Source of the DNA: Xanthomonas sp. CFBP 8443
GTDB lineage: Bacteria > Pseudomonadota > Gammaproteobacteria > Xanthomonadales > Xanthomonadaceae
Assembly: GCF_025666195.1 (NCBI RefSeq)
Contig: NZ_CP102592.1
Span: 2,976,001-3,040,000 of the forward strand
DNA: 64,000 nucleotides
Direction: 5' to 3'
Part shown: positions 1 through 64,000 of the stretch, in pieces
How the letters are laid out: each line of letters begins with the position of its first letter
How positions within the stretch are numbered: the stretch's first letter is position 1
The notes under the pieces: generated by a model
What the model was told of the DNA's origin: nothing
Database searches by the model: none
Seen by the model: the letters and a program-made list of their open reading frames with translations, nothing else
Program-made: the position numbers and the translations under genes

Positions 1-16
1 AGAGCGACGCCCCGCC

Positions 17-1555
17 ATGCGCAGCAGCCCGATTGCCCGTTTCGCACTGCTCGCGCTCCCGCTCGGCTGGGCGTTGACCGGCCACGCGCAGACGATCGCG
101 CCACCTGCGCGCATCGCCATGGAGCACGCGGTCGCCACTGCGATCGACGGCTCGTCGATGCCCTACGACATCGGCACCCTGTCGGTGCCGGAGAACCGCG
201 ACAAACCGGATAGCCGCCCGATCCAGGTCGGCTTCGCCCGGGTCAAGGCGCGCCACCCGAGCGGTGCACCGCCGATCTTCCTGCTGGCGGGCGGACCGGG
301 CACGACGATGCTCGACATCGTGCTCGATCGCGACGACACCGCCAGGCGCCGCGTCAAAGCCTGGCAGGCGTATGCGGAGGTCGCCGACCTGGTGGTGGTC
401 GAGCAGCGCGGCTACACCCTGCGCGGCGAACAAATGGAACTGGACACGCCGGCCTTGCCGCTGGACCAGCCGATGACCACCGCGCAGGACATCGCCATCA
501 CCCGCGGCCTGGCGCGGCGCGCGCAGGCCGCCTATCCGCAGGCCGATCTCTCCGGCTATTCGATCGCGCAGATCGCCGACGACGTCGACGACCTGCGCCA
601 TGCGCTGGGCTACGACAGGATCAGCCTGGTCGCCGCCAGCTTCGGCTCGCAGTGGGCGTTCGCGGTGCTCAAGCGCCATCCCGGACGCGTGGCGCGCGCG
701 GTGATCTCCGCCACCGAACCGCTGGACGCCGGCTACGACCAACCGTCGCAGGTGTTCGCCGCGTTCCAGCGCATCGCCGCGGAAGCCGACCAATCGCCCG
801 CGCTGGCCCCATACCTGCCCGCCGGCGGCACGATCGCGGCGCTGCAGGCGACGCGCCAGCGTTTCGCCGCCGGTCCGATCCGTGTAGACGTCGAGCACGA
901 CGGCATGCGGCAGCAGGTCGTACTGGGGCTGGAGGACTACCAACTCGCGCTGATCACCTACTCCGCGAACGCCGCCACCTTCCCGCGCTTCGTGCTCTCG
1001 GCCTACCACGGCCACTACGAAGACTGGGCGCGCGACGCCATCGCCTGGCGCGCGCCGGAGAAGCGCGCGTTGATCAATCCGCTGATCAATATCGGCCTGG
1101 ACATGAGCGCGCCGCGCAAGCGCCTGCTGTGGAGCGACCCGGCGCTGCCGCTGCTCGGGCGCTGGAACTTCGCCGCGTATCTGGCGACCAAGGGCGAATG
1201 GGCCACCGCCGACGCCGGCGACGCCATGCGCGCACCAGTCCTGGATCCGACCCCGGTGCTGTTCGTGCAGGGCGACTGGGACACCTCCACGCCGCTGGAG
1301 AACACCCTGGCGCTGCTGCCCTACTTTCCCAACAGCCGCACGCTGCTGCTGCATCGCGCGCAGCACAATGGCACCTTCGCGCTGCTGCGCAGCCGGCCGG
1401 ACCTGGCCGCCAAGGTCTACGCGTTCCTGCGCGACGGCGACACCCGCACCCTGCCGGCGGAAGCGGCGCTGGACCCGGTAGCGTTCGCCGCGCCGGCATT
1501 TCCCGCGCCCGCGCCCGAATTCGCTGCGCCCGCAGCGGTGGACGAGCACCGCTGA
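17..1555 (+). CDS. Secreted alpha/beta hydrolase, proline iminopeptidase/TAP-like
   Basis: A 512-residue protein with an N-terminal signal peptide (hydrophobic residues 9-20, cleavage probably after HAQ near residue 25), so probably periplasmic or exported. The fold is read from GGPG at residues 92-95 (the oxyanion-hole motif of prolyl aminopeptidases), the nucleophile elbow AASFGS with Ser208, GDWDTSTP with candidate acid Asp422, and candidate His450 in RAQHNG. The C-terminal part from about residue 410 resembles TAP-like C-terminal domains of tripeptidyl aminopeptidases. The likely role is peptide or ester hydrolysis, with the substrate unknown. The last 40 residues are Ala/Pro-rich and probably disordered. 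Upstream context lies outside the window, so the start cannot be tested fully. The catalytic assignment is inferred from motifs. Confidence 0.82.
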   Translation: MRSSPIARFALLALPLGWALTGHAQTIAPPARIAMEHAVATAIDGSSMPYDIGTLSVPENRDKPDSRPIQVGFARVKARHPSGAPPIFLLAGGPGTTMLDIVLDRDDTARRRVKAWQAYAEVADLVVVEQRGYTLRGEQMELDTPALPLDQPMTTAQDIAITRGLARRAQAAYPQADLSGYSIAQIADDVDDLRHALGYDRISLVAASFGSQWAFAVLKRHPGRVARAVISATEPLDAGYDQPSQVFAAFQRIAAEADQSPALAPYLPAGGTIAALQATRQRFAAGPIRVDVEHDGMRQQVVLGLEDYQLALITYSANAATFPRFVLSAYHGHYEDWARDAIAWRAPEKRALINPLINIGLDMSAPRKRLLWSDPALPLLGRWNFAAYLATKGEWATADAGDAMRAPVLDPTPVLFVQGDWDTSTPLENTLALLPYFPNSRTLLLHRAQHNGTFALLRSRPDLAAKVYAFLRDGDTRTLPAEAALDPVAFAAPAFPAPAPEFAAPAAVDEHR

Positions 1556-1666
1556 GCACGATGCTTGAATAGCGCGCATTGCCTGCAGCATCCGATCACA
1601 CACCCGAACCGCACCGACATCGACTGATCGGCGGCATCCGCAGTCCGCCGCGGCGCCTCGTCTAGA

Positions 1667-2269
1667 ATGGCGCCGATGCCCGATACGCTTCCCCACCCCG
1701 TCAGCCACAGCGTGGACATCAAGCACAGCCGCTTCCTGGCCCACGCGGCGCCGATCGCCGACGCCGGCGCGGCGCTGGCGTTCGTGCAGCAGGTCGCGGT
1801 GGCCGACGCCACCCACAACTGCTGGGCCTACCGGTTCGGCGACGACTACCGCTCCAGCGACGACGGCGAACCGGCCGGCACCGCCGGCCGGCCGATCCTG
1901 GCGGCGATCGACGGCCAGGGCTTCGACCGCGTGGCGGTGGTGGTCACGCGCTGGTACGGCGGCATCAAGCTCGGCGCCGGCGGCCTGGTCCGCGCCTACG
2001 GCGGCAGCGCCGCCGAGTGCCTGCGGCTGGCGCCGCGGCAACCGCTGCTGGCGTTGAGCCTGCTGACCGTGCACTGCGGGTTCGACGATCTCGGCATCGT
2101 GCACGCGACGCTGAGCGCCTGCGCTGCCGAAAAACTCGATGAACGTTTCGACGCCGAGGGCGCCGAATTGCGCCTGCGCCTGCCCAGCGATCGCGTGGAC
2201 ACCTTGAAAACACGGCTGCGCGACGCCACTCGGAACAGGGTCCGCTGCTCGGAAACCTCCCCCGCATGA
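1667..2269 (+). CDS. yigZ: YigZ/IMPACT-family protein
   Basis: A 200-residue protein matching the YigZ (UPF0029/IMPACT) family. The diagnostic stretch WAYRFGDDYRSSDDGEPAGT lies near residues 58-77 and is followed by GRPIL and by VVTRWYGGIKLGAGGLVRAYG, as in Escherichia coli YigZ. The C-terminal third is a ferredoxin-like DUF1949 domain. Family members are linked to translation control or proteolysis, but the bacterial biochemical role is not settled. A second ATG nine bases downstream (1676) is an equally possible start, because neither has a strong ribosome site. The stop overlaps the start of the following ABC transporter (ATGA, 2266-2269), so the two are probably translationally coupled. 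Confidence 0.9.
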   Translation: MAPMPDTLPHPVSHSVDIKHSRFLAHAAPIADAGAALAFVQQVAVADATHNCWAYRFGDDYRSSDDGEPAGTAGRPILAAIDGQGFDRVAVVVTRWYGGIKLGAGGLVRAYGGSAAECLRLAPRQPLLALSLLTVHCGFDDLGIVHATLSACAAEKLDERFDAEGAELRLRLPSDRVDTLKTRLRDATRNRVRCSETSPA

Positions 2270-4032
2270 ACGATCCGTCGGCCGACCAGGCCAAGTCGCT
2301 GCGCAAGCTCGGCAGCCTGCGCACCTTGTGGCCGTTCGTGCAGCGCCAGCGCGGCCTGTTCGGCGCCTGGCTGTTCGCGCTGGCGGTGTCCTCCAGCGCG
2401 ACGCTGAGCCTGCCGGTGGCGGTGCGGCAGATGATCGACCACGGCTTCAGCGACGGCAGCAGGATCAACCAGTCCTTCGCGCTGCTGTTCGCGGTGGCGG
2501 TGGTGCTGGCGATCGCCACCGCGCTGCGCTTCTACTTCGTGTCCCTGCTCGGCGAGAAAGTCGTCGCCGACCTGCGCGGGCGGCTGTACGCGCACCTGAT
2601 CGGCCTGCACGCCGGCTTCCACGACCGCAACCGCAGCGGCGAACTGGTGTCGCGGCTGTCGGCCGACAGCGAACTGCTGCGCGGGGTGATCGGCAGCACC
2701 ATGTCGGTGGCGCTGCGCAGCACGGTGACGGTGGTCGGCAGCATCGTGATGCTGTTCGTGACCAGTCCGCACCTGGCCGCCTATGCACTGCTCGGCATCC
2801 CGCTGGCGGTGTTGCCGATCGTGCTCGGCGCGCGCCGCCTGCAGAAGATCTCGCGCGCCAGCCAGGACCGCGTCGCCGACGCCAACACGCTGGCCGCCGA
2901 GACCCTGGGCGCGGTGCGCACGGTGCAGGCGCATGCGCGCGAACCCTACGAGCGCGGCCGCTTCGGCCAGGCGCTGGCGCTGTCGGTGGACGTGGCGCGG
3001 CGCCGGGTGCGCGCGCAGGCGCTGATCACCGCCACCGCGATCGTGCTGGTGTTCGGCGCGATCGTGCTGGTGCTGTGGTCCGGCGCGCACGAGGTGGCAG
3101 CCGGCGAACTGAGCGCCGGCGCGCTCGGCCAGTTCGTGCTGTATGCGATGTTCGGCGGCGGCTCGGTGGCGTCCCTGGCCGAAGTCTGGAACGACCTGCA
3201 ACGCGCGGCCGGCGGCATGGGCCGCATCGCCGAACTGTTCGCCGAACGTCCCGAGGTGGTGGCGCCGGCCGCGCCGCAGGCGCTGCCGCAGCCGCTGCGC
3301 GGCGAGGTGCGCTTCGAGAACGTGGTGTTCCGCTACCCGCAGCGGCCCGATCATCCGGCGCTGGACGGCTTCGACCTGCACGTGCGGCCCGGCGAGAGCG
3401 TGGCCCTGGTCGGCCCGTCCGGCGCCGGCAAGAGCACCGTGCTGTCGCTGTTGCTGCGCTTCCACGACCCGCAGGCCGGTACGGTACGGGTGGACGGCGC
3501 CGACCTGCGCGAGTTGGACCCGGCGCAGCTGCGCGAAGGCATCGGCCTGGTCCCGCAGCATCCGACCCTGTTCGCCGCCAGTGCCGCCGACAACATCCGC
3601 TACGGCCGGCTCGAGGCCAGCGAGGCCGAGGTCGAGGCCGCGGCGCAGGCGGCCGAGGCCGATGCCTTCATCCGCCAGCTGCCGGGCGGCTACGCCAGCG
3701 AACTGGGCGAGCGTGGCGCGCGCCTGTCCGGTGGCCAGCAGCAGCGCATCGCCATCGCCCGCGCCTTGCTCAAGGACGCGCCGATCCTGCTGCTGGACGA
3801 AGCCACCAGCGCGCTCGACGCGCAGAGCGAACATGCCGTGCAGCAGGCGCTGGAACGGCTGATGGCCGGACGCACCACGCTGGTGATCGCGCACCGCCTG
3901 GCGACCGTACTCAAGGCCGACCGCATCGTGGTGATGGACCATGGCCGCATCGTCGCCCAGGGCACCCATGCCGAGCTGCTGGCGCAGGGCGGCCTGTACG
4001 CGGAACTGGCGCGGCTGCAATTCATCGACTGA
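2266..4032 (+). CDS. ABC transporter, fused permease-ATPase (MsbA/lipid exporter-like)
   Basis: A 588-residue half-transporter. Residues 1-330 carry about six membrane segments (for example 31-52, 70-95, 150-190, 250-275), as in type IV ABC exporters. The nucleotide-binding domain follows, with Walker A GPSGAGKST (383-391), signature LSGGQQQR (487-494), Walker B ILLLDE (507-512) and the H-loop at IAHRLAT. It should work as a homodimer in the inner membrane, exporting a hydrophobic substrate such as lipid or drug. Related Xanthomonas proteins are annotated as MsbA-like or lipid A exporters, but nothing here fixes the substrate. Translation overlaps the yigZ-like gene by 4 nt. The last sense codons run into a GC-rich spacer before a small gene at 4157. 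Confidence 0.92.
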   Translation: MNDPSADQAKSLRKLGSLRTLWPFVQRQRGLFGAWLFALAVSSSATLSLPVAVRQMIDHGFSDGSRINQSFALLFAVAVVLAIATALRFYFVSLLGEKVVADLRGRLYAHLIGLHAGFHDRNRSGELVSRLSADSELLRGVIGSTMSVALRSTVTVVGSIVMLFVTSPHLAAYALLGIPLAVLPIVLGARRLQKISRASQDRVADANTLAAETLGAVRTVQAHAREPYERGRFGQALALSVDVARRRVRAQALITATAIVLVFGAIVLVLWSGAHEVAAGELSAGALGQFVLYAMFGGGSVASLAEVWNDLQRAAGGMGRIAELFAERPEVVAPAAPQALPQPLRGEVRFENVVFRYPQRPDHPALDGFDLHVRPGESVALVGPSGAGKSTVLSLLLRFHDPQAGTVRVDGADLRELDPAQLREGIGLVPQHPTLFAASAADNIRYGRLEASEAEVEAAAQAAEADAFIRQLPGGYASELGERGARLSGGQQQRIAIARALLKDAPILLLDEATSALDAQSEHAVQQALERLMAGRTTLVIAHRLATVLKADRIVVMDHGRIVAQGTHAELLAQGGLYAELARLQFID

Positions 4033-4156
4033 CCACGCCGCGCTAACGCCGGCGGGGCTACGGTCCCGCTGCGCCCCACGCAGCGGCGGCGCAAGGCGCC
4101 GGCATCGTTTCCGGCGCAATCCGGTTCGACGAATCGCCTTCGACAGGAGACACGCC

Positions 4157-4369
4157 ATGTCCTTTCGCCAACTACCCGCCCTCGGCCCCGACGGCGAGGC
4201 CTATCTGATCACCGAGTTCCAGGACGAAGCGCAGCATCAGCAGCAGGCCCAGCAGGATGCGCGCTCAGTCCCGGCGCTGCGCTACGAACTGGCCGACGGA
4301 CGCAAGCTGATCCGCCGCGGGCAGCAGTTCACCACCACCGGCGGCGAGCTGACCTTGACCGCGGTCTGA
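4157..4369 (+). CDS. Small conserved-looking orphan, 70 residues
   Basis: I do not recognise this 70-residue protein. It starts at an ATG preceded by an AGGAG-like site (gacaggagacacgcc) and has strong GC bias at third positions, so it looks like a real gene. It has no signal peptide, membrane segment or cysteine. The middle is Gln-rich (DEAQHQQQAQQDA, residues 18-30) and the rest is short hydrophilic beta-like sequence ending GGELTLTAV. It follows the ABC exporter by about 125 bp in the same direction and could share its transcript. Function unknown. Confidence 0.65.
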   Translation: MSFRQLPALGPDGEAYLITEFQDEAQHQQQAQQDARSVPALRYELADGRKLIRRGQQFTTTGGELTLTAV

Positions 4370-4445
4370 GATCGCTCCGCCGCACCGCGCAGTCCGCCGC
4401 GACGCATTGCGGCAGCGCGGCTGGTACGTCATGCATGCGCCGCAG

Positions 4446-4462
4446 TGGTCAATTATTGACCA
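4446..4462. promoter_or_regulatory. 17-bp perfect palindrome
   Basis: TGGTCAATTATTGACCA reads the same on both strands around a central T. It is AT-rich in very GC-rich surroundings, in a 350-bp non-coding gap. Such a symmetric site suits a dimeric DNA-binding protein. No downstream gene is close enough to name a target, since the flanking genes converge on this gap. Confidence 0.45.
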
Positions 4463-4501
4463 TGCCTCTTGACACGCCCACCGCGCAAGGCGACCCGGCA
4501 C

Positions 4502-4547
4502 TTATCCACATGTTTGCGCGCGTTTCATCCACACCGCCTGTGGATGA
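4502..4547. promoter_or_regulatory. Cluster of three DnaA-box-like sites
   Basis: TTATCCACA at 4502-4510 matches the strong DnaA box consensus TTATNCACA exactly. TCATCCACA at 4525-4533 and its inverted copy TGTGGATGA at 4539-4547 each differ at one position, and together they form a small inverted repeat. Three boxes within 46 bp of non-coding DNA is a higher density than chance in 65-70% GC sequence. No oriC genes (dnaA, dnaN) are near, so this is not the origin. It could titrate or rejuvenate DnaA, as datA or DARS loci do; that is inference. Confidence 0.4.
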
Positions 4548-4608
4548 ATGCGCTGCCTGCATTTTCGGAATCGGCATCGGTCCCGCAGGCACACCCTGTA
4601 CACGCATA

Positions 4609-4684
4609 CCCTGTAGGAGCGGCTTCAGCCGCGACGGGGCGTTACCGGTAAGGTCCGGTCGCGGCTGAAGCCGCTCCTACAGGG
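4609..4684. repeat. REP-like palindrome (GGAGCGGCTTCAGCCGCGAC family)
   Basis: Two inverted copies of ctgtaggagcggcttcagcc flank a short loop containing ttaccggtaa. The whole unit is nearly symmetric and would form a long hairpin. The same family appears as a perfect hairpin at 17387-17460, as fragments in 14386-14731, and as an inverted pair at 60565-60744. It lies between the converging 4157 gene and tyrA and may act as a 3-prime stabiliser or terminator. Confidence 0.85.
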
Positions 4685-4722
4685 GAGTTCGCTGAAAGGG
4701 TAGCCACGCGCAAACCACCAGC

Positions 4723-5835
4723 TCAGCGCGGCAACACCCGGCCGATGCCGCTGGCGTCGATCTCGGTTGCCGCCGCCTGCAACGCGGCCGCAGCGGTCGC
4801 AGGATCGAAGCCGATGCGGAAATGCAGCTCGCCTGCCGGCGTGCGCGAGGAATGGATCGAGGTCAGGCTGACGCCGTGGCGCTCGAACACGTACAGCAGG
4901 GCCCGCAACGATCCGGCGCGGTCTTCCGGCAGATACACGCTGAGGGTCAGCGGCTCGGTCAGATCGGCGAGCAGATAGCCGACCCGCTCGTAACTGTAGT
5001 TGCCGTGCGCGATCGTCGCCTCGCCCAGCGCCTGGCGATTGGCGTCGAGGAAATCGGCGCGGAACTGCGCACGCGCCGCGTCGTCGCCGCGGCCGACCTG
5101 GTCGCGCAACCGCGACAGCTGCGCGATCAATCCGTCGAGCACGCTGCCGACGTAGGGATTGCCGAACTGGATGTCTTCGTAGATGGCCGGATTCAGCGCC
5201 AGGATGCGCGCGATGATCGCCGTATCCAGCTCGAACGAGGCCGAGCGGTACGGCAGCAGCGCGTCCAACGCACCCAGCGTCGGCGCATGCTCGCGCAACA
5301 CGCCGGCCTGGGCCAGGTGGCTGGCATGCACCATCGCCTGCACCAACGCCATCACCCGGTCGTGGTGGTCGGGCGTGGTACGCACGCACTCGGCCTCCAG
5401 CGCCGCGCACAGCTGCTGCAGCCACGGCTGCCAGTGCGCCAGCCGCGCTTCGCACACCACCAGCACGCGTCCCTTGAGCGTGGGCGACTTCGGCGGCGCG
5501 GTCATCGGGTGCAGCCCGGCCACCTCCGCCTGCGAGGCCAGCATCGCCGCCACCGGCTCGCGCTTGACCGAGGTCACGTCCAGCCACAGCTGCGCGCGTT
5601 CGCGCCCGGCGGCGCGGCGCACGTAGTCGCCGATCAGTGCCGGCGTATGCCGAATCGGCGCGGAGAAGATCAGGACCTGCGCACGCTGCAGCAGCGCGTC
5701 CGGATCCAGCGACTGCGGATCGGCCGGGTCGTGGCCGACCACCTCCAGCTGCATGCGCTCGCGGAAGAACCGGTCCAGCCAGCGGCCATAGGCGCCGGCG
5801 CTGCCGACGATGCCGACCACCGGACGCTGGCTCAC
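4723..5835 (-). CDS. tyrA: Prephenate dehydrogenase with ACT domain
   Basis: A 370-residue cytosolic enzyme converting prephenate to 4-hydroxyphenylpyruvate with NAD(P)+, the committed step to tyrosine. The N-terminal Rossmann fold starts at VVGIVGSAGAYG. The stretch FSAPIRHTP, DVTSVKREP and LHPMTAP parallels the VPIHVT, DLASVKNGP and LHPMFGP motifs of the E. coli TyrA dehydrogenase domain. From about residue 285 the chain looks like an ACT regulatory domain (LTLSVYLPEDRAGSLRALL), which suggests feedback by tyrosine. There is no chorismate mutase domain. The GTG start at 5835 is chosen because it overlaps the pdxY stop by 4 nt (GTGA); a longer reading frame upstream lies inside pdxY and is rejected. 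Confidence 0.88.
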   Translation of the reverse strand: MSQRPVVGIVGSAGAYGRWLDRFFRERMQLEVVGHDPADPQSLDPDALLQRAQVLIFSAPIRHTPALIGDYVRRAAGRERAQLWLDVTSVKREPVAAMLASQAEVAGLHPMTAPPKSPTLKGRVLVVCEARLAHWQPWLQQLCAALEAECVRTTPDHHDRVMALVQAMVHASHLAQAGVLREHAPTLGALDALLPYRSASFELDTAIIARILALNPAIYEDIQFGNPYVGSVLDGLIAQLSRLRDQVGRGDDAARAQFRADFLDANRQALGEATIAHGNYSYERVGYLLADLTEPLTLSVYLPEDRAGSLRALLYVFERHGVSLTSIHSSRTPAGELHFRIGFDPATAAAALQAAATEIDASGIGRVLPR

Positions 5836-6740
5836 GCCAGGCGCTCGGCGGCGAAGCGCAGCGGCGTGGCCAGCGCCGCGGGCGCGGCGGCAAGCACGTC
5901 CAGTTCCTCGTAGTCCGCGGCCAGGGTCGCTTCCAGCGCCGCGTGCACGCCGGCGATGGCGCGGCCGATTGCCAGTTCGAAGGCGTCGCCGCGCAGCAGG
6001 AACGCGACCAGCAGCGACATCAGTACGTCGCCGGTGCCGGCCACGTCCACCGGCAACAGCGGCGAGCGCCAGCGGTAGATCGCCTCGCGGCTCACCGCCA
6101 GCGTCACCAGCTGCCCGGCATCGCCGCTCACGCTGTGCGCCAGCACCCACTGCGGCCCGCGCGCCAGCAACGCCTGCGCCGCGGCGATGGCATCGTCCTG
6201 GGCCAAGGCAGGCATGCCGGTGAGGCGTCCGAGTTCGAACGCATTCGGCGTGACCAGCCACGCCTGCGGCAGCAGGCGCTCGGCGAACACGGTCTCCAGC
6301 CCTGGCTCGACGTAGGGTCCGGTATGCGTATCGCCGATCACCGGATCCAGGCAGTAGCGCAGCGTCGGACACTGCGGCAGCGTGCTGTCGAGCCAGTCGG
6401 CGAATGCGGTGCCGTTGCCGACGCTGCCGAAATAGCCGGACACCAGCATGCGCGCGCGCTGCGGCAGGCCGCGCTCGCTGGCGCCGAGCAGCAGATCGGC
6501 GAACCAGTCCGACGGCAGCACCTTGCCGCGCAAGGTGTCGTAGAACGGCGCATTGCTCAACAGCGTGGTCGGGATCTCCGCCACGCGCAGGCCCAACGCG
6601 CGCATCGGCGGCATCGCCGCGCTGTTGCCGGCGTGGCCGTAGACCAATTGCGACTGTACGGAAATGACATCGACCGGCACCGGCCCGTCAGGGCGCTGGC
6701 GACGGCCGTGGATCAGGTGGCTTTCGGCGGATGCGGTCAT
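5832..6740 (-). CDS. pdxY: Pyridoxal kinase
   Basis: A 302-residue PfkB/ribokinase-fold enzyme phosphorylating pyridoxal to pyridoxal 5-phosphate in the cytosolic salvage pathway. Motifs include QSQLVYGHAGNSAA near residue 30 (substrate-binding segment of PdxK/PdxY), YCLDPVIGD (conserved DPV.GD), TPNAFELGRLTG, and the anion-hole/catalytic stretch DVAGTGDVLMSLL containing the conserved GTGD. Length fits the family (about 285-300). It is the upstream partner of tyrA, with the stop and the tyrA GTG start sharing bases. The upstream gap carries a GGGATTGGGGATTCGG repeat and no obvious promoter. Confidence 0.92.
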   Translation of the reverse strand: MTASAESHLIHGRRQRPDGPVPVDVISVQSQLVYGHAGNSAAMPPMRALGLRVAEIPTTLLSNAPFYDTLRGKVLPSDWFADLLLGASERGLPQRARMLVSGYFGSVGNGTAFADWLDSTLPQCPTLRYCLDPVIGDTHTGPYVEPGLETVFAERLLPQAWLVTPNAFELGRLTGMPALAQDDAIAAAQALLARGPQWVLAHSVSGDAGQLVTLAVSREAIYRWRSPLLPVDVAGTGDVLMSLLVAFLLRGDAFELAIGRAIAGVHAALEATLAADYEELDVLAAAPAALATPLRFAAERLA

Positions 6741-6892
6741 CGCCGTAGTTTAAGGGCTGGGATTGGGGATTCGGGGTTCGCCACGGCAGACTCCCGGGCA
6801 TGCCACACGGCCCCAGCAACCGACACATGCCGTCTGCATGCCTCGCCGAGCAATGAAGCGCCGGTGTTGCGAATTCCAACTCCTTCCACTGG
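6741..6892. other. Non-coding gap with short GGGATTC-type repeat
   Basis: No credible gene lies here. Positions 6757-6780 hold degenerate GGGATTGGGGATTCGGGG units, members of the intergenic heptamer family seen repeatedly in this window. The rest shows no structure I can support. Confidence 0.5.
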
Positions 6893-7000
6893 AAGCGGCA
6901 CCCGCAGACGCCGAATGCGCCGCGCAAGCGCCTTTCTGTCCGACACGAGAACTCCCGGACCCAGGATCTGCCGTTACGAATGCCAATTCCACCCACAACT

Positions 7001-7043
7001 AAAAAGGCACGTACCCGGCGCCAATCGCGCCCCACACGTGCCT
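7001..7043 (-). terminator. Rho-independent terminator, distal copy after dnaJ
   Basis: On the minus strand the stem AGGCACGT / ACGTGCCT with an inner GGCGC/GCGCC pair is followed directly by TTTTTAG. It lies about 210 bp after the dnaJ stop and duplicates the nearer terminator at 7126-7170, so it may catch read-through before pdxY. Confidence 0.75.
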
Positions 7044-7125
7044 CTTCCCGCCCAGCACGAGACCTACCGGCACCAGGAGTCCGCCGTTACGAATCCCCAA
7101 TCCCCAATCCCCAATCCCCGCAACT

Positions 7126-7170
7126 AAAAAAGCACGTGCCCGGCGCCAAAATCGCGCCTCACACGTGCCT
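7126..7170 (-). terminator. Rho-independent terminator, proximal copy after dnaJ
   Basis: The minus-strand stem built on GCACGTG / CACGTGC, enclosing GGCGC/GCGCC, ends in TTTTTTAG. It is the first terminator after dnaJ and closes the hrcA-grpE-dnaK-dnaJ cluster. Confidence 0.8.
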
Positions 7171-7249
7171 GGTCCTGCCAACACGGGGTCCACCGGGCAC
7201 TAGGAATCCGCCGTTGCGAATCCCCAATCCCGAATCCCCAATCCCGGCC

Positions 7250-8386
7250 TCACGACGTCATCCGATCCCAGAACCCCTTCACCCCGTCGATGAAGGTCGC
7301 CGACTTGGGCGAATGCTTGCGCGCGTCCTCGCCGGTGAAGGTGGATTCGAACTGCTCCAGCAGCTTGCGCTGGTCGGGGGTGAGGTTGACCGGGGTTTCC
7401 ACCACCACGCGGCAGTACAGGTCGCCTTCGCTGCGGCTGCGCACCGAGCGTACGCCCTTGCCGCGCAGCCGGAACAGCTTGCCGGTCTGGGTCTCGGCGG
7501 GAATGCGGATCTCCGCCTCGCCGCCCAGCGTGGCCACGCGCACGGTGTCGCCGAGCGCGGCCTGGGAGATGCGGATCGGCACTTCGCAATGCAGGTCGTC
7601 GCCGTCGCGCTGGAAGATCGCGTGCTCGCGCACCCGCACTTCCACGTACAGGTCGCCAGGCGGGGTGCCGGCAGGACCGGCCTCGCCCTCGCCGGACAGG
7701 CGGATGCGGTCGCCGTTGTCCACGCCCGGCGGGATCTTCACCGACAGCACCTTGGTCTCCTCGACGCGACCGGCGCCGTGGCAGGTGCCGCACGGGTTCT
7801 GCACGATCTGGCCACGCCCGGCGCAATGCGGGCAGCTCTGCTGCATCGCGAAGATGCCGCGCTGGATGCGGACCTGGCCGCGCCCTTGGCAGGTCGTGCA
7901 GGTCTCGACCTTGCCGTCTTCCGAACCGCTGCCGTGGCAGTGCTCGCATTCGCCAAGGGTCGGGATCTCGATGCGCCGCTCGATCCCGGCCACCGCTTCT
8001 TCCAGGTCTAGCTCCAGCACGTAGCCGATGTCGGCGCCGCGCCGCGACGCGCGGCCACCGCCGCCGGCACCGCCGAAGATGTTGCCGAAGATGTCGCCGA
8101 AGATGTCGCCCATGTCCGGGCCGCCAGGGCCGCCGCCGCCGCCCATCCCGCCCATGCCGTGCTCGAACGCGGCATGGCCGTGCGCGTCGTACATGCGCCG
8201 CTTGTTGCCGTCGGACAGGACCTCGTAGGCCTCCTTGCACTCCTTGAACGCGGCCTCGGCGGCATGGTCGCCCGGATTGCGGTCGGGATGGTGCTTCATC
8301 GCGCAACGGCGATAGGCCTTCTTCAGTTCCTCGTCGCTGGCGGTACGGGCCACGCCCAGCACTTCGTAATAGTCGCGTTTGCTCAT
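7250..8386 (-). CDS. dnaJ: Chaperone protein DnaJ (Hsp40)
   Basis: A 378-residue co-chaperone that delivers unfolded clients to DnaK and stimulates its ATPase. The J domain occupies residues 1-70 with the HPD motif in [10 protein letters not shown] Gly/Phe-rich linker follows ([19 protein letters not shown]). The zinc-binding region has four CxxCxGxG repeats: [24 protein letters not shown] and CGTCHGAG. The C-terminal beta-sandwich domains complete a full-length type I DnaJ. The ATG at 8386 ([11 protein letters not shown]) is preferred over an in-frame ATG 45 nt upstream, which would translate intergenic GGGATTC repeats. It lies downstream of dnaK with a 160-bp spacer containing a hairpin. 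Confidence 0.97.
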
Positions 8387-8427
8387 AGGGCGGAGATTGG
8401 GGATTCGAAATTCGGGATTCGTGTAAA

Positions 8428-8462
8428 GCAAAAGCGGAGAGCGCTAACTCGTCCGCTTTTGC
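8428..8462. other. 11-bp perfect hairpin between dnaK and dnaJ
   Basis: GCAAAAGCGGA and its complement TCCGCTTTTGC are separated by 13 nt. On the minus strand only a short T run follows (GCTTTACAC), so it is a weak terminator at best. It could attenuate dnaJ relative to dnaK or protect the dnaK 3-prime end. GGGATTC-type repeats flank it on both sides (8395-8422 and 8515-8545). Confidence 0.6.
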
Positions 8463-8546
8463 GAGCGCTACGGACAGGGTATCGGGAACGGGAAGCCGAG
8501 AGGCGAAGGCCTTTCGAATCCCTACTCCCGAATCCCGAATCCCGGC

Positions 8547-10463
<1,917 letters not shown>

Positions 10464-10516
10464 TGGATGACTCCTGAAAATTTCTGGTGTCCGGCCGCTG
10501 CCGGGGTCTGGTTCGG

Positions 10517-10544
10517 ATATAGGGATGGCCGCCGTTCATTCAAG
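10517..10544 (-). promoter_or_regulatory. Sigma-32-type heat-shock promoter for dnaK
   Basis: On the minus strand CTTGAAT (10538-10544), 13 nt, then CCCTATAT (10517-10524). The known consensus is CTTGAAA, 11-16 nt, CCCCATNT, so six of seven informative bases match in each box. Transcription would start about 45 nt before the dnaK ATG. Confidence 0.75.
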
Positions 10545-10612
10545 CCATCACCGCAAATTAGCGTTCCGCCGCAGCCGCGCCCGATTCAGGCGCGGGCGGC
10601 CGGCGCCGCGCC

Positions 10613-11134
10613 TCAGTCGTGCTTGGCGACCACGACCAGCGCAGGCCGCAGCAGGCGATCGTTGAGCAGGTAGCCCTTCTGGAACACCTGGATCACGTGG
10701 CCGGGGGCGACGCCGTCGGCCTCGGCCTGGCTGATCGCCTGGTGGTGTTCCGGATTGAACGGCTGCCCGGTCGGATCGAGCAGGGTCAGGCCGTTGTCGG
10801 CGGCGACCTTGAGCAGTTGCTTGTAGGTCAGCTCCAGGCCGTCGCGCAGCGGGCTGGGCTCGCTGCCGGCGGCGGTCAGGCCGGCGTCCAGGCTGTCGAA
10901 CACCGGCAGCAGGTCGCCGAGCAGGCGCTCGTTGGCGAACTTGCGCGCCTGCTCGACGTCGCGGGCGATGCGCTTGCGCTGGTTTTCCAGATCCGCGCGC
11001 TCGCGCAGCGTGTCGGTCTTGACCAACGCCAGCTCGCTGCGCAGCGTCTCGATCTCCGCCTGCAGCGGGTCGGTCGCCGGCTGCTGCGCTTCGGACAGGT
11101 GTTCAGAATCGAATTCGGGGTGCTCTTGGTTCAT
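10613..11134 (-). CDS. grpE: Nucleotide exchange factor GrpE
   Basis: A 173-residue nucleotide-exchange factor for DnaK, acting as a dimer in the cytosol. Residues 1-20 are acidic and disordered. Residues 22-80 are a long amphipathic helix ([32 protein letters not shown]) that pairs with its partner. The C-terminal beta-wing carries the family signature [29 protein letters not shown]. It is the second gene of the heat-shock cluster, 188 bp after hrcA, with its own sigma-32-like promoter at 11178-11206 and a GGGACC-type repeat upstream. Confidence 0.96.
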
Positions 11135-11177
11135 TTCCGGTTCCCTGGCGGGAGATGCACCCGCCCTACCGGACCAC

Positions 11178-11206
11178 CTATGTGGGTGGTGTGGGGCGGA
11201 TTCAAG
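11178..11206 (-). promoter_or_regulatory. Sigma-32-like promoter for grpE
   Basis: The minus strand reads CTTGAAT (11200-11206), 14 nt, then CCACATAG (11178-11185). The -35 box equals that of dnaK, and the -10 box matches five of seven positions of CCCCATNT. It lies 44-72 nt before the grpE ATG. Confidence 0.55.
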
Positions 11207-11322
11207 ATGCTGTGTTGCGTTTTTCGGGACCGGGGACCGGGGACCAGGGACCCGGGCGATACGGTTCCGGAGCTTGGCTGACTGACGAAACGTGGCGGAT
11301 GCGACTCGGGGCGGCGCGGCAG

Positions 11323-12381
11323 TCAGCGTTCGCTTGGCGGGGTCGGGTCCAGGGTGGCGCCCAGCACTTCGGCGGCGGTCTGGACCAGCGGGATCACCCG
11401 GTCGTAGTCCATGCGCTTGGGGCCGATCACCCCCAGCACGCCCAGCACCTGGCCGCCGGCCATGTACGGCGCGGTGACCAGCGACACGCTCTCCAGCGGC
11501 ACCACGCCGGTCTCTTCGCCGATGAAGATGCGCACGCCGGGCGCCTGGATGGTGCGCTCCAGCAGCTGCAGGATCTCGCGCTTGCTGGCGAAGATCTCGA
11601 ACAGCTCGCGCAGCCGCTCCAGGTCCGACAGGTCCTGCACGCCCATCAGCTTGGTCTGCCCGGCCAGCACCATGTCGTCGCCGGCCGGGGCCAGCGCCTG
11701 CTCGGCCAGTTCCACGCTGTGCGCCAGCAGCAGCTCCATCTCGTCGCGCGCGTGGCGCAGGTCGCGCACCAGGCTGGCGCGGATGTCGGCCAGCCCGCGC
11801 CCGGCAAAATGCGCGTTCAGGTAATTGGCCACGCGCTCCAGCTCGGCCGGTTCGTAGGTCTTGCGCGGCTCGATGACCCGGTTCTGCACCTCGTTGTCGG
11901 CGAACACCAGGATCGCCAGCACCCGGCGCGCGTCCAGCGGCACGAAGTCGATGTGCCGGAACGCGAACTGCTCGCGCTTGGGCGCGCTGACCACGCCGAC
12001 GAAATGGGTCATCGCCGACAGCAGCTCCGAGGCGCTGCCGAGCAACGCCTGGGTGCCCGCCGCGCTGCTCATCTCCGCGCGCAGCCGCGCCACCTCGCCC
12101 TCGCCGGGCGGGCGCATCTGCACCAGGCTGTCGACGAACACCCGGTAGCCGGTGGCGGTGGGAATGCGCCCGGCCGAGGTATGCGGCGAGCTGAGCAGGC
12201 CGGCGTCCTCCAGGTCGGCAAGGATGTTGCGAATCGTCGCCGGGCTCACGTCCAGCCCGGCGTGGCGGGCCAGGGTCTGCGAGCCGACCGGTTCGCCGTC
12301 GCGGATATAGCGCGAGATCAACGTGCGCAGCAGCTGCCGGGCACGCGGGTCGAGCGAGGAATGGACCGGGGAGGCGCGCAT
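11323..12381 (-). CDS. hrcA: Heat-inducible transcription repressor HrcA
   Basis: A 352-residue repressor. The N-terminal winged helix-turn-helix (residues 10-75) contains [15 protein letters not shown] and [19 protein letters not shown], diagnostic of HrcA. A GAF-like central region and the C-terminal TPMG-like segment follow ([29 protein letters not shown]). HrcA normally binds CIRCE elements, typically at groESL. I see no CIRCE inverted repeat in front of hrcA, grpE or dnaK here, so in this cluster it is probably a passenger controlled by sigma-32 or sigma-70 and acts elsewhere. It is transcribed divergently from recN. Confidence 0.95.
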
Positions 12382-12406
12382 GGAATCAATCCGTGAGACT
12401 GGACAC

Positions 12407-12435
12407 TAGATAATGGCTGCATGCCGGCTTGGCAA
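12407..12435 (-). promoter_or_regulatory. Candidate hrcA promoter
   Basis: The minus strand reads TTGCCA (12430-12435), exactly 17 nt, TATCTA (12407-12412), a plausible sigma-70 promoter. The same stretch read as CTTGCCA, 13 nt, CCATTATC loosely resembles a sigma-32 site. It lies 26-54 nt before the hrcA ATG. Confidence 0.45.
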
Positions 12436-12494
12436 GTCATTGGCCCACCTACCCGCGCATGCTAGCGTTGCGCGGCCCTGGATTTGCGACCCCC

Positions 12495-14165
12495 ATGCTC
12501 AGACATCTCTCGATCAAGGATTTCGCCGTCGTACGCGGTACCGAACTGGAATTCGGCCCTGGCATGACCGTGGTCTCCGGCGAAACCGGCGCCGGCAAGT
12601 CGCTGATGGTGGACGCGCTCGGCTTCCTGTCCGGGCTGCGCGCCGACAGCGGCGTGGTCCGCCACGGCGCCGACCGCGCCGAGCTGTCGGCCGAGTTCGC
12701 CGTGCCCGAGGCCGCTCCAGCGCGCGCCTGGCTGCGCGAGAACGAGCTCGACGACGACGCGCAATGCCAGCTGCGCCGGGTGATCCGCGCCGACGGCGGC
12801 TCGCGCGCCTGGATCAACGGCCGCCCGGTGACGCTGTCGCAGCTGGCCGAACTGGCCGGGCACCTGGTCGAGATCCACGGCCAGCACGAACACCAGGCGC
12901 TGCTGTCGCGCGGCAGCCAGCTCGGCCTGCTCGACGCCTACGCCCGCAACGAGGCCGAACGCGCCGCGGTGCGCACCGCCGCCACGCGCTGGCAGGCGCT
13001 GCTGGCCGAACGCGACGCGCTGATGGCGCAGGGCGACGTGTCCGACCGCATCGGCTTCCTCGAACACCAGTTGGCCGAGCTGCAGCGCGAGGACCTGGAG
13101 CCGGCGGCGATCGCCGCGCTGGACGCCAACCATCGCCGCCAGGCCCATGCCGCCGCGCTGATCGGCGCCTGCGAGGGCGCGGCGCAGCGGCTCAACGGCG
13201 ACGAGGCGCCGGCGGTGCTGGAACTGCTGCAGCAGACCCGCCACGACCTCGGCAAGGTCGGCGAGTACGACCCGCGCCTGGGCGAGGTCCAGGCGCTGAT
13301 CGACAGCGCCACGATCCAGCTGGAAGAAGCCCTGGCGCTGGTCGACCGCGTCCGCGACGACCTCGATGCCGACCCCGCGCAGTTCGAGGACATGGAACGC
13401 AAGCTGGGCCGGCTGCACGACCTGGCGCGCAAGCACCGGGTCACCCCGGACACGCTGGGCCAACACCGCGACGCGCTGCTGGCCGAGGTCGAGGGCCTGC
13501 GTGGCGCCGGCGAGCGGCTGGACGTGCTCGACGCGGAGATCGCCCGTGCCGCGCAGGCCTGGCGCGACGCCGCGGCGGCGCTCACCGGCACCCGCGCGCG
13601 CGGCGCGCAGGCGCTGTCGCGCGACACCACCGCGCTGATCGGCGAACTGGGCATGGGCGGCGGGCGCTTCGAGATCCAGCTGGAACCGCACGAGGCCGAG
13701 CGCCCCGACCCGGCCGGCGCCGAGCGCGTCGAGTTCCTGGTCGCGGCCAACGCCGGGCAGCCGCCGCGCGCGCTGCGCAAGGTCGCCTCCGGCGGCGAAC
13801 TGTCGCGCATCTCGCTGGCGATCGAAGTCGCCGCGCTGGGCCTGGACGCGGTGCCGACCATGGTGTTCGACGAAGTGGACTCGGGCATCGGCGGCGCGGT
13901 CGCCGACATCGTCGGCAAGAAGCTGCGCGCGCTCGGCGAACAGCGCCAGGTGCTGTGCGTGACCCACCTGCCGCAGGTCGCGGCGCAGGGCCACGCCCAC
14001 TACCGGGTCAGCAAGGCGCCGGTCGAGGGCATGACCCAGAGCTCGGTCGAGCTGCTGGCGCCGCGCCAGCGCGAGGAAGAGCTGGCGCGGATGCTGGGCG
14101 GGGTCGAGGTCAGCAAGGAAGCCCGCGCCGCGGCCAAGCGCCTGCTGCAGAGCGCTGCTGGCTGA
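12495..14165 (+). CDS. recN: DNA repair protein RecN
   Basis: A 556-residue SMC-like ATPase that tethers DNA ends in double-strand break repair. Walker A GETGAGKS lies at residues 29-36. Two coiled-coil stretches rich in Ala, Glu, Arg and Leu flank the centre (about 155-230 and 270-350). The C-terminal ATPase half shows the SMC signature VASGGELSRISLAIEV and the D-box VFDEVDSGIGG. The ATG at 12495 (MLRHLSIKDFAVV) aligns with the family start; a longer in-frame extension to 12429 would overlap the hrcA promoter and is rejected. SOS control is usual for the family, but I could not point to a LexA box with confidence. Confidence 0.95.
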   Translation: MLRHLSIKDFAVVRGTELEFGPGMTVVSGETGAGKSLMVDALGFLSGLRADSGVVRHGADRAELSAEFAVPEAAPARAWLRENELDDDAQCQLRRVIRADGGSRAWINGRPVTLSQLAELAGHLVEIHGQHEHQALLSRGSQLGLLDAYARNEAERAAVRTAATRWQALLAERDALMAQGDVSDRIGFLEHQLAELQREDLEPAAIAALDANHRRQAHAAALIGACEGAAQRLNGDEAPAVLELLQQTRHDLGKVGEYDPRLGEVQALIDSATIQLEEALALVDRVRDDLDADPAQFEDMERKLGRLHDLARKHRVTPDTLGQHRDALLAEVEGLRGAGERLDVLDAEIARAAQAWRDAAAALTGTRARGAQALSRDTTALIGELGMGGGRFEIQLEPHEAERPDPAGAERVEFLVAANAGQPPRALRKVASGGELSRISLAIEVAALGLDAVPTMVFDEVDSGIGGAVADIVGKKLRALGEQRQVLCVTHLPQVAAQGHAHYRVSKAPVEGMTQSSVELLAPRQREEELARMLGGVEVSKEARAAAKRLLQSAAG

Positions 14166-14912
14166 GATCCTGTCAGCGGCGGTGCAGCGTGCGGGGCTTT
14201 TTCCAGCGGGTATTGCCGGTGCTGGCCGGCGCCCTTTCAAGGACCGGCCGCAAAATTCGCCCTGCCGGCCGCCCGGGCTCCGGAACTGGTACCCCGGATC
14301 GCCGCAGCAGAATGGACGCTGGTGGAGATGGCTTCGGGCATTGGCGCGACGAGCGCAGGAAGCCCGCAGCGTTCGGATCGGCCGGGTCGGGGCTGAAGCC
14401 CCTCCCACAGTGCACCCAGTCGGTCCCGCGAAGCCCTGCAGGAGCCGTTTCAACCGTGACCTGCGACGAACGAAGTCAGCACCCGACCGGTACACGCGCG
14501 TGGGGCTTAAGTCCCCACAGTGCATCAGCGAGTCGGCCCAAGCCCCTGAAGGAGCGGTTCCGGGTGGCCTCGGGCCATTAACGGCGATGAACGGAGCCAT
14601 CCAGCTCACCGGCTGCGTAAGCAGTCGGGACGGATGACTCTATTGTTGCCGCAGGCCATGGAAGCCCTCCCACAGGTCACAGGCAACGCGCCGCAAGTCC
14701 CTGTGGGAGCGACTTCAGTCGCGACGCGCGGAGCAATGGATTCGACGGCTTCAGGCAGCACCCGGTGTCAGACAGCACCCCGTCGATGGTTCAGGGCACC
14801 GATCCCCTGCCTACAGCAAAAAACATACGAAGCAGGCAACACACAAAAAGTGACTACGCTCCCAGCGCCGCATCCATCCTGCCGATGCCGAGCCTGCCCT
14901 GCCCCTCGGAAC
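14166..14912. repeat. Gene-free 750-bp gap with decayed REP elements
   Basis: I see no credible gene. The gap holds at least five fragments of the GGAGCG-CTTCAG REP family: 14386-14410 (ggggctgaagcccctcccac), 14435-14460, 14501-14520 (tggggcttaagtccccacag), 14545-14570, and 14701-14731 (ctgtgggagcgacttcagtc), plus an inverted arm at 14661-14675. Most pairs are degenerate. The gap follows recN and lies at the 3-prime end of fur, so both genes read into it. Confidence 0.7.
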
Positions 14913-15335
14913 TCAGCCCTTCTTGCCCGCCGGGCGCTTGCTGCGCACGTACAGCACCAGCGAATGCTCTTCCAGCTCGTAGCCGTGATCGGCGGCGATC
15001 TTGCGCTGCAGCTCTTCGATCTCGGCGCTTTCGAACTCGATGACGTTGCCGGTGTCCACGTCCACCATGTGGTCGTGGTGGCCGCCGCGGTCCAGTTCGT
15101 ACACCGCCTGGCCGCCTTCGAAATTGTGCTTGAGCACCAACCCGGCCGCCTCGAACTGGGTCAGGACCCGGTACACCGTGGCCAGGCCGATCTCGTCGCC
15201 GTGGTCGAGCAGCTGGCGGTAGATCTCCTCGGCGGTCATGTGGTGGCGCGCCGACTTCTGCTCGAGCAGCTCCAGGATGCGCATCCGGGGATGCGTGACC
15301 TTCAGGCCGACTTTGCGCAGATCGTGGGATTCCAT
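14913..15335 (-). CDS. fur: Ferric uptake regulator Fur, cysteine-free variant
   Basis: A 140-residue iron-responsive repressor. The winged helix covers residues 1-82 (KVTHPRMRILELLE, then LATVYRVLTQFEAAGLV). The dimerisation/metal domain has the HHDHM motif (residues 86-90) and ELEEHSLVLYVR. The two cysteines of the CxxC zinc site in E. coli Fur are Asp92 and Thr95 here, and the whole protein contains no cysteine, so the structural zinc site must differ or be absent. The ATG at 15335 has GGAG eight bases upstream; another in-frame ATG at 15350 lacks one. Transcribed divergently from bamE, an arrangement known in Xanthomonas (fur-omlA). Confidence 0.94.
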   Translation of the reverse strand: MESHDLRKVGLKVTHPRMRILELLEQKSARHHMTAEEIYRQLLDHGDEIGLATVYRVLTQFEAAGLVLKHNFEGGQAVYELDRGGHHDHMVDVDTGNVIEFESAEIEELQRKIAADHGYELEEHSLVLYVRSKRPAGKKG

Positions 15336-15438
15336 GGCGTCTCCGTTCATAGCTGGTTTAGCGCCAGCTGCCTCGGGATGGGTCGCGGCGGTCGTCAGAA
15401 GTGTATCATCGACCTGATTTCCCTCAGTACTGTCCCCG

Positions 15439-15837
15439 ATGCGCAATCTCTTGCTGGTCGCCGTTGTTGCCCTGTCCACCGCTGGCTGCGGGATCATCTA
15501 CAAGCAGCCCATTTATCAAGGCAACCTGATCAAGCAGGCGGCCGTCGACCAACTCAAGGTCGGGCAAAACAAGCAGCAGGTCAGCGCATTGCTGGGCACT
15601 CCGTCGATCCCAGATCCGTTCCACGCCCAGCGCTGGGACTACACCTCCAGCGAGCGCGTCGATCGCGTCGGCAAGACCGAAATCAAGAATTTCGTCGTGT
15701 ACTTCGAGAACGACACGGTGACCCGCTGGGAAGGCGAGTATTTCCCGGACCGCGATTCGGAACTGGCCAAGAACAGCGTGCGCCAGTTCGGCCGCAACCT
15801 GGCCAAGGACAAGAAGAAGCAGCGCCGCGGCGAATAA
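15439..15837 (+). CDS. bamE: Outer-membrane assembly lipoprotein BamE (OmlA/SmpA)
   Basis: A 132-residue lipoprotein with signal peptide and lipobox STAGC (Cys17), so it is anchored in the periplasmic leaflet of the outer membrane. The mature part has the SmpA/OmlA features IYQGNLI, LKVGQNKQQVSALLGTP and WDY, then a strand-rich core (FVVYFENDTVTRWEG). It is an accessory subunit of the BAM complex that inserts beta-barrel proteins. The last 20 residues are strongly basic (KDKKKQRRGE), longer than in E. coli BamE. It shares a 100-bp intergenic region with divergent fur. Confidence 0.93.
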   Translation: MRNLLLVAVVALSTAGCGIIYKQPIYQGNLIKQAAVDQLKVGQNKQQVSALLGTPSIPDPFHAQRWDYTSSERVDRVGKTEIKNFVVYFENDTVTRWEGEYFPDRDSELAKNSVRQFGRNLAKDKKKQRRGE

Positions 15838-15864
15838 GCGCGCACGGCGACACCCCAGGTGGCG

Positions 15865-16128
15865 CTAGCGCGGTTTCGCGCGGCGCCGCCGGGCTTCCTT
15901 CGGATCGGCCAGCAACGGCCTGAGCAGCTCCACCCGGTCGCCGTCGTGCAAGGGCTGGCTCGGTGCGGCCACGCTGCCATGCACCGCACAAGGCATGCCC
16001 GGCGTGGCTTCGGCCAGGTCGGCGGCCGCCACGGCATCGGCGACGGTGGCGCCTTCAGGCAACTGCAGCGTGCGCGCCACGAAGCGCTCCGGCCAGGCCA
16101 GCACCACCTCGACCCGCACCCCGCTCAC
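15865..16128 (-). CDS. RnfH-family ubiquitin-like protein
   Basis: An 87-residue member of UPF0125/RnfH, a beta-grasp (ubiquitin/ThiS-like) family with the features VEVVLAWPERF, LPEGATVADAV, HDGDRVELLRPLLADPKEARR. The GTG at 16128 is chosen because it overlaps the ratA stop by 4 nt (GTGA), the common ratA-rnfH coupling. Another in-frame GTG at 16119 is possible. In E. coli this pair is called RatA/RatB, but the RnfH partner has no established activity. It ends in a basic tail RRRRAKPR. Confidence 0.88.
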   Translation of the reverse strand: MSGVRVEVVLAWPERFVARTLQLPEGATVADAVAAADLAEATPGMPCAVHGSVAAPSQPLHDGDRVELLRPLLADPKEARRRRAKPR

Positions 16129-16556
16129 GCGTCTTCGCGGTCGGCGACGCGGACGAAGTCGTTGACCATGCGGTCGGCCAGGCTCTGGAAACCCAGCGCC
16201 AGCGCCGGCCCCAGCAGCCGCGAGGCCGGTTCGAAATCGAGCATCAGGCTGACCTTGCTGGCGTGGTCGTTGAAGCCCTGGAACTCCCACTGGCCCTGCA
16301 ACCGCTTGAACGGGCCGTCGCGCAGCAGCATATCGATGCGGTCGGGGCGCTGCAGCCGGTTTTCGGTGGTGAACCAGGTCCGGAACGAGCCCAGGCCTAG
16401 GTCCAGCCGCGCCACCAGGAACTGGTCGCTGTGCTCGAGCACATGCGCCGCATCGCACCAGGCGAAGCGGCGCGGATAGGCGGCGACATCATTGACCAGG
16501 TCGAACATGCGCGTTGCGGGGTGTTCGACCAGGGCGCTGCGGCGGATGATAGGCAT
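16125..16556 (-). CDS. ratA: RatA-like START/SRPBCC protein (coenzyme Q-binding type)
   Basis: A 143-residue START-domain protein. It begins [30 protein letters not shown], typical of RatA/Coq10, and continues with a helix-grip fold ending in [16 protein letters not shown]. Coq10 homologues bind ubiquinone; E. coli RatA was described as a ribosome anti-association toxin, so the role is uncertain. A much longer upstream frame exists only because the smpB antisense strand and GGGACTC repeats lack stops, and it is rejected. It is divergent from smpB by 60 bp and coupled to the RnfH gene downstream. Confidence 0.9.
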
Positions 16557-16616
16557 TCGGTGCGGGGAAGTAGACCAAGACGTTCGGGAGGACCCCGAAT
16601 CGGAGACAATAGCAAG

Positions 16617-17120
16617 ATGAGCAAGAAACCCGCCAAGGATAAAGCAAACGGCGCGACGGCCACCAAGACCATCGCGTTGAACAAGCGTGCGCGCCACGAA
16701 TACCACCTGGAGGACCGCTACGAAGCCGGCCTGGCCCTGCAGGGCTGGGAGGTCAAGTCGATCCGCGCCGGCCGCGCCAACATCGGCGAGAGCTACGCGT
16801 TCGTGCGCCAGGGCGAGCTGTTCCTGTTCGGCGCGCAGTTCACCCCGCTGATCCAGGCCTCCACCCATGTGGTGGCCGACGACCGCCGCACCCGCAAGCT
16901 GCTGCTGCACCGGAGCGAGATCGACAAGCTGATCGGCCGCGTCGAGCGCGACGGCTATACCCTGGTGCCCACCGCGATGTACTGGAGCAAGAACAAGATC
17001 AAGCTCGAGATCGCGCTGGCCAAGGGCAAGCAGGACCACGACAAGCGCGACGCCGCCAAGGACCGCGACTGGGCCCGCGACAAGCAGCGGATCATGCGGC
17101 GGCACAACAAGAACGCGTGA
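16617..17120 (+). CDS. smpB: SsrA-binding protein SmpB
   Basis: A 167-residue RNA-binding protein that carries tmRNA into stalled ribosomes for trans-translation. The oligonucleotide-binding beta-barrel is recognised from [35 protein letters not shown] and GESYAFV. The basic C-terminal tail ([20 protein letters not shown]) is the part that enters the mRNA channel. ATG 16617 begins [12 protein letters not shown]. Three bases after the stop begins a 161-bp heptamer array and then a terminator, so the repeat lies in the 3-prime untranslated region. Its RNA partner ssrA lies 3.3 kb downstream. Confidence 0.96.
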
Positions 17121-17123
17121 GGC

Positions 17124-17284
17124 CGGGACTCGGGACTCGGGACTCGGGACTCGGGACTCGGGACTCGGGACTCGGGACTCGGGACTCGGGACTCGGGACT
17201 CGGGACTCGGGACTCGGGACTCGGGACTCGGGACTCGGGACTCGGGACTCGGGACTCGGGACTCGGGACTCGGGACTCGGGACT
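17124..17284. repeat. Perfect tandem array: 23 copies of CGGGACT
   Basis: The 7-bp unit CGGGACT is repeated without a single change for 161 bp, starting three bases after the smpB stop. Seven is not divisible by three, so translations cycle frames and give artefactual SPESRVP-like repeats on the minus strand. Perfect arrays of this kind change length by slippage. Confidence 0.97.
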
Positions 17285-17329
17285 GCAGGATGATGTCCCG
17301 GGACAAGTCGCTGTCAAGCGATTTGATGC

Positions 17330-17369
17330 AAAAGGGCCGTTTTTTTTAAAGAAAAGCGGCCCTTTTTTT
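17330..17369. terminator. Bidirectional rho-independent terminator
   Basis: AAAAGGGCC and GGCCCTTTT pair across an AT-rich loop, with T7 after the stem on the plus strand and an equivalent T run on the minus strand. It can end smpB (plus) and the converging hydrolase-subtilase gene (minus). Confidence 0.85.
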
Positions 17370-17386
17370 GGCTCTAGCCCAACCGC

Positions 17387-17460
17387 TTTTCTGTAGGAGG
17401 GGCTTCAGCCCCGACGCCTTACCGGTAAAGCGTCGGGGCTGAAGCCCCTCCTACAGAAAA
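17387..17460. repeat. Perfect REP-like palindrome
   Basis: ttttctgtaggaggggcttc and its exact inverted copy flank a centre containing ttaccggtaa, the same central sequence as in the 4609-4684 element. The two elements differ mainly in the arm bases GGGGCTTCAGCCCC versus GCGGCTTCAGCCGC, a compensated change that keeps the hairpin. Confidence 0.9.
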
Positions 17461-17489
17461 GCGCAAAAAAGCTGCGAACTTGCGAAAAT

Positions 17490-17521
17490 CCCGAGTCCCG
17501 AGTCCCGAGTCCCGAGTCCCG
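17490..17521. repeat. Four inverted copies of the heptamer (CCCGAGT)
   Basis: Four units of CCCGAGT, the complement of the smpB-side array, lie just outside the 3-prime end of the hydrolase-subtilase gene. Together with 17124-17284 they bracket the terminator and REP element in inverted orientation, so each gene of the converging pair ends in the same repeat. Confidence 0.9.
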
Positions 17522-17531
17522 GCAACAACCC

Positions 17532-20303
17532 TCACGTCGCCCCCAACATCCGCATCAGGCTCGGCAACCCCCGTCCCTGCATGTACGGATCGCGCTGCAG
17601 GTCCAGGCACTGCGCCAGCAACAATTGCTTGACCCGGTCCGGGAAGCCGATGAACTCGCGGCGCACCGACAGGAACGCGGCGATCAGCCCGGACACGTGC
17701 GCGGCGGCCATGCTGGTGCCGCTCATCTCCACCATCCAGGTGCTGGGGTCGCCAGCGTCGTAGCGGTGATGGGCCGAGACGATCTTCTCGCCCGGCGCCA
17801 CCAGGTCCGGCTTGTGCCGGCCATCGGCGGTCGGCCCGCGCGAGGAGAAATACGACACGCCGTAGCTGTGCGGGCTGCTCTTGTGCACCGAACCCACCGC
17901 CAGCGCCTCCTCTAGGTTGGCCGGATCGCCGATGCTCAGGTCCAGGTTCAACGGATAGGCCTGCCCGTCGTTCTGCATCAGCCAGGCCAGGCCTTCGTTG
18001 CCGGCCGCAATCACCACCACCACGCCCTGCCGCCATAGCCGGCGCAGTTCGTTGCACAGCGGGGTGAAGCCGCAGCCGTAGCTTTCCGCATCGAAATAGC
18101 CGCCCAGGCTCAGGTTGACCCCGTGGATGACCAGCTCACCGGCGCGCTCGTTGATCTCGGCGACCTGCTGCACGCCCTTGATGATCCACGAGTCGCGGCC
18201 GTTGCCGTCGTCGTCCAGCACCTTCAGTCCGTACAGCCGCGCCTGCGGCGCCATGCCGGCGAAACGCAGCGGCGTGGCCGGCGCCACCCCGGGCAGCGGC
18301 GCCTCGCACTGCCCGGCGATGATCCCGGCCACGTGGGTACCGTGGCCGTTGCCGTCCAGGGTGGCGAAGCCGGCGCCGTCGCGGCGGCGCAGTTCGCGGG
18401 CGCGGCCGCGCTGGGTGCAGTCCCACTGCGCCAGCACCGTTTCGGCAAGGCCCGGCTGCTGGAAATGCGGATGCGCCGCGGCGATGCCGCTGTCCAGCAC
18501 CGCCCAGCCGATGCCGGCGCCGAGCGCGCGATACGCCACCTGCGCCGCGTCGGCCTGCACAGTGCTGCGCGACTGGTAGATCAAGGCGCGCTTGCCGGCA
18601 TCGCGCCACAGCCGTTTCAGGCTCAGCGTGCGATAGCGGTCGCGCAGGCTCTCGATCTCGAACCGGGTCAGGCGCGCCGACACGTAGCGCTGCAGCGTGT
18701 CCTCCAGCTCGATCGCCGCGTCCAACGCATCGCCGTTCAGCCCGGTGGAGGCCTGGGTCAGCTCGCGCAGCGCGGCGACCAGTTCGTGCTTCAATTGCGC
18801 CGGCTCGCGCTCGCCCGGCAGGCGGTCCAGTTCGATCAGCACCTCGTGCCGATAGTCCGGCGCATGCGCCTCCAACTGGTCGGACAGGTCCTTGATCAGC
18901 ACCGGGTGCGCAATCGGCTGGTCGAAGCCCACGCCGACCGCGCGCCGCACCTCGGCGCGGACCTCGGGAATGGACAGGTAGCCGGAGCCGGAATGCGGGT
19001 TGCGTTGCCAATCCGGATTGATCCGCGACCCGGCGATGTTGTGGAAGCGCCCCTGCGCGTCGGCGATGTCGTCGCTTAGATCACCGTCCAGCGCCACCGG
19101 ATCGCGGCGCTCGGCGACGTTGACCCAGCGCTTCACGCAGGCCGGGAACGGCAGCTTCGGCGTGCCGGTCCACTGCTTGAACATGCTGCGCACCACCGGC
19201 AGGCCCAGCGGCGAGCCCAGCGTCAGCAGCAGCGACACCTCGCAGCCTTCGGCTTCGAACTCGCGCAGCACGTCGTAGGCGATCAGCGAGCCCTGGCTGT
19301 GCGCGACCACCACGAACGGACCGCCGCCGGCACGCATGCGCTGCAGCAGACTTTCGCGCATCTGCTCGCGCCGCGCCGGCACGAAGAAGAAATCGTGCAC
19401 GTCCTGCAGCAGCGCCGCGGAGATCAGCTTCAGCAGCATCCGGTTCAGCACGTCGATCGGCCCCTGCGCATGGATGCCGGTGGCGTCGGGCGCGGCGGTC
19501 TGCACTTCGTCCAGCAGTTGCTGCAGGAATGCGCGCTCCACATCGCTGCCGGCCAGCGTCTCGGCCAACTGGCGCAGATCGGCCATCTGCGGCACCACGC
19601 CCAGCGCACCGAGCACGCGCTGCTCGGCCTGGTTCAGCGCCGGGCCGCGATCCTGGTCCTGGCAGCTGCCCGGCTCCGGCGACGGATAGCGCTCGCGGCT
19701 GACCCAGTACGCCAGGCGCGTGCGCTCGCCCATCTCCCGGCCGAACAAGGCGCGATCCCACTGGCAGCGCAGCACCTCGGCCGGCGGCTTGTTGCCGATG
19801 CCATGGATGTAGACGACCGTCCGCGCCCGCCCCTGCGCCAGCGAGCCTTCGCCGGTGGCCTTGGGCCGGAGCGTGAGTGGGGGCGCCACGGACGCGGCAG
19901 CGGCGACAGGTCCACCGTCAGGAGAGGGCGGCTGGCGGCTGGCTGCTTTGGCTGCTTTGGCTGCTTTGGCTGTCTTGGCCGCCTTGGCCGTCTTGTCTGT
20001 CTCGGCCGTTCTGGACTTGCCTGCTACGGGCTTGGAGCTCGCCAATGGCTTCGCTGGGACGGGCCGGACCCGCCTACCCGGTCCGGCGGCGGCCTGTTCG
20101 GCGACCAGGTCCCGGGCCCGCTTCGCACCGGCCTTCTTCGGTGCAGTTTTCTTGGGCACCACCTTTTTTGCCGAAACGCCGCGCTTCGTGGGCGCGCGGC
20201 CGGCCGGCGGGGTCGCTTCTGCCGGTTTTGCCGCGGGCGCCGTAGCGGGTGCTCGCTTCCGGTCGCGCCCGCCGTCGCGCGCACGCTGTTGCCTGGTTGC
20301 CAT
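17532..20303 (-). CDS. Fused alpha/beta hydrolase and subtilisin-like protease
   Basis: A 923-residue three-part protein. Residues 1-150 are a Lys/Ala/Pro-rich, histone-H1-like tail with KAAK repeats (104-121). Residues 160-460 look like a lipase-type alpha/beta hydrolase: VVYIHGIGNK (163-172), nucleophile elbow AHSQGS with Ser336, candidate Asp401 in ERRDP and His437 in NPHSGSGYL. A helical linker (about 470-580) leads to an S8 protease: Asp604 (VLDSG), His654 (GNGHGTHVAG), oxyanion Asn769 (AAGNEG) and Ser864 (SGTSMAAAH). Both catalytic sets appear intact. No signal peptide or propeptide is visible, so it is probably cytosolic. ATG 20303 has GGAG seven bases upstream. It lies alone between converging smpB and divergent ssrA. 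Substrates are unknown. Confidence 0.88.
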   Translation of the reverse strand: MATRQQRARDGGRDRKRAPATAPAAKPAEATPPAGRAPTKRGVSAKKVVPKKTAPKKAGAKRARDLVAEQAAAGPGRRVRPVPAKPLASSKPVAGKSRTAETDKTAKAAKTAKAAKAAKAASRQPPSPDGGPVAAAASVAPPLTLRPKATGEGSLAQGRARTVVYIHGIGNKPPAEVLRCQWDRALFGREMGERTRLAYWVSRERYPSPEPGSCQDQDRGPALNQAEQRVLGALGVVPQMADLRQLAETLAGSDVERAFLQQLLDEVQTAAPDATGIHAQGPIDVLNRMLLKLISAALLQDVHDFFFVPARREQMRESLLQRMRAGGGPFVVVAHSQGSLIAYDVLREFEAEGCEVSLLLTLGSPLGLPVVRSMFKQWTGTPKLPFPACVKRWVNVAERRDPVALDGDLSDDIADAQGRFHNIAGSRINPDWQRNPHSGSGYLSIPEVRAEVRRAVGVGFDQPIAHPVLIKDLSDQLEAHAPDYRHEVLIELDRLPGEREPAQLKHELVAALRELTQASTGLNGDALDAAIELEDTLQRYVSARLTRFEIESLRDRYRTLSLKRLWRDAGKRALIYQSRSTVQADAAQVAYRALGAGIGWAVLDSGIAAAHPHFQQPGLAETVLAQWDCTQRGRARELRRRDGAGFATLDGNGHGTHVAGIIAGQCEAPLPGVAPATPLRFAGMAPQARLYGLKVLDDDGNGRDSWIIKGVQQVAEINERAGELVIHGVNLSLGGYFDAESYGCGFTPLCNELRRLWRQGVVVVIAAGNEGLAWLMQNDGQAYPLNLDLSIGDPANLEEALAVGSVHKSSPHSYGVSYFSSRGPTADGRHKPDLVAPGEKIVSAHHRYDAGDPSTWMVEMSGTSMAAAHVSGLIAAFLSVRREFIGFPDRVKQLLLAQCLDLQRDPYMQGRGLPSLMRMLGAT

Positions 20304-20395
20304 CGCGGTGCTCCATGCCTGGGGGAGATCCGTCGGCGCATACCGCCAGTTGCCGCGCCGAGTGAAGCCAGCTTAAGCCGCCTTTGTCGCAAGGC

Positions 20396-20424
20396 TTGTG
20401 ACTGCCCTCCCCGATCCCTACACT
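20396..20424 (+). promoter_or_regulatory. Sigma-70 promoter for ssrA
   Basis: TTGTGA (20396-20401), exactly 17 nt, TACACT (20419-20424). Transcription would start near 20431, about 20 nt before the mature tmRNA 5-prime end, which fits RNase P trimming of a short leader. Confidence 0.65.
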
Positions 20425-20452
20425 GTGTAGGTCAGCGTTTTACGTTTTCCCC

Positions 20453-20804
20453 GGGGGTGCACTGGTTTCGACGGGGGTTGCAAAATCGCTTGGCGCATGC
20501 CGAGGGGGCCGCTTTCCTCGTAAATCCAGCAGCAAACTTATAGTTGCCAACGACGACAACTACGCACTGGCCGCTTAAGGCCTAGCCCCGAAATCGCTTG
20601 TGTCCGTGCTCGCGACGTAGGGTCATTATCACGGAATCGCCGATGGTGGCTGCCTGTCAACCATTGGCTAAATGAAGCAGGCTGGTCCCGGGATGCGCTT
20701 CGCACATCGTGCTGTCCCGGGGCGAGATCCAACGATGAGCTAAGCATGTAGTGCCGGGGATGGAGTGCCTTCGGACGGCGGTTCGATTCCGCCCACCTCC
20801 ACCA
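20453..20804 (+). ncRNA. ssrA: Transfer-messenger RNA (tmRNA)
   Basis: A 352-nt tmRNA that rescues stalled ribosomes with SmpB. The 5-prime GGGGGTG pairs with CACCTCC before the encoded 3-prime ACCA, forming the seven-base-pair tRNA-like acceptor stem. The 5-prime part has the conserved ACTGGTTTCGACGGGGG, and the 3-prime part has the T-arm GGTTCGATTCC. The tag reading frame near 20545-20577 encodes (A)NDDNYALAA followed by TAA, the type seen in Xanthomonadaceae. The ends are set from the acceptor pairing. It lies divergent from the hydrolase-subtilase gene. Confidence 0.98.
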
Positions 20805-20840
20805 TATGAACGTTCGCAGCGGTTCGCGGACGTACGACAA

Positions 20841-20883
20841 GGGTCGGATGTTCCTGGATTCCAGGGCAATCCGGCCCTTTTTG
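20841..20883 (+). terminator. Rho-independent terminator of ssrA
   Basis: GGGTCGGAT pairs with ATCCGGCCC around an inner CCTGGATTCCAGG hairpin, followed by TTTTTG. It lies 37 nt after the tmRNA end. Confidence 0.85.
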
Positions 20884-20884
20884 T

Positions 20885-21550
20885 TTGTGCCCGCCATCGA
20901 CGATGGCTCGCCTCACCGGCACAGTGATACGCCTGCGGGCGCCTTCGAAATTGGGTTGGCATACCGCGGAATGATCGCGACGGCAGCCTTTGCAGCGAAC
21001 ATCATCGTCACCGCGTCGGTTTGACGCTGCACATGAGCGGATCGAGGGGCTGCCAGTCGGTGCGAGCAGCGCCGTAGCGCACGGCGCAGCTGAAGCGTGC
21101 GAGGCTGCCCCGGGCAGTGGGGGCAGCCACAACACGTCAAAACGAAGATGGTCCAGCCGCGGATACCTGCACCCTTGAAGCAGCCCCGAGATTTACCTAC
21201 GGCCGCACAGCTGGTGACGCGAGCATGCGACCGGGACTGTTACGACCATGTCCTCGCCGCAGTCGGAACGACGCGCGCACTCAGCGCGGATCCTTCTGGT
21301 TCTGCGTCACGGATCCCGACATCCCCGGCTTGAAGTAGCTGAAGTCGCTGTCTTTCTCGCCGGTGAAGGTCGCACCGGTAAGAGGATGCTTCCAAACTTG
21401 CGACGAGGCGATCAGGGCTTCCTGCCCTGCCCTGCCATGCCGGGACGCGACCGGCAACCGAGGCTTGAGGCCCCGATGCGCTGCCCCGGCGACATGCCCA
21501 TCACGCATGGCATGTACGGTGATGCCATCGATTCCCGACAACGGTGTGCC
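20885..21550. other. Gene-poor zone downstream of tmRNA with a possible gene remnant
   Basis: No complete gene is convincing here. On the minus strand, 21281-21400 reads as a coherent C-terminus (VWKHPLTGATFTGEKDSDF, then SYFKPGMSGSVTQNQKDPR and a stop), with base composition unlike the flanking noise and no sensible upstream extension. It may be the tail of a lost gene. The 3-prime ends of ssrA genes are common integration sites, but I see no integrase, no second copy of the ssrA 3-prime end and no att repeat. Confidence 0.4.
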
Positions 21551-21724
21551 ATGCCACTGACCAGCGAACAATTGCGCATCCTGCAGGACATCCACGACAC
21601 CAAGCCGGTCAGCGAGGAGGAGGCGAACTGGGCGGTGCGGCAAGGCTATGCCGCACAGGGCGAAGATGGAGACATCGCCCTGAAACCCGAGGGCCTGCAA
21701 CTGGTCGACGACGAAGCGCCATAG
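21551..21724 (+). CDS. Small acidic orphan protein, 57 residues
   Basis: A 57-residue acidic protein (MPLTSEQLRILQDIHDTKPV start, ending DDEAP) with amphipathic helical character and no membrane segment or cysteine. Codon use is good for this genome, although no strong ribosome site is visible before the ATG. It stands alone in the gene-poor region between ssrA and azoR. I do not recognise it, and its function is unknown. Confidence 0.5.
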   Translation: MPLTSEQLRILQDIHDTKPVSEEEANWAVRQGYAAQGEDGDIALKPEGLQLVDDEAP

Positions 21725-21982
21725 CGCCGGTTCGGCTAGCGTCTGCCGGGACAAATGCTGGCGGCGATCGTTGCATAACAATCCCAGGCATCGCTCCCAT
21801 TGGCGTTCCGGCGCGCGTCCGAACGTTCCGCAAGGCAAGTGCCGGTGTCGCCGCGATCGGCAGCGGCTGGAGAGCAGGCGATGCCTGCCGCAGCATCCTG
21901 GCGTGCGCTGTAGCGCTCGCGCGGTAACCCTGCCCTGCCAAGGCGCCTCGCGGAGAGACGCGGGACCCCGGGCCGCCGCGGA

Positions 21983-22567
21983 TCAGGCCGCTTCGCGCAA
22001 CAGGCCGCCGATGCCGGCGATCGCGCCGCCGATCGCCTGGGTGCGGTGGTCGTCGCTCATCGCCACGCCTTCGGCGCGAACGAACTCGATCTCGGTGATG
22101 CCGAAGAAGCCGAACGCCGCGCGCAGGTAGGTTTCCTGGAAATCGTTCGCCGCCGCCGGGCTGCCCGGGCTGTAGATGCCACCGCGCGAGGACGCGACGA
22201 TCACGCGCTTGCCGCCGGCCAGGCCTTCCGGACCGGCGGCGCCGTAGCGGAAGGTCTTCCCAGCCACGGCGAGACGGTCGATCCAGGCCTTCAGCGAGCT
22301 GGCGATGCCGAAGTTGTACATGGGCGCGCCGATCACGACGACATCGGCGGCCAGGAACTCTTCCAGCACCTGGCTGTTTTCGATGGCCGCCGGATCGGCA
22401 TCGCCGGCCGGCGGCGCCCAGTGGCTCAACGGCGCGGCATGCACGTCGCGGTAGGCGACGTCCACACCCGGATGCGCGGCGACGAACTCGGCGACGATGG
22501 CCGCGGTCAGCCCGCGCGAGACGGAATGCGCGCCGAGCGCGCTGCTGTCGATGTGCAGGAGTTTCAT
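21983..22567 (-). CDS. azoR: FMN-dependent NADH-azoreductase
   Basis: A 194-residue flavodoxin-fold quinone/azo reductase working in the cytosol. The FMN phosphate loop lies in [18 protein letters not shown] at the N-terminus, [21 protein letters not shown] carries the family MYNFG..P-type motif, and [12 protein letters not shown] matches the AzoR central loop. Length is typical (about 200). It is divergent from a LysR regulator 110 bp away, the usual layout for LysR-controlled azoreductases, and is probably induced by quinones or aromatic electrophiles (inference). Confidence 0.93.
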
Positions 22568-22654
22568 GGAGGTTCCCTTTGCGTTGACCGCTTAGCGGCA
22601 TGGAAAAGACGATACGCGCGAAACAATCAAGCGATTAGCCCACATGAAGTAGAC

Positions 22655-22678
22655 TGATCGTTCGCAAAGAGAAACGAT
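22655..22678. promoter_or_regulatory. Inverted repeat ATCGTT-N12-AACGAT at the LysR start
   Basis: ATCGTT (22655-22660) and AACGAT (22673-22678) form an interrupted inverted repeat in the azoR-lysR intergenic region, overlapping the LysR start codon. The position suggests autoregulation, with the same site serving azoR. Confidence 0.4.
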
Positions 22679-23633
22679 GATCTTGACGATGGACGGCGTA
22701 CTGCACGACCTCAACGATCTGTATTTCTTCGCCTCGGTGGTCGAACACGGCGGATTTTCCGCCGCCGGGCGTGCGCTGGGCCTGCCCAAGTCGCGGCTGA
22801 GCAAGCGCGTCGCCCAGCTCGAGGAACGGCTCGGCGTGCGCCTGCTGCAGCGGACCACGCGACGCTTCGTGGTCACCGAGGTCGGCATGCGCTTCTACCA
22901 GCACTGCCGCGCGGTGCTGGAAGAAGCGCGCGCCGCGCAGGATGCGGTCGACGAACTGCGCATCGAGCCGCGCGGCGTGGTCCGGGTCAGTTGCCCGGTA
23001 CCGCTGGCCCAGAACGTGTTGGGCCCGATCCTGCCGGCATTCCTGCTGCAACACCCCAAGGTGCGGGTGCGGCTCACCGCGACCAACCGCCGCGTGGATG
23101 TGATCGGCGAAGGCTACGATGTGGCGATCCGGGTGCGCGACAAGCTCGATACCGATGCCACCCTGGTGGTGCGCAGCATCGGCCATGCGCGCGGCATGCT
23201 GGTGGCCAGCCGCGCGTTCCTGGACGCGCATGGCCGTCCGCAGACGCTGCAGGAGCTGGCCCAGCTGCCGGCCTTGTCGATGTTCGAACACGAGGGCGCG
23301 CAGTTGTGGGAGCTGCTCGACGGCGACGGCAACAAGACCGCGGTGGAGGTCACGCCGAGGCTGGTCAGCGGCGATTTCTCGGTGCTCCTGGCCGCTGCCG
23401 TGCAGGACTGCGGGGTGGCGCTGTTGCCCGAGGAATTCTGCGCCCCCCTGCTCACCAACGGCACGCTGGAATGCGTGCTGCCGGACTACAGCACCGCCCA
23501 GGGCCTGCTGCATTTCGTCTACCCGAGCCGCCGCGGCCTGCTGCCGGCGATCCGCAGCTTCGTGGATTTCCTGGCCGAATGCCTGCCGCAGGCTACGTTC
23601 CGCCACGACTGCCCACGGCCGGCGGCCGACTAG
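22677..23633 (+). CDS. LysR-family transcriptional regulator (probable azoR regulator)
   Basis: A 318-residue LysR regulator. The winged helix-turn-helix occupies about residues 8-66 (LYFFASVVEHGGFSAAGRAL, then SRLSKRVAQLEERLGVRLLQRTTR). The effector domain spans about 90-300. It belongs to the large CrgA/AaeR-like subgroup near QseD/DsdC relatives, which often sit next to oxidoreductases. A second ATG four codons downstream is possible. Divergent transcription from azoR makes azoR the likely target. The inducer is not deducible. Confidence 0.9.
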   Translation: MILTMDGVLHDLNDLYFFASVVEHGGFSAAGRALGLPKSRLSKRVAQLEERLGVRLLQRTTRRFVVTEVGMRFYQHCRAVLEEARAAQDAVDELRIEPRGVVRVSCPVPLAQNVLGPILPAFLLQHPKVRVRLTATNRRVDVIGEGYDVAIRVRDKLDTDATLVVRSIGHARGMLVASRAFLDAHGRPQTLQELAQLPALSMFEHEGAQLWELLDGDGNKTAVEVTPRLVSGDFSVLLAAAVQDCGVALLPEEFCAPLLTNGTLECVLPDYSTAQGLLHFVYPSRRGLLPAIRSFVDFLAECLPQATFRHDCPRPAAD

Positions 23634-23987
23634 AGCCAGACCGCCAAGCTGCACATGGCCGCGTCGCCGACGCCGGTCTCGCAGCAGCGGCGCCCATGCC
23701 TCCGCGCGAGTGACGCGACTGCGACGCCCACCCTGCACCGGCTCACGCCGCAAATAGGGGGCATGGCGGATCTGCACGTAGCATCGCCCTAGGCGACATC
23801 TGACCGGCGTTCTGCCCGCCCTGCCGCAATCACGCAGCCAATGCGGCGGACGGCCCAGAATTTGCTACTACGATGCGACCCTAACGCAGCGCGATGTCCG
23901 CATGCACGTCCTTCTCCGTCCCCAGCCCGTCGTTGCCAGGCAGATACCGCGCGCCACGCGAAGCGTCGCGCAACCGTGAGCGTTCCG
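23634..23987. other. Gap between LysR gene and diguanylate cyclase
   Basis: About 350 bp without a gene I can support. Upstream in-frame extension of the next gene to 23841 is possible on paper, but it is rich in Arg/Pro/Ser and lacks a membrane-protein start. No clear promoter or hairpin is seen. Confidence 0.4.
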
Positions 23988-24992
23988 ATGCGCCACGACT
24001 TCCGGCTCGGCCTGATCAGGATTCTCGGGCCGACCACCGCCGTGCTGTTGCTGCTGTTCGGGATGTACCAGTTGCTGAAGGCGCAGCCGTGGGTGGCCGC
24101 CGCCGGCATGGCGTTGGCCGCGCTGGCGGCGCTGGCCACCTGGCTGGCGCTGCGCCGCGGCGACAGCCGCATGGACGCGCTGCTGACCCTGAGTTGGCTG
24201 CTGGGCAGCGCGCTGGCCAGCCACGCGCTGCATCAGGCCGCGATCCCGTGGCTGTACCTGGTGATGATGAGCAACTTCTTCGTCGTCTCGCGCAATGTCG
24301 GGCTGGCCTGCAATGCCACCTTGATCGTGATCATGCTGGTCACCTCGAGCAGCGCGGAGACCGCGCTCGGCGCCGAGCACACCTTCTCGCTGACCGCCGT
24401 GTCGCTGCTGATCACCGGCCTGGGCTACGTGCTGTCGCTGCGCCTGGAGGACGATCGCCTGCGCCTGGAACAGCTGGCCTCGCACGACGCGCTGACCGGG
24501 CTGCCGAACCGGCGCATGCTGGAGCGCAGCCTGTCGCAGCGCGTGACCGATCCGCGCCGCAACACGCGCCGGCATGGGCTGGTCGTGCTGGACATCGATC
24601 ACTTCAAGGTGGTCAACGATCTCTACGGGCACGCAGCCGGCGACCGCACGCTGGCCGAACTGGCCGCGCTGCTGCGTTTCGAGGTGCGTGCGCCGGACGA
24701 GGTGTTCCGCTTCGGCGGCGAGGAATTCGTGGTGGTGGCGCGCCTGCAGTCGCGCAGCGAGCTGGTCCGTTTCAGCAAGCGCCTGCACCAGGTCATGCGC
24801 GAGGCGTTGCGCGGTCCCAACGGCAGCGTCACCGTGTCCCTCGGCGCGGCCATGCTGTGCGACGAGCTGCACTGGCAAGATTGGTTCTCGCGCGCCGACG
24901 CGGCGCTGTACCAGGCCAAGAACGGCGGCCGCGACACGTACGTGGTGGCCGAGGATCTGGTCCACGAGCAGTCGCTGCAGAAACAGGAGTGA
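23988..24992 (+). CDS. Membrane diguanylate cyclase (GGDEF)
   Basis: A 334-residue inner-membrane protein that should make cyclic di-GMP from two GTP. Residues 1-165 hold about five to six hydrophobic segments (for example ILGPTTAVLLLLFGMYQLL, AAGMALAALAALATWLAL) forming a sensory membrane domain of unknown signal. The GGDEF domain follows (about 180-325), starting SHDALTGLPNRR, with the active-site loop FGGEEF and the ending DAALYQAKNGGRD. All signature residues are present, so it is likely active. I see no RxxD inhibitory site clearly placed before GGEEF. ATG 23988 is chosen; a GTG at 23976 is an alternative. It stands alone. Confidence 0.88.
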   Translation: MRHDFRLGLIRILGPTTAVLLLLFGMYQLLKAQPWVAAAGMALAALAALATWLALRRGDSRMDALLTLSWLLGSALASHALHQAAIPWLYLVMMSNFFVVSRNVGLACNATLIVIMLVTSSSAETALGAEHTFSLTAVSLLITGLGYVLSLRLEDDRLRLEQLASHDALTGLPNRRMLERSLSQRVTDPRRNTRRHGLVVLDIDHFKVVNDLYGHAAGDRTLAELAALLRFEVRAPDEVFRFGGEEFVVVARLQSRSELVRFSKRLHQVMREALRGPNGSVTVSLGAAMLCDELHWQDWFSRADAALYQAKNGGRDTYVVAEDLVHEQSLQKQE

Positions 24993-25097
24993 GCGGCCGC
25001 GCCGTGCGGGCGCAGGCAGCGTGTCGCCGGTATGCGTCGCGGTGACGCAGCGACATGCAGCCGATGTTGCGGCCACGCGCGCCGCTTCTGGCGTAGC

Positions 25098-25127
25098 GGG
25101 CGCTGCGGCATTCCGGCCGCAGCGCCC
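25098..25127. other. 12-bp perfect hairpin between converging genes
   Basis: GGGCGCTGCGGC and GCCGCAGCGCCC are separated by six bases in the 156-bp gap between the converging cyclase gene and smeX. No T run follows on either strand, so it may be an end-protecting hairpin rather than an intrinsic terminator. Confidence 0.5.
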
Positions 25128-25148
25128 TCGCCTGCCGTCAGGCCGCGA

Positions 25149-26594
25149 TCAGCGCGAAGCCGGCGCCGGCAGCGGCGCCAGCGCCACGTCCTGCGGCAAC
25201 ACCGCATCCTGGCCCCAGCCGCCGAGCGCCTTGTACACCCGCACCACGCCGACGTTCACCGATGCCTCGGCCTCGGCCAGGGCATCGTCGGCGGCCAGTT
25301 GCGTGCGCTGGGTGTCGAGCAGGGTCAGGAAATCCTCCGAGCCTTCGCGATAGCTGATCTCCGCCAAAGTTGCGGCGCGCCGCGCCGCTTGCGCCTGATC
25401 GACCACGATCGCCAGCCGCGCCTGCTGCTTGGCGTAGGCGGTCAAGGCGTTCTCGGTGTCTTCCAGCGCGCCGAGCACCGCCTTCTCGTAGTCGGCGGCG
25501 GCGCCGTCGGCCTGCGCCTCGCTGGCGCGCAGCCGCGCCCGCACGGTGCCGAAATCGAACGCCGCCCAGCTGATCGACGGGGTCAGCGACCAGGCCTTGC
25601 TGCTGCCCTGCAGCAGCGAGCCGGCATCGCCGGACAGGAAGCCGACGAAGCCGCTGAGGCTGATCCGCGGGAACAGATCGGCGGTGGCCACGCCGACCCG
25701 CGCCGTCGATGCCGCCAATCGGCGCTCGGCGATGCGCACGTCGGGGCGCCGGCGCAGCAACTGGGTGGTATCGCCCAGCGGCAAGGCACGGGCGTAGGCC
25801 GGCGTCGCGCGTGGCGCCAGCAGCTCGTCCAGTGCGCCGGGAGTGCGTCCCAGCAGCACCGCCAGGCGATGCCGGGCCTGCGCTTCGCTGACTTCCAGCA
25901 ACGGGATGTCGGCCTCGATCGCCTTCAGCCGGGCGCGGCTGCTCTGCACGTCCAGCTCGCTGCCGGCGCCCAGTTGCAGGCGGGTCTCGGTCAGGCGCTG
26001 GGTGTCGCGCAGGTTGTCCAGCGTGGTGCGCGCCACCGCGATGCGCTTCTGCGCGCCACGCAGTTCGAAGTAGTTGCGCGCCACTTCCGCGGCCACCGTC
26101 ACCTGCGCATCGGCCATGCCGGCCTGCTCAGCTTCCAGGTCGGCACGCGCCGCCTCGCTGGCACGGCGCTGGCGTCCGAACAGGTCCAGCTCCCAGCCGG
26201 CATCGAAGCCCAGGCTGTAGCTTTCGGTCAGCACGCGCGCGCCGCCGGCGTTCGCGTCCGGCGCCTTGCCGCGGCTGTAGTCGCCGCCGGCGGTGACGTG
26301 CGGCGCCTGGTCCAGGCGCCGCTCGGCAAACACCGCGCGCGCTTCGTGCACCCGCGACAGGGCGATGCGCAGGTCGAGATTGGCGACCAGGCTCTCGTGC
26401 ACCAGTTGCTCCAGCACCGGGTCGTCGAACTGCGCCCACCACGACGCCACCGGCGACGTGGTCGCGAACACCGGTGCCGCCGCGCCCTGCAGCGTCACCG
26501 GCGCCTGTTCGGGCGCACGGTAGTTGGGGCCGACGCTGGCGCAGGCGCTGAGCAGCGCCAACGCCAGCGCGCCGATCGCGGGGCGGATCACCAT
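25149..26594 (-). CDS. smeX: RND efflux outer-membrane factor, SmeX type
   Basis: A 481-residue NodT-family outer-membrane lipoprotein, the exit duct of a tripartite pump. Signal peptide with lipobox LLSAC (Cys18) precedes two repeated OEP halves. Typical motifs are VGPNYRAPE at the mature N-terminus, WELDLFGR, ARNYFELRGAQ, RRPDVRIAERRLAA and PSISWAAFDFGTVRARL. It is the last gene of the smeU1-V-W-U2-X-like operon, and its ATG overlaps the smeU2 stop region by 7 bp, implying coupling. The symbol is assigned by gene order and family. Confidence 0.88.
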   Translation of the reverse strand: MVIRPAIGALALALLSACASVGPNYRAPEQAPVTLQGAAAPVFATTSPVASWWAQFDDPVLEQLVHESLVANLDLRIALSRVHEARAVFAERRLDQAPHVTAGGDYSRGKAPDANAGGARVLTESYSLGFDAGWELDLFGRQRRASEAARADLEAEQAGMADAQVTVAAEVARNYFELRGAQKRIAVARTTLDNLRDTQRLTETRLQLGAGSELDVQSSRARLKAIEADIPLLEVSEAQARHRLAVLLGRTPGALDELLAPRATPAYARALPLGDTTQLLRRRPDVRIAERRLAASTARVGVATADLFPRISLSGFVGFLSGDAGSLLQGSSKAWSLTPSISWAAFDFGTVRARLRASEAQADGAAADYEKAVLGALEDTENALTAYAKQQARLAIVVDQAQAARRAATLAEISYREGSEDFLTLLDTQRTQLAADDALAEAEASVNVGVVRVYKALGGWGQDAVLPQDVALAPLPAPASR

Positions 26595-27322
26595 GGCAGC
26601 ACCTGGCCCACGTGGGTGTAGCTGCCGGTCGGGCCGTCGGCATCGAGCAGCGCCATCATCACGCTGCTGCGCGCGCCGTCGGCCACTTCCAGCTCGCCTT
26701 CGCCGGCGTTCATGTCGGTCTTCACGTAGCCGGGATGGATGGTGTTGACCTTGATCGGGGTGTCGCGCAACTCGTAGGCCAACTGCACGGTCCACGCGTT
26801 GACCGCGCTCTTGGAGACGTTGTAGGCCGGCACCTTGAAGTCGTAGATCGGCGAGCCGGGCTGGCTGTGCAGCGTGACCGAGCCGAGCAGGCTGGACACA
26901 TTGACGATGCGCGCGGCCGGCGCGGCGCGCAGCAGCGGCAGGAACGCCTGGGTCACCGCGATCAGGCCGAACACGTTGGTGTCGAAGGTCGTGCGCCAGG
27001 TCTGCAGGCTCTGCTGCGAGACCGCCAGCTTGAAGTCGTCGACGATGATGCCGGCGTTGTTGACCAGGATGTCGAGCCGCCCGTGACGCGCCTGCACGGC
27101 GGCCACCGCGGCGGCGATGCTGGCGTCGTCAGTCACATCCAGGGTCAGCGCTTCCACCGGCAGGCCTTCGCCCTGCAGTTCCAGGGCGGCGGCGCTGGCG
27201 CGGGTGGAATCGCGGCCGGCCAGCAGCGTGTGCACGCCGGCCTCGGCCAGCTGGCGCACGGTATGCAGGCCGATGCCGCGGGTGGCGCCCGTGACAAGGG
27301 CGATTTTCTGGGTCGTGGTCAT
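26588..27322 (-). CDS. smeU2: Short-chain dehydrogenase, SmeU2 type
   Basis: A 244-residue classical SDR. It has TGATRGIG (NADP-binding), DVTDDAS, NNAG and the catalytic Ser..Tyr-x3-Lys set (NVSSLLG, YNVSKSA). The C-terminal VNTIHPGYVKTDMN matches carbonyl-reductase-like SDRs. In S. maltophilia an SDR called SmeU2 sits between the RND gene and the outer-membrane gene of the SmeVWX operon, exactly as here. Its role in efflux is not established; detoxification of carbonyl or quinone substrates is plausible. It starts 30 bp after the smeW stop. Confidence 0.85.
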   Translation of the reverse strand: MTTTQKIALVTGATRGIGLHTVRQLAEAGVHTLLAGRDSTRASAAALELQGEGLPVEALTLDVTDDASIAAAVAAVQARHGRLDILVNNAGIIVDDFKLAVSQQSLQTWRTTFDTNVFGLIAVTQAFLPLLRAAPAARIVNVSSLLGSVTLHSQPGSPIYDFKVPAYNVSKSAVNAWTVQLAYELRDTPIKVNTIHPGYVKTDMNAGEGELEVADGARSSVMMALLDADGPTGSYTHVGQVLPW

Positions 27323-27352
27323 GCGGATTTCCTAAAAGGGGGAATGGATGGA

Positions 27353-30300
27353 TCAGCCGTGGGCCGGCGCATCGGCGGCGTGCGCCGGCGCATGCGACAC
27401 CAGCGGACGCCCGGCCAGCTTGCGCAGGGCGACATAGAACACCGGGGTGAGGAACAGGCCGAACAGGGTCACGCCGAGCATGCCGGCGAACACCGTGATG
27501 CCGGTGGCCGAGCGCACTTCGGCGCCGGCGCCATGCGAGAACACCAGCGGCACGGTGCCGGCGATGAACGCGATCGAGGTCATCACGATCGGGCGCAGAC
27601 GCAGGCGGCAGGCCTGCAGCGCCGATTCCACGATGCCCTTGCCCTGCAGCTCCAGTTCGCGGGCGAACTCGACGATCAGGATCGCGTTCTTGCACGCCAG
27701 GCCCATCAGCACCACCAGGCCGACCTGCACGAACACGTTGTTGTCGCCGCCGGTCAACCACACCCCGAACAGCGCCGACAGCAGCGTCATCGGCACGATC
27801 AGGATCACCGCCAACGGCAGCGTCCAGCTTTCGTACAGCGCCGCGAGCACCAGGAACGCCAGCAGCACCGCCAGCGGGAACACCACCATCGCCGCGTTGC
27901 CCTGGGTGGCCTGCTGATAGCTCAGATCGGTCCACTCGATCTCCATGCCGTTGGGCAGCACCTGCTTGGCGATCTGGGTGATCTTGGCCATCGCTTCGGC
28001 CGAGGACAGCATGCGCGCATCCGCTTCACCGGCCAGGTCGGCCGCCGGATACCCGTTGTAGCGCAGCACCGGGTCAGGGCCGAACGACTGCTTGACCGTC
28101 ACCATCGAGCCGATCGGCACCATTTCGCCGGCGGCGTTGCGGGTGCGCAGCCGCGCGATGTCCTCCACGCTCTCGCGGAACGGCGCATCGGCCTGGGCGA
28201 TCACCTGCCAGGTGCGGCCGAACTGGTTGAAGTCGTTGACGTAGGTCGAGCCCAGATAGGTCTGCAACGTATCAAACAGATCGGTCAGGGCCACGCCCTG
28301 CGCCTTGGCCTTGACCCGGTCGACTTCCGCGTCCAGCTGCGGCACGTTGGCCTGGTAGGTGCCGATCGGATAGCTCATGCCCGGGGTCTGCGCCACCGCG
28401 CCCTGCATCGCGTTGACCGCGTTCTGCAGTGCGCCGTAGCCCAGGTTGGCGCGGTCCTCGATAAACAGCTGGTAGCCGTTGCCGTTGCCCAGGCCCAGGA
28501 TCGGCGGCGGCATGAACGCGAAGGCCATGCCCTCGCCCAGCTGGGAGATGCGCTGGTTGATTTCGGCGTTGATCTCCAGCGCAGTGCGGTGGCGGTTAGC
28601 GAACGGCTTCAGGGTCAGGAACACCACGCCGGTATTGGGCGTATTGGTGAACTGCAGCGCGTTCAGGCCGGGGAACGAGATCGCATGCTCCACGCCTTCG
28701 GTCTGCATGGCGATGGTGGTGACCTTGCGCAGCATCGCGTCGGTGCGTTCGAGCGAGGCGCCCTCGGGCAGCTTGACGCCAGCGATCAGGTACATCTTGT
28801 CCTGAGTCGGGATGAAACCGGCCGGCACCGCCTTGAACATCACGCCGGTGACCACCAGCAGGCCGAGGTAGACCACGAACACCACGCCGCGCCGGCCGAG
28901 GATCCGCGACACGCTGCCCTGGTAACGATCGGAACTGCGGTTGAAGAAGCGGTTGAACGGGCGGAACAGCCAGCCGCCGAACAGGCGGTCCATCAGCCGC
29001 GACGGAGCGTCCTTGGGCGCGTCGTGCGCCTTCAGCAGGCGCGCGGCCAGCGCCGGCGACAGGGTCAGCGAGTTGATCGCCGAGATCACCGTGGAAATGG
29101 CGATGGTCACCGCGAACTGCTTGTAGAACTGGCCGGTCACGCCGGACAGGAACGCCATCGGCACGAACACCGCGCACAGCACCAGCGCGATCGCGACGAT
29201 CGGACCGGACACCTCGCGCATCGCCTGGTGCGCCGCGGCCAGCGGCGCCAGCCCTTCCTCGATGTTGCGCTCGACGTTCTCCACCACCACGATCGCGTCA
29301 TCGACCACGATGCCGATCGCCAGCACCAGCCCGAACAGGGTCAGCGTGTTGATCGAGAAGCCCAGCACGTACAGTGCGGCGAAGGTGCCCACGATCGACA
29401 CCGGCACCGCGATCAGCGGAATGATCGAGGCGCGCCAGGTCTGCAGGAACAGGATCACCACCAGCACCACCAGCAGCACCGCTTCCAGCAAGGTATGCAC
29501 CACGGCGGTGATCGAGTCGCGCACGAAGATCGTGGTGTCGTACACCGCCTCGTACTTGACGTCGGCCGGGAACTGCTTGGTGAGCTCGTCCATCGACGCG
29601 ATCACTTGGTCGCGGATCTCCAGCGCATTGGCGCCCGGCGCTTGGAAGATGCCGATGCCGACCGCGTTCTTGCCGTCCAGCTGCGAGCGCAGCGTGTAGT
29701 CGCCGGCGCCCAGCTCCAGGCGCGCGACGTCGGCCAGGCGCACGCTCTCGCCCTCGACCCCGGTCTTGAGCACGATGTCGCCGAACTCCCGCTCGCTGCG
29801 CAGGCGGCCCTGCGCGTTGATCAGGGTCAGGAACTTGCTGTCGGGCATCGGCTCGGCGCCGAGCTGGCCGGCCGAGACCTGCACGTTCTGCTCGCGCATC
29901 GCGGTGACCACGTCGCTGGCGGTGAGGCCGCGCGCGGCGATGCGTTCCGGGTCGAGCCAGGCGCGCATCGCGTAGTCGCCGCCGCCGAACACCTGCGCGT
30001 CGCCCACGCCCTGGATTCGCGCCAGCGCGTCCTTGACGTGCAGCCGCGCGTAGTTGCGCAGGTACAGCGTGTCGTACTTGCCCTTCGGCGAGGTCAGGTG
30101 CACGACCATCAGGAAGGTCGGCGACTGCTTCTGCGTGGTCACGCCCTGCCGGCGCACGTCCTCGGGCAGGCGCGCCTGCGCCTGGGCCACGCGGTTCTGC
30201 ACCTTGACCGCGGCATCGTCGGCGTCGATGCCCGGGCGGAAGGTGATGGTCATCTGCAGCACGCCGTCGGAGCCGGCCACCGACTTGAGGTACATCATGC

Positions 30301-30526
30301 CCTCGACGCCGTTGATCGCCTCTTCCAGCGGAGTGGCGACGGTTTCGGCGATGACCTTGGGGTTGGCGCCCGGATACACCGTGCGCACCACCACCGAAGG
30401 CGGTACCACGTCGGGGTATTCGCCGATGGGCAGCATCGGGATCGCGATCAGTCCCGCGGCGAAGATGACGATCGACAACACGGCCGCGAAGATCGGCCGG
30501 TCGATGAAGAATCTGGAAAAGTCCAT
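27353..30526 (-). CDS. smeW: RND multidrug efflux transporter, SmeW/MexF type
   Basis: A 1057-residue inner-membrane proton-drug antiporter (HAE-1 family). It starts MDFSRFFIDRPIFAAVLSIV and has the 12-helix plan with two large periplasmic loops. The proton-relay pair is in LAIGIVVDDAIVVVENVERN (TM4). Other landmarks are GYPAADL, the second-half TM cluster from about 860, and SIAFIAGTVPLVFSHGAGAE near TM11. Overall it looks closest to MexF/SmeW among pumps I know. Substrates of such pumps include quinolones and chloramphenicol. It works with SmeV and SmeX encoded on either side. Confidence 0.92.
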   Translation of the reverse strand: MDFSRFFIDRPIFAAVLSIVIFAAGLIAIPMLPIGEYPDVVPPSVVVRTVYPGANPKVIAETVATPLEEAINGVEGMMYLKSVAGSDGVLQMTITFRPGIDADDAAVKVQNRVAQAQARLPEDVRRQGVTTQKQSPTFLMVVHLTSPKGKYDTLYLRNYARLHVKDALARIQGVGDAQVFGGGDYAMRAWLDPERIAARGLTASDVVTAMREQNVQVSAGQLGAEPMPDSKFLTLINAQGRLRSEREFGDIVLKTGVEGESVRLADVARLELGAGDYTLRSQLDGKNAVGIGIFQAPGANALEIRDQVIASMDELTKQFPADVKYEAVYDTTIFVRDSITAVVHTLLEAVLLVVLVVILFLQTWRASIIPLIAVPVSIVGTFAALYVLGFSINTLTLFGLVLAIGIVVDDAIVVVENVERNIEEGLAPLAAAHQAMREVSGPIVAIALVLCAVFVPMAFLSGVTGQFYKQFAVTIAISTVISAINSLTLSPALAARLLKAHDAPKDAPSRLMDRLFGGWLFRPFNRFFNRSSDRYQGSVSRILGRRGVVFVVYLGLLVVTGVMFKAVPAGFIPTQDKMYLIAGVKLPEGASLERTDAMLRKVTTIAMQTEGVEHAISFPGLNALQFTNTPNTGVVFLTLKPFANRHRTALEINAEINQRISQLGEGMAFAFMPPPILGLGNGNGYQLFIEDRANLGYGALQNAVNAMQGAVAQTPGMSYPIGTYQANVPQLDAEVDRVKAKAQGVALTDLFDTLQTYLGSTYVNDFNQFGRTWQVIAQADAPFRESVEDIARLRTRNAAGEMVPIGSMVTVKQSFGPDPVLRYNGYPAADLAGEADARMLSSAEAMAKITQIAKQVLPNGMEIEWTDLSYQQATQGNAAMVVFPLAVLLAFLVLAALYESWTLPLAVILIVPMTLLSALFGVWLTGGDNNVFVQVGLVVLMGLACKNAILIVEFARELELQGKGIVESALQACRLRLRPIVMTSIAFIAGTVPLVFSHGAGAEVRSATGITVFAGMLGVTLFGLFLTPVFYVALRKLAGRPLVSHAPAHAADAPAHG

Positions 30527-30594
30527 GGGTGGTGGTCCTGGAAACTAAGGTGAAACGGATGGCCGAACAGGAATGCGGGCAAAGCGGCGGCGAC

Positions 30595-30631
30595 GCCGGG
30601 CCACAACGGTGGCCCGGCCGGCAAGCACCGG
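30595..30631. other. GC hairpins in the smeV-smeW spacer
   Basis: GCCGGGCCAC/GTGGCCCGGC (30595-30618) with a 4-nt loop, overlapped by GGCCGG/CCGGCC (30614-30631). They occupy the only long spacer (162 bp) in an otherwise tightly packed operon. No T run follows, so a role in RNA stability or partial attenuation is more likely than termination. Confidence 0.5.
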
Positions 30632-30688
30632 CCGCCAGCGCGACCGGTCTACGACGCTGCGCGCGCCCCTGGCGTCAGTCGGGGCGAC

Positions 30689-31897
30689 TCAGTCGAGGGC
30701 GACGGCCTTGCGTGCGGCAGCCGGCGTCGCCGTGGCCAGGGCCACGGTCTTGGCCTGCACCGGCATGCCCGGCATGAACACTTTCTGCACCCCGTCGACG
30801 ATGACCCGGTCGCCGGGGTTGAGTCCGCTCAGCACGATGCGCAGGCCTTCGGCATCGCGCCCCAGCTGCACGTCGCGGCGCTGCGCCTTGCCGTCCTTGT
30901 CGACCACGTAGACGTACTTGCGATCCTGGTCGGTCAGCACCGACCGGTCGTCGATCAGCAGCGCATTGAAGCGGCCGCTGCCGAGCAGGCGCACGCGCGC
31001 GAACAGGCCCGGGGTGAAGCTGCGATCGGCGTTGTCGAGCAGGGCGCGGACGCGGATGGTGCCGGTGCTGCGGGTGATCTGGTTGTCGAGGAAATCGACC
31101 TTGCCGGCATGCGGGAACCCGTCCTCGCCGACCAACCCGACCTGCACCGGCAGCTGCCCGTCGCGCTCGCTCGGCCGTTCGCCCTTGCGCGCCATCTGCG
31201 CGTAGCGCAGGAAGGTGCCTTCGTCGGCGTCGAAGTACACGTGCACCTTGTCCAGCGATACCAGCGTGGTCAGCACGCTGGCGCTGTCGCCGGCGCTGAC
31301 CAGGTTGCCGGCGGTGACCTGGGCGCGGCCGGCATGGCCGTCGATTGGCGCGCGCACCTGGGTCCATTCCAGGTTCAGGCGCGCGGTGTCGACCGCGGCC
31401 TGCGCGGCGAGCACGTCGGCCTGGGCCTGTTCGGAGGCGGCGTGGCGCTGCTCCCAGCTCTCGGTGGAGATCGCCTGCTGGTCGGACAACTTCTTGGCAC
31501 GGGCCGCTTCGCTGCCGCTGAGCTTGGCCTGGGTCCGCGCCCGCGCCAGTTCGGCGTTGGCGCGCGCCAGCTCGGCGCGGTAGCTGCGCGCGTCGATGGT
31601 GAACAGCACGTCGCCCTTCTTCACTTCCTGGCCTTCGACGTAGTTGACCTTGTCGATGTAGCCGGACACGCGCGGCCGCAGGTCGACATGCTCGACCGCC
31701 TCGACGCGGCCGCTGAACTCGTCCCACTGGCTGATTTCTTTCTGCAGGGCGGGCGCGACGCTGACCGACGGCGGCGGCGGCGCGCCCTGCCCGTCGGCCT
31801 TGCTGCCGCAGGCGGCCAGGGCCACGGCCAGCAGCGCGATCGCCAGCGGGCGCAGGGCGCGCGATGGGGAATGGAGGGACATCGGAATCGGGTTCAT
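30689..31897 (-). CDS. smeV: RND efflux periplasmic adaptor, SmeV type
   Basis: A 402-residue membrane-fusion lipoprotein with lipobox LAAC near residue 35. The lipoyl/beta-barrel layout is clear: SGRVEAVEHVDLRPRVSGYI (first lipoyl half), a helical hairpin from ARSYRAELARANAELARART, then VRAPIDGHAGRAQVTAGNLV (second half) and FTPGLFARVRL in the beta-barrel. It bridges SmeW and SmeX. ATG 31897 overlaps the smeU1 stop (ATGA) and has AGGT upstream; a second ATG five codons later is possible. Confidence 0.9.
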   Translation of the reverse strand: MNPIPMSLHSPSRALRPLAIALLAVALAACGSKADGQGAPPPPSVSVAPALQKEISQWDEFSGRVEAVEHVDLRPRVSGYIDKVNYVEGQEVKKGDVLFTIDARSYRAELARANAELARARTQAKLSGSEAARAKKLSDQQAISTESWEQRHAASEQAQADVLAAQAAVDTARLNLEWTQVRAPIDGHAGRAQVTAGNLVSAGDSASVLTTLVSLDKVHVYFDADEGTFLRYAQMARKGERPSERDGQLPVQVGLVGEDGFPHAGKVDFLDNQITRSTGTIRVRALLDNADRSFTPGLFARVRLLGSGRFNALLIDDRSVLTDQDRKYVYVVDKDGKAQRRDVQLGRDAEGLRIVLSGLNPGDRVIVDGVQKVFMPGMPVQAKTVALATATPAAARKAVALD

Positions 31898-32667
31898 GGA
31901 GAGACCTCGTGAGTGGAGGGAGAAAAATGCGATGCGGTCATCAACGAGGTGCGTGGATGCGCGTACTGGTGTTTGTCGATATCGACCACGGCCTGGCCGG
32001 GCGTGCCGCCGTCGGCGAGCAGCGACACCGCGGCGCGGCCCACGCTGAGCGTGGTGAACCACTCCGGGCAGTCGTCGGCGCCGGATTCGCTGCGGCAGAC
32101 CGGATGGGTCAGCGACAGCAATTGCACGCGCACGCCCAGCGGCTTGGCCTCTTCGTGCAGGACCTGGGCGAGCATGCGGATCGCCGCCGACGCCACCGAA
32201 CTGTCGCCATGCCCGGCCCAGGCGCGCAGCGCGCACGGACTGCCGAGCAGGATGTAGCGGCCGCCGCGCTCGGCCTGCGCCAGCAACGGCAGCAGGTGCC
32301 GGGCCGCGGCCAGGTGCGGCAGCAGGTCGCTGTCCAGGCGCCGGCGCAGCGCGGTCAGCGGCTGGTCCAGCAGGCGCCCGCAGCGCAGCGGGCTCCCGAG
32401 GCTGGCGACCACGCCGGCCAGCGGCCGCGGCCGTTGCGCCACCGCCGCGGCCAGGGTCGCGGCGCCGGCATCGTTGGCGACCGAGCCCTGCAGCACGTCC
32501 AGCGCCGGTTCGTCGCTGTAGCGGTCGCGCAGCGCGCGCAGGCGGCCACGGTCGCGCGCCACCGCCAGCACCGGGCTACCGGCCTCGAGCAGTGCGCGGA
32601 CCACGCCGAGGCCGACGGTGCCGGTGCCGCCGAGGACCAGGACCTCCGGGTCCAACGTCCCGCTCAC
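31894..32667 (-). CDS. smeU1: SDR-like NAD(P)-binding protein, SmeU1 type
   Basis: A 257-residue Rossmann-fold protein with the nucleotide loop VLVLGGTGTVGLGVVRAL and an SDR-like plan, but a degenerate active site: the canonical Tyr-x3-Lys is replaced by SSVASAAIRM after ILLGSPCAL. In the S. maltophilia SmeVWX operon the first gene, smeU1, also encodes an SDR-like protein. The GTG start at 32667 overlaps the stop of a small upstream frame (GTGA). The stop overlaps the smeV start, so translation along this end of the operon is coupled. Confidence 0.82.
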   Translation of the reverse strand: MSGTLDPEVLVLGGTGTVGLGVVRALLEAGSPVLAVARDRGRLRALRDRYSDEPALDVLQGSVANDAGAATLAAAVAQRPRPLAGVVASLGSPLRCGRLLDQPLTALRRRLDSDLLPHLAAARHLLPLLAQAERGGRYILLGSPCALRAWAGHGDSSVASAAIRMLAQVLHEEAKPLGVRVQLLSLTHPVCRSESGADDCPEWFTTLSVGRAAVSLLADGGTPGQAVVDIDKHQYAHPRTSLMTASHFSPSTHEVSP

Positions 32668-32888
32668 GGGACTTTTACTCCCGTTGACGGGATAATCCCA
32701 ATACGGCCCAGCCGGCCGCTGCCGCGCTGGCCCAACTGCATCGAGCTGCCGCTCTGGCTGCGCGGCGGCGGGGTGAATTCGCGAAATGCCTTGAGATAAC
32801 CGGTTTCCAGCGCGTCGATGGGCGTACCATCGAGGCTATCCGGACGACGGGCGCCCACGAAAAACTGGAACAGAGTGCGCAACAGCAT
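32664..32888 (-). CDS. Possible small leader gene of the efflux operon, 74 residues
   Basis: An unrecognised 74-residue frame starting MLLRTLFQFFVGARRPDSL, with high third-position GC over its first 60 codons and ending in exact 4-nt overlap (GTGA) with smeU1. The overlap and codon bias argue for a real gene that passes ribosomes to smeU1. The C-terminal dozen codons are AT-richer and run through CCCGTCAACGGG repeats, which weakens the case. There is no signal peptide or cysteine. A TTG two codons upstream could also start it. Alternatively it is a non-functional leader frame. Confidence 0.42.
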   Translation of the reverse strand: MLLRTLFQFFVGARRPDSLDGTPIDALETGYLKAFREFTPPPRSQSGSSMQLGQRGSGRLGRIGIIPSTGVKVP

Positions 32889-32942
32889 GAGCAAATGGCC
32901 TGGGTGGCGGCGAATGCGTACAAATTAGGCGTCAAAGCCGCA

Positions 32943-32962
32943 CTTGATTAGTCCGAATTAAG
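32943..32962. promoter_or_regulatory. LysR-type operator candidate for the efflux operon
   Basis: CTTGATTAGTCCGAATTAAG is an inverted repeat with one mismatch, containing the ATT-N6-AAT core (T-N11-A type) typical of LysR sites. It is the most AT-rich stretch in the spacer between the divergent efflux operon and the LysR gene. Confidence 0.55.
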
Positions 32963-33017
32963 GGGAATAATCGTCCCGTCACCGGTCCAATCGTCTCCAC
33001 CCTCCAGGAACTCCGCC

Positions 33018-34106
33018 ATGACCCACGATCTGAACGACACCCTGATCTTCGTCAAGGTGGTCGAGCAAGGCAGCTTCATCGCCGCGGCCAATGCGCTCGG
33101 CCTGCCCAAGACCACCGTCAGCCGCAAGGTGCAGGACCTGGAGGCGCGGCTGGGCGCACGCCTGCTGCACCGGACCACGCGCCGCCTCGGGCTGACCGAG
33201 GCCGGCGCGGTCTATCACGAGCATTGCCAGCGCATCGCCCGCGAGCTGGAGGAAGCCGAGAGCGCGGTCGGGCAGCTGCAGGCCGGCCCGCGCGGCTGGC
33301 TGCGTTTCAGCGTGCCCTACTCCGCCGGCATTTCCTGGGTCGCGCCAATCCTGGGCGAATTCCACAAGCAGCACCCGGAAGTGCGCCTGGAAATGGTCAT
33401 GACCAGCGACAAGGTCGATCCGATCGCCGAGGGCGTGGACGTGGCCCTGCACATGGGCGCGCTGCTGGATTCGACCATGGTCGCGCGCAAGCTGGCCACC
33501 TTCCGCACCCAGGTGTTCGCCAGTCCGTACTACATCGAGCGCCACGGCGAGCCGCTGCACCCGGACGACCTGCAGCATCACCGCACGCTGGCGCTGAGCA
33601 ACGGCCGCAACGGCAACAACCGGCTCAGCTGGCCGCTGCGCAACGGCAAGCAGAGCGGCGAGTTCGCGATCCAGCCGATCCTGGTCGCCAACGATTCGGC
33701 CGCGCTGATCGGCGGGCTGGTCTGCGGCGAAGGCCTGGTGCTGGCCAGCGATGCGACGATCAAGCCGCTGATCGAGGCCGGCAAGGCGCGGCGCGTGCTC
33801 GGCGGCTGGGTCGGCCCGGACCTGGATTTCAACGCGGTGTTCCCGGGCGGGCGCATGCTGTCGCCGAAGGTGCGCGCCTTCGTCGATTTCCTGGTCGACA
33901 AGCTCAACTTCGACGTCAACTACATGCTGGCGCAGTGCCCGGCCAAGCTGGCCACGCAACAGGCCGACAGCGGCGCCGAGTTCACCCTGTGCAGCGGCGT
34001 GGCGATGAATACCCAGTCGCTGCCGCTGCCGCAAGTGGCCACCGTGCCGGTGCCGGTGCCGGACACCGAACCGGCGCCGGAACTGGAAGAAGAAGCGCTG
34101 GTCTGA
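33018..34106 (+). CDS. smeRv: LysR-family regulator, SmeRv type, with extended tail
   Basis: A 362-residue LysR regulator divergent from the SmeU1VWU2X-like operon, the position of SmeRv in S. maltophilia, where it controls the pump. The helix-turn-helix lies at about residues 6-65 (LIFVKVVEQGSFIAAANALG, then KTTVSRKVQDLEARLGARLL). The effector domain spans 90-300. Beyond the usual end it has about 55 extra residues, Pro/Val/Glu-rich (VPVPVPDTEPAPELEEEALV at the end), which is unusual. The GC-rich tail may be recently added or disordered. Confidence 0.87.
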   Translation: MTHDLNDTLIFVKVVEQGSFIAAANALGLPKTTVSRKVQDLEARLGARLLHRTTRRLGLTEAGAVYHEHCQRIARELEEAESAVGQLQAGPRGWLRFSVPYSAGISWVAPILGEFHKQHPEVRLEMVMTSDKVDPIAEGVDVALHMGALLDSTMVARKLATFRTQVFASPYYIERHGEPLHPDDLQHHRTLALSNGRNGNNRLSWPLRNGKQSGEFAIQPILVANDSAALIGGLVCGEGLVLASDATIKPLIEAGKARRVLGGWVGPDLDFNAVFPGGRMLSPKVRAFVDFLVDKLNFDVNYMLAQCPAKLATQQADSGAEFTLCSGVAMNTQSLPLPQVATVPVPVPDTEPAPELEEEALV

Positions 34107-34191
34107 CGCTGGCGCTGCGCAGCGGCCTTGCGCCGCCGCAGCCGCTTGCAACGATCAATCCTCGCCCGCTGCTCTGCGCGGGCCGAGCCAG

Positions 34192-34232
34192 AAACGCGAA
34201 CGGGCCGCTGCATGCGGCCCGTTCGCGTTTTA
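34192..34232. terminator. Bidirectional hairpin terminator
   Basis: AAACGCGAACGGGCCGC and GCGGCCCGTTCGCGTTT pair perfectly around TGCAT, with TTTT following on the plus strand and a short AT run on the minus strand. It separates the converging smeRv and OmpA-like genes. Confidence 0.8.
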
Positions 34233-34248
34233 CCGGGTGTGGCCGTGC

Positions 34249-34944
34249 TCAGGAACGCAACGGCACCACGCGGATCTCGACGCGGCGGTTCTGCGCGCGC
34301 CCGGCCTCGGTGTTGTTGTCGGCGATCGGGTACTTCTTGCCGGCGCCCAGCGTCTCGATGCGCTCGCGCTGCACGCCCTGCGCGGTCAGGTAGGCGGCCA
34401 CCGAGGCGGCGCGCTGCTCGGACAGGCGCTGGTTGACCGCATCGCTGCCGATGCTGTCGGTATGCCCGACCACTTCGATCATGGTCTGGTTGTATTCGCC
34501 CAGGGTCGAAGCCACGCCGTTGAGCGCCGAATAGAACTGCGGCTTGAGCGTGGACTGGTTGAAGTCGAAGGTGATGCCGTCGGGCAGGTTCAAGGTGATG
34601 TTGTCGCCGTCGCGGCGCACGTCGATGCCGGTGTTGGCGGTGCGCTCGCGCAGCGCGCGCTCCTGGCGGTCCTGGTAGTTGCCGATCGCCGCGCCGCTGA
34701 GCGCGCCGATGCCGGCGCCGATCATCGCGTGCTGGCGGCGCTCGGTGGCGCTGCTGCCGCTGAGCAGGCCGGCGGCGACGCCGACCGCGGTGCCGATCAG
34801 CGCGCCGCGGCCGGTGCGGTTCTGCTGCTCGGTCTGATTGCCGTACTGGTCGCGCTGCACATAGGAACCGCCGGTGGCGCAGGCGGACAACACCAGTGCG
34901 CTGGCCAGCGCCACGGAAATGCCTTGGATGACGGTGCGTTTCAT
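34249..34944 (-). CDS. OmpA-family lipoprotein with glycine zipper (YiaD-like)
   Basis: A 231-residue outer-membrane lipoprotein. Signal peptide and lipobox LSAC (Cys22) come first. A glycine-zipper segment follows (GALIGTAVGVAAGLLSG and AMIGAGIGALSGAAIG), then a C-terminal OmpA peptidoglycan-binding domain from about residue 115, with IEVVGHTDSIGSDAVNQRLS and NNTEAGRAQNRRVEI containing the conserved Asp and Arg that bind diaminopimelate. It anchors the outer membrane to the wall. ATG 34944 has GGAGAGAG upstream. Confidence 0.9.
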   Translation of the reverse strand: MKRTVIQGISVALASALVLSACATGGSYVQRDQYGNQTEQQNRTGRGALIGTAVGVAAGLLSGSSATERRQHAMIGAGIGALSGAAIGNYQDRQERALRERTANTGIDVRRDGDNITLNLPDGITFDFNQSTLKPQFYSALNGVASTLGEYNQTMIEVVGHTDSIGSDAVNQRLSEQRAASVAAYLTAQGVQRERIETLGAGKKYPIADNNTEAGRAQNRRVEIRVVPLRS

Positions 34945-35047
34945 CGCTCTCTCCCGAACCTGAATTGAAGTGGGAGCAAGCATAAACAGCGGCCTGCGAG
35001 ACCAGCATGAACGAAACGGCCCGCGCAGCGCGCGGATGCGGCCCCGT

Positions 35048-36502
35048 TCAGGAAAGCGGCAGCAACGCGTCCGCGTCCGCCGCGCGCAGCGGATGCTCCC
35101 AGTCGCCCATCAGCGCCAGGTACAGCAGCTTCTCGAATTCGGCGCCGATCCGGCGCATCACCGCATCCGGGTCCGGAATCAGCCGCGCGTCGCCGATCAG
35201 GCCGAAGTGCACGCGGTGGTTGTAGCTCATGATCGACACGCCGACCCCGATCGAGCCGGTCTGCGGCACCCAGAACATCATCTCGCGCACGCCGCTGCCG
35301 GCCAGGTACAGCGGCTGCTGCGGCCCCGGCACGTTGGTCGCCACCGTGGTCGCCTTGCGGCTGAACAGGTCCAGCGCCAGCGACTGCAGCGCGGCCGGCG
35401 CCATACCGACCGCGGCCAGCAGTCCGAACACCACCATCGCCTGGCGCGACTGCTTGAGCTGTTGCATCGATTCGGCGACGCGCTGCAGGCGCCGCACCGG
35501 ATTGGCCTCGCCGACCGGCAGGTCCAGGAACACCAGCCCGAAATGGTTGCCGAGCTTGCGCGCGTGTTCCAGCGGCCGCAGGTTGACCGGCACCGTGGCG
35601 CGCAGGGTCACCCCGTCCAGCTGTTCGCCGCGCTCGAGCATGTAGTCGCGCAGGGCGCCGGCCATCGTCGCCATCAGCACGTCGTTGACCGTGCAGTCGC
35701 AGGCGCGTCCGACCGCCTTCACTTCGTCCAGGTCCAGCGGTTCGGCCCAGGCCACCCGCTTGCTGACGCCCAGGCGCCCGCGCAGCAGCGTCGGCGGATC
35801 GTCGGACAGCAGCAGCGCATTGGCCAGTTCGCGGCCGATCAGGCCGCCTTCCTTGGCCAGCATCTGCGCCAGGTTCGGGTCCTGGTACATCTCGCGGCCC
35901 TTGTCGAGCATGCGCCCGCCCAGTTTCAGGTAGCGGTCGATGGCGCCGACCCGGCGCACCACTTCCTTGCCGTCGTCCTTGAGCCAGGCGCGGCCCAGCT
36001 GCGCGGCGGGCTCCGGCACGCGCTGCGTATCGGTCAGCGACAGCAGCACCTGCACCAGCGCGATGCCGTCGGCGTAGCTGTGGTGGATGCGCGCCACCAG
36101 CGCCGAACCGCCTTCGTAGCGTTCGATCAGATGGAACTGCCACAGCGGCTTGGTCTTGTCCAAGGGCGTGGACGCCATCTGCCCGGCGAAGCGCTCCAGC
36201 GCCTTCTTGCCGCCGCGCCCAGGCAAGGCGGTCAGGCGCACGTGCCAGTCCAGATCGAAGTCGTCGTCGTGCTGCCAGTAGGCGCCGGTCGCGGTGTCCA
36301 CCGGCTTGTGCTGGAAGCGCGGGAACGACAGGAAACGCTTGCGCACCAGTTGCTTGAACTGCGCCAGCGACAGCGGCTCGTCGAGCATCAGCACGCCGGT
36401 GATCATCATCGGATTGGTCGGCCGCTCCATCCGCAACCAGGCGGTATCCACACGCGACATCGGTTCGCGCCGCGGCTTGCGGCGGGCTGTGCTGGTGGCC
36501 AT
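35048..36502 (-). CDS. Wax ester synthase/diacylglycerol acyltransferase-like protein
   Basis: A 484-residue WS/DGAT-family acyltransferase. The active-site motif HHxxxDG is present as HHSYADG (residues 140-146, His141 as general base). The second family landmark is NDVLMATMAGALRDYM, and the C-terminal half has VPVNLRP, GNHFGLVFLDLPVG and TNVPGPQQPLYLAG. Such enzymes join acyl-CoA to long-chain alcohols or diacylglycerol at the membrane; the real substrate here is unknown. ATG 36502 is preferred (GGGAG upstream) over an in-frame ATG at 36535. No lipid-metabolism partner lies next to it. Confidence 0.9.
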   Translation of the reverse strand: MATSTARRKPRREPMSRVDTAWLRMERPTNPMMITGVLMLDEPLSLAQFKQLVRKRFLSFPRFQHKPVDTATGAYWQHDDDFDLDWHVRLTALPGRGGKKALERFAGQMASTPLDKTKPLWQFHLIERYEGGSALVARIHHSYADGIALVQVLLSLTDTQRVPEPAAQLGRAWLKDDGKEVVRRVGAIDRYLKLGGRMLDKGREMYQDPNLAQMLAKEGGLIGRELANALLLSDDPPTLLRGRLGVSKRVAWAEPLDLDEVKAVGRACDCTVNDVLMATMAGALRDYMLERGEQLDGVTLRATVPVNLRPLEHARKLGNHFGLVFLDLPVGEANPVRRLQRVAESMQQLKQSRQAMVVFGLLAAVGMAPAALQSLALDLFSRKATTVATNVPGPQQPLYLAGSGVREMMFWVPQTGSIGVGVSIMSYNHRVHFGLIGDARLIPDPDAVMRRIGAEFEKLLYLALMGDWEHPLRAADADALLPLS

Positions 36503-36637
36503 GCATGCTCCCTGTGCGTGGCCGGAGTGAATCATGGCGCGGCGAAGGGCGTCAATCGCGGCGCCTCCGCCGCGCTGCCGCGGTTCACCCCGCGGCGCGA
36601 CGCCCGCCGAGGCGGCGGCGATGCATGCGAGCCGCGC

Positions 36638-38062
36638 TCAGGCCGCGCCGCCGGTCGCGCGATACGCGGCCAGCGCGGCGTCGCGCCCGGCGGCCAGGTC
36701 CACGATCGGCTGCCGCGGATAGCGCGGCGCGCTGACGGCCAGGCGCTGCGGCGACAGCCACGGCGCGAAGCGCTCGGCCGCCGGCAGCGCCGCCAGCTCC
36801 GGCACCCAGCGCACGATGTAGCGGCCCTGCGGATCGAACTTCTGCGCCTGCGTCACCGGATTGAACACGCGGAAATACGGCGCGGCGTCGGCCCCGGTCC
36901 CGGCCACCCATTGCCAGCCGAGCGTGTTGTTGGCCAGGTCGGCATCGACCAGCGTGTCCCAGAACCAGCGCGCGCCTTCGGACCAGTGCACGCGCAGGTG
37001 CTTGCACAGGTAGCTGGCGACGATCATCCGCACCCGGTTGTGCATCCAACCGGTGTGCCACAGCTCGCGCAGCCCGGCATCGACGATCGGCACGCCGGTG
37101 CGGCCGCGCTGCCAGGCCTGCAGCTGCGCCGGATCCGGCGTGGCCCAGCGGAACCGGTCGAAGCGCGGATTGAGGTTGTGCTCGGGCGTGCTCGGAAAAT
37201 GGTGCAGCAGGTGATGGGCGAAGTCGCGCCAGCCGAGCTGGCGGATGTAGCCGTCGATCGCCGCACCGGTGGCGGCGCGGCGCTGCCGTTCCAGTTCGGC
37301 GACGATCCGCCACGGTGCGATCTCGCCGAAATGCAGGTGCGGCGACAGGCGCGAGGTGCCGACCTGGTCGGGACGGTCGCGGCCTTCGATGTAGTCGCGC
37401 AGGGCGCCGTCGAGGAACACCTCCAGGGCTTCGTGCGCGCCCGCTTCGCCCGGTTGCCACACGTCCCAGAAGCCGCGGTCCCAGTCGCGCGCCGGCGCCA
37501 GGCCGAGCCGCTGCAGCGGCTCGCTGCGCAGCGCCTGCGGCGGTGGCGGCAGGGTCGTCGGTGCGGGCAGCAGCGCCGGCAGCTGCCATTGGCGCAGGGC
37601 GCTGCGCCAGAACGGCGTGAACACCTTGTACGGCCCGCCCTGCTGGGTCGCCAGCTGCCACGGCTCGAACAGCAGCGCGCCGTTGTGGCTGTGCACCTCC
37701 AGGCCCTGCTCGCGCAGCTCGCGCTTGAGCCGGGCGTCGCGCGGCTGCGTGGCCGGCTCGTAGCGGCGGTTCCAGTACACCGCCACCGCGCCGCATTCGG
37801 CGACCAGTTCGCGCAGCACGCGCTCGGCCGGGCCCTGGCGCAGGATCAGCCGCGATCCCAGCGCGCGCAGTTGCGCATCGAGCGCGGCCAGCGAGCGCTG
37901 CAGCCAGCTCAGCGAGGCCGCGCCGGCGGCCCAGGCGCCCTCGTCGCCGGGACTGTGCAGGTACACCGGCACGGGCGTGTGTCCGGCGGCCAGCGCCGCG
38001 TGCAGCGCGGGCTGGTCTTGCAGGCGCAGGTCGCGCCGGAACCAGACGATGGCGTAGCTCAT
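36638..38062 (-). CDS. phrB: Deoxyribodipyrimidine photolyase
   Basis: A 474-residue flavoprotein that splits cyclobutane pyrimidine dimers in DNA with blue light. The N-terminal antenna domain opens IVWFRRDLRLQDQPAL. The FAD-binding half contains GTSRLSPHLHFGEIAPWR, GWRDFAHHLLHHFP, GVPIVDAGLRELWHTGWMHN and NRVRMIVASYLCKHL, plus the WQWVAGTGADAAPYFRVFNP signature of class I CPD photolyases. Full length. It is monocistronic or nearly so, between the acyltransferase and the signalling operon. Confidence 0.95.
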   Translation of the reverse strand: MSYAIVWFRRDLRLQDQPALHAALAAGHTPVPVYLHSPGDEGAWAAGAASLSWLQRSLAALDAQLRALGSRLILRQGPAERVLRELVAECGAVAVYWNRRYEPATQPRDARLKRELREQGLEVHSHNGALLFEPWQLATQQGGPYKVFTPFWRSALRQWQLPALLPAPTTLPPPPQALRSEPLQRLGLAPARDWDRGFWDVWQPGEAGAHEALEVFLDGALRDYIEGRDRPDQVGTSRLSPHLHFGEIAPWRIVAELERQRRAATGAAIDGYIRQLGWRDFAHHLLHHFPSTPEHNLNPRFDRFRWATPDPAQLQAWQRGRTGVPIVDAGLRELWHTGWMHNRVRMIVASYLCKHLRVHWSEGARWFWDTLVDADLANNTLGWQWVAGTGADAAPYFRVFNPVTQAQKFDPQGRYIVRWVPELAALPAAERFAPWLSPQRLAVSAPRYPRQPIVDLAAGRDAALAAYRATGGAA

Positions 38063-38158
38063 GCGCAAGACAGGCCGGAAAAAGGACCCGCAAGAATACG
38101 CGGGGCCGCCGCGCAGCCGGCGTGAGCGCGCGCGGCGCGGCAAGGGCGTCCCGGCCGG

Positions 38159-39316
38159 CTAGGCGGCGACCGGTGCGCCGGTCTGTTCCGCGCTGCCGTA
38201 GCTGATCAGCAGCGGCTCGACGATGGCTCCGGCCGCCTGCAGGTTGCGCAAGGCCAGGATCGAGGTGAGGCTCAGTTCGGTGCCGTGCGCCAGCAGCATC
38301 ATGCCGCGCTTGGACACCACGTCCTGTTCCAGACGCCAGCCCGGCACCAGATCGCAGACCTTGGCCTTGCGGATGCCGCTGCTGGTATTGAGCTGCAGGT
38401 CGGCGAACGCGTCGATCAATCCGCGCGGCAGCGGCGGCTCGGCCTTGCGCAGCTCCTGCACCGCGTGCGCCAGCGGCAGCTTGCGCGCCAGCCCGCGCAC
38501 CAGCAGCAGCGAGGCGCGCAGCAGCTGCGCGCCGCGGACCACGTCCGGCGCGGCGTCGGCCGGCGGCGGCAGCGCCTGGTAGCGCACGATCTCGGCCACC
38601 GCCTGCATGCGCGGGATCGCCGTCAGCAAGCGGTGCGCGACCAGCGGGTGGCCGTCGATCAGCTTCTGTTCTTCCTCGGACAGCGCGTCGCCGGCGATCT
38701 CGCGCTGCACGATGTCGCCGGGCACGCTGACGCAGCCGATGTGGCTCAGCGCCGCGGCCACTTCCACCATCCAGCGGTTCGGCCACGGCAGCTTGTCGGT
38801 GACGTGGCGCACGCAGGCCTGCAGCTGCGCCGAACGCTGGAACGCCCAGGGCGCGACCATCGACAGCACCTCGGTGAGCATGCGCGTGGTGCCGGCCAGC
38901 GTGGTTTCCAGCAGTTCGCGCTCCAGCAGCGTGGCCCGGTGCAGCGCCACCGCCTGCTCCAGCGCGGCGACCAGTTCCTCGGTCGGGCACGGCTTGCACA
39001 GGAAGCGGAAGATCGCCCCCTGGTTGATTGCGGCGATCGCCGAGGTCGCATCGGCCTGCCCGGTCAGCAGCAGGCGCACGCTGTCCGGCGCGCGGGCACG
39101 CGCCGCGGCCAGGAACGCGGCGCCGTCCATGCCGGGCATGCGCATGTCCGACACGATGGCCGCAAATGGCGGGCCTGCGGCGATCGCGGCCAGCCCGGCC
39201 TCGCCGCCGTCGGCGGTGACCACGTCGAACTGGCCGAACAGGTTGCGCTCCAGCGCGGCCAGCAGGTTGGGTTCGTCGTCCACGCACAGGATGCGCGGCA
39301 GCTCCGGTTCGCTCAT
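38159..39316 (-). CDS. Response regulator with degenerate HD-GYP-like output domain
   Basis: A 385-residue protein. The receiver domain (5-125) has the acidic pair DDE, phospho-acceptor Asp in IVSDMRMPGMDG and the Lys in CKPC. From about residue 150 the fold resembles HD-GYP (SEEEQKLIDGHPLVAHRLLTAIPRM, then VAEIVRYQ), but the metal motif HDIGK is replaced by SHIGCV and the later HHE/GYP residues are missing, so cyclic di-GMP hydrolysis is unlikely. It may be a binding or scaffold domain. It is the last gene of the four-gene operon, overlapping the previous stop (ATGA). Confidence 0.85.
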   Translation of the reverse strand: MSEPELPRILCVDDEPNLLAALERNLFGQFDVVTADGGEAGLAAIAAGPPFAAIVSDMRMPGMDGAAFLAAARARAPDSVRLLLTGQADATSAIAAINQGAIFRFLCKPCPTEELVAALEQAVALHRATLLERELLETTLAGTTRMLTEVLSMVAPWAFQRSAQLQACVRHVTDKLPWPNRWMVEVAAALSHIGCVSVPGDIVQREIAGDALSEEEQKLIDGHPLVAHRLLTAIPRMQAVAEIVRYQALPPPADAAPDVVRGAQLLRASLLLVRGLARKLPLAHAVQELRKAEPPLPRGLIDAFADLQLNTSSGIRKAKVCDLVPGWRLEQDVVSKRGMMLLAHGTELSLTSILALRNLQAAGAIVEPLLISYGSAEQTGAPVAA

Positions 39317-40419
39317 GACACGCACTCCGCTTCGCGAATCTGCGCGCACGCCGCCTGCCACTGTGGCAGCTGCGCGGCCACGCCCATCGACCGCAGATAT
39401 TCTTCGTCCGGCTCCGCGCCATGCGCCAGCGCCACCGCCACGTGCACCACGCCGACCGCGTCGAACTGGCGGTGCTCGACCCGGCCCGGCGCGCGGTGAT
39501 GGGCGACCGCCTCGACGATCGCCCCGGGCAGCCCCCATACGCCGAGCAGGTAGGCGCCGATCTCCGCATGCGACGGGAACCCACGGCCCTGCGGGTCGGC
39601 GTCGCGGCACAGCTGCGTAATGTCCGGCAGCAGCGCACCGATGTTGGCCAGCAGCGCCGCGGTGGTCACCACGTCCGCGGCGGCATGGCCCTTGCCGACC
39701 ACTGCCGCCAATCGCGAGGCGCGCACCGCATCGGCGCGCAGCGCGTCGGCCGAATCGCCGGCGCCGCTGTGGAACACTTCGCTGGCCAGCACCAGCGTGC
39801 GCAGCAGGCCGATGCCGATGCGGTTGACCGCGTCCTTGATCTCGGCGACCCGATGGCCGTTGCCGAAGAACGCGCAATTGGCCAGCTGCAACACTTTTGC
39901 CGCCAGCGCCGGATCGCCTTCCACCACCGCCGCCACCTGCGCCACGCCGGCGGCGGGGTCGCCGAGCAGGCGGTTGAGCTGGGCGAACATGCGCGGCGCC
40001 GACGGCAGCCCGCCGATGCGTCCGGCCACCGCCTGCACCGCCGGATCGTCCAGCAGCAGCTGCAGCGCCACCGCGCGGTCGATCGCCTCGATCAGCGCGT
40101 CGCCCTCGCAGGGCTTGGCCAGGAACTGATGGGCCACATCCAGCGAACGCAGCGCAGCTTCCTGCTCGGTATGCCCGGACAGGATGATGCGGATGGTGCG
40201 CGGGCAGCTGTCGCGCACCCGGCGCAGCAGTTCGGCACCGTCCATCATCGGCATGCGCATGTCCGAGACCACCACGTCGGCCGGTTGCGCCTGCAGCGCG
40301 ACCAGCGCTTCGGCGCCGCTGCCGGCGAAGGCCACGTCCCAGTCGCGGTCGGCCATGAACATGGTGCGTTCCAGCCCGGCCAGGACCTGCTTCTCGTCGT
40401 CCACGAACAGCACGCGCAT
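39313..40419 (-). CDS. Response regulator with HDOD domain
   Basis: A 368-residue protein. The receiver domain (1-118) has the phospho-acceptor in VVVSDMRMPMMDG and the KPC loop. The HDOD domain (about 130-330) shows LPSAPRMFAQLNRLLGDP, VVEGDPALAAKVLQLANCAFFG and ALLANIGALLPDI. HDOD proteins are non-enzymatic signalling modules found with c-di-GMP and motility systems. It starts 4 bp after the kinase gene and overlaps the next gene by 4 nt, so it is a probable phosphorylation target of the adjacent kinase. Confidence 0.88.
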   Translation of the reverse strand: MRVLFVDDEKQVLAGLERTMFMADRDWDVAFAGSGAEALVALQAQPADVVVSDMRMPMMDGAELLRRVRDSCPRTIRIILSGHTEQEAALRSLDVAHQFLAKPCEGDALIEAIDRAVALQLLLDDPAVQAVAGRIGGLPSAPRMFAQLNRLLGDPAAGVAQVAAVVEGDPALAAKVLQLANCAFFGNGHRVAEIKDAVNRIGIGLLRTLVLASEVFHSGAGDSADALRADAVRASRLAAVVGKGHAAADVVTTAALLANIGALLPDITQLCRDADPQGRGFPSHAEIGAYLLGVWGLPGAIVEAVAHHRAPGRVEHRQFDAVGVVHVAVALAHGAEPDEEYLRSMGVAAQLPQWQAACAQIREAECVS

Positions 40420-40422
40420 CGC

Positions 40423-41556
40423 TCAGCCCGCCACTGCGTTCAACGGCAGCCGCACCACGAACGTGGTGCCGCGCTGGTCCGCCGAGGGTTCGAAGAAGAT
40501 CCGGCCCTGGTGCTTTTCCACCACCGTCGAATAGGCGATTGCCAGGCCCTGGCCGGTGCCCTTGCCGACCGGCTTGGTGGTGAAGAACGGATCGAACACC
40601 TTGGTGCGGATCGCCTCGGGAATGCCTGGGCCGTCGTCGCCGACGCACAGATCCACGTGGCTGTCGCCGGCACGGCGCAGGACGATGCGGATCCGGCCCT
40701 GCTCGCGCTCGCCCGGCACCAGCGTGTCGCCGATCGCATGCGCCGCGTTGACCACCAGGTTCAACAGCACTTGGCCGATCTCGTCGCGCAGGCACGGCAC
40801 CAGCGGCACGTCGTCGGCGAAATCGGTCTCGATCTCGGCCACGTACTTCCATTCGTTGCGGGCGACGGTGATGGTGGTGGCGACCAGTTCGCGCAGGTCC
40901 ACCGGTTCCTTCTCGCCGGCCGACGGATGCGAGAAGCGCTTCATCGCGCCGACGATCTTGGTGATGCGCTCCACCCCCTCCAGCGACTGCTGCAGCGCCT
41001 CGGGCGTCTGCTTGCGCAGGTACTGGAACTTGGACGATTTGACCTGCGCGTCGAGCGCGGCGACCAACTCCGGCGCCACGCCCTGCGCACGCGCCGCATC
41101 GACGATGCCGAAGGTCATGTCGAACACATGGTCGAGAACCTGCTTGGCCTTGCACACGAACGCCAGGTTGTCGCTCACGTACTGCGCCGGCGTGTTGATC
41201 TCGTGGGCGATGCCGGCGGCGAGCTGGCCGATCGACTCCATCTTCTGCGCCTGCAGCAGCGCCACCTGCGCCTTGCCCAGGTCGGCCAGCGCCTGTTCCA
41301 GTTCCTGGCGCTCGCGGTTCAGTTCATGGGTCTTCAGCGCCACCACCTTGCCCAGCGCGATGTTCTGCTGCAGCGTCGCCAGCGGCGAGGCCACCGCATC
41401 GTCGCGCGCGGCGACGCGTTTCTTCAGCACCGCGATCACCTTGTCGCGCGCGGCCAGTTGCCGGCGCAGTTCGGCCACCAGCACCGCATCGCCGCTCTCG
41501 AAGCCAGTGGCCGAGGCGCCCACCGTGGCCGCCACCGTCGTTGCGTCTGCGCTCAT
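40423..41556 (-). CDS. Cytosolic sensor histidine kinase
   Basis: A 377-residue soluble kinase with no membrane segment. A coiled coil (about 25-100, LRRQLAARDKVIAVLKKRVA and following) leads to the phospho-acceptor His in AAGIAHEINTPAQYV. The catalytic domain has NLVVNAAHAI (N box), DDGPGIP (G1), GKGTGQGLAIAYSTV (G2) and a C-terminal RGTTFVVRLPL. The ATG at 41556 has GGGAG six bases upstream; an in-frame ATG at 41562 overlaps the FIST stop but lacks proper spacing. Lacking its own sensor domain, it probably receives its signal from the upstream FIST protein. Confidence 0.9.
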   Translation of the reverse strand: MSADATTVAATVGASATGFESGDAVLVAELRRQLAARDKVIAVLKKRVAARDDAVASPLATLQQNIALGKVVALKTHELNRERQELEQALADLGKAQVALLQAQKMESIGQLAAGIAHEINTPAQYVSDNLAFVCKAKQVLDHVFDMTFGIVDAARAQGVAPELVAALDAQVKSSKFQYLRKQTPEALQQSLEGVERITKIVGAMKRFSHPSAGEKEPVDLRELVATTITVARNEWKYVAEIETDFADDVPLVPCLRDEIGQVLLNLVVNAAHAIGDTLVPGEREQGRIRIVLRRAGDSHVDLCVGDDGPGIPEAIRTKVFDPFFTTKPVGKGTGQGLAIAYSTVVEKHQGRIFFEPSADQRGTTFVVRLPLNAVAG

Positions 41557-41558
41557 GC

Positions 41559-42668
41559 TCATCTCCCGATCGCCACGCCGGTGAAGGTCTGGTTGACGTG
41601 CAGCCCGTTGAACTGTTCGCCATAGGTGGAAAAGCCGAACACGCGCTGCTGCGCCATGAACGCGCCGACCTGCGGCTGCATCTGCGACTGGCCGAATTCC
41701 AGGCGGCGCAGGATGCAGTCGCAGCCGATCACCAGCGCCGGATCGGGCACCGCCTCGTGCACCTCGGCAAACGCCTGCTGCAGCGTCTCCATCACATCCA
41801 CCGCCTTGCCGACCGCGACCACCATGCCCTCCTCCACCGCGCAGTAGCAGGTCAGCGACAGGTCCTCGTTGACGCGCAGGATCGAGCGCACGTAGGGCTC
41901 GCCGCTCAGCGTCAGCAGCAGCGGGTAGGTGGAGAACACATGCGGATCCAGCGCCTCCAGCGGCACCCCGATCGCCTCGGCGTAGGCCAGCGCCGCCGGC
42001 TCGCCGTTGATCTCGCGGATCAGCCGCCGCTCCGGGTCGGCCTCGGTGACCACCAGCTCGACCTCGCTGGCGACGAAATGCTGCAGCTTGAACACCACGA
42101 ACGGGTGCTTCGAGTGGAACAGGGTCAGCACCGCCGCATCGGTCAGGAAGCGGCCGTCGTAGTAGACCTGGGTGCGCTCGAAACGCAGGTTGTCGCCGGC
42201 CGAGCCGCCGAGCAGCGGCACGTTGCCGATCATCCGGTACAGCGCCGCGGCCAGGTATTCCTCGCAGGTGGACAGGCCATCGACCAGCAGCAGCGAGAAG
42301 CACTGCCCGGCCTTGTCCACGGTCGCCGCCTGCACCGCCTCGGCGACCACCGCCACCTGCGCCTGCAGGTCGCTCAGCGGCGCGATCAGCAACGGCTGCG
42401 CCTGCAGCACGCCGCCGCGCAGCCCGGCGACCAGGATGCCGTCGCTCTGGAACCCGCGCGCGCCGACCTGGCCGGCGGCCGTGCACCCGATCACCGGGCA
42501 GTCGAAACCGGCCTTGATCGCCGGGCCCAGCGCCTCCAGGTCGTATTCGGCATCGCAGAACAGCAGCACGGCGTCCAGCGGCGCGGCGCCGAGCTGCGCG
42601 CGCAAGGACGCGACCGCGGCGACGGCGTCGCGTTCGGAGGTTTCCGCTTGGGTGACGACCAACGACAT
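41559..42668 (-). CDS. FIST-domain sensor protein (NosP-like)
   Basis: A 369-residue cytosolic FIST N plus FIST C protein. FIST N spans about 25-215 (LLFCDAEYDLE, VIGCTAAGQVG, LLLVDGLSTCEE, LLGGSAGD). FIST C covers about 225-350 (EPAALAYAEAIGVP, FSTYPLLLTL, ALVIGCDCILRRLEFG, GFSTYGEQFNGLHVNQT). FIST proteins bind small ligands; some (NosP) bind haem and nitric oxide and control a partner kinase. The next gene encodes a kinase without its own sensor, matching the NosP-kinase layout, so nitric oxide or another small ligand is the likely cue (inference). First gene of the operon; the ribosome site CGGAG precedes ATG 42668. Confidence 0.88.
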   Translation of the reverse strand: MSLVVTQAETSERDAVAAVASLRAQLGAAPLDAVLLFCDAEYDLEALGPAIKAGFDCPVIGCTAAGQVGARGFQSDGILVAGLRGGVLQAQPLLIAPLSDLQAQVAVVAEAVQAATVDKAGQCFSLLLVDGLSTCEEYLAAALYRMIGNVPLLGGSAGDNLRFERTQVYYDGRFLTDAAVLTLFHSKHPFVVFKLQHFVASEVELVVTEADPERRLIREINGEPAALAYAEAIGVPLEALDPHVFSTYPLLLTLSGEPYVRSILRVNEDLSLTCYCAVEEGMVVAVGKAVDVMETLQQAFAEVHEAVPDPALVIGCDCILRRLEFGQSQMQPQVGAFMAQQRVFGFSTYGEQFNGLHVNQTFTGVAIGR

Positions 42669-42842
42669 GGCGTGGGATCTCCGGATGGGTCCTTCCGGTA
42701 TCGACCATCACGCATGGCTGTTGAGCGCGGTCGTGGCGCTCTGTGACAGAGGTATCGCTACGCTTGGATGAACACGTACATCGCCGCAGGATCTACCGCA
42801 ATGCAGCAATCGCGACCGGCATGGCGGTGGCGCCGGTGGCGC

Positions 42843-44261
42843 TTATTCGAACGCGCCCACCGAGTCGTGCGCCAGATTGTCGAAGCGGGTGTATTCGCCG
42901 AAGAACTTGAGCTTGCACGACCCGGTGGGGCCGCCGCGGTGCTTGCCGATGATGATCTCGGCCAGGCCCTTGTCCGGCGAATTTTCCTTGTTGTAGTAGT
43001 CGTCGCGGTAGATGAACACGATCATGTCCGCGTCCTGCTCGATCGCGCCGGATTCGCGCAGGTCGGCCATCACCGGGCGCTTGTCGGTACGCGTTTCCAG
43101 CGAGCGGTTGAGCTGCGACAGCGCGATCACCGGCACGCCCAGTTCCTTGGCCAGGCCCTTGAGCGAACGCGAGATCTCGGAGATCTCGGTGGCGCGGTTC
43201 TCGCTGTTGCCGGGCACCGACATCAGCTGCAGGTAGTCGATCACGATCAGCCCCAGATCGTGCTCGCGCTTGAGCCGTCGCGCCTTGGAACGCAGCACCT
43301 CCGGCGACACGCCCGGCGTGTCGTCGATGAAGATCTTGGTTTCCTTCAGCATCTTGATCGCGCCGGTGACCCGCGCCCAGTCCTCGTCCTCGAGCTGGCC
43401 GGTGCGCAGGCGCTGCGCATTGATGCGGCCGTTGGAGGAGATCAGGCGCATCGCCAGCTGCGAGGCCGACATTTCCATCGAGAACACCGCCACCGCCTTC
43501 TTCGATTTGATCGCGGCGTACTCGGCGATGTTCAGCGCCAGGGTGGTCTTGCCCATCGCCGGACGCGCGGCCAGGATGATCAGATCGGTCGGCTGCAGGC
43601 CGGCGGTCATCGCGTCGAAATCGGTGTAGCCGGTCGGCAGGCCGGTGATGTTGCCGCCGTTCTCGAAACGGCTGCGCAACTCCTCGAACGCGTCCTTCAA
43701 CGCGCCGGGCATGGCCACGAAGTCGCTGCGCCCGCGCGCGCCGGCCTCGGCGATCTTGAACACCGCCTTCTCGGCGGTGGCCAGCAGTTCCGCGCTCTCG
43801 CGCCCTTCCGGCTGGAAGCCGTCGTTGACGATGTTGGTGCCGACCTCGATCAGCTGCCGCAGCACCGCCTTGTCGCGCACGATCTCGGCGTAGGCGGCGA
43901 TGTTGGCCGCCGACGGCGTGGTGCTGGCCAGCTCGATCAGGTAGGCGCCGTCGCCGACCATCTCCAGCTTGCCCTGCGATTCGAACCATTCGCCCAGCGT
44001 CACCGCATCGAACGGGCGGCCCTTCTCGGCCAGCTCGCGGATCGCGCGGTAGATCAGCTGGTGGTCGCGCCGATAGAAATCGTTGTCGGTGAGCTGGTCG
44101 TTGACCCGGTCGTAGGCGTCGGGCGCCAGCATCAGGCCGCCGAGCACGGCCTGTTCGGCCTCGATCGAATGCGGCGGCACGCGCAGCTGGTCGATGCGCG
44201 GTTCGCTGCGTTCGCCACGCTCGCTTTTGCGGTCGCCGCGGTAGCCGGGACGGGCGGACAT
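42843..44261 (-). CDS. dnaB: Replicative DNA helicase DnaB
   Basis: A 472-residue hexameric helicase that opens the replication fork. The N-terminal helical domain starts LRVPPHSIEAEQAVLGGLML. The RecA-like motor domain has Walker A ARPAMGKTT, Walker B LIVIDYLQLM, LSQLNRSLETR and DADMIVFIYRDDYYN, standard for DnaB. ATG 44261 (MSARPGYRGDRKSERG) is preferred over an in-frame ATG at 44330, whose extra 23 residues are Pro/Val-rich. One DnaA-box-like site (TTGTCCACA, one mismatch) lies 100 bp upstream at 44363-44371. Confidence 0.96.
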   Translation of the reverse strand: MSARPGYRGDRKSERGERSEPRIDQLRVPPHSIEAEQAVLGGLMLAPDAYDRVNDQLTDNDFYRRDHQLIYRAIRELAEKGRPFDAVTLGEWFESQGKLEMVGDGAYLIELASTTPSAANIAAYAEIVRDKAVLRQLIEVGTNIVNDGFQPEGRESAELLATAEKAVFKIAEAGARGRSDFVAMPGALKDAFEELRSRFENGGNITGLPTGYTDFDAMTAGLQPTDLIILAARPAMGKTTLALNIAEYAAIKSKKAVAVFSMEMSASQLAMRLISSNGRINAQRLRTGQLEDEDWARVTGAIKMLKETKIFIDDTPGVSPEVLRSKARRLKREHDLGLIVIDYLQLMSVPGNSENRATEISEISRSLKGLAKELGVPVIALSQLNRSLETRTDKRPVMADLRESGAIEQDADMIVFIYRDDYYNKENSPDKGLAEIIIGKHRGGPTGSCKLKFFGEYTRFDNLAHDSVGAFE

Positions 44262-44519
44262 GGGCTGGATATCTCTGTTTGGGGGGACGCGGTCGGCGGG
44301 CGGCACCGACGGCGCGACCCGGTCGGGCATCTTAGTCAGCGCGGCGCGGCGCGGCTAGGGACAAGTCTGTGGACAACCCGTTGAGAACTGCGTCCGAGCC
44401 CCGCCGCGCAACGCTTCGCCGACGGCCGCAGCGGCAGTGTCGCCGCGCCGCGTCGCGCCGGCTGCGACCGCCGCGGCAGCCTTCGCCTGCGCCCTCGCGC
44501 GGCGCGCCTGCGCCGGCGG

Positions 44520-45074
44520 TCAGGCCTGCAGTTCGTCGATCCAGGCGATGAACTTGTCGACGAAGCCCTGCAGGAACTTGCGCGTGTCTTCGTTGCCGAT
44601 GCTGCCGTCGGCCTCGATCAGCCCCTCCTGGAACTGCACGAACACCTCCGGCTGGCCCAGCACCGGCATGTCCAGGTAGGCCAGCACGTTGCGCAGGTGC
44701 TGCTGCGCCAGCGCGGTGCCGAGCGTGCCGGGCGACACTCCGCACACCGCCGCCGGCTTGCCGGAGAACGCGTTCTCGCCATAGGGCCGCGAGCCCAGGT
44801 CGATCGCGTTCTTGAGCACGCCGGGGATCGAGCGGTTGTACTCGGGGGTGACGAACAGCACCGCATCGGCGTCGTTGACCTGGGTCTTGAGCCGCTTGCC
44901 CTGCTCCGGGTAGTCGTGGTCCTGGTCCTGGTCGTACAGCGGCAGGTTGCCGATCTCCACGTACTCGAAGCGCGCCCGGTCGCCGGCGAGTTTCTCCAGC
45001 GCCAGGGCCAGGCGCCGGTTGAACGACTCCTTGCGCAGGCTGCCGACGAAGACGGCGATACGGTACTGGCTCAT
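44520..45074 (-). CDS. NADPH-dependent FMN reductase (ChrR/YieF-like)
   Basis: A 184-residue flavodoxin-fold reductase. The FMN loop is VFVGSLRKESFNRRLA, and the second signature is FVTPEYNRSIPGVLKNAIDLGSRP, typical of quinone/chromate reductases of the YieF/ChrR/AzoB group. Length matches. Such enzymes reduce quinones by two electrons and limit oxidative stress. It lies downstream of a glutathione transferase in the same direction (70 bp), a sensible detoxification pairing, but a shared transcript is only inferred. Confidence 0.9.
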   Translation of the reverse strand: MSQYRIAVFVGSLRKESFNRRLALALEKLAGDRARFEYVEIGNLPLYDQDQDHDYPEQGKRLKTQVNDADAVLFVTPEYNRSIPGVLKNAIDLGSRPYGENAFSGKPAAVCGVSPGTLGTALAQQHLRNVLAYLDMPVLGQPEVFVQFQEGLIEADGSIGNEDTRKFLQGFVDKFIAWIDELQA

Positions 45075-45143
45075 GGCGTGCTCCTGACGGTTCCGGGCTT
45101 GCAGCCTAGCCGCCCGCGCGGCGCGGCCAGGTGAACGCGGCCC

Positions 45144-45809
45144 TCACGCGTCGCGGTGCGCCAGCCGCGCCAGCACCTCGGCCGGCAGCGGCGGCAAGGC
45201 GACGAAGCCTGGCGTGGCGCGCACCCGCTGCAGCCAGTCGCACAGGCGCGGATAGGCATCCAGCACGATGCCGCCATCCTCGGCGCAATGGGTATAGGCG
45301 AACAGCGCGATATCGGCGACGCCGTAGTCGGGGCCGGTGAACCAGGCCTGCGCCTGCAGGTGCCGCTCCATCACCGCCAGCGCCTGCGCCGCGGCCGCAT
45401 GCAGCCGCGGCAGCTCGGCGCGGCGCGGCGAATCGGCGGCGGTCCAGCCGCGCACGAAGCGCGCCACCGCCACGTACGGCTCGTGGCTGTACTGCTCGAA
45501 GAACAGCCAGCTCAGCGCCTGCGCGCGCTGCCAGGCATCGCTCGGCAGGTAGGCCGTGCCCTCGGCAAGCCAGCACAGGATCGCGTTGGACTCGGCCAGC
45601 ACGCGCCCGTCCTCGCGCTCGAGCAGCGGCACCTTGCCGTTGGGATTCTTGGCCAGGTACTGCGGCGTGCGGGTTTCGCCATTGGCGCTGTCGACCTCGA
45701 CCCAGCGATAGCCGCAGCCGAGCTGGTCCAGCAGCAGCCGCACCTTGTAGCAGTTGCCGGACAGCGCCATGCCGTACACGGTCAGCGGAAAACGTTCGAA
45801 GGCCATCAT
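45144..45809 (-). CDS. Glutathione S-transferase family protein
   Basis: A 221-residue GST. The thioredoxin-fold N-domain has YGMALSGNCYKVRLLL (with the catalytic-site Ser/Asn-Cys region), NPNGKVPLLE (cis-Pro glutathione site) and LAESNAILCWLAEG. The helical C-domain ends VADIALFAYTH, the conserved N-capping box. It should conjugate glutathione to electrophiles in the cytosol, although bacterial GSTs vary widely. Two consecutive ATGs (45809, 45806) are both possible starts. It lies between a GNAT gene and the FMN reductase, all on the minus strand. Confidence 0.9.
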   Translation of the reverse strand: MMAFERFPLTVYGMALSGNCYKVRLLLDQLGCGYRWVEVDSANGETRTPQYLAKNPNGKVPLLEREDGRVLAESNAILCWLAEGTAYLPSDAWQRAQALSWLFFEQYSHEPYVAVARFVRGWTAADSPRRAELPRLHAAAAQALAVMERHLQAQAWFTGPDYGVADIALFAYTHCAEDGGIVLDAYPRLCDWLQRVRATPGFVALPPLPAEVLARLAHRDA

Positions 45810-45855
45810 CGGTTCCTGTCGCCGGTCGCAATGTCCAGAACGCCGCGCATGCCGC

Positions 45856-46395
45856 TCAGCGCCGCGCCTGCCAGTCCGCGCGCGACTGTCCCCAGACCTC
45901 CACCTCGTGCGCCTGCAACGGCTCGGGCAGGCGATCCTGGCGCAGGTAGCGCGAGCCGAGCTTGGCCGCCACCACCTTGGAATTGGCGTTGTCGGCGGCG
46001 ATGGTGTGGATCACCTCGGTCCAGCCCAGCTGCGCGAACGCCCAGTCGATCGCCGCGCGCGCCGCCTCCGGCGCATAGCCGTGGCCCCAATGCGAACGCG
46101 CGATCGACCAGCCCACCTCCGTGCCCGGCCAGCCATGCGGCTGCCACGGCCCGATCCGGCCGATCCACCGCCCGCTGCACTTCTCGATCACCGAGAACAT
46201 CGAGAACCCCTGCAACTGCCAGCTGCCGACCAGGGCCGCCAGGCTGCGCCAGGCCACCGGCGGCGATTGCACGCCGCCCAGATGCTGCATCGCCTCGGCA
46301 TCGGCGGTGAAACGCGCGAAGTCCTCGAAATCCGCCGCGCTCGGCGGGCGCAGCAGCAAACGTTCGGTTTCCACTCGCAGATCGAAAACGCTCAT
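45856..46395 (-). CDS. GNAT-family N-acetyltransferase (RimJ-like)
   Basis: A 179-residue acetyltransferase. It begins LRVETERLLLRPPSAADFED, the hallmark of RimJ/RimL-type GNATs, and has VGWSIARSHWGHGYAPEAARAAI with the acetyl-CoA loop (Gly-His-Gly-Tyr-Ala), then NANSKVVAAKLGSRY. The substrate could be a ribosomal protein N-terminus or a small molecule; nothing in the context decides. It lies between gcdH and the GST gene, on the same strand. Confidence 0.88.
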   Translation of the reverse strand: MSVFDLRVETERLLLRPPSAADFEDFARFTADAEAMQHLGGVQSPPVAWRSLAALVGSWQLQGFSMFSVIEKCSGRWIGRIGPWQPHGWPGTEVGWSIARSHWGHGYAPEAARAAIDWAFAQLGWTEVIHTIAADNANSKVVAAKLGSRYLRQDRLPEPLQAHEVEVWGQSRADWQARR

Positions 46396-46452
46396 GCCCT
46401 CGCCTCCTCTCGCTTGGTCGCTGCGGCCGCGCCAGGGCGCCGGCGCGGCCGC

Positions 46453-47616
46453 TCAGAACGCATTGATGCCGGTCAGCTCGCGGCCGACCACCAGTTGGTG
46501 CACGGTCTCGGTGCCTTCGTAGGTGATCACCGATTCCAGGTTCAAGGCATGGCGGATGGCGCCGTATTCGGTGGTGATGCCGGCGGCGCCGAGCAGGTCG
46601 CGGCATTCGCGGGCGATGTCCAGCGCCATGCGCACGTTGTTCCACTTGGCCAGCGACACCTGCGCCGGCTGCAACGCGCCGGCATCCTTGAGCCGGCCCA
46701 GCTGCAGCGCCAGCAATTGCGCGGCGGCGATGCGCCGGGCCATGTCGGCCAGCTTGATCTGCGCGCTCTGCGTGGCCGCCAGCGGCCGCCCGAACAGGAC
46801 GCGCTCGCTGGCATAGGCCAGCGCCTCGCGCAGGCAGGCGATGGCCGCGCCGATCGCGCCCCAGCTGATGCCGTAGCGGGCCTGGGTCAGGCAGCCCAGC
46901 GGCCCCTTCAACCCGCGCGCGCCCGGCAGCCGCTGCGCATCGGACAGGCGCACGTCGTCCAGGAACAGCGCCGAGGTCACCGAGGCGCGCAGGCTCATCT
47001 TGTGCGCGATGTCCTGCACGCCGAAGCCGGGGGTGCCGGCCTCGACCAGGAAGCCCTGCACGCCGTCCTCGGTCTGCGCCCACACGATCGCCACGTCGGC
47101 CAGGCTGCCGTTGGTGATCCACATCTTGCTGCCGCTCAGGCGCCAGCCGTCGCCATCGCGCACCGCGCGGGTCTGCATCGCCGCCGGATCGGAACCGCCC
47201 TGCGCCTCGGTCAGGCCGAAGCAGCCGATCGCGGTGCCGGCGGCCATCGCCGGCAGCCAGCGTTGCCGCTGCGCCTGGCTGCCGTAGGCATGGATCGGAT
47301 ACATGCACAGCGAGGACTGCACGCTGACGAAGCTGCGCATGCCGCTGTCGCCGCGTTCCAGTTCCTGGCAGATCAGGCCATAGCACACCGCATTGAGTCC
47401 GGCGCCGCCGTCGGCCGGCGGCAGCGTGGCGCCGAGCAGGCCCAGCTGCGCCAGTTCCGGCACCAGTTCGGCCGGAAACCGCGCCTGGTCGAACGCCGCG
47501 CCGATGATCGGCAGCACCCTGGCGTCGACGAAGCGTGCCACCGCCTGCTGGATCGCGCGCTCCTCTTCGCTGAGCAGCGAAGCCACGTTGAACAGATCGT
47601 CGCAAGGCAACGGCAT
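46453..47616 (-). CDS. gcdH: Glutaryl-CoA dehydrogenase
   Basis: A 387-residue acyl-CoA dehydrogenase. The GCDH-specific stretch GMRSFVSVQSSLCMYPIHAY contains the arginine that binds the glutaryl carboxylate. FAD-binding and catalytic landmarks follow: CFGLTEAQGGSDPAAMQTRA, GSKMWITNGSLAD and the C-terminal YEGTETVHQLVVGRELTG with the catalytic Glu. It oxidises and decarboxylates glutaryl-CoA to crotonyl-CoA in lysine/tryptophan breakdown, passing electrons to ETF. ATG 47616 (MPLPCDDLFNVASLL) is chosen over a longer frame antisense to the upstream gene. Monocistronic in appearance. Confidence 0.93.
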   Translation of the reverse strand: MPLPCDDLFNVASLLSEEERAIQQAVARFVDARVLPIIGAAFDQARFPAELVPELAQLGLLGATLPPADGGAGLNAVCYGLICQELERGDSGMRSFVSVQSSLCMYPIHAYGSQAQRQRWLPAMAAGTAIGCFGLTEAQGGSDPAAMQTRAVRDGDGWRLSGSKMWITNGSLADVAIVWAQTEDGVQGFLVEAGTPGFGVQDIAHKMSLRASVTSALFLDDVRLSDAQRLPGARGLKGPLGCLTQARYGISWGAIGAAIACLREALAYASERVLFGRPLAATQSAQIKLADMARRIAAAQLLALQLGRLKDAGALQPAQVSLAKWNNVRMALDIARECRDLLGAAGITTEYGAIRHALNLESVITYEGTETVHQLVVGRELTGINAF

Positions 47617-47670
47617 GGCGGGACTCGGACGGGCGGAAGCCGCATTGTATCGGCGTCCACGCCATCCGGA

Positions 47671-47704
47671 AAAAGCGAAGGCCGGCACAGGGCCGGCCTT
47701 CGCT
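47671..47704 (-). terminator. Rho-independent terminator of the glycine-zipper gene
   Basis: On the minus strand AGCGAAGGCCGGC pairs with GCCGGCCTTCGCT and is followed by TTTTT, 20 bp after the stop of the gene at 47724. Confidence 0.85.
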
Positions 47705-47723
47705 CGCGGTTGCCGCGTGTCGT

Positions 47724-48536
47724 TCAGCGCTGGCTGATCACGTCGCTGGCCGACGCGGTCTGCGTGACCAGGCGCCCGTCGAGCACCGGCAGGCGGTCGC
47801 TGCTGGGCTTGTCGTCCATGCGCACGGTCTTTTCCTGGCCGTCGTAGCGGTAGGTGACATCGTAGCCCTTGACCACGTCGTCCTTGCCCATCGCGATGCG
47901 GCTGCCCGGCTTGCTGTCCATGCGCATGGTGCCGGTGGTGCCGTCGTCGTTGCGGTAGGTCACGTTGTAGCCGGTGATCCGCGACGACTGGGCGGTGCTG
48001 TTCTCGGTGTGGCACTGGCGCTCGGTGCGGTCGACCACGCGGCCGCCGACATGGTTGCGGTCGACCCGGTTGCCGATGAAGCCACCGGCCACCGCGCCGG
48101 CCGCGGTGGCGGCCTTGCGCCCGTTGCCGCCGCCAACCTGGTTGCCGAGCAGGCCGCCGACCACCGCACCGACCACGGTGCCGCCGACGTTGCCGTCGCG
48201 CTCGGGCAGGCGCTCCTGCACCACCACGTCGTTGCAGACCTCGCGCGGGGTGGTGGTGGTGGAGGTCTCGCGCAGCGGCTCGGTGCCGATCACCTCGGCA
48301 TAGCGTTGCTCTTTCTGCGTGATCGGATCGACCCGGACCACGTCGGCGTATTCCAGCTTGCCGCCGACGCCGTTGCCGGCGACCGCGTCACCGGCGGTGC
48401 TGTCCGCGGCCGGACGCACGTCGCCGCTGCCGGCGAATTCCTGCTTGTCGCGGTTGTTCATGAACGCCGCGGTGGCCACGCCGCCGGCCAGCAATGCACC
48501 CGCCGCGACCAGAATGGTTGTCGTATTGCTCTTCAT
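47724..48536 (-). CDS. Glycine-zipper 2TM protein with duplicated C-terminal motif
   Basis: A 270-residue envelope protein. An N-terminal membrane segment or signal (ILVAAGALLAGGVATAAF) is followed by a linker and a glycine-zipper segment (VGGTVVGAVVGGLLGNQVGG, then AAGAVAGGFIGNRV), typical of Rick_17kDa/SlyB-like 2TM domains. The C-terminal part repeats a short unit: ITGYNVTYRNDDGTTGTMRM and VKGYDVTYRYDGQEKTVRM, each followed by DxKPxS. It is probably attached to the envelope, with the precise role unknown. A strong intrinsic terminator follows. Confidence 0.8.
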   Translation of the reverse strand: MKSNTTTILVAAGALLAGGVATAAFMNNRDKQEFAGSGDVRPAADSTAGDAVAGNGVGGKLEYADVVRVDPITQKEQRYAEVIGTEPLRETSTTTTPREVCNDVVVQERLPERDGNVGGTVVGAVVGGLLGNQVGGGNGRKAATAAGAVAGGFIGNRVDRNHVGGRVVDRTERQCHTENSTAQSSRITGYNVTYRNDDGTTGTMRMDSKPGSRIAMGKDDVVKGYDVTYRYDGQEKTVRMDDKPSSDRLPVLDGRLVTQTASASDVISQR

Positions 48537-48712
48537 CGTTGCTCTCCTGCGGTTCTGGGCCGCGTTGTCTACGCTGCTGTGATTACCATGCCGAAGCTGA
48601 ACCGATCCGTTCCCTATTCAGCAAAAATCCGCCGCGCGATCTGGTGCGGCGCCCGGGAAGGCGCCATATCAAGGCGTGTTAGCGTTTTCACCCACCGGCC
48701 GGAGAAGTGTCC

Positions 48713-48946
48713 ATGCCCAACCCGATCATGCTGCCGTTGCTGCGCTGGGCCGGCAAATTGCGCTACCCGACGCTGTTCAAGGTGACCGCCGGCCTGTTCG
48801 CGGTGAGCCTCCTGCTGCCGGACCCGATTCCGTTCCTCGACGAGATCGTGTTCGGCCTGGGCGCCTTGCTGCTGGCCAACTGGAAGACCCGCACGCCCGC
48901 CGAGCCGGCACCGATCGCGTCCAGCGCGCGGCGCATGCGGCGCTGA
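48713..48946 (+). CDS. Small membrane protein (DUF6116-like)
   Basis: A 77-residue protein with one or two hydrophobic segments (LFKVTAGLFAVSLLLPDPIP and FLDEIVFGLGALLLAN) and a basic C-terminal end. ATG 48713 has GGAG eight bases upstream and is preferred over a GTG at 48707. Related short Xanthomonadaceae proteins are classed as DUF6116, as far as I recall. It ends 6 bp before tatD and is probably cotranscribed with it. Function unknown. Confidence 0.75.
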   Translation: MPNPIMLPLLRWAGKLRYPTLFKVTAGLFAVSLLLPDPIPFLDEIVFGLGALLLANWKTRTPAEPAPIASSARRMRR

Positions 48947-48952
48947 CCGCCG

Positions 48953-49735
48953 ATGCGTCTGGTCGACAGCCACTGCCATCTCGACGCGGACGAATTCGAT
49001 GGCGACCGCGCCGAGGTGATCGCCCGCGCGCAGGCCGCGGGCGTCGCCGTGCAGATCGTGCCCGCGGTGACCGCGGCAGCCTGGCCGAAACTGCGCGATG
49101 TCTGCGCGGCGGCCGCAAGCCTGTATCCGGCCTATGGCCTGCATCCGCTGTTCCTGGACCAGCACCGGCCCGAGCACCTGCCGTTGCTCGGCGAATGGAT
49201 CGCGCGCGAACGCCCATGCGCGATCGGCGAATGCGGCCTGGACTTCTTCGTCGAGGGGCTGGACCACGCCGAGCAGCAGCGCTATTTCGCCGGCCAGCTG
49301 CAACTGGCGCGCGAATTCGACCTGCCGGTGATCGTGCACGCGCGGCGCGCAGTGGACGCGGTGATCCTGGCGATCCGCAAGGTCGGGCGCCTGCGCGGCG
49401 TGGTGCACAGCTTCGCCGGCAGTCCGGAACAGGCGCGGCAACTGCAGTCGCTGGATTTCCTGATCGGCCTCGGCGGACCGGTGACCTACGACCGCGCGCA
49501 GCGCCTGCGCCGGTTGGCGGCCAAGATGCCGTTGCAGCAGTTGCTGCTGGAAACCGACGCACCGGACCAACCCGATGCCTCCATCCGCGGCGAGCGCAAC
49601 GAACCGGCGCGGCTGCGTACGGTCCTGGACACGATCGCCGCGCTGCGTGGCCAGCCCGCCGCCGAGATCGCCGAACAGACCACGCGCAATGCGCAGCAGC
49701 TGTTTGGGCTGGATGCGAGTGCCGTGCCAGCGTGA
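48953..49735 (+). CDS. tatD: TatD-family metal-dependent hydrolase
   Basis: A 260-residue TIM-barrel hydrolase. Metal ligands are visible as DSHCHLD (HxH near residue 7), GECGLDF (Glu), VIVHARRA and VVHSFAG (His), and LLLETDAPDQ (Asp). E. coli homologues act as 3-prime exonucleases or deoxyribonucleases on single-stranded DNA and RNA. The length is normal and all ligands appear present. The immediate upstream gene is a small membrane protein; downstream is a set of orphans. Confidence 0.92.
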   Translation: MRLVDSHCHLDADEFDGDRAEVIARAQAAGVAVQIVPAVTAAAWPKLRDVCAAAASLYPAYGLHPLFLDQHRPEHLPLLGEWIARERPCAIGECGLDFFVEGLDHAEQQRYFAGQLQLAREFDLPVIVHARRAVDAVILAIRKVGRLRGVVHSFAGSPEQARQLQSLDFLIGLGGPVTYDRAQRLRRLAAKMPLQQLLLETDAPDQPDASIRGERNEPARLRTVLDTIAALRGQPAAEIAEQTTRNAQQLFGLDASAVPA

Positions 49736-49785
49736 CGGCTCGGAAGTGGAGCGGCGTGCGACAGGCGCCCTGCAGGGAAACAGAT

Positions 49786-50232
49786 ATGAAATCCACAGCG
49801 AAAGCGCAGTGCCAACTGTGCAAGGCGCACTTCGACCTGGACGCGCAGCAGCATGCTTTCGTCCTGCCGTTGCCGGCGAAAGGCCAGGCCTTCATCATGA
49901 TCGAGTGCCTGCGCTGCGGCGCTTCCACCCAGTACGTCACGGCGGCCGAAGGCATCAAGCCGCATGAGCACGAGGCAAGCTATCGCTGCCCGCTTCCACG
50001 ATGCACAGGATGGGTCGACTGGATCGACACCGAGTCGCCGCCGTTCTGGGGCTGCGGCGAATGTGGCAGCACCTGGCAGGAGGAGCGCGATTTGCAGAAG
50101 GAAATTTCCGCAATCGTCGCGCGCCATCCGCACAGGGCACGCAGCTACAACAGAAGCAATGGCAAGTGGCTGCCCGCCGCACTCGATGCAGAACCCGCGG
50201 ACTACGAAGAGCGTGTCGACAGGGAACCGTAG
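49786..50232 (+). CDS. Zinc-ribbon orphan protein
   Basis: A 148-residue soluble protein that I do not recognise. Cysteine pairs CQLC (residues 9-12), CLRC, CPLPRC and CGEC suggest one or two zinc ribbons; the middle has WVDWIDTESPPFWGCGECGS. ATG 49786 has AGGGA upstream. It lies 50 bp after tatD, followed by two more unrecognised genes. Third-position GC is lower than in neighbouring genes, hinting at a different origin. Possibly an immunity- or stress-related accessory protein, which is speculation. Confidence 0.7.
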   Translation: MKSTAKAQCQLCKAHFDLDAQQHAFVLPLPAKGQAFIMIECLRCGASTQYVTAAEGIKPHEHEASYRCPLPRCTGWVDWIDTESPPFWGCGECGSTWQEERDLQKEISAIVARHPHRARSYNRSNGKWLPAALDAEPADYEERVDREP

Positions 50233-50388
50233 TGAGCACGACACAGGCAGGGATCCATCCTTGCCATTCGCGTCATGCGTTCTGCGATCAAATACCAGAC
50301 CTGCACACGCGCGTCACCAGCCAAGGCCATGGACATCCGCAGTCCATATACTGACGACCTCGACCTCGACCGTTCGCACGGGTAATGC

Positions 50389-50823
50389 ATGAAAGACCTG
50401 GCAGACGGCAACCCCGAGCTGGCAAAAGACATAATGGGCATCATGGAGTCCGGCAACGCGCTGGACGAGCGCGGCGACACGGAAGCTGCCCGATCCGCTT
50501 ACCAGCAGGCCTGGGACCTGCTGCCTGAGCCGAAGCTGGAATGGCCGCCGTTGTCGGCGTGGATCACCGGCTCCTTCTGCAACCTGCATTTCGACAGCGC
50601 CGACTTCGCTGCCGCCAAGCAGTGGGCGCAAAAGTCGCTGCATGCCCGCGAATCGGAGATCGACACCGGCCCATTGATCGCCATGGGAATGGCGCACTTC
50701 GAGCTGGAAGAATATGCGCAAGCCCGCGCGTACTTCGACGAAGCCTACCGATATGGCAAGGCAAGAGCCTTCCAGGAGAGGCCTAGGAGGTACCTCGCGT
50801 TCTACTTGGAAAAGCAAGCCTGA
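50389..50823 (+). CDS. Tetratricopeptide-repeat-like orphan protein
   Basis: A 144-residue all-helical protein with TPR-like spacing: LDERGDTEAARSAYQQAWDL, FDSADFAAAKQWAQKSLHA and MAHFELEEYAQARAYFDEAY each carry the small-residue/Ala/Tyr pattern of TPR helices. There is no signal peptide. Short TPR proteins of this form are found among immunity proteins of polymorphic toxins and in accessory loci. It stands 156 bp after the zinc-ribbon gene and 15 bp before the next orphan, suggesting the last two form an operon. Confidence 0.72.
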   Translation: MKDLADGNPELAKDIMGIMESGNALDERGDTEAARSAYQQAWDLLPEPKLEWPPLSAWITGSFCNLHFDSADFAAAKQWAQKSLHARESEIDTGPLIAMGMAHFELEEYAQARAYFDEAYRYGKARAFQERPRRYLAFYLEKQA

Positions 50824-50838
50824 AAAGGCGGCCACTCC

Positions 50839-51162
50839 ATGTCATCAGAGTTCATGCTGCTTTTCAAAGACGACAACTGGCGCGCGGCCAACCTGGACGC
50901 GCTACGGCAGCAGATCGCCGGCCTGAAGACGTTTGCCGAGTGCCGCGACGACATCCAGTTTCGATTGCTGGGCACGGAACCCAGACATCCGGGAAGCTGG
51001 AGCCACGACGTGCGCCTGTTCCTTGAAAGGGAGCGCATCTTCATGGAAATCACCGCCCATCCGCCCAGCATCGAAGCCGATCTGTCCACTCTCTTCGCCT
51101 GTCTCAGGGCGCGCACCGACATCTCCGTCGTCGACGACGACGGCCTCCCGTCAGGCTGGTAA
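50839..51162 (+). CDS. Small alpha/beta orphan protein
   Basis: A 107-residue soluble protein that I do not recognise (MSSEFMLLFKDDNWRAANLD start). It looks alpha/beta with strands near VRLFLERERIFMEI and DISVVDDDG. ATG 50839 is preceded by an AAGGCGG-like site and lies 15 bp after the TPR gene. Base composition is somewhat AT-richer than in tatD or tcdA. With the TPR gene it may be a protein pair. Function unknown. Confidence 0.65.
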   Translation: MSSEFMLLFKDDNWRAANLDALRQQIAGLKTFAECRDDIQFRLLGTEPRHPGSWSHDVRLFLERERIFMEITAHPPSIEADLSTLFACLRARTDISVVDDDGLPSGW

Positions 51163-51198
51163 CGGCGAACCGGTCGCCAGGCCCATGGGCCAAGCACC

Positions 51199-52038
51199 TC
51201 AATCCGAGCGCTGCTCTGTTTCCAGCGCCGTCGCCAGCGCCGGCTGCTCGCGCTTGGGCTTCAGCAGCATCTCCAGCGCCTTGCCGGCCGCGGCGAAGGC
51301 GAACGCGCCGGTGATGTGGGTGGCCGCGCCCAGCCCGGCGCCGCAGTCCAGGTTCAACGCCGCGTCCGGCCCCAGCTGCGGCCGCAGCCCGCAGACGCTG
51401 CCGTCGGCCTGCGGGTAGCGCACGTTCTCCAGCGAGTACACCGCCGGCACGCCGAAGTAGCGCTGCGGGTTCTTGGGGAAGTTGAACTCGCTGCGCAGCT
51501 TCTTGCGGATCAGCGCCAGCATCGCGTCGTGCTCGGTGCGCGACACGTCGCGGATACGCACCAGGGTCGGATCGGTGCGCCCGCCGGCCGAGCCCACGGT
51601 CAGCAGCGGCAACTTGCGCCGGCGGCACCAGGCGATGGTCTCGACCTTGACCCGGAAGCTGTCGCAGGCGTCGATGACCAGGTCGAAGCCGCTGCCGAGC
51701 AGTTCGGCGATGTTGGACGGGGTCAGGAACGCCTCGACCGCGGTCGCCACGATCGCCGGATTGATCGCCACGCAGCGCTCGGCCATGGCCCGCGCCTTGT
51801 TGCGCCCGTACTGCCCTTCCAGCGCCGGCAACTGGCGGTTGGTGTTGGAGACGCAGATGTCGTCGGCGTCGATCAGGGTCAGATGCCCGACCGCCGAGCG
51901 CGCCAGGGCCTCCACCACCCACGAGCCGACCCCGCCCATGCCCACCACCGCCACCCGGCACTGCGAAAGGCGCTCGATGGTCCCGCGCCCGTACAGCCGG
52001 TCGATGCCGGCGAAGCGCTCACGCAATTGTTCGTTCAT
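51199..52038 (-). CDS. tcdA: tRNA threonylcarbamoyladenosine dehydratase
   Basis: A 279-residue E1-like enzyme that cyclises t6A37 of tRNAs to ct6A using ATP. It has the nucleotide loop VAVVGMGGVGSWVVEALARS, LIDADDICVSNTNRQ, and the DACDSFRVK.. segment. RFAGIDRLYG at the N-terminus is typical of TcdA/CsdL. The length (about 270) is right. In E. coli it works with CsdE/CsdA; neither is nearby here. It is convergent with the orphan cluster and divergent from a cytochrome gene. Confidence 0.92.
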   Translation of the reverse strand: MNEQLRERFAGIDRLYGRGTIERLSQCRVAVVGMGGVGSWVVEALARSAVGHLTLIDADDICVSNTNRQLPALEGQYGRNKARAMAERCVAINPAIVATAVEAFLTPSNIAELLGSGFDLVIDACDSFRVKVETIAWCRRRKLPLLTVGSAGGRTDPTLVRIRDVSRTEHDAMLALIRKKLRSEFNFPKNPQRYFGVPAVYSLENVRYPQADGSVCGLRPQLGPDAALNLDCGAGLGAATHITGAFAFAAAGKALEMLLKPKREQPALATALETEQRSD

Positions 52039-52139
52039 CCGCGCAGTTTATTTCATCGGCGGCGACACGGCGGCGGCTGCGCCACGCGGTGGCGGCGCGC
52101 GCGGCGTACTATCGCGCTCTCGCCTCGTACGCCCGCCAT

Positions 52140-52565
52140 ATGGCCAGCCCGCCCGCCTCCACCGCCTCCCGTTACCTGTTCGTGCTGATCGCCGGCGTGC
52201 TGATCGGCCTGGTCGCCACGGTGATGGCGATGCGCGCCGTGCAGGCGCGACAGGATCCGTTCCCGCGCGCGCTGATGCAGGTGATGGACAGGCAGCTGGC
52301 GCTGCTGCAGCGCAGCCATGCACAGCACCGCTGCAGTGCCGCCGAGCTGCAGGCGCGCGTGCATACGCTGCGCCTGCTCGGCGGCGACCTGGACACCGCC
52401 TTCCCCACCCTCGCCGACGACAGCCGCTTCCAAGAGCACGCCAGCGCGCTGCGGGCCACCCTGGACGCGGCGCAGGTCGCGGTGCCCGACAGCTGCGCCG
52501 CGCTCGACCGGCTCAGTCAGCGCATCGACGACGGCTGCGACGCCTGCCATCGCGATTTCCGCTGA
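52140..52565 (+). CDS. Membrane-anchored cytochrome c-prime/c556-like protein
   Basis: A 141-residue protein with one N-terminal membrane anchor (YLFVLIAGVLIGLVATVMAM) and a periplasmic helical domain. The only haem motif, CDACH, is followed by RDFR at the extreme C-terminus, the arrangement of cytochrome c-prime and c556 four-helix bundles (typically CxxCHxxFR). Cys residues elsewhere are few. ATG 52140 is chosen because it starts the anchor sequence. It could carry electrons or sense gases such as nitric oxide. Divergent from tcdA. Confidence 0.75.
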   Translation: MASPPASTASRYLFVLIAGVLIGLVATVMAMRAVQARQDPFPRALMQVMDRQLALLQRSHAQHRCSAAELQARVHTLRLLGGDLDTAFPTLADDSRFQEHASALRATLDAAQVAVPDSCAALDRLSQRIDDGCDACHRDFR

Positions 52566-52710
52566 CCGCCATCGCGCTTTCGATGAATTCCCCCTGACCC
52601 CACACTTGCGCGACAGGGCGCATACGGCCTCGATTGGCGTTGCATTCACACGGTGGCGGACAGGATGCGTAACGAACGCGGCCCTGCCGCCCATTCACCG
52701 GAGAGCACCC

Positions 52711-53193
52711 ATGAAGATCCATCTGTTGGCCACCGGCGCCGTCGCCGTGCTGGCATTGGCCGGCTGCGCCACGTCTCCCAGCGGCGGTTATGGCGGTGGC
52801 GGCGGCGGCTACAGCCAGCCCTCGCGCGGCTATTCGGACAACCGCTGCGCCGACTGCGGCATCGTCACCCGCATCGACACGGTCGCCTCCGGCCGCACCG
52901 CGCCCACCGCCACTGGCGCGATCCTCGGCGGCATCGTCGGCGCGGTCGCCGGCCATGAGATTTCCGACCATACCGGCGGCAGCAAGGGCAACCAGAACGT
53001 GTCGGCGGTCGCCGGCGCCGCGGCCGGCGCCCTGGCCGGCAACCAGATCCAGAAGAACGTCACCAGCGACACCTACGATGTGCACGTGAAGATGGACGAC
53101 GGCCGGGTGATCGTGGTCAATCAGCGCGACCTGGCCGGGGTGCGCGAGAACACCTACGTACGGGTGGTCAACGGCCGCGTGGTGCCGCGCTAA
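52711..53193 (+). CDS. Glycine-zipper outer-membrane lipoprotein (SlyB/Pal-like)
   Basis: A 160-residue lipoprotein: signal peptide, lipobox LAGC (Cys19), a Gly/Tyr-rich low-complexity stretch, then CADCGIVTRIDTV and glycine zippers (ATGAILGGIVGAVAGHEISD and AGAAAGALAGNQI). The C-terminal YDVHVKMDDGRVIVVNQRDL is characteristic of the SlyB/PcP family, whose members stabilise the outer membrane. GGAGAG sits before ATG 52711. It ends at a bidirectional terminator shared with the cold-shock gene. Confidence 0.87.
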   Translation: MKIHLLATGAVAVLALAGCATSPSGGYGGGGGGYSQPSRGYSDNRCADCGIVTRIDTVASGRTAPTATGAILGGIVGAVAGHEISDHTGGSKGNQNVSAVAGAAAGALAGNQIQKNVTSDTYDVHVKMDDGRVIVVNQRDLAGVRENTYVRVVNGRVVPR

Positions 53194-53222
53194 GCGCCGC
53201 GCTGTCGCGCTGCGCCACAATG

Positions 53223-53252
53223 CAAAAAGGCCCGCAGTGCGGGCCTTTTTGC
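53223..53252. terminator. Bidirectional terminator
   Basis: GCAAAAAGGCCCGC and GCGGGCCTTTTTGC form a perfect stem with T5 on both strands. It ends the lipoprotein gene on the plus strand and the cold-shock gene on the minus strand. Confidence 0.9.
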
Positions 53253-53299
53253 TGGGCGCGGCAACGGCGCCGGGATCGCGCCGGAGCGCCGCGCCCGAT

Positions 53300-53515
53300 T
53301 CAGACCGGCTGCACCGCGTCGGCCTGCAGGCCCTTCTGGCCCTGCACCACGGTGAAGCTGACCTTCTGCCCTTCCTTCAGGCTCTTGAAGCCTTGGGTCT
53401 GGATGGCGCGGAAGTGCACGAACACGTCCTCGCCGTTCTCGCGGCTGATGAAACCGAAGCCCTTGGCATCGTTGAACCACTTCACGGTGCCGTTTTCGCG
53501 ATTGCCGTCAGTCAT
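53300..53515 (-). CDS. Cold-shock protein (CspA family)
   Basis: A 71-residue single cold-shock domain. RNP1 KGFGFI and RNP2 VFVHF are intact, preceded by [10 protein letters not shown]. It binds single-stranded RNA/DNA and acts as an RNA chaperone. The ribosome site AGGAG precedes ATG 53515. More than 200 bp separate it from the next gene, leaving room for the long structured leader typical of cold-inducible csp genes, though I could not fold it. Several paralogues usually exist in Xanthomonas, so no specific symbol is given. Confidence 0.95.
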
Positions 53516-53750
53516 GGACTTACTCCTTGGAACACGTCTCAGGGGTGGGTACGCCGGGGGTTGGCGGCTGGTTGCAAGGAGGAAGCGAGGTATAACGCTG
53601 TAGCGGATCGTTGGATCTACCGCATCGGGCCACGATTCACGGTGACCTTTGCAAACGCAGCGGCTGAAAACTTACCCCGGCCAAAATGAAAATGCAATCA
53701 GCAAAAACGACCCGCCTGTCAACCCCCAAATTACCCCCGGAGTGAGCCGC

Positions 53751-54236
53751 GTGGATCCTACGTTCATCTACTACATGATCGCCGGGCTGCTGGTGTTCCT
53801 CGGGCTGGCGGGGGTGGTGCTGCCGGCCCTGCCGGGGATGCCGCTGCTGTTCGCCGGATTGCTGCTGGCGGCCTGGGCGGACGGCTTCCAGCGCGTGGGC
53901 TGGCTGATGCTGACGGTGCTCGGGGTGCTGACCCTGCTGTCGTTCCTGGTCGATTTCCTGGCCACGGTGTTCGGCGCCAAGCGCGTCGGCGCCAGCCGCA
54001 AGGCGCTGTGGGGCTCGGTGCTGGGCAGCGTGGCGGGACTGTTCTTCATGCCGATCGGCCTGTTCGTCGGTCCCTTCGTCGGCGCGCTGGCCGGCGAGTA
54101 TTGGCACGGCCGCCAGCTGCAGCAGGCGACCAAGGTCGGTCTGGGCACCTGGCTGGGGATCGTCCTGGGCACCGCCGCCAAGCTCGCCCTGGCGCTGGCG
54201 ATGGTCGGCCTGTTCGCCGCGGCGTGGCTGTTCTGA
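53751..54236 (+). CDS. DUF456 membrane protein
   Basis: A 161-residue polytopic inner-membrane protein. Hydrophobic segments are at about 5-50 (YYMIAGLLVFLGLAGVVLPA, then LPGMPLLFAGLLLAAWA), 55-75 and 95-160, with Gly-rich stretches (SVLGSVAGLFFMPIGLFVGP, FVGALAGEY) that match DUF456. GTG 53751 with GGAG eight bases upstream is the best start; the frame upstream reads through non-coding leader. Function unknown. It is divergent from the cold-shock gene across 235 bp. Confidence 0.85.
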   Translation: MDPTFIYYMIAGLLVFLGLAGVVLPALPGMPLLFAGLLLAAWADGFQRVGWLMLTVLGVLTLLSFLVDFLATVFGAKRVGASRKALWGSVLGSVAGLFFMPIGLFVGPFVGALAGEYWHGRQLQQATKVGLGTWLGIVLGTAAKLALALAMVGLFAAAWLF

Positions 54237-54368
54237 CGCCCTGCCGTTCGCGGCGCGCGATGAACGTGTGACGACGCCGTTGCGGCGGCTTCCTGTATTT
54301 TCGCACCCGGCCATTCCCATCGGCAGCGCACCATCCGCCCGCGCCGCCCGTTTCCGAGAGAACCCTGC

Positions 54369-55520
54369 ATGTCCCATCGCCCGGCCCGTCCCCTGTTGCT
54401 GCTGTCCTTGGCGGCCATGCCGCTGGCCCACGCCCAGGAAGTGATGCCCACTCCCGCCTCGCCGGAAGCGTGCGTGGCCATTTCCAGCGACGCCGCGCGC
54501 CTGTCCTGCTACGACCAGGCGCTGTCGCGCCGGGTCGCCGATCCGCAGGCCGCCGACGCGGCGGCGAAGATGGCCAGCGAAACCCAGAAACAGCAGCTGG
54601 ATGCGTCGATCCCGCAGGACGCCGGCCTGGCCGAGCGCACCCGCCAGCGCACCGCCTCGCTGTTCAAGGACGACCGCTACGACGCCACCATCGCCAACGC
54701 CGGCAAGGGCTCGCTGCTGGACAGCCGCTGGGAGCTGGCCAAGGATTCCAAGCTGGGCAACTTCCAGCTGCGCGCCTACAAGCCGGTGTACCTGCTGCCG
54801 GCGTTCTGGACCAGCAAGAAGAACGAGATGCCGTCCTCGCCGAACCCGAACAACACGGTGACCACCGCCGAGCCGCTGGACAGCCTCGAGGCCAAGTTCC
54901 AGCTGAGCTTCAAGACCAAGATCGTGGAGAATATCTTCGGCGACAACGGCGACCTGTGGGGCGCCTATACCCAGAGTTCGCGCTGGCAGGTCTACAACAG
55001 CGAGCAGTCGCGGCCGTTCCGCGAGACCAACTACGAACCGGAACTGGCGCTGGTGTTCCGCAACAACTACAGCCTGTTCGGCTGGAAGGGGCGGATGACC
55101 GGGATCCAGCTCAACCACCAGTCCAACGGCCGCAGCGATCCGTTCTCGCGCAGCTGGAACCGGGCGATCCTCAACGTCGGCCTGGACCGCGAGAACTGGG
55201 CGCTGGTGCTGCGCCCGTGGTACCGGCTCCCGGAAAGCGACCGCCAGGACAACAACCCGGACATCGAGGACTACATGGGCCGCGGCGACGCGACCCTGAC
55301 CTACAACCGCGGCGGCCACGAAATCTCGCTGATGGCGCGGCATTCGCTGCGCGGCGGCGACCGTTCGCACGGCGCGGTGCAGCTGGACTGGGGCTTCCCG
55401 ATCAGCAACCTGCTGCGCGGCCACGTGCAGGTGTTCGACGGCTACGGCGAGAGCATGATCGACTACAACCATCGCGCCACCTACGTGGGCCTGGGCGTGT
55501 CGCTGCTGGAGTGGTACTGA
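54369..55520 (+). CDS. pldA: Outer-membrane phospholipase A
   Basis: A 383-residue OMPLA-type enzyme. After the signal peptide (cleavage near AHAQ, residue 23) comes a roughly 100-residue extension with the CVAISSDAARLSCYDQAL motif, then the beta-barrel. Catalytic residues are in QLNHQSNGRSDPFSRSWNR: His250, Ser252 and Asn264, matching the His-Ser-Asn triad of E. coli PldA (HxSNG..RSWNR). It hydrolyses phospholipids that leak into the outer leaflet. Calcium-dependent dimerisation is expected. It is followed by a hairpin at 55531-55555. Confidence 0.93.
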   Translation: MSHRPARPLLLLSLAAMPLAHAQEVMPTPASPEACVAISSDAARLSCYDQALSRRVADPQAADAAAKMASETQKQQLDASIPQDAGLAERTRQRTASLFKDDRYDATIANAGKGSLLDSRWELAKDSKLGNFQLRAYKPVYLLPAFWTSKKNEMPSSPNPNNTVTTAEPLDSLEAKFQLSFKTKIVENIFGDNGDLWGAYTQSSRWQVYNSEQSRPFRETNYEPELALVFRNNYSLFGWKGRMTGIQLNHQSNGRSDPFSRSWNRAILNVGLDRENWALVLRPWYRLPESDRQDNNPDIEDYMGRGDATLTYNRGGHEISLMARHSLRGGDRSHGAVQLDWGFPISNLLRGHVQVFDGYGESMIDYNHRATYVGLGVSLLEWY

Positions 55521-55530
55521 GTCGTTGACA

Positions 55531-55555
55531 GCGCGGCGGCGCTCGGCCGCCGCGC
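55531..55555. other. GC hairpin after pldA
   Basis: GCGCGGCGGC and GCCGCCGCGC pair around GCTCG, 10 bp after the pldA stop, in the short gap before a converging gene. No T run is present, so termination would need Rho or another factor. Confidence 0.5.
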
Positions 55556-55571
55556 GCCACTGCCGCCGCGC

Positions 55572-56207
55572 TCAGGTCCAGTCGGTCAGGCCTTCGCGGC
55601 GGTAGGTTTCCTGGAACGCAGGACGCGCCTTCATCCGCTGCGCGTGCGCCTGCAGCGCCGGCCAGGTATCGCTGGGCCGCGGCATGTTGCGCGACCAGCG
55701 CATCAGCATGGTCAGCACAAAATCGGCGGCGCTGCAGTGTTCGCCCAGCAGGTACGGCCCGTGTTGCTGCAGATGTGTCGCGACCTCGTCCCACGCGTGT
55801 TCCAGGGACGCACGGGCGCTGACGCGCACGCGTTCGGCATTGTCGGCACCGGCCGGTTCGTCGGGATAGAACCAGTCGCGATAGGCCGGCATCAGGGTGT
55901 AGGCGCAGAACAGCATCCAGCGGTAGTACGACGCGCGCTCTGGGGTCCCCGTCGGCGGTACCAGACCGGCGCGCGGATACAGGTCGGCCAGGTGCATGGC
56001 GATGGCGACCGATTCGGTCAGCACCTGCCCATCCAGCACCAATGTCGGCACCCGCCCCTGCGGGTTGAGCGCCAGATACTCGGGGCTTTTCTGTTCCCGG
56101 CGGTCGAAATCGAGCATGCGCAGCTCGAAATCGACCTGCAGTTCGATCAGCAACCAGTGGACGACGAAGGAGGCGGTGCTCGGCGAGCCGTACAGGACGA
56201 TGGACAC
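55572..56207 (-). CDS. Glutathione S-transferase-like protein
   Basis: A 211-residue GST-fold protein. The N-domain has IVLYGSPSTASFVVHWLLIE, ALNPQGRVPTLVLDG with the cis-Pro, and LTESVAIAMHLADLYP. The C-domain ends FVLTMLMRWSRNMP. It lacks an obvious catalytic Tyr or Cys but has Ser in the first loop (SPSTAS). GTG 56207 is chosen as the start because it begins the first beta strand; an ATG at 56273 would add 22 Arg-rich residues. Substrate unknown. Confidence 0.85.
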   Translation of the reverse strand: MSIVLYGSPSTASFVVHWLLIELQVDFELRMLDFDRREQKSPEYLALNPQGRVPTLVLDGQVLTESVAIAMHLADLYPRAGLVPPTGTPERASYYRWMLFCAYTLMPAYRDWFYPDEPAGADNAERVRVSARASLEHAWDEVATHLQQHGPYLLGEHCSAADFVLTMLMRWSRNMPRPSDTWPALQAHAQRMKARPAFQETYRREGLTDWT

Positions 56208-56313
56208 GGCGCTTTCCCCAAGGATGCGAAGCCAGCGCCGATTATCGATGCGCCGCCGGCGCAAGGCCAGCACGCGGACGCCGGCGTTGCGCCGACGTCC
56301 ATCTGCCGCCGGC

Positions 56314-57837
56314 TCAGGCCGGTTCGACCACCACCGGGATCTTGCCGATGCGCGACTGCCATTCGCGCGGGCCGGTCTTGTGCACCGACTCGCCGCTGGA
56401 ATCCACCGCCACCGTCACCGGCATGTCCTTGACCTCGAACTCGTAGATCGCCTCCATGCCCAGGTCCTCGAACGCCAGCACGCGCGAGGCCTTGATCGCC
56501 TTGGACACCAGATAGGCCGAGCCGCCGACCGCCATCAGGTAAACGGCCTTGTTGTCGCGGATCGCGTCGATCGCCGCATCGCCGCGCTCGGACTTGCCGA
56601 CCATGCCCAGCAGGCCGGTCTGCTCCAGCATCTGCCGGGTGAACTTGTCCATGCGCGTGGCGGTGGTCGGGCCGGCCGGGCCCACCACTTCGTCGCGCAC
56701 CGGGTCGACCGGGCCGACGTAATAGATAAAGCGGTTGGTGAAATCGACCGGGAGTTTCTCGCCGCGGTTGAGCATGTCGATCATGCGCTTGTGCGCGGCA
56801 TCGCGGCCGGTCAGCAGCTTGCCATTGAGCAGGACCACCTCGCCCGGCTTGAAGCTGGCGACTTCTTCGCGGGTGATGGTGTCCAGGTTGACCCGGCGCG
56901 CGTTGCTCGGGTTGTAGGTGAGCTTGGGCCAGTCTTCCAGCGACGGCGGCTCCAGCATCACCGGGCCGCTGCCGTCCAGGGTGAAGTGGGCGTGGCGGGT
57001 GGCGGCGCAGTTGGGAATCAGCGCCACCGGCAGGTTGGCGGCGTGGGTCGGGTAGTCCTTGACCTTGATGTCCAGCACCGTGGTCAGGCCGCCCAGGCCC
57101 TGCGCGCCGATGCCCAGCGCGTTGACCTTCTCGTACAGCTCCAGGCGCAGTTCCTCGGCGCGATTGGACGCGCCGCGCGCCTGCAGGTCGACGATGTCGA
57201 TCGGCTCCATCAACGCTTCCTTGGCCAGCAGCATCGCCTTCTCGGCGGTGCCGCCGATGCCGATGCCGAGCATGCCCGGCGGGCACCAGCCGGCGCCCAT
57301 GGTCGGCACGGTCTTGAGCACCCAGTCGACGATGGAATCGGACGGATTGAGCATGGCGAACTTGCTCTTGGCCTCCGAACCGCCGCCCTTGGCCGCGACG
57401 ATCACCTCGAGATGGTCGCCCGGCACGATCTTGGTGTTGACCACCGCCGGGGTGTTGTCCTTGGTGTTGGCGCGCTTGCCGGCCGGATCGGCCAGCACGC
57501 TGGCGCGCAGCTTGTTGTCCGGATGGTTGTAGGCGCGGCGCACGCCCTCGTTGACCATGTCCTCCACGCCCATCGTGGCGTCGTCCCAGCGCACGTTCAT
57601 GCCGATCTCGAGGAACACGGTGACGATGCCGGTGTCCTGGCAGATCGGGCGGTGACCTTCGGCGCACATGCGCGAGTTGATCAGGATCTGCGCGATCGCG
57701 TCCTTGGCCGCGGGCGACTGCTCGCGCTCGTAGGCGGCGGCCAGGTTCTTGATGTAGTCGACCGGGTGGTAATAGCTGATGTACTGCAGCGCGTCGGCGA
57801 CGGACTGGATGAGGTCTTCCTGCTTGATCGAGGTCAC
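56314..57837 (-). CDS. fumA: Fumarate hydratase, class I (4Fe-4S)
   Basis: A 507-residue iron-sulfur fumarase of the TCA cycle (fumarate plus water to L-malate). Three conserved cluster cysteines are visible: Cys66 in RPICQDTG, Cys185 in GAGWCPPG and Cys277 in PNCAATRH. The alpha part covers about 1-290, and the C-terminal beta part contains TGRDAAHKRM and VGPAGPTTATRMD. Full length for the fused type. Being oxygen- and superoxide-sensitive, such enzymes are often backed up by class II FumC elsewhere. Convergent with no close partner. Confidence 0.94.
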   Translation of the reverse strand: MTSIKQEDLIQSVADALQYISYYHPVDYIKNLAAAYEREQSPAAKDAIAQILINSRMCAEGHRPICQDTGIVTVFLEIGMNVRWDDATMGVEDMVNEGVRRAYNHPDNKLRASVLADPAGKRANTKDNTPAVVNTKIVPGDHLEVIVAAKGGGSEAKSKFAMLNPSDSIVDWVLKTVPTMGAGWCPPGMLGIGIGGTAEKAMLLAKEALMEPIDIVDLQARGASNRAEELRLELYEKVNALGIGAQGLGGLTTVLDIKVKDYPTHAANLPVALIPNCAATRHAHFTLDGSGPVMLEPPSLEDWPKLTYNPSNARRVNLDTITREEVASFKPGEVVLLNGKLLTGRDAAHKRMIDMLNRGEKLPVDFTNRFIYYVGPVDPVRDEVVGPAGPTTATRMDKFTRQMLEQTGLLGMVGKSERGDAAIDAIRDNKAVYLMAVGGSAYLVSKAIKASRVLAFEDLGMEAIYEFEVKDMPVTVAVDSSGESVHKTGPREWQSRIGKIPVVVEPA

Positions 57838-57903
57838 GGCTGGCTCTACGGCTGGCGAGGGGGAAACCGGTCCATTTTAGGGCAAAGTGGCCGCCTCGCC
57901 CGC

Positions 57904-57930
57904 TGTCACGCCGGCACGCCCTGTTCCGTC
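57904..57930 (+). promoter_or_regulatory. ECF41-type promoter before the sigma-factor gene
   Basis: TGTCACG (57904-57910), exactly 16 nt, CGTC (57927-57930). The same arrangement precedes the partner gene at 58916-58942. TGTCACA and CGTC are the -35 and -10 elements I know for ECF41 sigma factors. The -10 lies only 9 nt before the ATG, so the transcript would be nearly leaderless. Confidence 0.6.
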
Positions 57931-57939
57931 CTGGTCGCC

Positions 57940-58806
57940 ATGAGCCCCGATCCGACCTTCGAATCCCAGCGTCCCAGGCTGTTCGGCCTGGCCTACCGCC
58001 TGCTCGGCAGCCGCCAGGACGCCGAGGACGTGCTGCAGGACGCCTGGCTGCGCTGGCAGTCCAGCGACCATGCCGCGATCCGCGATCCCGAAGCCTGGCT
58101 GGTGACCGCCACCACCCGGCTCGGGCTGGACCGGCTGCGCGCTGCGCGCAGCGCCCGCGTCCACTACACCGGCCCGTGGCTGCCCGAGCCGCTGGAGATC
58201 GCCGAGGACGCCGATCCGGCCGAGCGCCATGCGCGCGCCGAGCAGGTGTCGGTGGCGTTCCTGGCGCTGCTGGAACGGCTGGGCCCGGACGAGCGCGCCG
58301 CGTATCTGCTGAAGGAGGCGTTCGACTACGACTACGCGCAGATCGGGCAACTGCTCGGGCATGCCGAAGCCAACTGCCGGCAGCTGGTGCACCGCGCGCG
58401 CGAACGGCTCGCCGCCGGCCGGCCGCGCTTCGCGGTGGCGCCGGAACGCCACCGGCAGCTGCTGGAGCGCTTCATGCACGCCTCGCAGCAGGGCGACCGC
58501 GACGCGATCGTGGCCCTGCTCGACGCCAACGCGCGGATGCTGTCCGACGGCGGCGGCAAGGTCACCGCCACGCTGCGGCCGCTGCTCGGCGCCGAACGCA
58601 TCGCGCGGCTGTACTGGGCGGTGTCGCGGCGCGGCCTGGACCTGCAGGCGCGGATCGGCACGGTCAACGGCGAGCCGGCGATCCTGCGCTTCAGCGGCAC
58701 GCGGCTGCATTCGGCGGTGCTGGTGGTGATCGAAGGCGAGCGCATCGTCGAGGTGCTGACGCTGATGAATCCGGACAAGCTGCCGGCGCTGGCCGCGCGC
58801 GGCTGA
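57940..58806 (+). CDS. ECF41-family RNA polymerase sigma factor with C-terminal SnoaL-like domain
   Basis: A 288-residue sigma factor, larger than ordinary ECF sigmas. Sigma-2 is seen in RPRLFGLAYRLLGSRQDAED and DVLQDAWLRW, sigma-4 in LGPDERAAYLLKEAFDYDYA and IGQLLGHAEANCRQLVHRAR. From about residue 165 a SnoaL/NTF2-like domain follows (ERFMHASQQGDRDAIVALLD to the end), which in ECF41 members replaces an anti-sigma factor and tunes activity. It recognises its own promoter motif here and before the next gene, so it probably activates itself and its partner. The signal is unknown. Confidence 0.88.
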   Translation: MSPDPTFESQRPRLFGLAYRLLGSRQDAEDVLQDAWLRWQSSDHAAIRDPEAWLVTATTRLGLDRLRAARSARVHYTGPWLPEPLEIAEDADPAERHARAEQVSVAFLALLERLGPDERAAYLLKEAFDYDYAQIGQLLGHAEANCRQLVHRARERLAAGRPRFAVAPERHRQLLERFMHASQQGDRDAIVALLDANARMLSDGGGKVTATLRPLLGAERIARLYWAVSRRGLDLQARIGTVNGEPAILRFSGTRLHSAVLVVIEGERIVEVLTLMNPDKLPALAARG

Positions 58807-58915
58807 CCGGCAGCGCAGGCGGGACAAGTGGCATGGCGGTGTCGGCCAGGGTGCGGTTGGCAGGTCACTTGGGCCGGCCGCCGCCAGCGACGGACGTGCA
58901 GCCCGCACGGCGCGG

Positions 58916-58942
58916 TGTCACGACAGCGCACCGTGGTGCGTC
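58916..58942 (+). promoter_or_regulatory. ECF41-type promoter before the AhpD-like gene
   Basis: TGTCACG (58916-58922), exactly 16 nt, CGTC (58939-58942), identical in both boxes and spacing to the site at 57904-57930. It lies 44 nt before the GTG start, and the partner gene is the expected main target of the sigma factor. Confidence 0.75.
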
Positions 58943-58986
58943 CTTGTTGCGAAGGCGGCCATTGCGGCCGTCATGGAGCAACGCAC

Positions 58987-59427
58987 GTGCATTTCCATCG
59001 CATCGACTACACCCGCCACGAACCCGTCGCCTTCCGCGCCCTGCTGAGCGCCAGCCAGCAGGTGCACGAGGGCGTGCTCGGCCCCGAACTGGCCGAACTG
59101 GTGTTCCTGCGCGTCTCCCAGCTCAACGGCTGCAGCTACTGCATCGACATGCACGCCACCGCCTTGCGCAAGGCCGGCGTGGAGCCGCGCAAGCTCGACA
59201 CCGTGGCCGGCTGGCGCGAGAGCCGCTTCTTCGACGCCCGCGAACGCGCCGCGCTGGCCTGGGCCGAAGCGCTGACCACCCTGCCCGGCGGCGCGCCGGC
59301 GGACGCGTGCTACGACGCGCTGGCCGCGCATTTCGATGCGCAGGGCATCAGCGCGCTGACCATGGCGATCGCGCTGATCAATGCCTGGAACCGGCTCGGC
59401 GTCGGCCTGCAACCGGCCATGCCGTAA
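58987..59427 (+). CDS. Carboxymuconolactone decarboxylase-like (AhpD-type) protein
   Basis: A 146-residue AhpD-like protein. The redox motif CSYCIDMHA (CxxC..H) is intact and follows VFLRVSQLNG; RKLDTVAGWRES and ERAALAWAEALT are typical of the family. Such proteins are thiol-dependent peroxidase-like enzymes and are the usual neighbours and targets of ECF41 sigma factors. GTG 58987 is chosen because the sequence begins VHFHRIDYTRH and GGAG lies 9 bp upstream; an ATG 15 bases earlier is out of frame. It is preceded by an ECF41-type promoter. Confidence 0.87.
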   Translation: MHFHRIDYTRHEPVAFRALLSASQQVHEGVLGPELAELVFLRVSQLNGCSYCIDMHATALRKAGVEPRKLDTVAGWRESRFFDARERAALAWAEALTTLPGGAPADACYDALAAHFDAQGISALTMAIALINAWNRLGVGLQPAMP

Positions 59428-59434
59428 GCGCAAC

Positions 59435-59460
59435 GGCGTACCGGTTCCCGCCGGTACGCC
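59435..59460. other. Perfect 10-bp hairpin after the AhpD-like gene
   Basis: GGCGTACCGG and CCGGTACGCC pair around TTCCCG, 7 bp after the stop codon. No T run follows. A GGAATCCCGAATCCCGAATT-type repeat lies just beyond (59489-59518). Confidence 0.55.
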
Positions 59461-59586
59461 CCGCCGCATCACAGCTGCAGCGCCCCTGCAATCCCGAATC
59501 CCGAATTCCCGATCTCGGCCCCAGACATGTCTCCGCAACACGCCATCGCTAGCGTCTGCGCATCACCAGCGCACAGCGAGGCGGGC

Positions 59587-60492
59587 ATGACCGAGAAATT
59601 CCTGGCGGGTGCGGCAGTCGAGGACGAGGCGGACCTGGCCCTGGCCGAACCGGCGCCACAGGCCCCGGCCACCGCCCGCGACGGCCACCGCCTGCTGATG
59701 TGCGCGCCGCAGCACTTCGCGGTGGACTACGTGATCAACCCATGGATGGAAGGCAACGTGCACGCGGCCAGCCGCGAACGCGCGCAGGCGCAATGGGACG
59801 CGCTGGTCGCCGCGGCCGAAGCGGCCGGTGCCCGGGTCGAGCGCATCGCTCCGGCCGCCGGCCTGCCCGACATGGTGTTCAGCGCCAACGCCGGCTTAGT
59901 CCTCGGCGACAGCTTCGTGCCCAGCCGTTTCCGCCATGCCGAGCGCCGCGGCGAGGAGGCGCTGTTCGCCGACTGGTGCCGCCGCGCCGGCTTGCGCATC
60001 CGCATGCTGCCCGAGCACCTGCGCTTCGAAGGCGCCGGCGATGCGCTGCTGGACCGGGGCGCGCGCCGCTTGTGGATGGGCCACGGCCATCGCAGCGACC
60101 TGGCCGCCGCGCACGCACTGGCCGCGCTGCTGGACATCGAGGTGATCCCGCTGCGCCTGGTCGATCCGCGCTTCTATCACCTGGACACCTGCTTCTGCCC
60201 GCTGCGCGACGGCTACCTGCTGTACTACCCGGCCGCGTTCGACGACTACGCCCAGCAGGCGATCGCCCGCCGCATCCCGCCTGCACGGCGCATTGCGGTG
60301 AGCGAGGCCGATGCCCTCGCCTTCGCCTGCAACGCGGTGGACCTTGACCAGCACCTGCTGCTCAACCGCGCCTCGCCCGCACTGTGCGCGGCCCTGGCCC
60401 GAATCGGCTACCGCGTGGTGCAGACCCCGCTGGACGAATTCCTCAAGGCCGGCGGCGCGGCCAAGTGCCTGACCCTGCGGCTGGACGAGTGA
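59587..60492 (+). CDS. Dimethylargininase/arginine deiminase-related hydrolase
   Basis: A 301-residue guanidino-group-modifying enzyme (amidinotransferase/DDAH superfamily). Landmarks are LLMCAPQHFAVDYVINPWM, LPDMVFSANAGLV with the substrate Asp, FEGAGDALL, FYHLDTCFCPL with the catalytic His, and GGAAKCLTLRL with Cys294 as nucleophile. It should hydrolyse methylated arginines or a similar substrate to citrulline or amine; a lack of arc or argI neighbours leaves this open. ATG 59587 has GAGGCGG upstream; an ATG at 59527 would add 20 low-complexity residues. Confidence 0.85.
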   Translation: MTEKFLAGAAVEDEADLALAEPAPQAPATARDGHRLLMCAPQHFAVDYVINPWMEGNVHAASRERAQAQWDALVAAAEAAGARVERIAPAAGLPDMVFSANAGLVLGDSFVPSRFRHAERRGEEALFADWCRRAGLRIRMLPEHLRFEGAGDALLDRGARRLWMGHGHRSDLAAAHALAALLDIEVIPLRLVDPRFYHLDTCFCPLRDGYLLYYPAAFDDYAQQAIARRIPPARRIAVSEADALAFACNAVDLDQHLLLNRASPALCAALARIGYRVVQTPLDEFLKAGGAAKCLTLRLDE

Positions 60493-60564
60493 GGCTGGAT
60501 CGGCGCTTTTTCCGATAGGGGCGGCGCCGGCTGGCCCAGGGCGATCGGTTGAGACGCGGACACG

Positions 60565-60744
60565 GTCGGCAAGGCCCGTCGCGACTGAAGTCGCTCCCAC
60601 AGCGAAGCCGACAGGTCTGGCCAGTGGACCACAGTATTCCGGCACCGCCAGCCGTCGCCGGAGTATCGCGGGTCGCCTGAGTGGTAGCAGTCGTTCGGCA
60701 AGCCCATTGTGGGAGCGACTTCAGTCGCGACGGGCCTTGCCGAC
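60565..60744. repeat. REP-like inverted pair, 37-bp arms
   Basis: The 37-nt arm at 60565-60601 (gtcggcaaggcccgtcgcga and on to tcgctcccaca) is repeated exactly, inverted, at 60708-60744. The 106 bp between them contain no gene I can see. The arm belongs to the REP family at 4609-4684 but reads GTCGCGACTGAAGTCGCTCC. A long-armed hairpin with a 106-nt insert is unlike the compact REPs elsewhere in this window and might be a transposition-derived BIME-type arrangement. Confidence 0.85.
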
Positions 60745-60866
60745 CAAGCCCAATGCAGCGCAGACAGGCGCAACCGCGGACCAGCCCTCACTCCCGCGCG
60801 CCGACTTGAGTTCTGCGCGCCGCCCAAACACTCCCCGCGCACGCCCGGCCCCGGCACAATGCACCG

Positions 60867-62750
60867 ATGGCCTCCTCTCCCCCTTCCCACGGTGCCGCGC
60901 CCGCCGCGTCCCGCACCGGCCCCAGCCTGCGCGAGCGCTTCGACGCGATGCGCAACCTGCCGCCGTTCCTGCGCCAGATCTGGCAGACCAGCCGCTGGCT
61001 GACCCTGACCAGCATCGGCCTGCGCGTGCTGCGCGCGCTGATCCCGGTGGCCTCGCTGTACATCGGCAAGCTGATCATCGACGAGGCGATCCATCTGGTC
61101 GGGCAGTCGCCCGGCTTCACCTCGTTCGGCGAGGCGCTGGCCAGCGGGCGGCTGCAGCGGTTGCTGGAACTGCTGGCGCTGGAACTGGCGCTGGCGATCG
61201 GCTCGGACCTGCTCGGGCGGCTGGTGAGCTATGCGGACACGCTGCTGTCGGAGCTGTTCAACAACGTCACCAGTGTGCAGCTGATGGAGCATGCCGCGCA
61301 GCTGGACCTGGAGGATTTCGAAGACCCGGAGCAGCAGGACAAGCTCGACCGCGCGCGGCGCCAGACCATGGGCCGGATGAACCTGATGAGCCAGCTGTTC
61401 GGCCAGGTGCAGGACGCGATCACGGTGGTCAGCTTCGCGATCGGCCTGGTGGTCTATGCGCCGTGGCTGATGCTGCTGCTGGCCGTGGCGCTGATCCCGG
61501 CGTTCGTCGGCGAGGCGCATTTCAACGCGCTGGGCTATTCGCTGAACTTCCAGTGGACCGCCGAGCGGCGCCAGCTCGACTACCTGCGCCAGGTCGGCGC
61601 CAGCGTCGAGACCGCCAAGGAAGTGAAGATCTTCAATCTGCACAGCTTCCTGATCGGGCGCTACCGCGCGCTGGCCGACCGCTTCTTCCAGGCCAACCGC
61701 GCGCTGGCGCGCAAGCGCATGCTGTGGGGCACGCTGCTGGCGGCGCTGGGTACGCTGGGCTACTACGCCGCCTACGGCTACATCGCCTGGCGCACGGTGC
61801 GCGGCGATTTCAGCATCGGCGACCTGACCTTCCTGGCCGGCAGTTTCCTGCGCCTGCGCCAGTTGCTGGAGGGGCTGCTGATCGGTTTTTCGCAGGTGGC
61901 CGGGCAGGCGCTGTACCTGGACGACCTGTATTCGTTCTTCCGCATCGTGCCGGAGATCCGCACCCGGCCCGGCGCGGTGCCGGTGCCGCGGCCGATCGCG
62001 CGCGGCTTCGTGTTCGAGAACGTCGGCTTCCGCTATCCGGACGCCGAGCAGTGGGCGGTGCGACACCTGGACTTCGCCCTGCACGCCGGCGAAGTGCTGG
62101 CGCTGGTCGGCGAGAACGGCGCCGGCAAGACCACCCTGGTCAAGCTGCTGGCGCGGCTGTACGACCCGGACGAGGGCCGCATCCTGCTCGATGGCCGCGA
62201 CCTGCGCGACTACGACCTGGACGACCTGCGCGCCAACCTGGGGGTGATCTTCCAGGACTTCGTGCGCTACCACCTCAGCGCCGGCGAGAACATCGGCGTC
62301 GGCCGGGTCGATTCGATGGCCGATACGACGCGGATCCGTGCCGCCGCGCAGCGGGCGATGGCCAGCGAACTGATCGAAGGCCTGCCGCACGGCTACGAGC
62401 AGTTGATCGGACGCCGCTTCAAGACCGGCGTGGACCTGTCCGGCGGGCAGTGGCAGAAGATCGCGATTGCGCGCGCCTACATGCGCGATGCGCAGGTGAT
62501 GATCCTCGACGAGCCCACCGCGGCGCTGGACGCGCGCAGCGAGTTCGAGGTGTTCCAGCGCTTCAAGGAACTGTCGGACAACCGCACCGCGGTGCTGATC
62601 TCGCACCGCTTCTCCAGCGTGCGCATGGCCGACCGCATCCTGGTCCTGGCCGGCGGCCAGATCGAGGCCAGCGGCACCCACGCCGAACTGATGGCGCAGG
62701 GCGGGCGCTACGCGGAGCTGTTCGAACTGCAGGCCGCTGGGTATCGTTGA
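60867..62750 (+). CDS. ABC transporter, fused permease-ATPase
   Basis: A 627-residue half-transporter. Residues 1-30 are a Pro/Ala-rich soluble tail, 40-330 carry the membrane segments (e.g. LTSIGLRVLRALIPVASLYI, FAIGLVVYAPWLMLLLAVAL). The ATPase domain has Walker A GENGAGKTT, LSGGQWQKI as a modified signature, Walker B MILDEPTAALD and the ISHRFSS H-loop. It resembles exporters of the MsbA/SpaB-like class, but the substrate is unknown. It is not closely related to the exporter at 2266. It begins after a REP pair, and a small secreted protein follows 27 bp downstream. Confidence 0.9.
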   Translation: MASSPPSHGAAPAASRTGPSLRERFDAMRNLPPFLRQIWQTSRWLTLTSIGLRVLRALIPVASLYIGKLIIDEAIHLVGQSPGFTSFGEALASGRLQRLLELLALELALAIGSDLLGRLVSYADTLLSELFNNVTSVQLMEHAAQLDLEDFEDPEQQDKLDRARRQTMGRMNLMSQLFGQVQDAITVVSFAIGLVVYAPWLMLLLAVALIPAFVGEAHFNALGYSLNFQWTAERRQLDYLRQVGASVETAKEVKIFNLHSFLIGRYRALADRFFQANRALARKRMLWGTLLAALGTLGYYAAYGYIAWRTVRGDFSIGDLTFLAGSFLRLRQLLEGLLIGFSQVAGQALYLDDLYSFFRIVPEIRTRPGAVPVPRPIARGFVFENVGFRYPDAEQWAVRHLDFALHAGEVLALVGENGAGKTTLVKLLARLYDPDEGRILLDGRDLRDYDLDDLRANLGVIFQDFVRYHLSAGENIGVGRVDSMADTTRIRAAAQRAMASELIEGLPHGYEQLIGRRFKTGVDLSGGQWQKIAIARAYMRDAQVMILDEPTAALDARSEFEVFQRFKELSDNRTAVLISHRFSSVRMADRILVLAGGQIEASGTHAELMAQGGRYAELFELQAAGYR

Positions 62751-62776
62751 GCCTCGCCTGCCCTTTCGGACCCGCC

Positions 62777-63172
62777 ATGCCGCGACGCCTCCTGCCCTGC
62801 CTGCTCGCCGCCGCCGTAGCGTTCCCCGCTGCCGCGGCCGACCCGGTCCCCGCGCCCTCGGACTACGCCGCGGCCAAGGCGCTGGCCGACCGCGACGAGG
62901 CCGCGCTGCCTAGCGCGTTGGCCGAGCGCCTGCAGGCGCTGCAACGCGCGGCGCTGGACGAGGGCGTGGCCAGTTGCGCCACGCCGCGGCCGGACACCGC
63001 GCCGTTCGCCATCGTGGTCCAGCTGCAGGCCGACGGCAGCGTCGCTGCGAGCTGGCGCAACGGCACCACGCCGCTGGCGCTGTGCCTGGAGCGTTTTCTG
63101 CGCCAGCGCCCGCTGCTGGCCCCGCCGCAGGCGCCGCTGTACCTGTCCTACGAGCTGTCGTTCACGAAGTGA
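62777..63172 (+). CDS. Small secreted protein with two cysteines
   Basis: A 131-residue protein with a signal peptide (RLLPCLLAAAVAFPAAAAD, cleavage near residue 21) and a small domain with mature Cys residues in ASCATPR and ALCLERF that could form a disulfide. The C-terminal APLYLSYELSF suggests beta strands. It follows the ABC transporter by 27 bp in the same direction and could be cotranscribed with it. I do not recognise the family. Confidence 0.7.
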   Translation: MPRRLLPCLLAAAVAFPAAAADPVPAPSDYAAAKALADRDEAALPSALAERLQALQRAALDEGVASCATPRPDTAPFAIVVQLQADGSVAASWRNGTTPLALCLERFLRQRPLLAPPQAPLYLSYELSFTK

Positions 63173-63194
63173 CGCGCGGCGGGATGGACTGGCC

Positions 63195-63217
63195 CAAATG
63201 AGATCGCCTCTCATTTG
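63195..63217. promoter_or_regulatory. Fur-box-like palindrome upstream of fpr
   Basis: CAAATGAGATCGCCTCTCATTTG is a perfect 23-bp inverted repeat (9-bp arms, 5-bp centre). Its arms AAATGAGA/TCTCATTT equal those of well-known strong Fur boxes (AAATGAGAATNATTCTCATTT); only the central five bases differ. A -10-like TAGAAT (63231-63236) lies 14 bp downstream, so the palindrome would cover the -35 region. Confidence 0.6.
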
Positions 63218-63269
63218 AGTCGACATGGGGTAGAATGGCCGCAGCTCCTTCCCCATAACGATCAACGGC

Positions 63270-64000
63270 ATGTCCTCTGCTTTTGGCCCCGAAACGGTGC
63301 TCGAAGTCCGTCACTGGACGGACGACTACTTCAGCTTCACCACCACCCGCAACGAAGGTTTCCGCTTCGACAACGGCCAGTTCGTGATGATCGGCCTGGA
63401 GACGGAGACGCGGCCGCTGCTGCGCGCCTACTCCATCGCCAGCGCCAACTGGGAAGAGCGGCTGGAGTTCTTCAGCATCAAGGTGCCGGACGGCCCGCTG
63501 ACCTCGCGCCTGCAGCACATCAAGCCGGGCGACTCGGTGCTGGTCGGCAAGAAGCCCACCGGCACACTGCTGATCAGCGACCTGCACCCGGGCCGGCACC
63601 TGTACCTGCTCGGCACCGGCACCGGCCTGGCGCCGTGGCTGTCGGTGATCAAGGACCCGGAGACCTACGAGCGTTTCGACAAGGTGATCCTGACCCACGG
63701 CGTGCGCTTCGAAAAAGACCTGGCCTACCGCGACTACTTCGAGAACGAGTTGCCACAGCACGAGTTCCTCGGCGACACGATCCGCGAGAAGCTGCTGTAC
63801 TACCCGGCGGTGACCCGCGAGGACTTCCGCAACCGCGGCCGCCTCACCGAGCTGATCGAGAACGGGCAGATGCAGCAGACCCTGGGCCTGCCGCCGCTGG
63901 ATCCGGAACACGACCGGGCGATGATCTGCGGCAGCCCGCAGATGCTGGCCGACCTGCGCCAGACCCTGGACGCGCGCGGCTTCGTCGCCTCCTCGCGGAT
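63270..64000 (+). CDS. fpr: Ferredoxin-NADP reductase (3-prime end outside the window)
   Basis: The first 243 residues of a ferredoxin/flavodoxin-NADP+ reductase; no stop is reached. Residues 1-100 form the FAD domain (FDNGQFVMIGL, LRAYSIASANWEE with RAYSxAS), and the NADPH domain opens with YLLGTGTGLAPWLSVI and later ILTHGVR, RGRLTELIENGQMQQTLGL and CGSPQMLADLR. It shuttles electrons between NADPH and ferredoxin, feeding radical-SAM and oxidative-stress enzymes. ATG 63270 is a clear start (MSSAFGPETVLEVRHW). A Fur-box-like palindrome lies about 55 bp upstream. Confidence 0.93.
   Translation, partial: MSSAFGPETVLEVRHWTDDYFSFTTTRNEGFRFDNGQFVMIGLETETRPLLRAYSIASANWEERLEFFSIKVPDGPLTSRLQHIKPGDSVLVGKKPTGTLLISDLHPGRHLYLLGTGTGLAPWLSVIKDPETYERFDKVILTHGVRFEKDLAYRDYFENELPQHEFLGDTIREKLLYYPAVTREDFRNRGRLTELIENGQMQQTLGLPPLDPEHDRAMICGSPQMLADLRQTLDARGFVASSR

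What the first reader, a model, noticed from the sequence alone, without database searches (positions are those of the whole stretch)
17532..20303. Alpha/beta hydrolase fused to a subtilisin protease, without signal peptide
One 923-residue chain carries an H1-like basic tail, a lipase-type domain with a plausible Ser336/Asp401/His437 set and a complete S8 protease with Asp604/His654/Asn769/Ser864. Subtilases are normally secreted and made as precursors; here no signal or propeptide is seen, so the enzyme would be active or held in check inside the cell. An acylhydrolase coupled to a protease is the kind of arrangement expected in effector or defence proteins. This is the best candidate for an undescribed system in the window.
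Basis: partly seen in the sequence, partly recalled or inferred. Interest (0 to 1): 0.8.

Follow-up and report, generated by a model that had tools for sequence, protein, structure and literature searches.

The report
Hydrolase–protease fusion of gasdermin-linked family
A Xanthomonas-type bacterium carries one intracellular protein that joins a fat-cutting-type enzyme to a protein-cutting enzyme; two relatives of it are fused to gasdermin, the pore-maker of inflammatory cell death, so it may be a self-contained cell-death or defence enzyme, which remains to be tested.

Summary
The 923-aa protein is: disordered basic tail (1-155), alpha/beta-hydrolase (156-483), a domain folding like a subtilisin I9 propeptide (484-575), S8 protease (576-923). 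All seven catalytic residues are invariant in 53 of 53 aligned relatives; the three folded domains are under purifying selection. The family is large and, in ten literature searches, undescribed. In its genus it is near-core (17 of 20 genomes full length), usually between smpB and ssrA. Relatives give the lead: two family members carry an N-terminal bacterial gasdermin (7n51, E 2.4e-42), and sister S8 genes stand 7-13 bp before an alpha/beta-hydrolase or an Avs1a/LmuA-type MBL gene, or are fused to TIR. No gasdermin was found near the window gene or in 20 genus genomes, but that control did not ring. Best reading: a cytosolic hydrolase held in check and activated by its own protease, as a death or defence effector. 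Architecture is shown; trigger, cut sites, substrate and phenotype are inferred.

The parts
17532..20303 (-). whole gene, 923 aa, start ATG at 20303, stop at 17532
   Evidence: one uninterrupted match in the own genome with this protein as query
19839..20303 (-). residues 1-155: disordered, Lys/Arg/Ala-rich tail, fast evolving; in two relatives a gasdermin stands in this position
   Evidence: pLDDT 30-40 for residues 1-150; net charge +27; differences at all codon positions; P0139 and P0161
18855..19838 (-). residues 156-483: alpha/beta-hydrolase, lipase type; Ser336 at 19296-19298, Asp401 at 19101-19103, His437 at 18993-18995
   Evidence: invariant triad 53 of 53; fold model and VIA-align
19464..19484 (-). 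residues 274-280: low-confidence loop inside the helical lid of the hydrolase; candidate (unproven) proteolysis site
   Evidence: pLDDT under 50 in both models
18579..18854 (-). residues 484-575: I9-like propeptide domain, with conserved W566, K571, L574 near the predicted junction with the protease
   Evidence: fold alignment to pro-subtilisins from residue 484; W566 and K571 53 of 53, L574 51 of 53; not detected by sequence
17535..18578 (-). residues 576-923: S8 protease; Asp604 at 18492-18494, His654 at 18342-18344, Asn769 at 17997-17999, Ser864 at 17712-17714
   Evidence: Pfam 8.8e-44; PADLOC subtilase 1.1e-71; invariant residues
20453..20804 (+). ssrA (tmRNA), divergent neighbour, 149 bp from the start codon
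16569..17120 (+). smpB (conserved part), convergent neighbour
   Evidence: 58 of 60 family genomes match this stretch; the name smpB is recalled from the sequence, no call names it
17124..17284 (.). 23 copies of CGGGACT between smpB and the gene's 3' end

Best explanation
It is a cytosolic two-enzyme protein: a lipase-type alpha/beta-hydrolase joined through a propeptide-like inhibitor/chaperone domain to a subtilisin protease of an S8 clade whose other members go together with gasdermins, MBL proteins, separate hydrolases or a TIR domain. Most likely the I9-like domain keeps the protease silent; on an unknown trigger the protease cuts near the I9/protease junction (about residues 571-578) and/or in the hydrolase lid (274-280), which frees the hydrolase to attack lipids or acyl groups and stops the cell. 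Where relatives use a gasdermin pore as the executioner, this lineage would use the built-in hydrolase. Shown here: architecture, invariance, selection, clade and partners. Inferred: cytosolic zymogen state, cut sites, substrate, trigger, death or defence phenotype.
For: Seven catalytic residues invariant in 53 of 53 relatives. Third-position excess in hydrolase, I9-like and S8 parts against four Xanthomonas loci. The ten top fold matches over the C-terminal half are pro-forms of S8 enzymes. S8 tree: fused family one group (98/99); with the paired and TIR-fused sisters it is separated from seven generic S8 rows by 100/98; profile bits 234-617 against 65-132, the profile being made from fused rows. 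Gasdermin fused to the same chain in P0139 (PADLOC 1.3e-73; solved gasdermin 7n51 2.4e-42) and P0161 (9.1e-64), 2 of 213 proteins with the hydrolase motif among 344 in hand. Sister S8 genes followed 7-13 bp downstream by an alpha/beta-hydrolase (8 aligned, plus 1 by position and size) or an Avs1a/LmuA-like MBL gene (5): 14 of 14 stand-alone loci opened; 1 more is fused to TIR; 0 of 6 generic S8 loci have such a partner by annotation. Published precedent: partner proteases activate gated MBL nucleases (PMC12799240); the fungal gasdermin HET-Q1 is likely cut by the subtilisin-like HET-Q2 (PMC12881547).
Against: No gasdermin in the window or the loci held or in 20 genus genomes (control silent). 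The gene is near-core, in a housekeeping locus, with no full-length match in plasmids or phages, unlike typical mobile defence genes; neighbours of the fused gene in an alphaproteobacterium (L033) and at another place within the family (L035) are not defence genes by Pfam name. Most hydrolase-paired rhizobial loci sit beside thiamine, transport or transfer genes. The paired hydrolase is not detectably the same subfamily as the fused one (hhalign probability 5.6). I9 is not detected by sequence, and the junction 573-584 and parts of the protease are poorly modelled. No activity or phenotype data exist here.
Confidence: 0.42

Rival explanations
1. Housekeeping intracellular protease-hydrolase, possibly serving protein quality control together with trans-translation (smpB, ssrA), kept for growth or stress and not for death or defence.
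For: Conserved place between smpB and ssrA: tmRNA beside the gene in 18 of 19 loci and smpB within 0.8 kb on the other side in 18 of 19; 17 of 20 genus genomes full length.
Against: In an alphaproteobacterium (L033), and in one genome of the same family (L035), no tmRNA or smpB is near the gene; 8 of 30 smpB loci returned for the family have ssrA 97-260 bp from smpB, too close for a gene between; absent from 2 and broken in 1 of 20 genus genomes; relatives carry gasdermin, MBL or TIR partners.
Confidence: 0.2
2. The protease acts on a separate target encoded elsewhere (an undetected gasdermin-like or other pore protein), and the hydrolase domain is a sensor or regulator, not the executioner.
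For: Gasdermin fusions P0139 and P0161 keep the hydrolase as well, so the hydrolase is not simply a substitute for gasdermin; gasdermin genome searches had silent controls.
Against: No gasdermin in the flanks; the hydrolase triad is invariant, which fits catalysis better than a pure sensor.
Confidence: 0.23
3. An exported enzyme (non-classical or specialised secretion) acting outside the cell, for example on other microbes or plant tissue.
For: Subtilases and lipases are usually exported (established knowledge); the nearest named relatives are Xanthomonas, a plant-associated genus.
Against: No signal peptide or membrane helix by hydropathy; long lysine/arginine-rich N terminus; some sister S8 genes stand beside genes of intracellular immune systems (cyclase, E2, TIR).
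Confidence: 0.08

Closest known systems
Bacterial gasdermin (bGSDM) systems with associated proteases; PADLOC models bGSDM (PDLC02986) and subtilase (PDLC03014)
   Same: Two family members are gasdermin-hydrolase-S8 in one chain; the window protein matches the subtilase model at 1.1e-71, and in L033, P0139, P0155 and P0161 that model starts before the protease, in or near the hydrolase, and runs to the end of the S8 domain.
   Different: No gasdermin found with the window gene or in its genus; the executioner would be the hydrolase. That PADLOC uses this model within its gasdermin system is my recollection, not a call.
Nuclease-protease pairs of Hachiman, AVAST, Lamassu, DRT and Canu (PMC12799240: abstract with introduction, section 8 and found passages read)
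   Same: A protease coupled to a hydrolytic effector; sister S8 genes stand next to MBL genes matching LmuA, Avs1a and RTasMBL.
   Different: Trypsin or caspase proteases in what I read, S8 here; a nuclease there, a lipase-type hydrolase in the same chain here. The paper mentions nuclease relatives with 'other diverse' protease families (its fig. S2, not seen), which may include S8.
Fungal HET-Q1/HET-Q2 (PMC12881547: found passages read)
   Same: A subtilisin-like protease controls a gasdermin.
   Different: Separate genes, fungal, allorecognition; no hydrolase named in the passages read.
Pro-subtilisins such as pro-Tk-subtilisin (2z2z, 2e1p) and pro-subtilisin E (3whi)
   Different: Exported precursors (established knowledge); here no signal peptide and a hydrolase before the propeptide.
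[not shown]
   Same: Alpha/beta-hydrolase fold with lid.

Membership tests
Peptidase S8 (subtilase) | Pfam profile above cut-off | tested here: met
   150.4 bits against a cut-off of 21.8
Peptidase S8 (subtilase) | Asp/His/Ser triad and oxyanion Asn | tested here: met
   D604, H654, N769, S864 in 53 of 53 rows
Alpha/beta-hydrolase superfamily | Ser-Asp-His set in the right order on the right fold | tested here: met
   [not shown]
A named Pfam alpha/beta-hydrolase family (Abhydrolase_6, Thioesterase, PGAP1) | Profile score above the curated cut-off | tested here: not met
   best 19.1 of 26.3 bits
Inhibitor_I9 (subtilisin propeptide) | Sequence profile match | tested here: not met
   not among the families matched by 15 members at E up to 10; no PDB propeptide by profile. 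So it folds like I9; it is not filed as a member
Inhibitor_I9 (subtilisin propeptide) | Propeptide fold placed in front of the S8 domain | tested here: met
   VIA alignment of 484-923 to unprocessed pro-forms, on a model with block pLDDT 73-93 over 481-570 but 41 over 571-580
Bacterial gasdermin system | Gasdermin gene or domain beside the protease (window locus) | tested here: not met
   no hit in window or loci held with a profile of the P0139 and P0161 N termini
Bacterial gasdermin system | Gasdermin anywhere in the genome | tested here: inconclusive
   0 of 20 genus genomes, but the control rang in 0 of 14
Bacterial gasdermin system | Protease of the family that accompanies gasdermins | tested here: met
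   same chain fused to gasdermin in P0139 and P0161; PADLOC subtilase 1.1e-71
Nuclease-protease pair | MBL nuclease partner | tested here: not met
   neighbours of the window gene are smpB and ssrA; MBL partner present in 5 sister S8 loci
Nuclease-protease pair | Protease activates the partner enzyme by cleavage | not testable with these tools
   needs biochemistry

The most novel reading that the evidence does not exclude
Xanthomonas and its kin keep a domesticated, gasdermin-free version of bacterial pyroptosis: a single chain that contains the executioner (a membrane-attacking lipase), its gate (an I9-like propeptide) and its activating subtilisin, fixed beside ssrA, where prophages appear to attach, as a near-core abortive-infection or cell-death switch. 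Across the family the N-terminal position is a slot that holds a gasdermin or a disordered basic tail.
Probability: 0.27. Interest if true: 0.85.

Novelty: new variant of a known kind. Interest (0 to 1): 0.6.

Why it matters
It links a large family that databases call 'S8 family peptidase' or 'subtilisin family serine protease' to gasdermin-type and nuclease-protease immunity, and suggests that an executioner and its activating protease can live in one polypeptide. If true, subtilisins join trypsins and caspases as recurrent activators of bacterial death effectors, a lipase can stand where a gasdermin pore stands elsewhere, and a gene near-core in its genus (17 of 20 genomes) gets a testable function. 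The gasdermin-hydrolase-protease chains P0139 and P0161 make the question directly testable by in vitro self-cleavage.

Tried and rejected
Considered and rejected: a chance open frame (full-length homologues; codon-position signal); a mobile defence island at this place (conserved smpB-gene-ssrA order; no full-length match in plasmids or phages); one gene-fission or fusion event linking the fused and the paired hydrolase (hhalign probability 5.6, so separate recruitment is likelier); an intracellular subtilisin with its inhibitory LIPY motif (motif recalled and named in a PDB title; I see none in 560-590); a functional tie to tmRNA as the main reading (L033 and L035 are elsewhere).

Led nowhere: gasdermin searches of 20 genus genomes, 398 Pseudomonadota genomes and plasmids, the first two with silent controls; profile searches for I9; pattern scan for promoters (none found); the search with stand-alone S8 proteins in 385 alphaproteobacterial genomes, which gave only the one fused gene and one S8 that the tree puts with the generic ones (2-3 candidates per genome were scored, so recall is limited, as); viral scan with P0139. 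The local Pfam scan of P0139 and P0161 did not list a gasdermin family, although the precomputed annotation gives PF26164 to both; the gasdermin call rests on PADLOC and PDB. Whether the hydrolase covers the protease site, or the triad residues are close in space, could not be measured: no coordinates or error matrix are given, and parts of the protease (769-793, 806-841) are poorly modelled. Literature: ten searches listed no paper on the fusion; the library lacks most subscription papers, and three gasdermin papers that I looked up were not held, so what I say of bacterial gasdermins beyond PMC12881547 is recalled.

Full report
WHAT IS THERE. The open frame 17532-20303 exists and encodes 923 residues, on the minus strand. 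With this protein as query it is the one match in the 5.24-Mb genome; the family profile finds two weaker matches besides (3 in all). The genus is Xanthomonas by nearest named relatives; the genome itself is unnamed. Pfam finds Peptidase_S8 at 601-909 (8.8e-44) and only sub-threshold alpha/beta-hydrolase matches at about 313-435. PADLOC finds its 'subtilase' model (1.1e-71) and weaker IetS matches. There is no signal peptide or membrane helix by hydropathy. Third-position GC of the core (0.91) lies within the range of five neighbouring genes (0.87-0.95); the tail is lower (0.74).

CONSERVATION. Search with residues 150-923: 6967 of 7998 scored candidates at E <= 0.001 (many may match the S8 part only); of the 120 listed, 119 cover at least 90% of the query part. 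A second search from a Bryobacteraceae member lists 120, itself included, that all cover at least 90%, with names including Sinorhizobium, Ensifer, Methylocystis, Azospirillum, Reyranella, Sphingomonas, Blastocatellia and NC10. In the 53-row alignment S336, D401, H437, D604, H654, N769 and S864 are invariant. Against four Xanthomonas loci, differences at third positions exceed those at second positions about 2.3- to 9-fold in the hydrolase, I9-like and S8 parts, and only about 1.2- to 1.5-fold in the tail. So both enzymes are under selection as enzymes.

DISTRIBUTION AND PLACE. Full length in 17 of 20 genomes of the genus, a fragment in 1, none in 2 small ones (3.5 and 3.7 Mb); full length in 7 of 60 in the family, three of them of the own genus; 1 of 398 Pseudomonadota, the own genome, and 1 of 385 alphaproteobacteria, the last two with only 2 candidates scored per genome. 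In 19 contig loci a tmRNA gene is next to it in 18 (the other is a 4.7-kb contig) and smpB lies within 0.8 kb on the other side in 18 (L017 has a 5.7-kb interval). Of 30 smpB loci returned for the family, 6 have the gene and 8 have ssrA 97-260 bp from smpB; the other 16 are arranged otherwise or show no tmRNA in the stretch. L033 and L035 have neither nearby. Pseudoxanthomonas gei keeps only a hydrolase frame of 366 aa at the locus. Two IMG/VR contigs end in this gene with the tmRNA gene beside it, as expected if ssrA is a prophage attachment site and the gene is host flank. No plasmid or phage record covers 80% of the fused query (380 and 49 records matched in part).

RELATIVES THAT SPEAK TO FUNCTION. 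Plasmid hits with 34-47% identity to the S8 part lack the hydrolase domain. Of 21 opened, 14 fall in the same S8 clade by the tree, and H13 is counted with them by identity. Nine are followed 9-13 bp downstream by an alpha/beta-hydrolase-type gene (Sinorhizobium, Rhizobium, Rhodococcus; 8 aligned, with invariant GHSFG; 1 by position and size); Pfam support for these is below cut-off. Five are followed 7-13 bp downstream by an MBL gene matching LmuA (2e-46 to 7e-53), Avs1a and RTasMBL (Methylorubrum, S. meliloti, Miltoncostaea, R. phaseoli, Paroceanicella). One is fused to a C-terminal TIR domain. Surroundings include cyclase, E2 and TIR genes (L024), patatin (L025, L076), a Tle1-like phospholipase (L073) and an FRG-pYEATS protein (L075); most rhizobial hydrolase-paired ones sit beside thiamine, transport or transfer genes instead. 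The six generic S8 loci have no such partner by annotation. The tree gives the fused family as one group (98/99), MBL-paired 100/99, hydrolase-paired 94/81, and the whole clade apart from generic S8 (100/98); long branches among the outgroups and the TIR fusion are a caveat. The fused and the paired hydrolases are not detectably one subfamily, so a hydrolase was probably coupled to this protease more than once.

GASDERMIN. P0139 (1085 aa) and P0161 (1111 aa), full-length family members with no organism named (source 'lgn'), have an N-terminal bacterial gasdermin: PADLOC bGSDM 1.3e-73 and 9.1e-64, precomputed Pfam PF26164 (not listed by the local Pfam scan), and for P0139 the solved gasdermins 7n51 (2.4e-42) and 8sl0 (1.5e-39). 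They are 2 of 213 proteins with the hydrolase motif among 344 in hand. In L033 the PADLOC subtilase model begins at residue 83, just after the hydrolase's HGIGNKP motif at 69, and runs to the end of the S8 domain, so that model was probably built on such fusions. No gasdermin was found in the window or the loci held or in 20 genus genomes (silent control).

HOW IT MOST LIKELY WORKS. Shown: four-part architecture, invariance, selection, clade, partners. Inferred from pro-subtilisins: the I9-like domain restrains or folds the protease, with a cut near 571-578. Inferred from PMC12799240 (abstract with introduction, section 8, passages): protease and partner form a zymogen cascade, the partner's active site being freed by cutting a disordered insertion; the lid loop 274-280 is a candidate. 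Inferred from the fold: the hydrolase acts on lipid or acyl esters. Not known: the trigger, and whether the outcome is death, defence or housekeeping.

VERDICT. Not an ordinary secreted subtilisin and not a lone curiosity: a widespread family, undescribed in the papers searched, that reaches into gasdermin and nuclease-protease immunity. I file it as a subtilase and an alpha/beta-hydrolase; I do not file the window locus as a gasdermin system, because the gasdermin was looked for at the locus and not found.

Noticed in passing
17124-17284 and 17489-17521: 23 copies of a 7-bp unit (CGGGACT) follow smpB, and the related unit in the other orientation precedes the gene's stop; palindromes lie between them by eye (printout).
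   Followed up: no
21112-21215: Match to the Xanthomonas small RNA sX2 (Rfam RF02222, 46.7 bits, minus strand), close to ssrA.
   Followed up: no
L083 and L084, 7330-10313: Two IMG/VR contigs end in a 72%-identical homologue with the tmRNA gene beside it; fits ssrA as a prophage attachment site with this gene as host flank.
   Followed up: partly
L074:2665-4623: A Rhizobium S8 protease of the same clade fused to a C-terminal TIR domain (PF13676, 2.1e-8).
   Followed up: partly
L073:2593-6731: S8 protease, LmuA/Avs1a-like MBL protein and Tle1-like phospholipase in a row on a Miltoncostaea plasmid: a possible three-gene effector operon.
   Followed up: partly
P0170 and P0191, N-terminal ~140 residues: Two family members share an extra N-terminal region (motif VSVDGEP) in the position where others carry a gasdermin or a basic tail.
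   Followed up: no
L019:7965-9065: Pseudoxanthomonas gei keeps a hydrolase-only frame at the same locus; the I9-like and protease parts are gone from there.
   Followed up: partly
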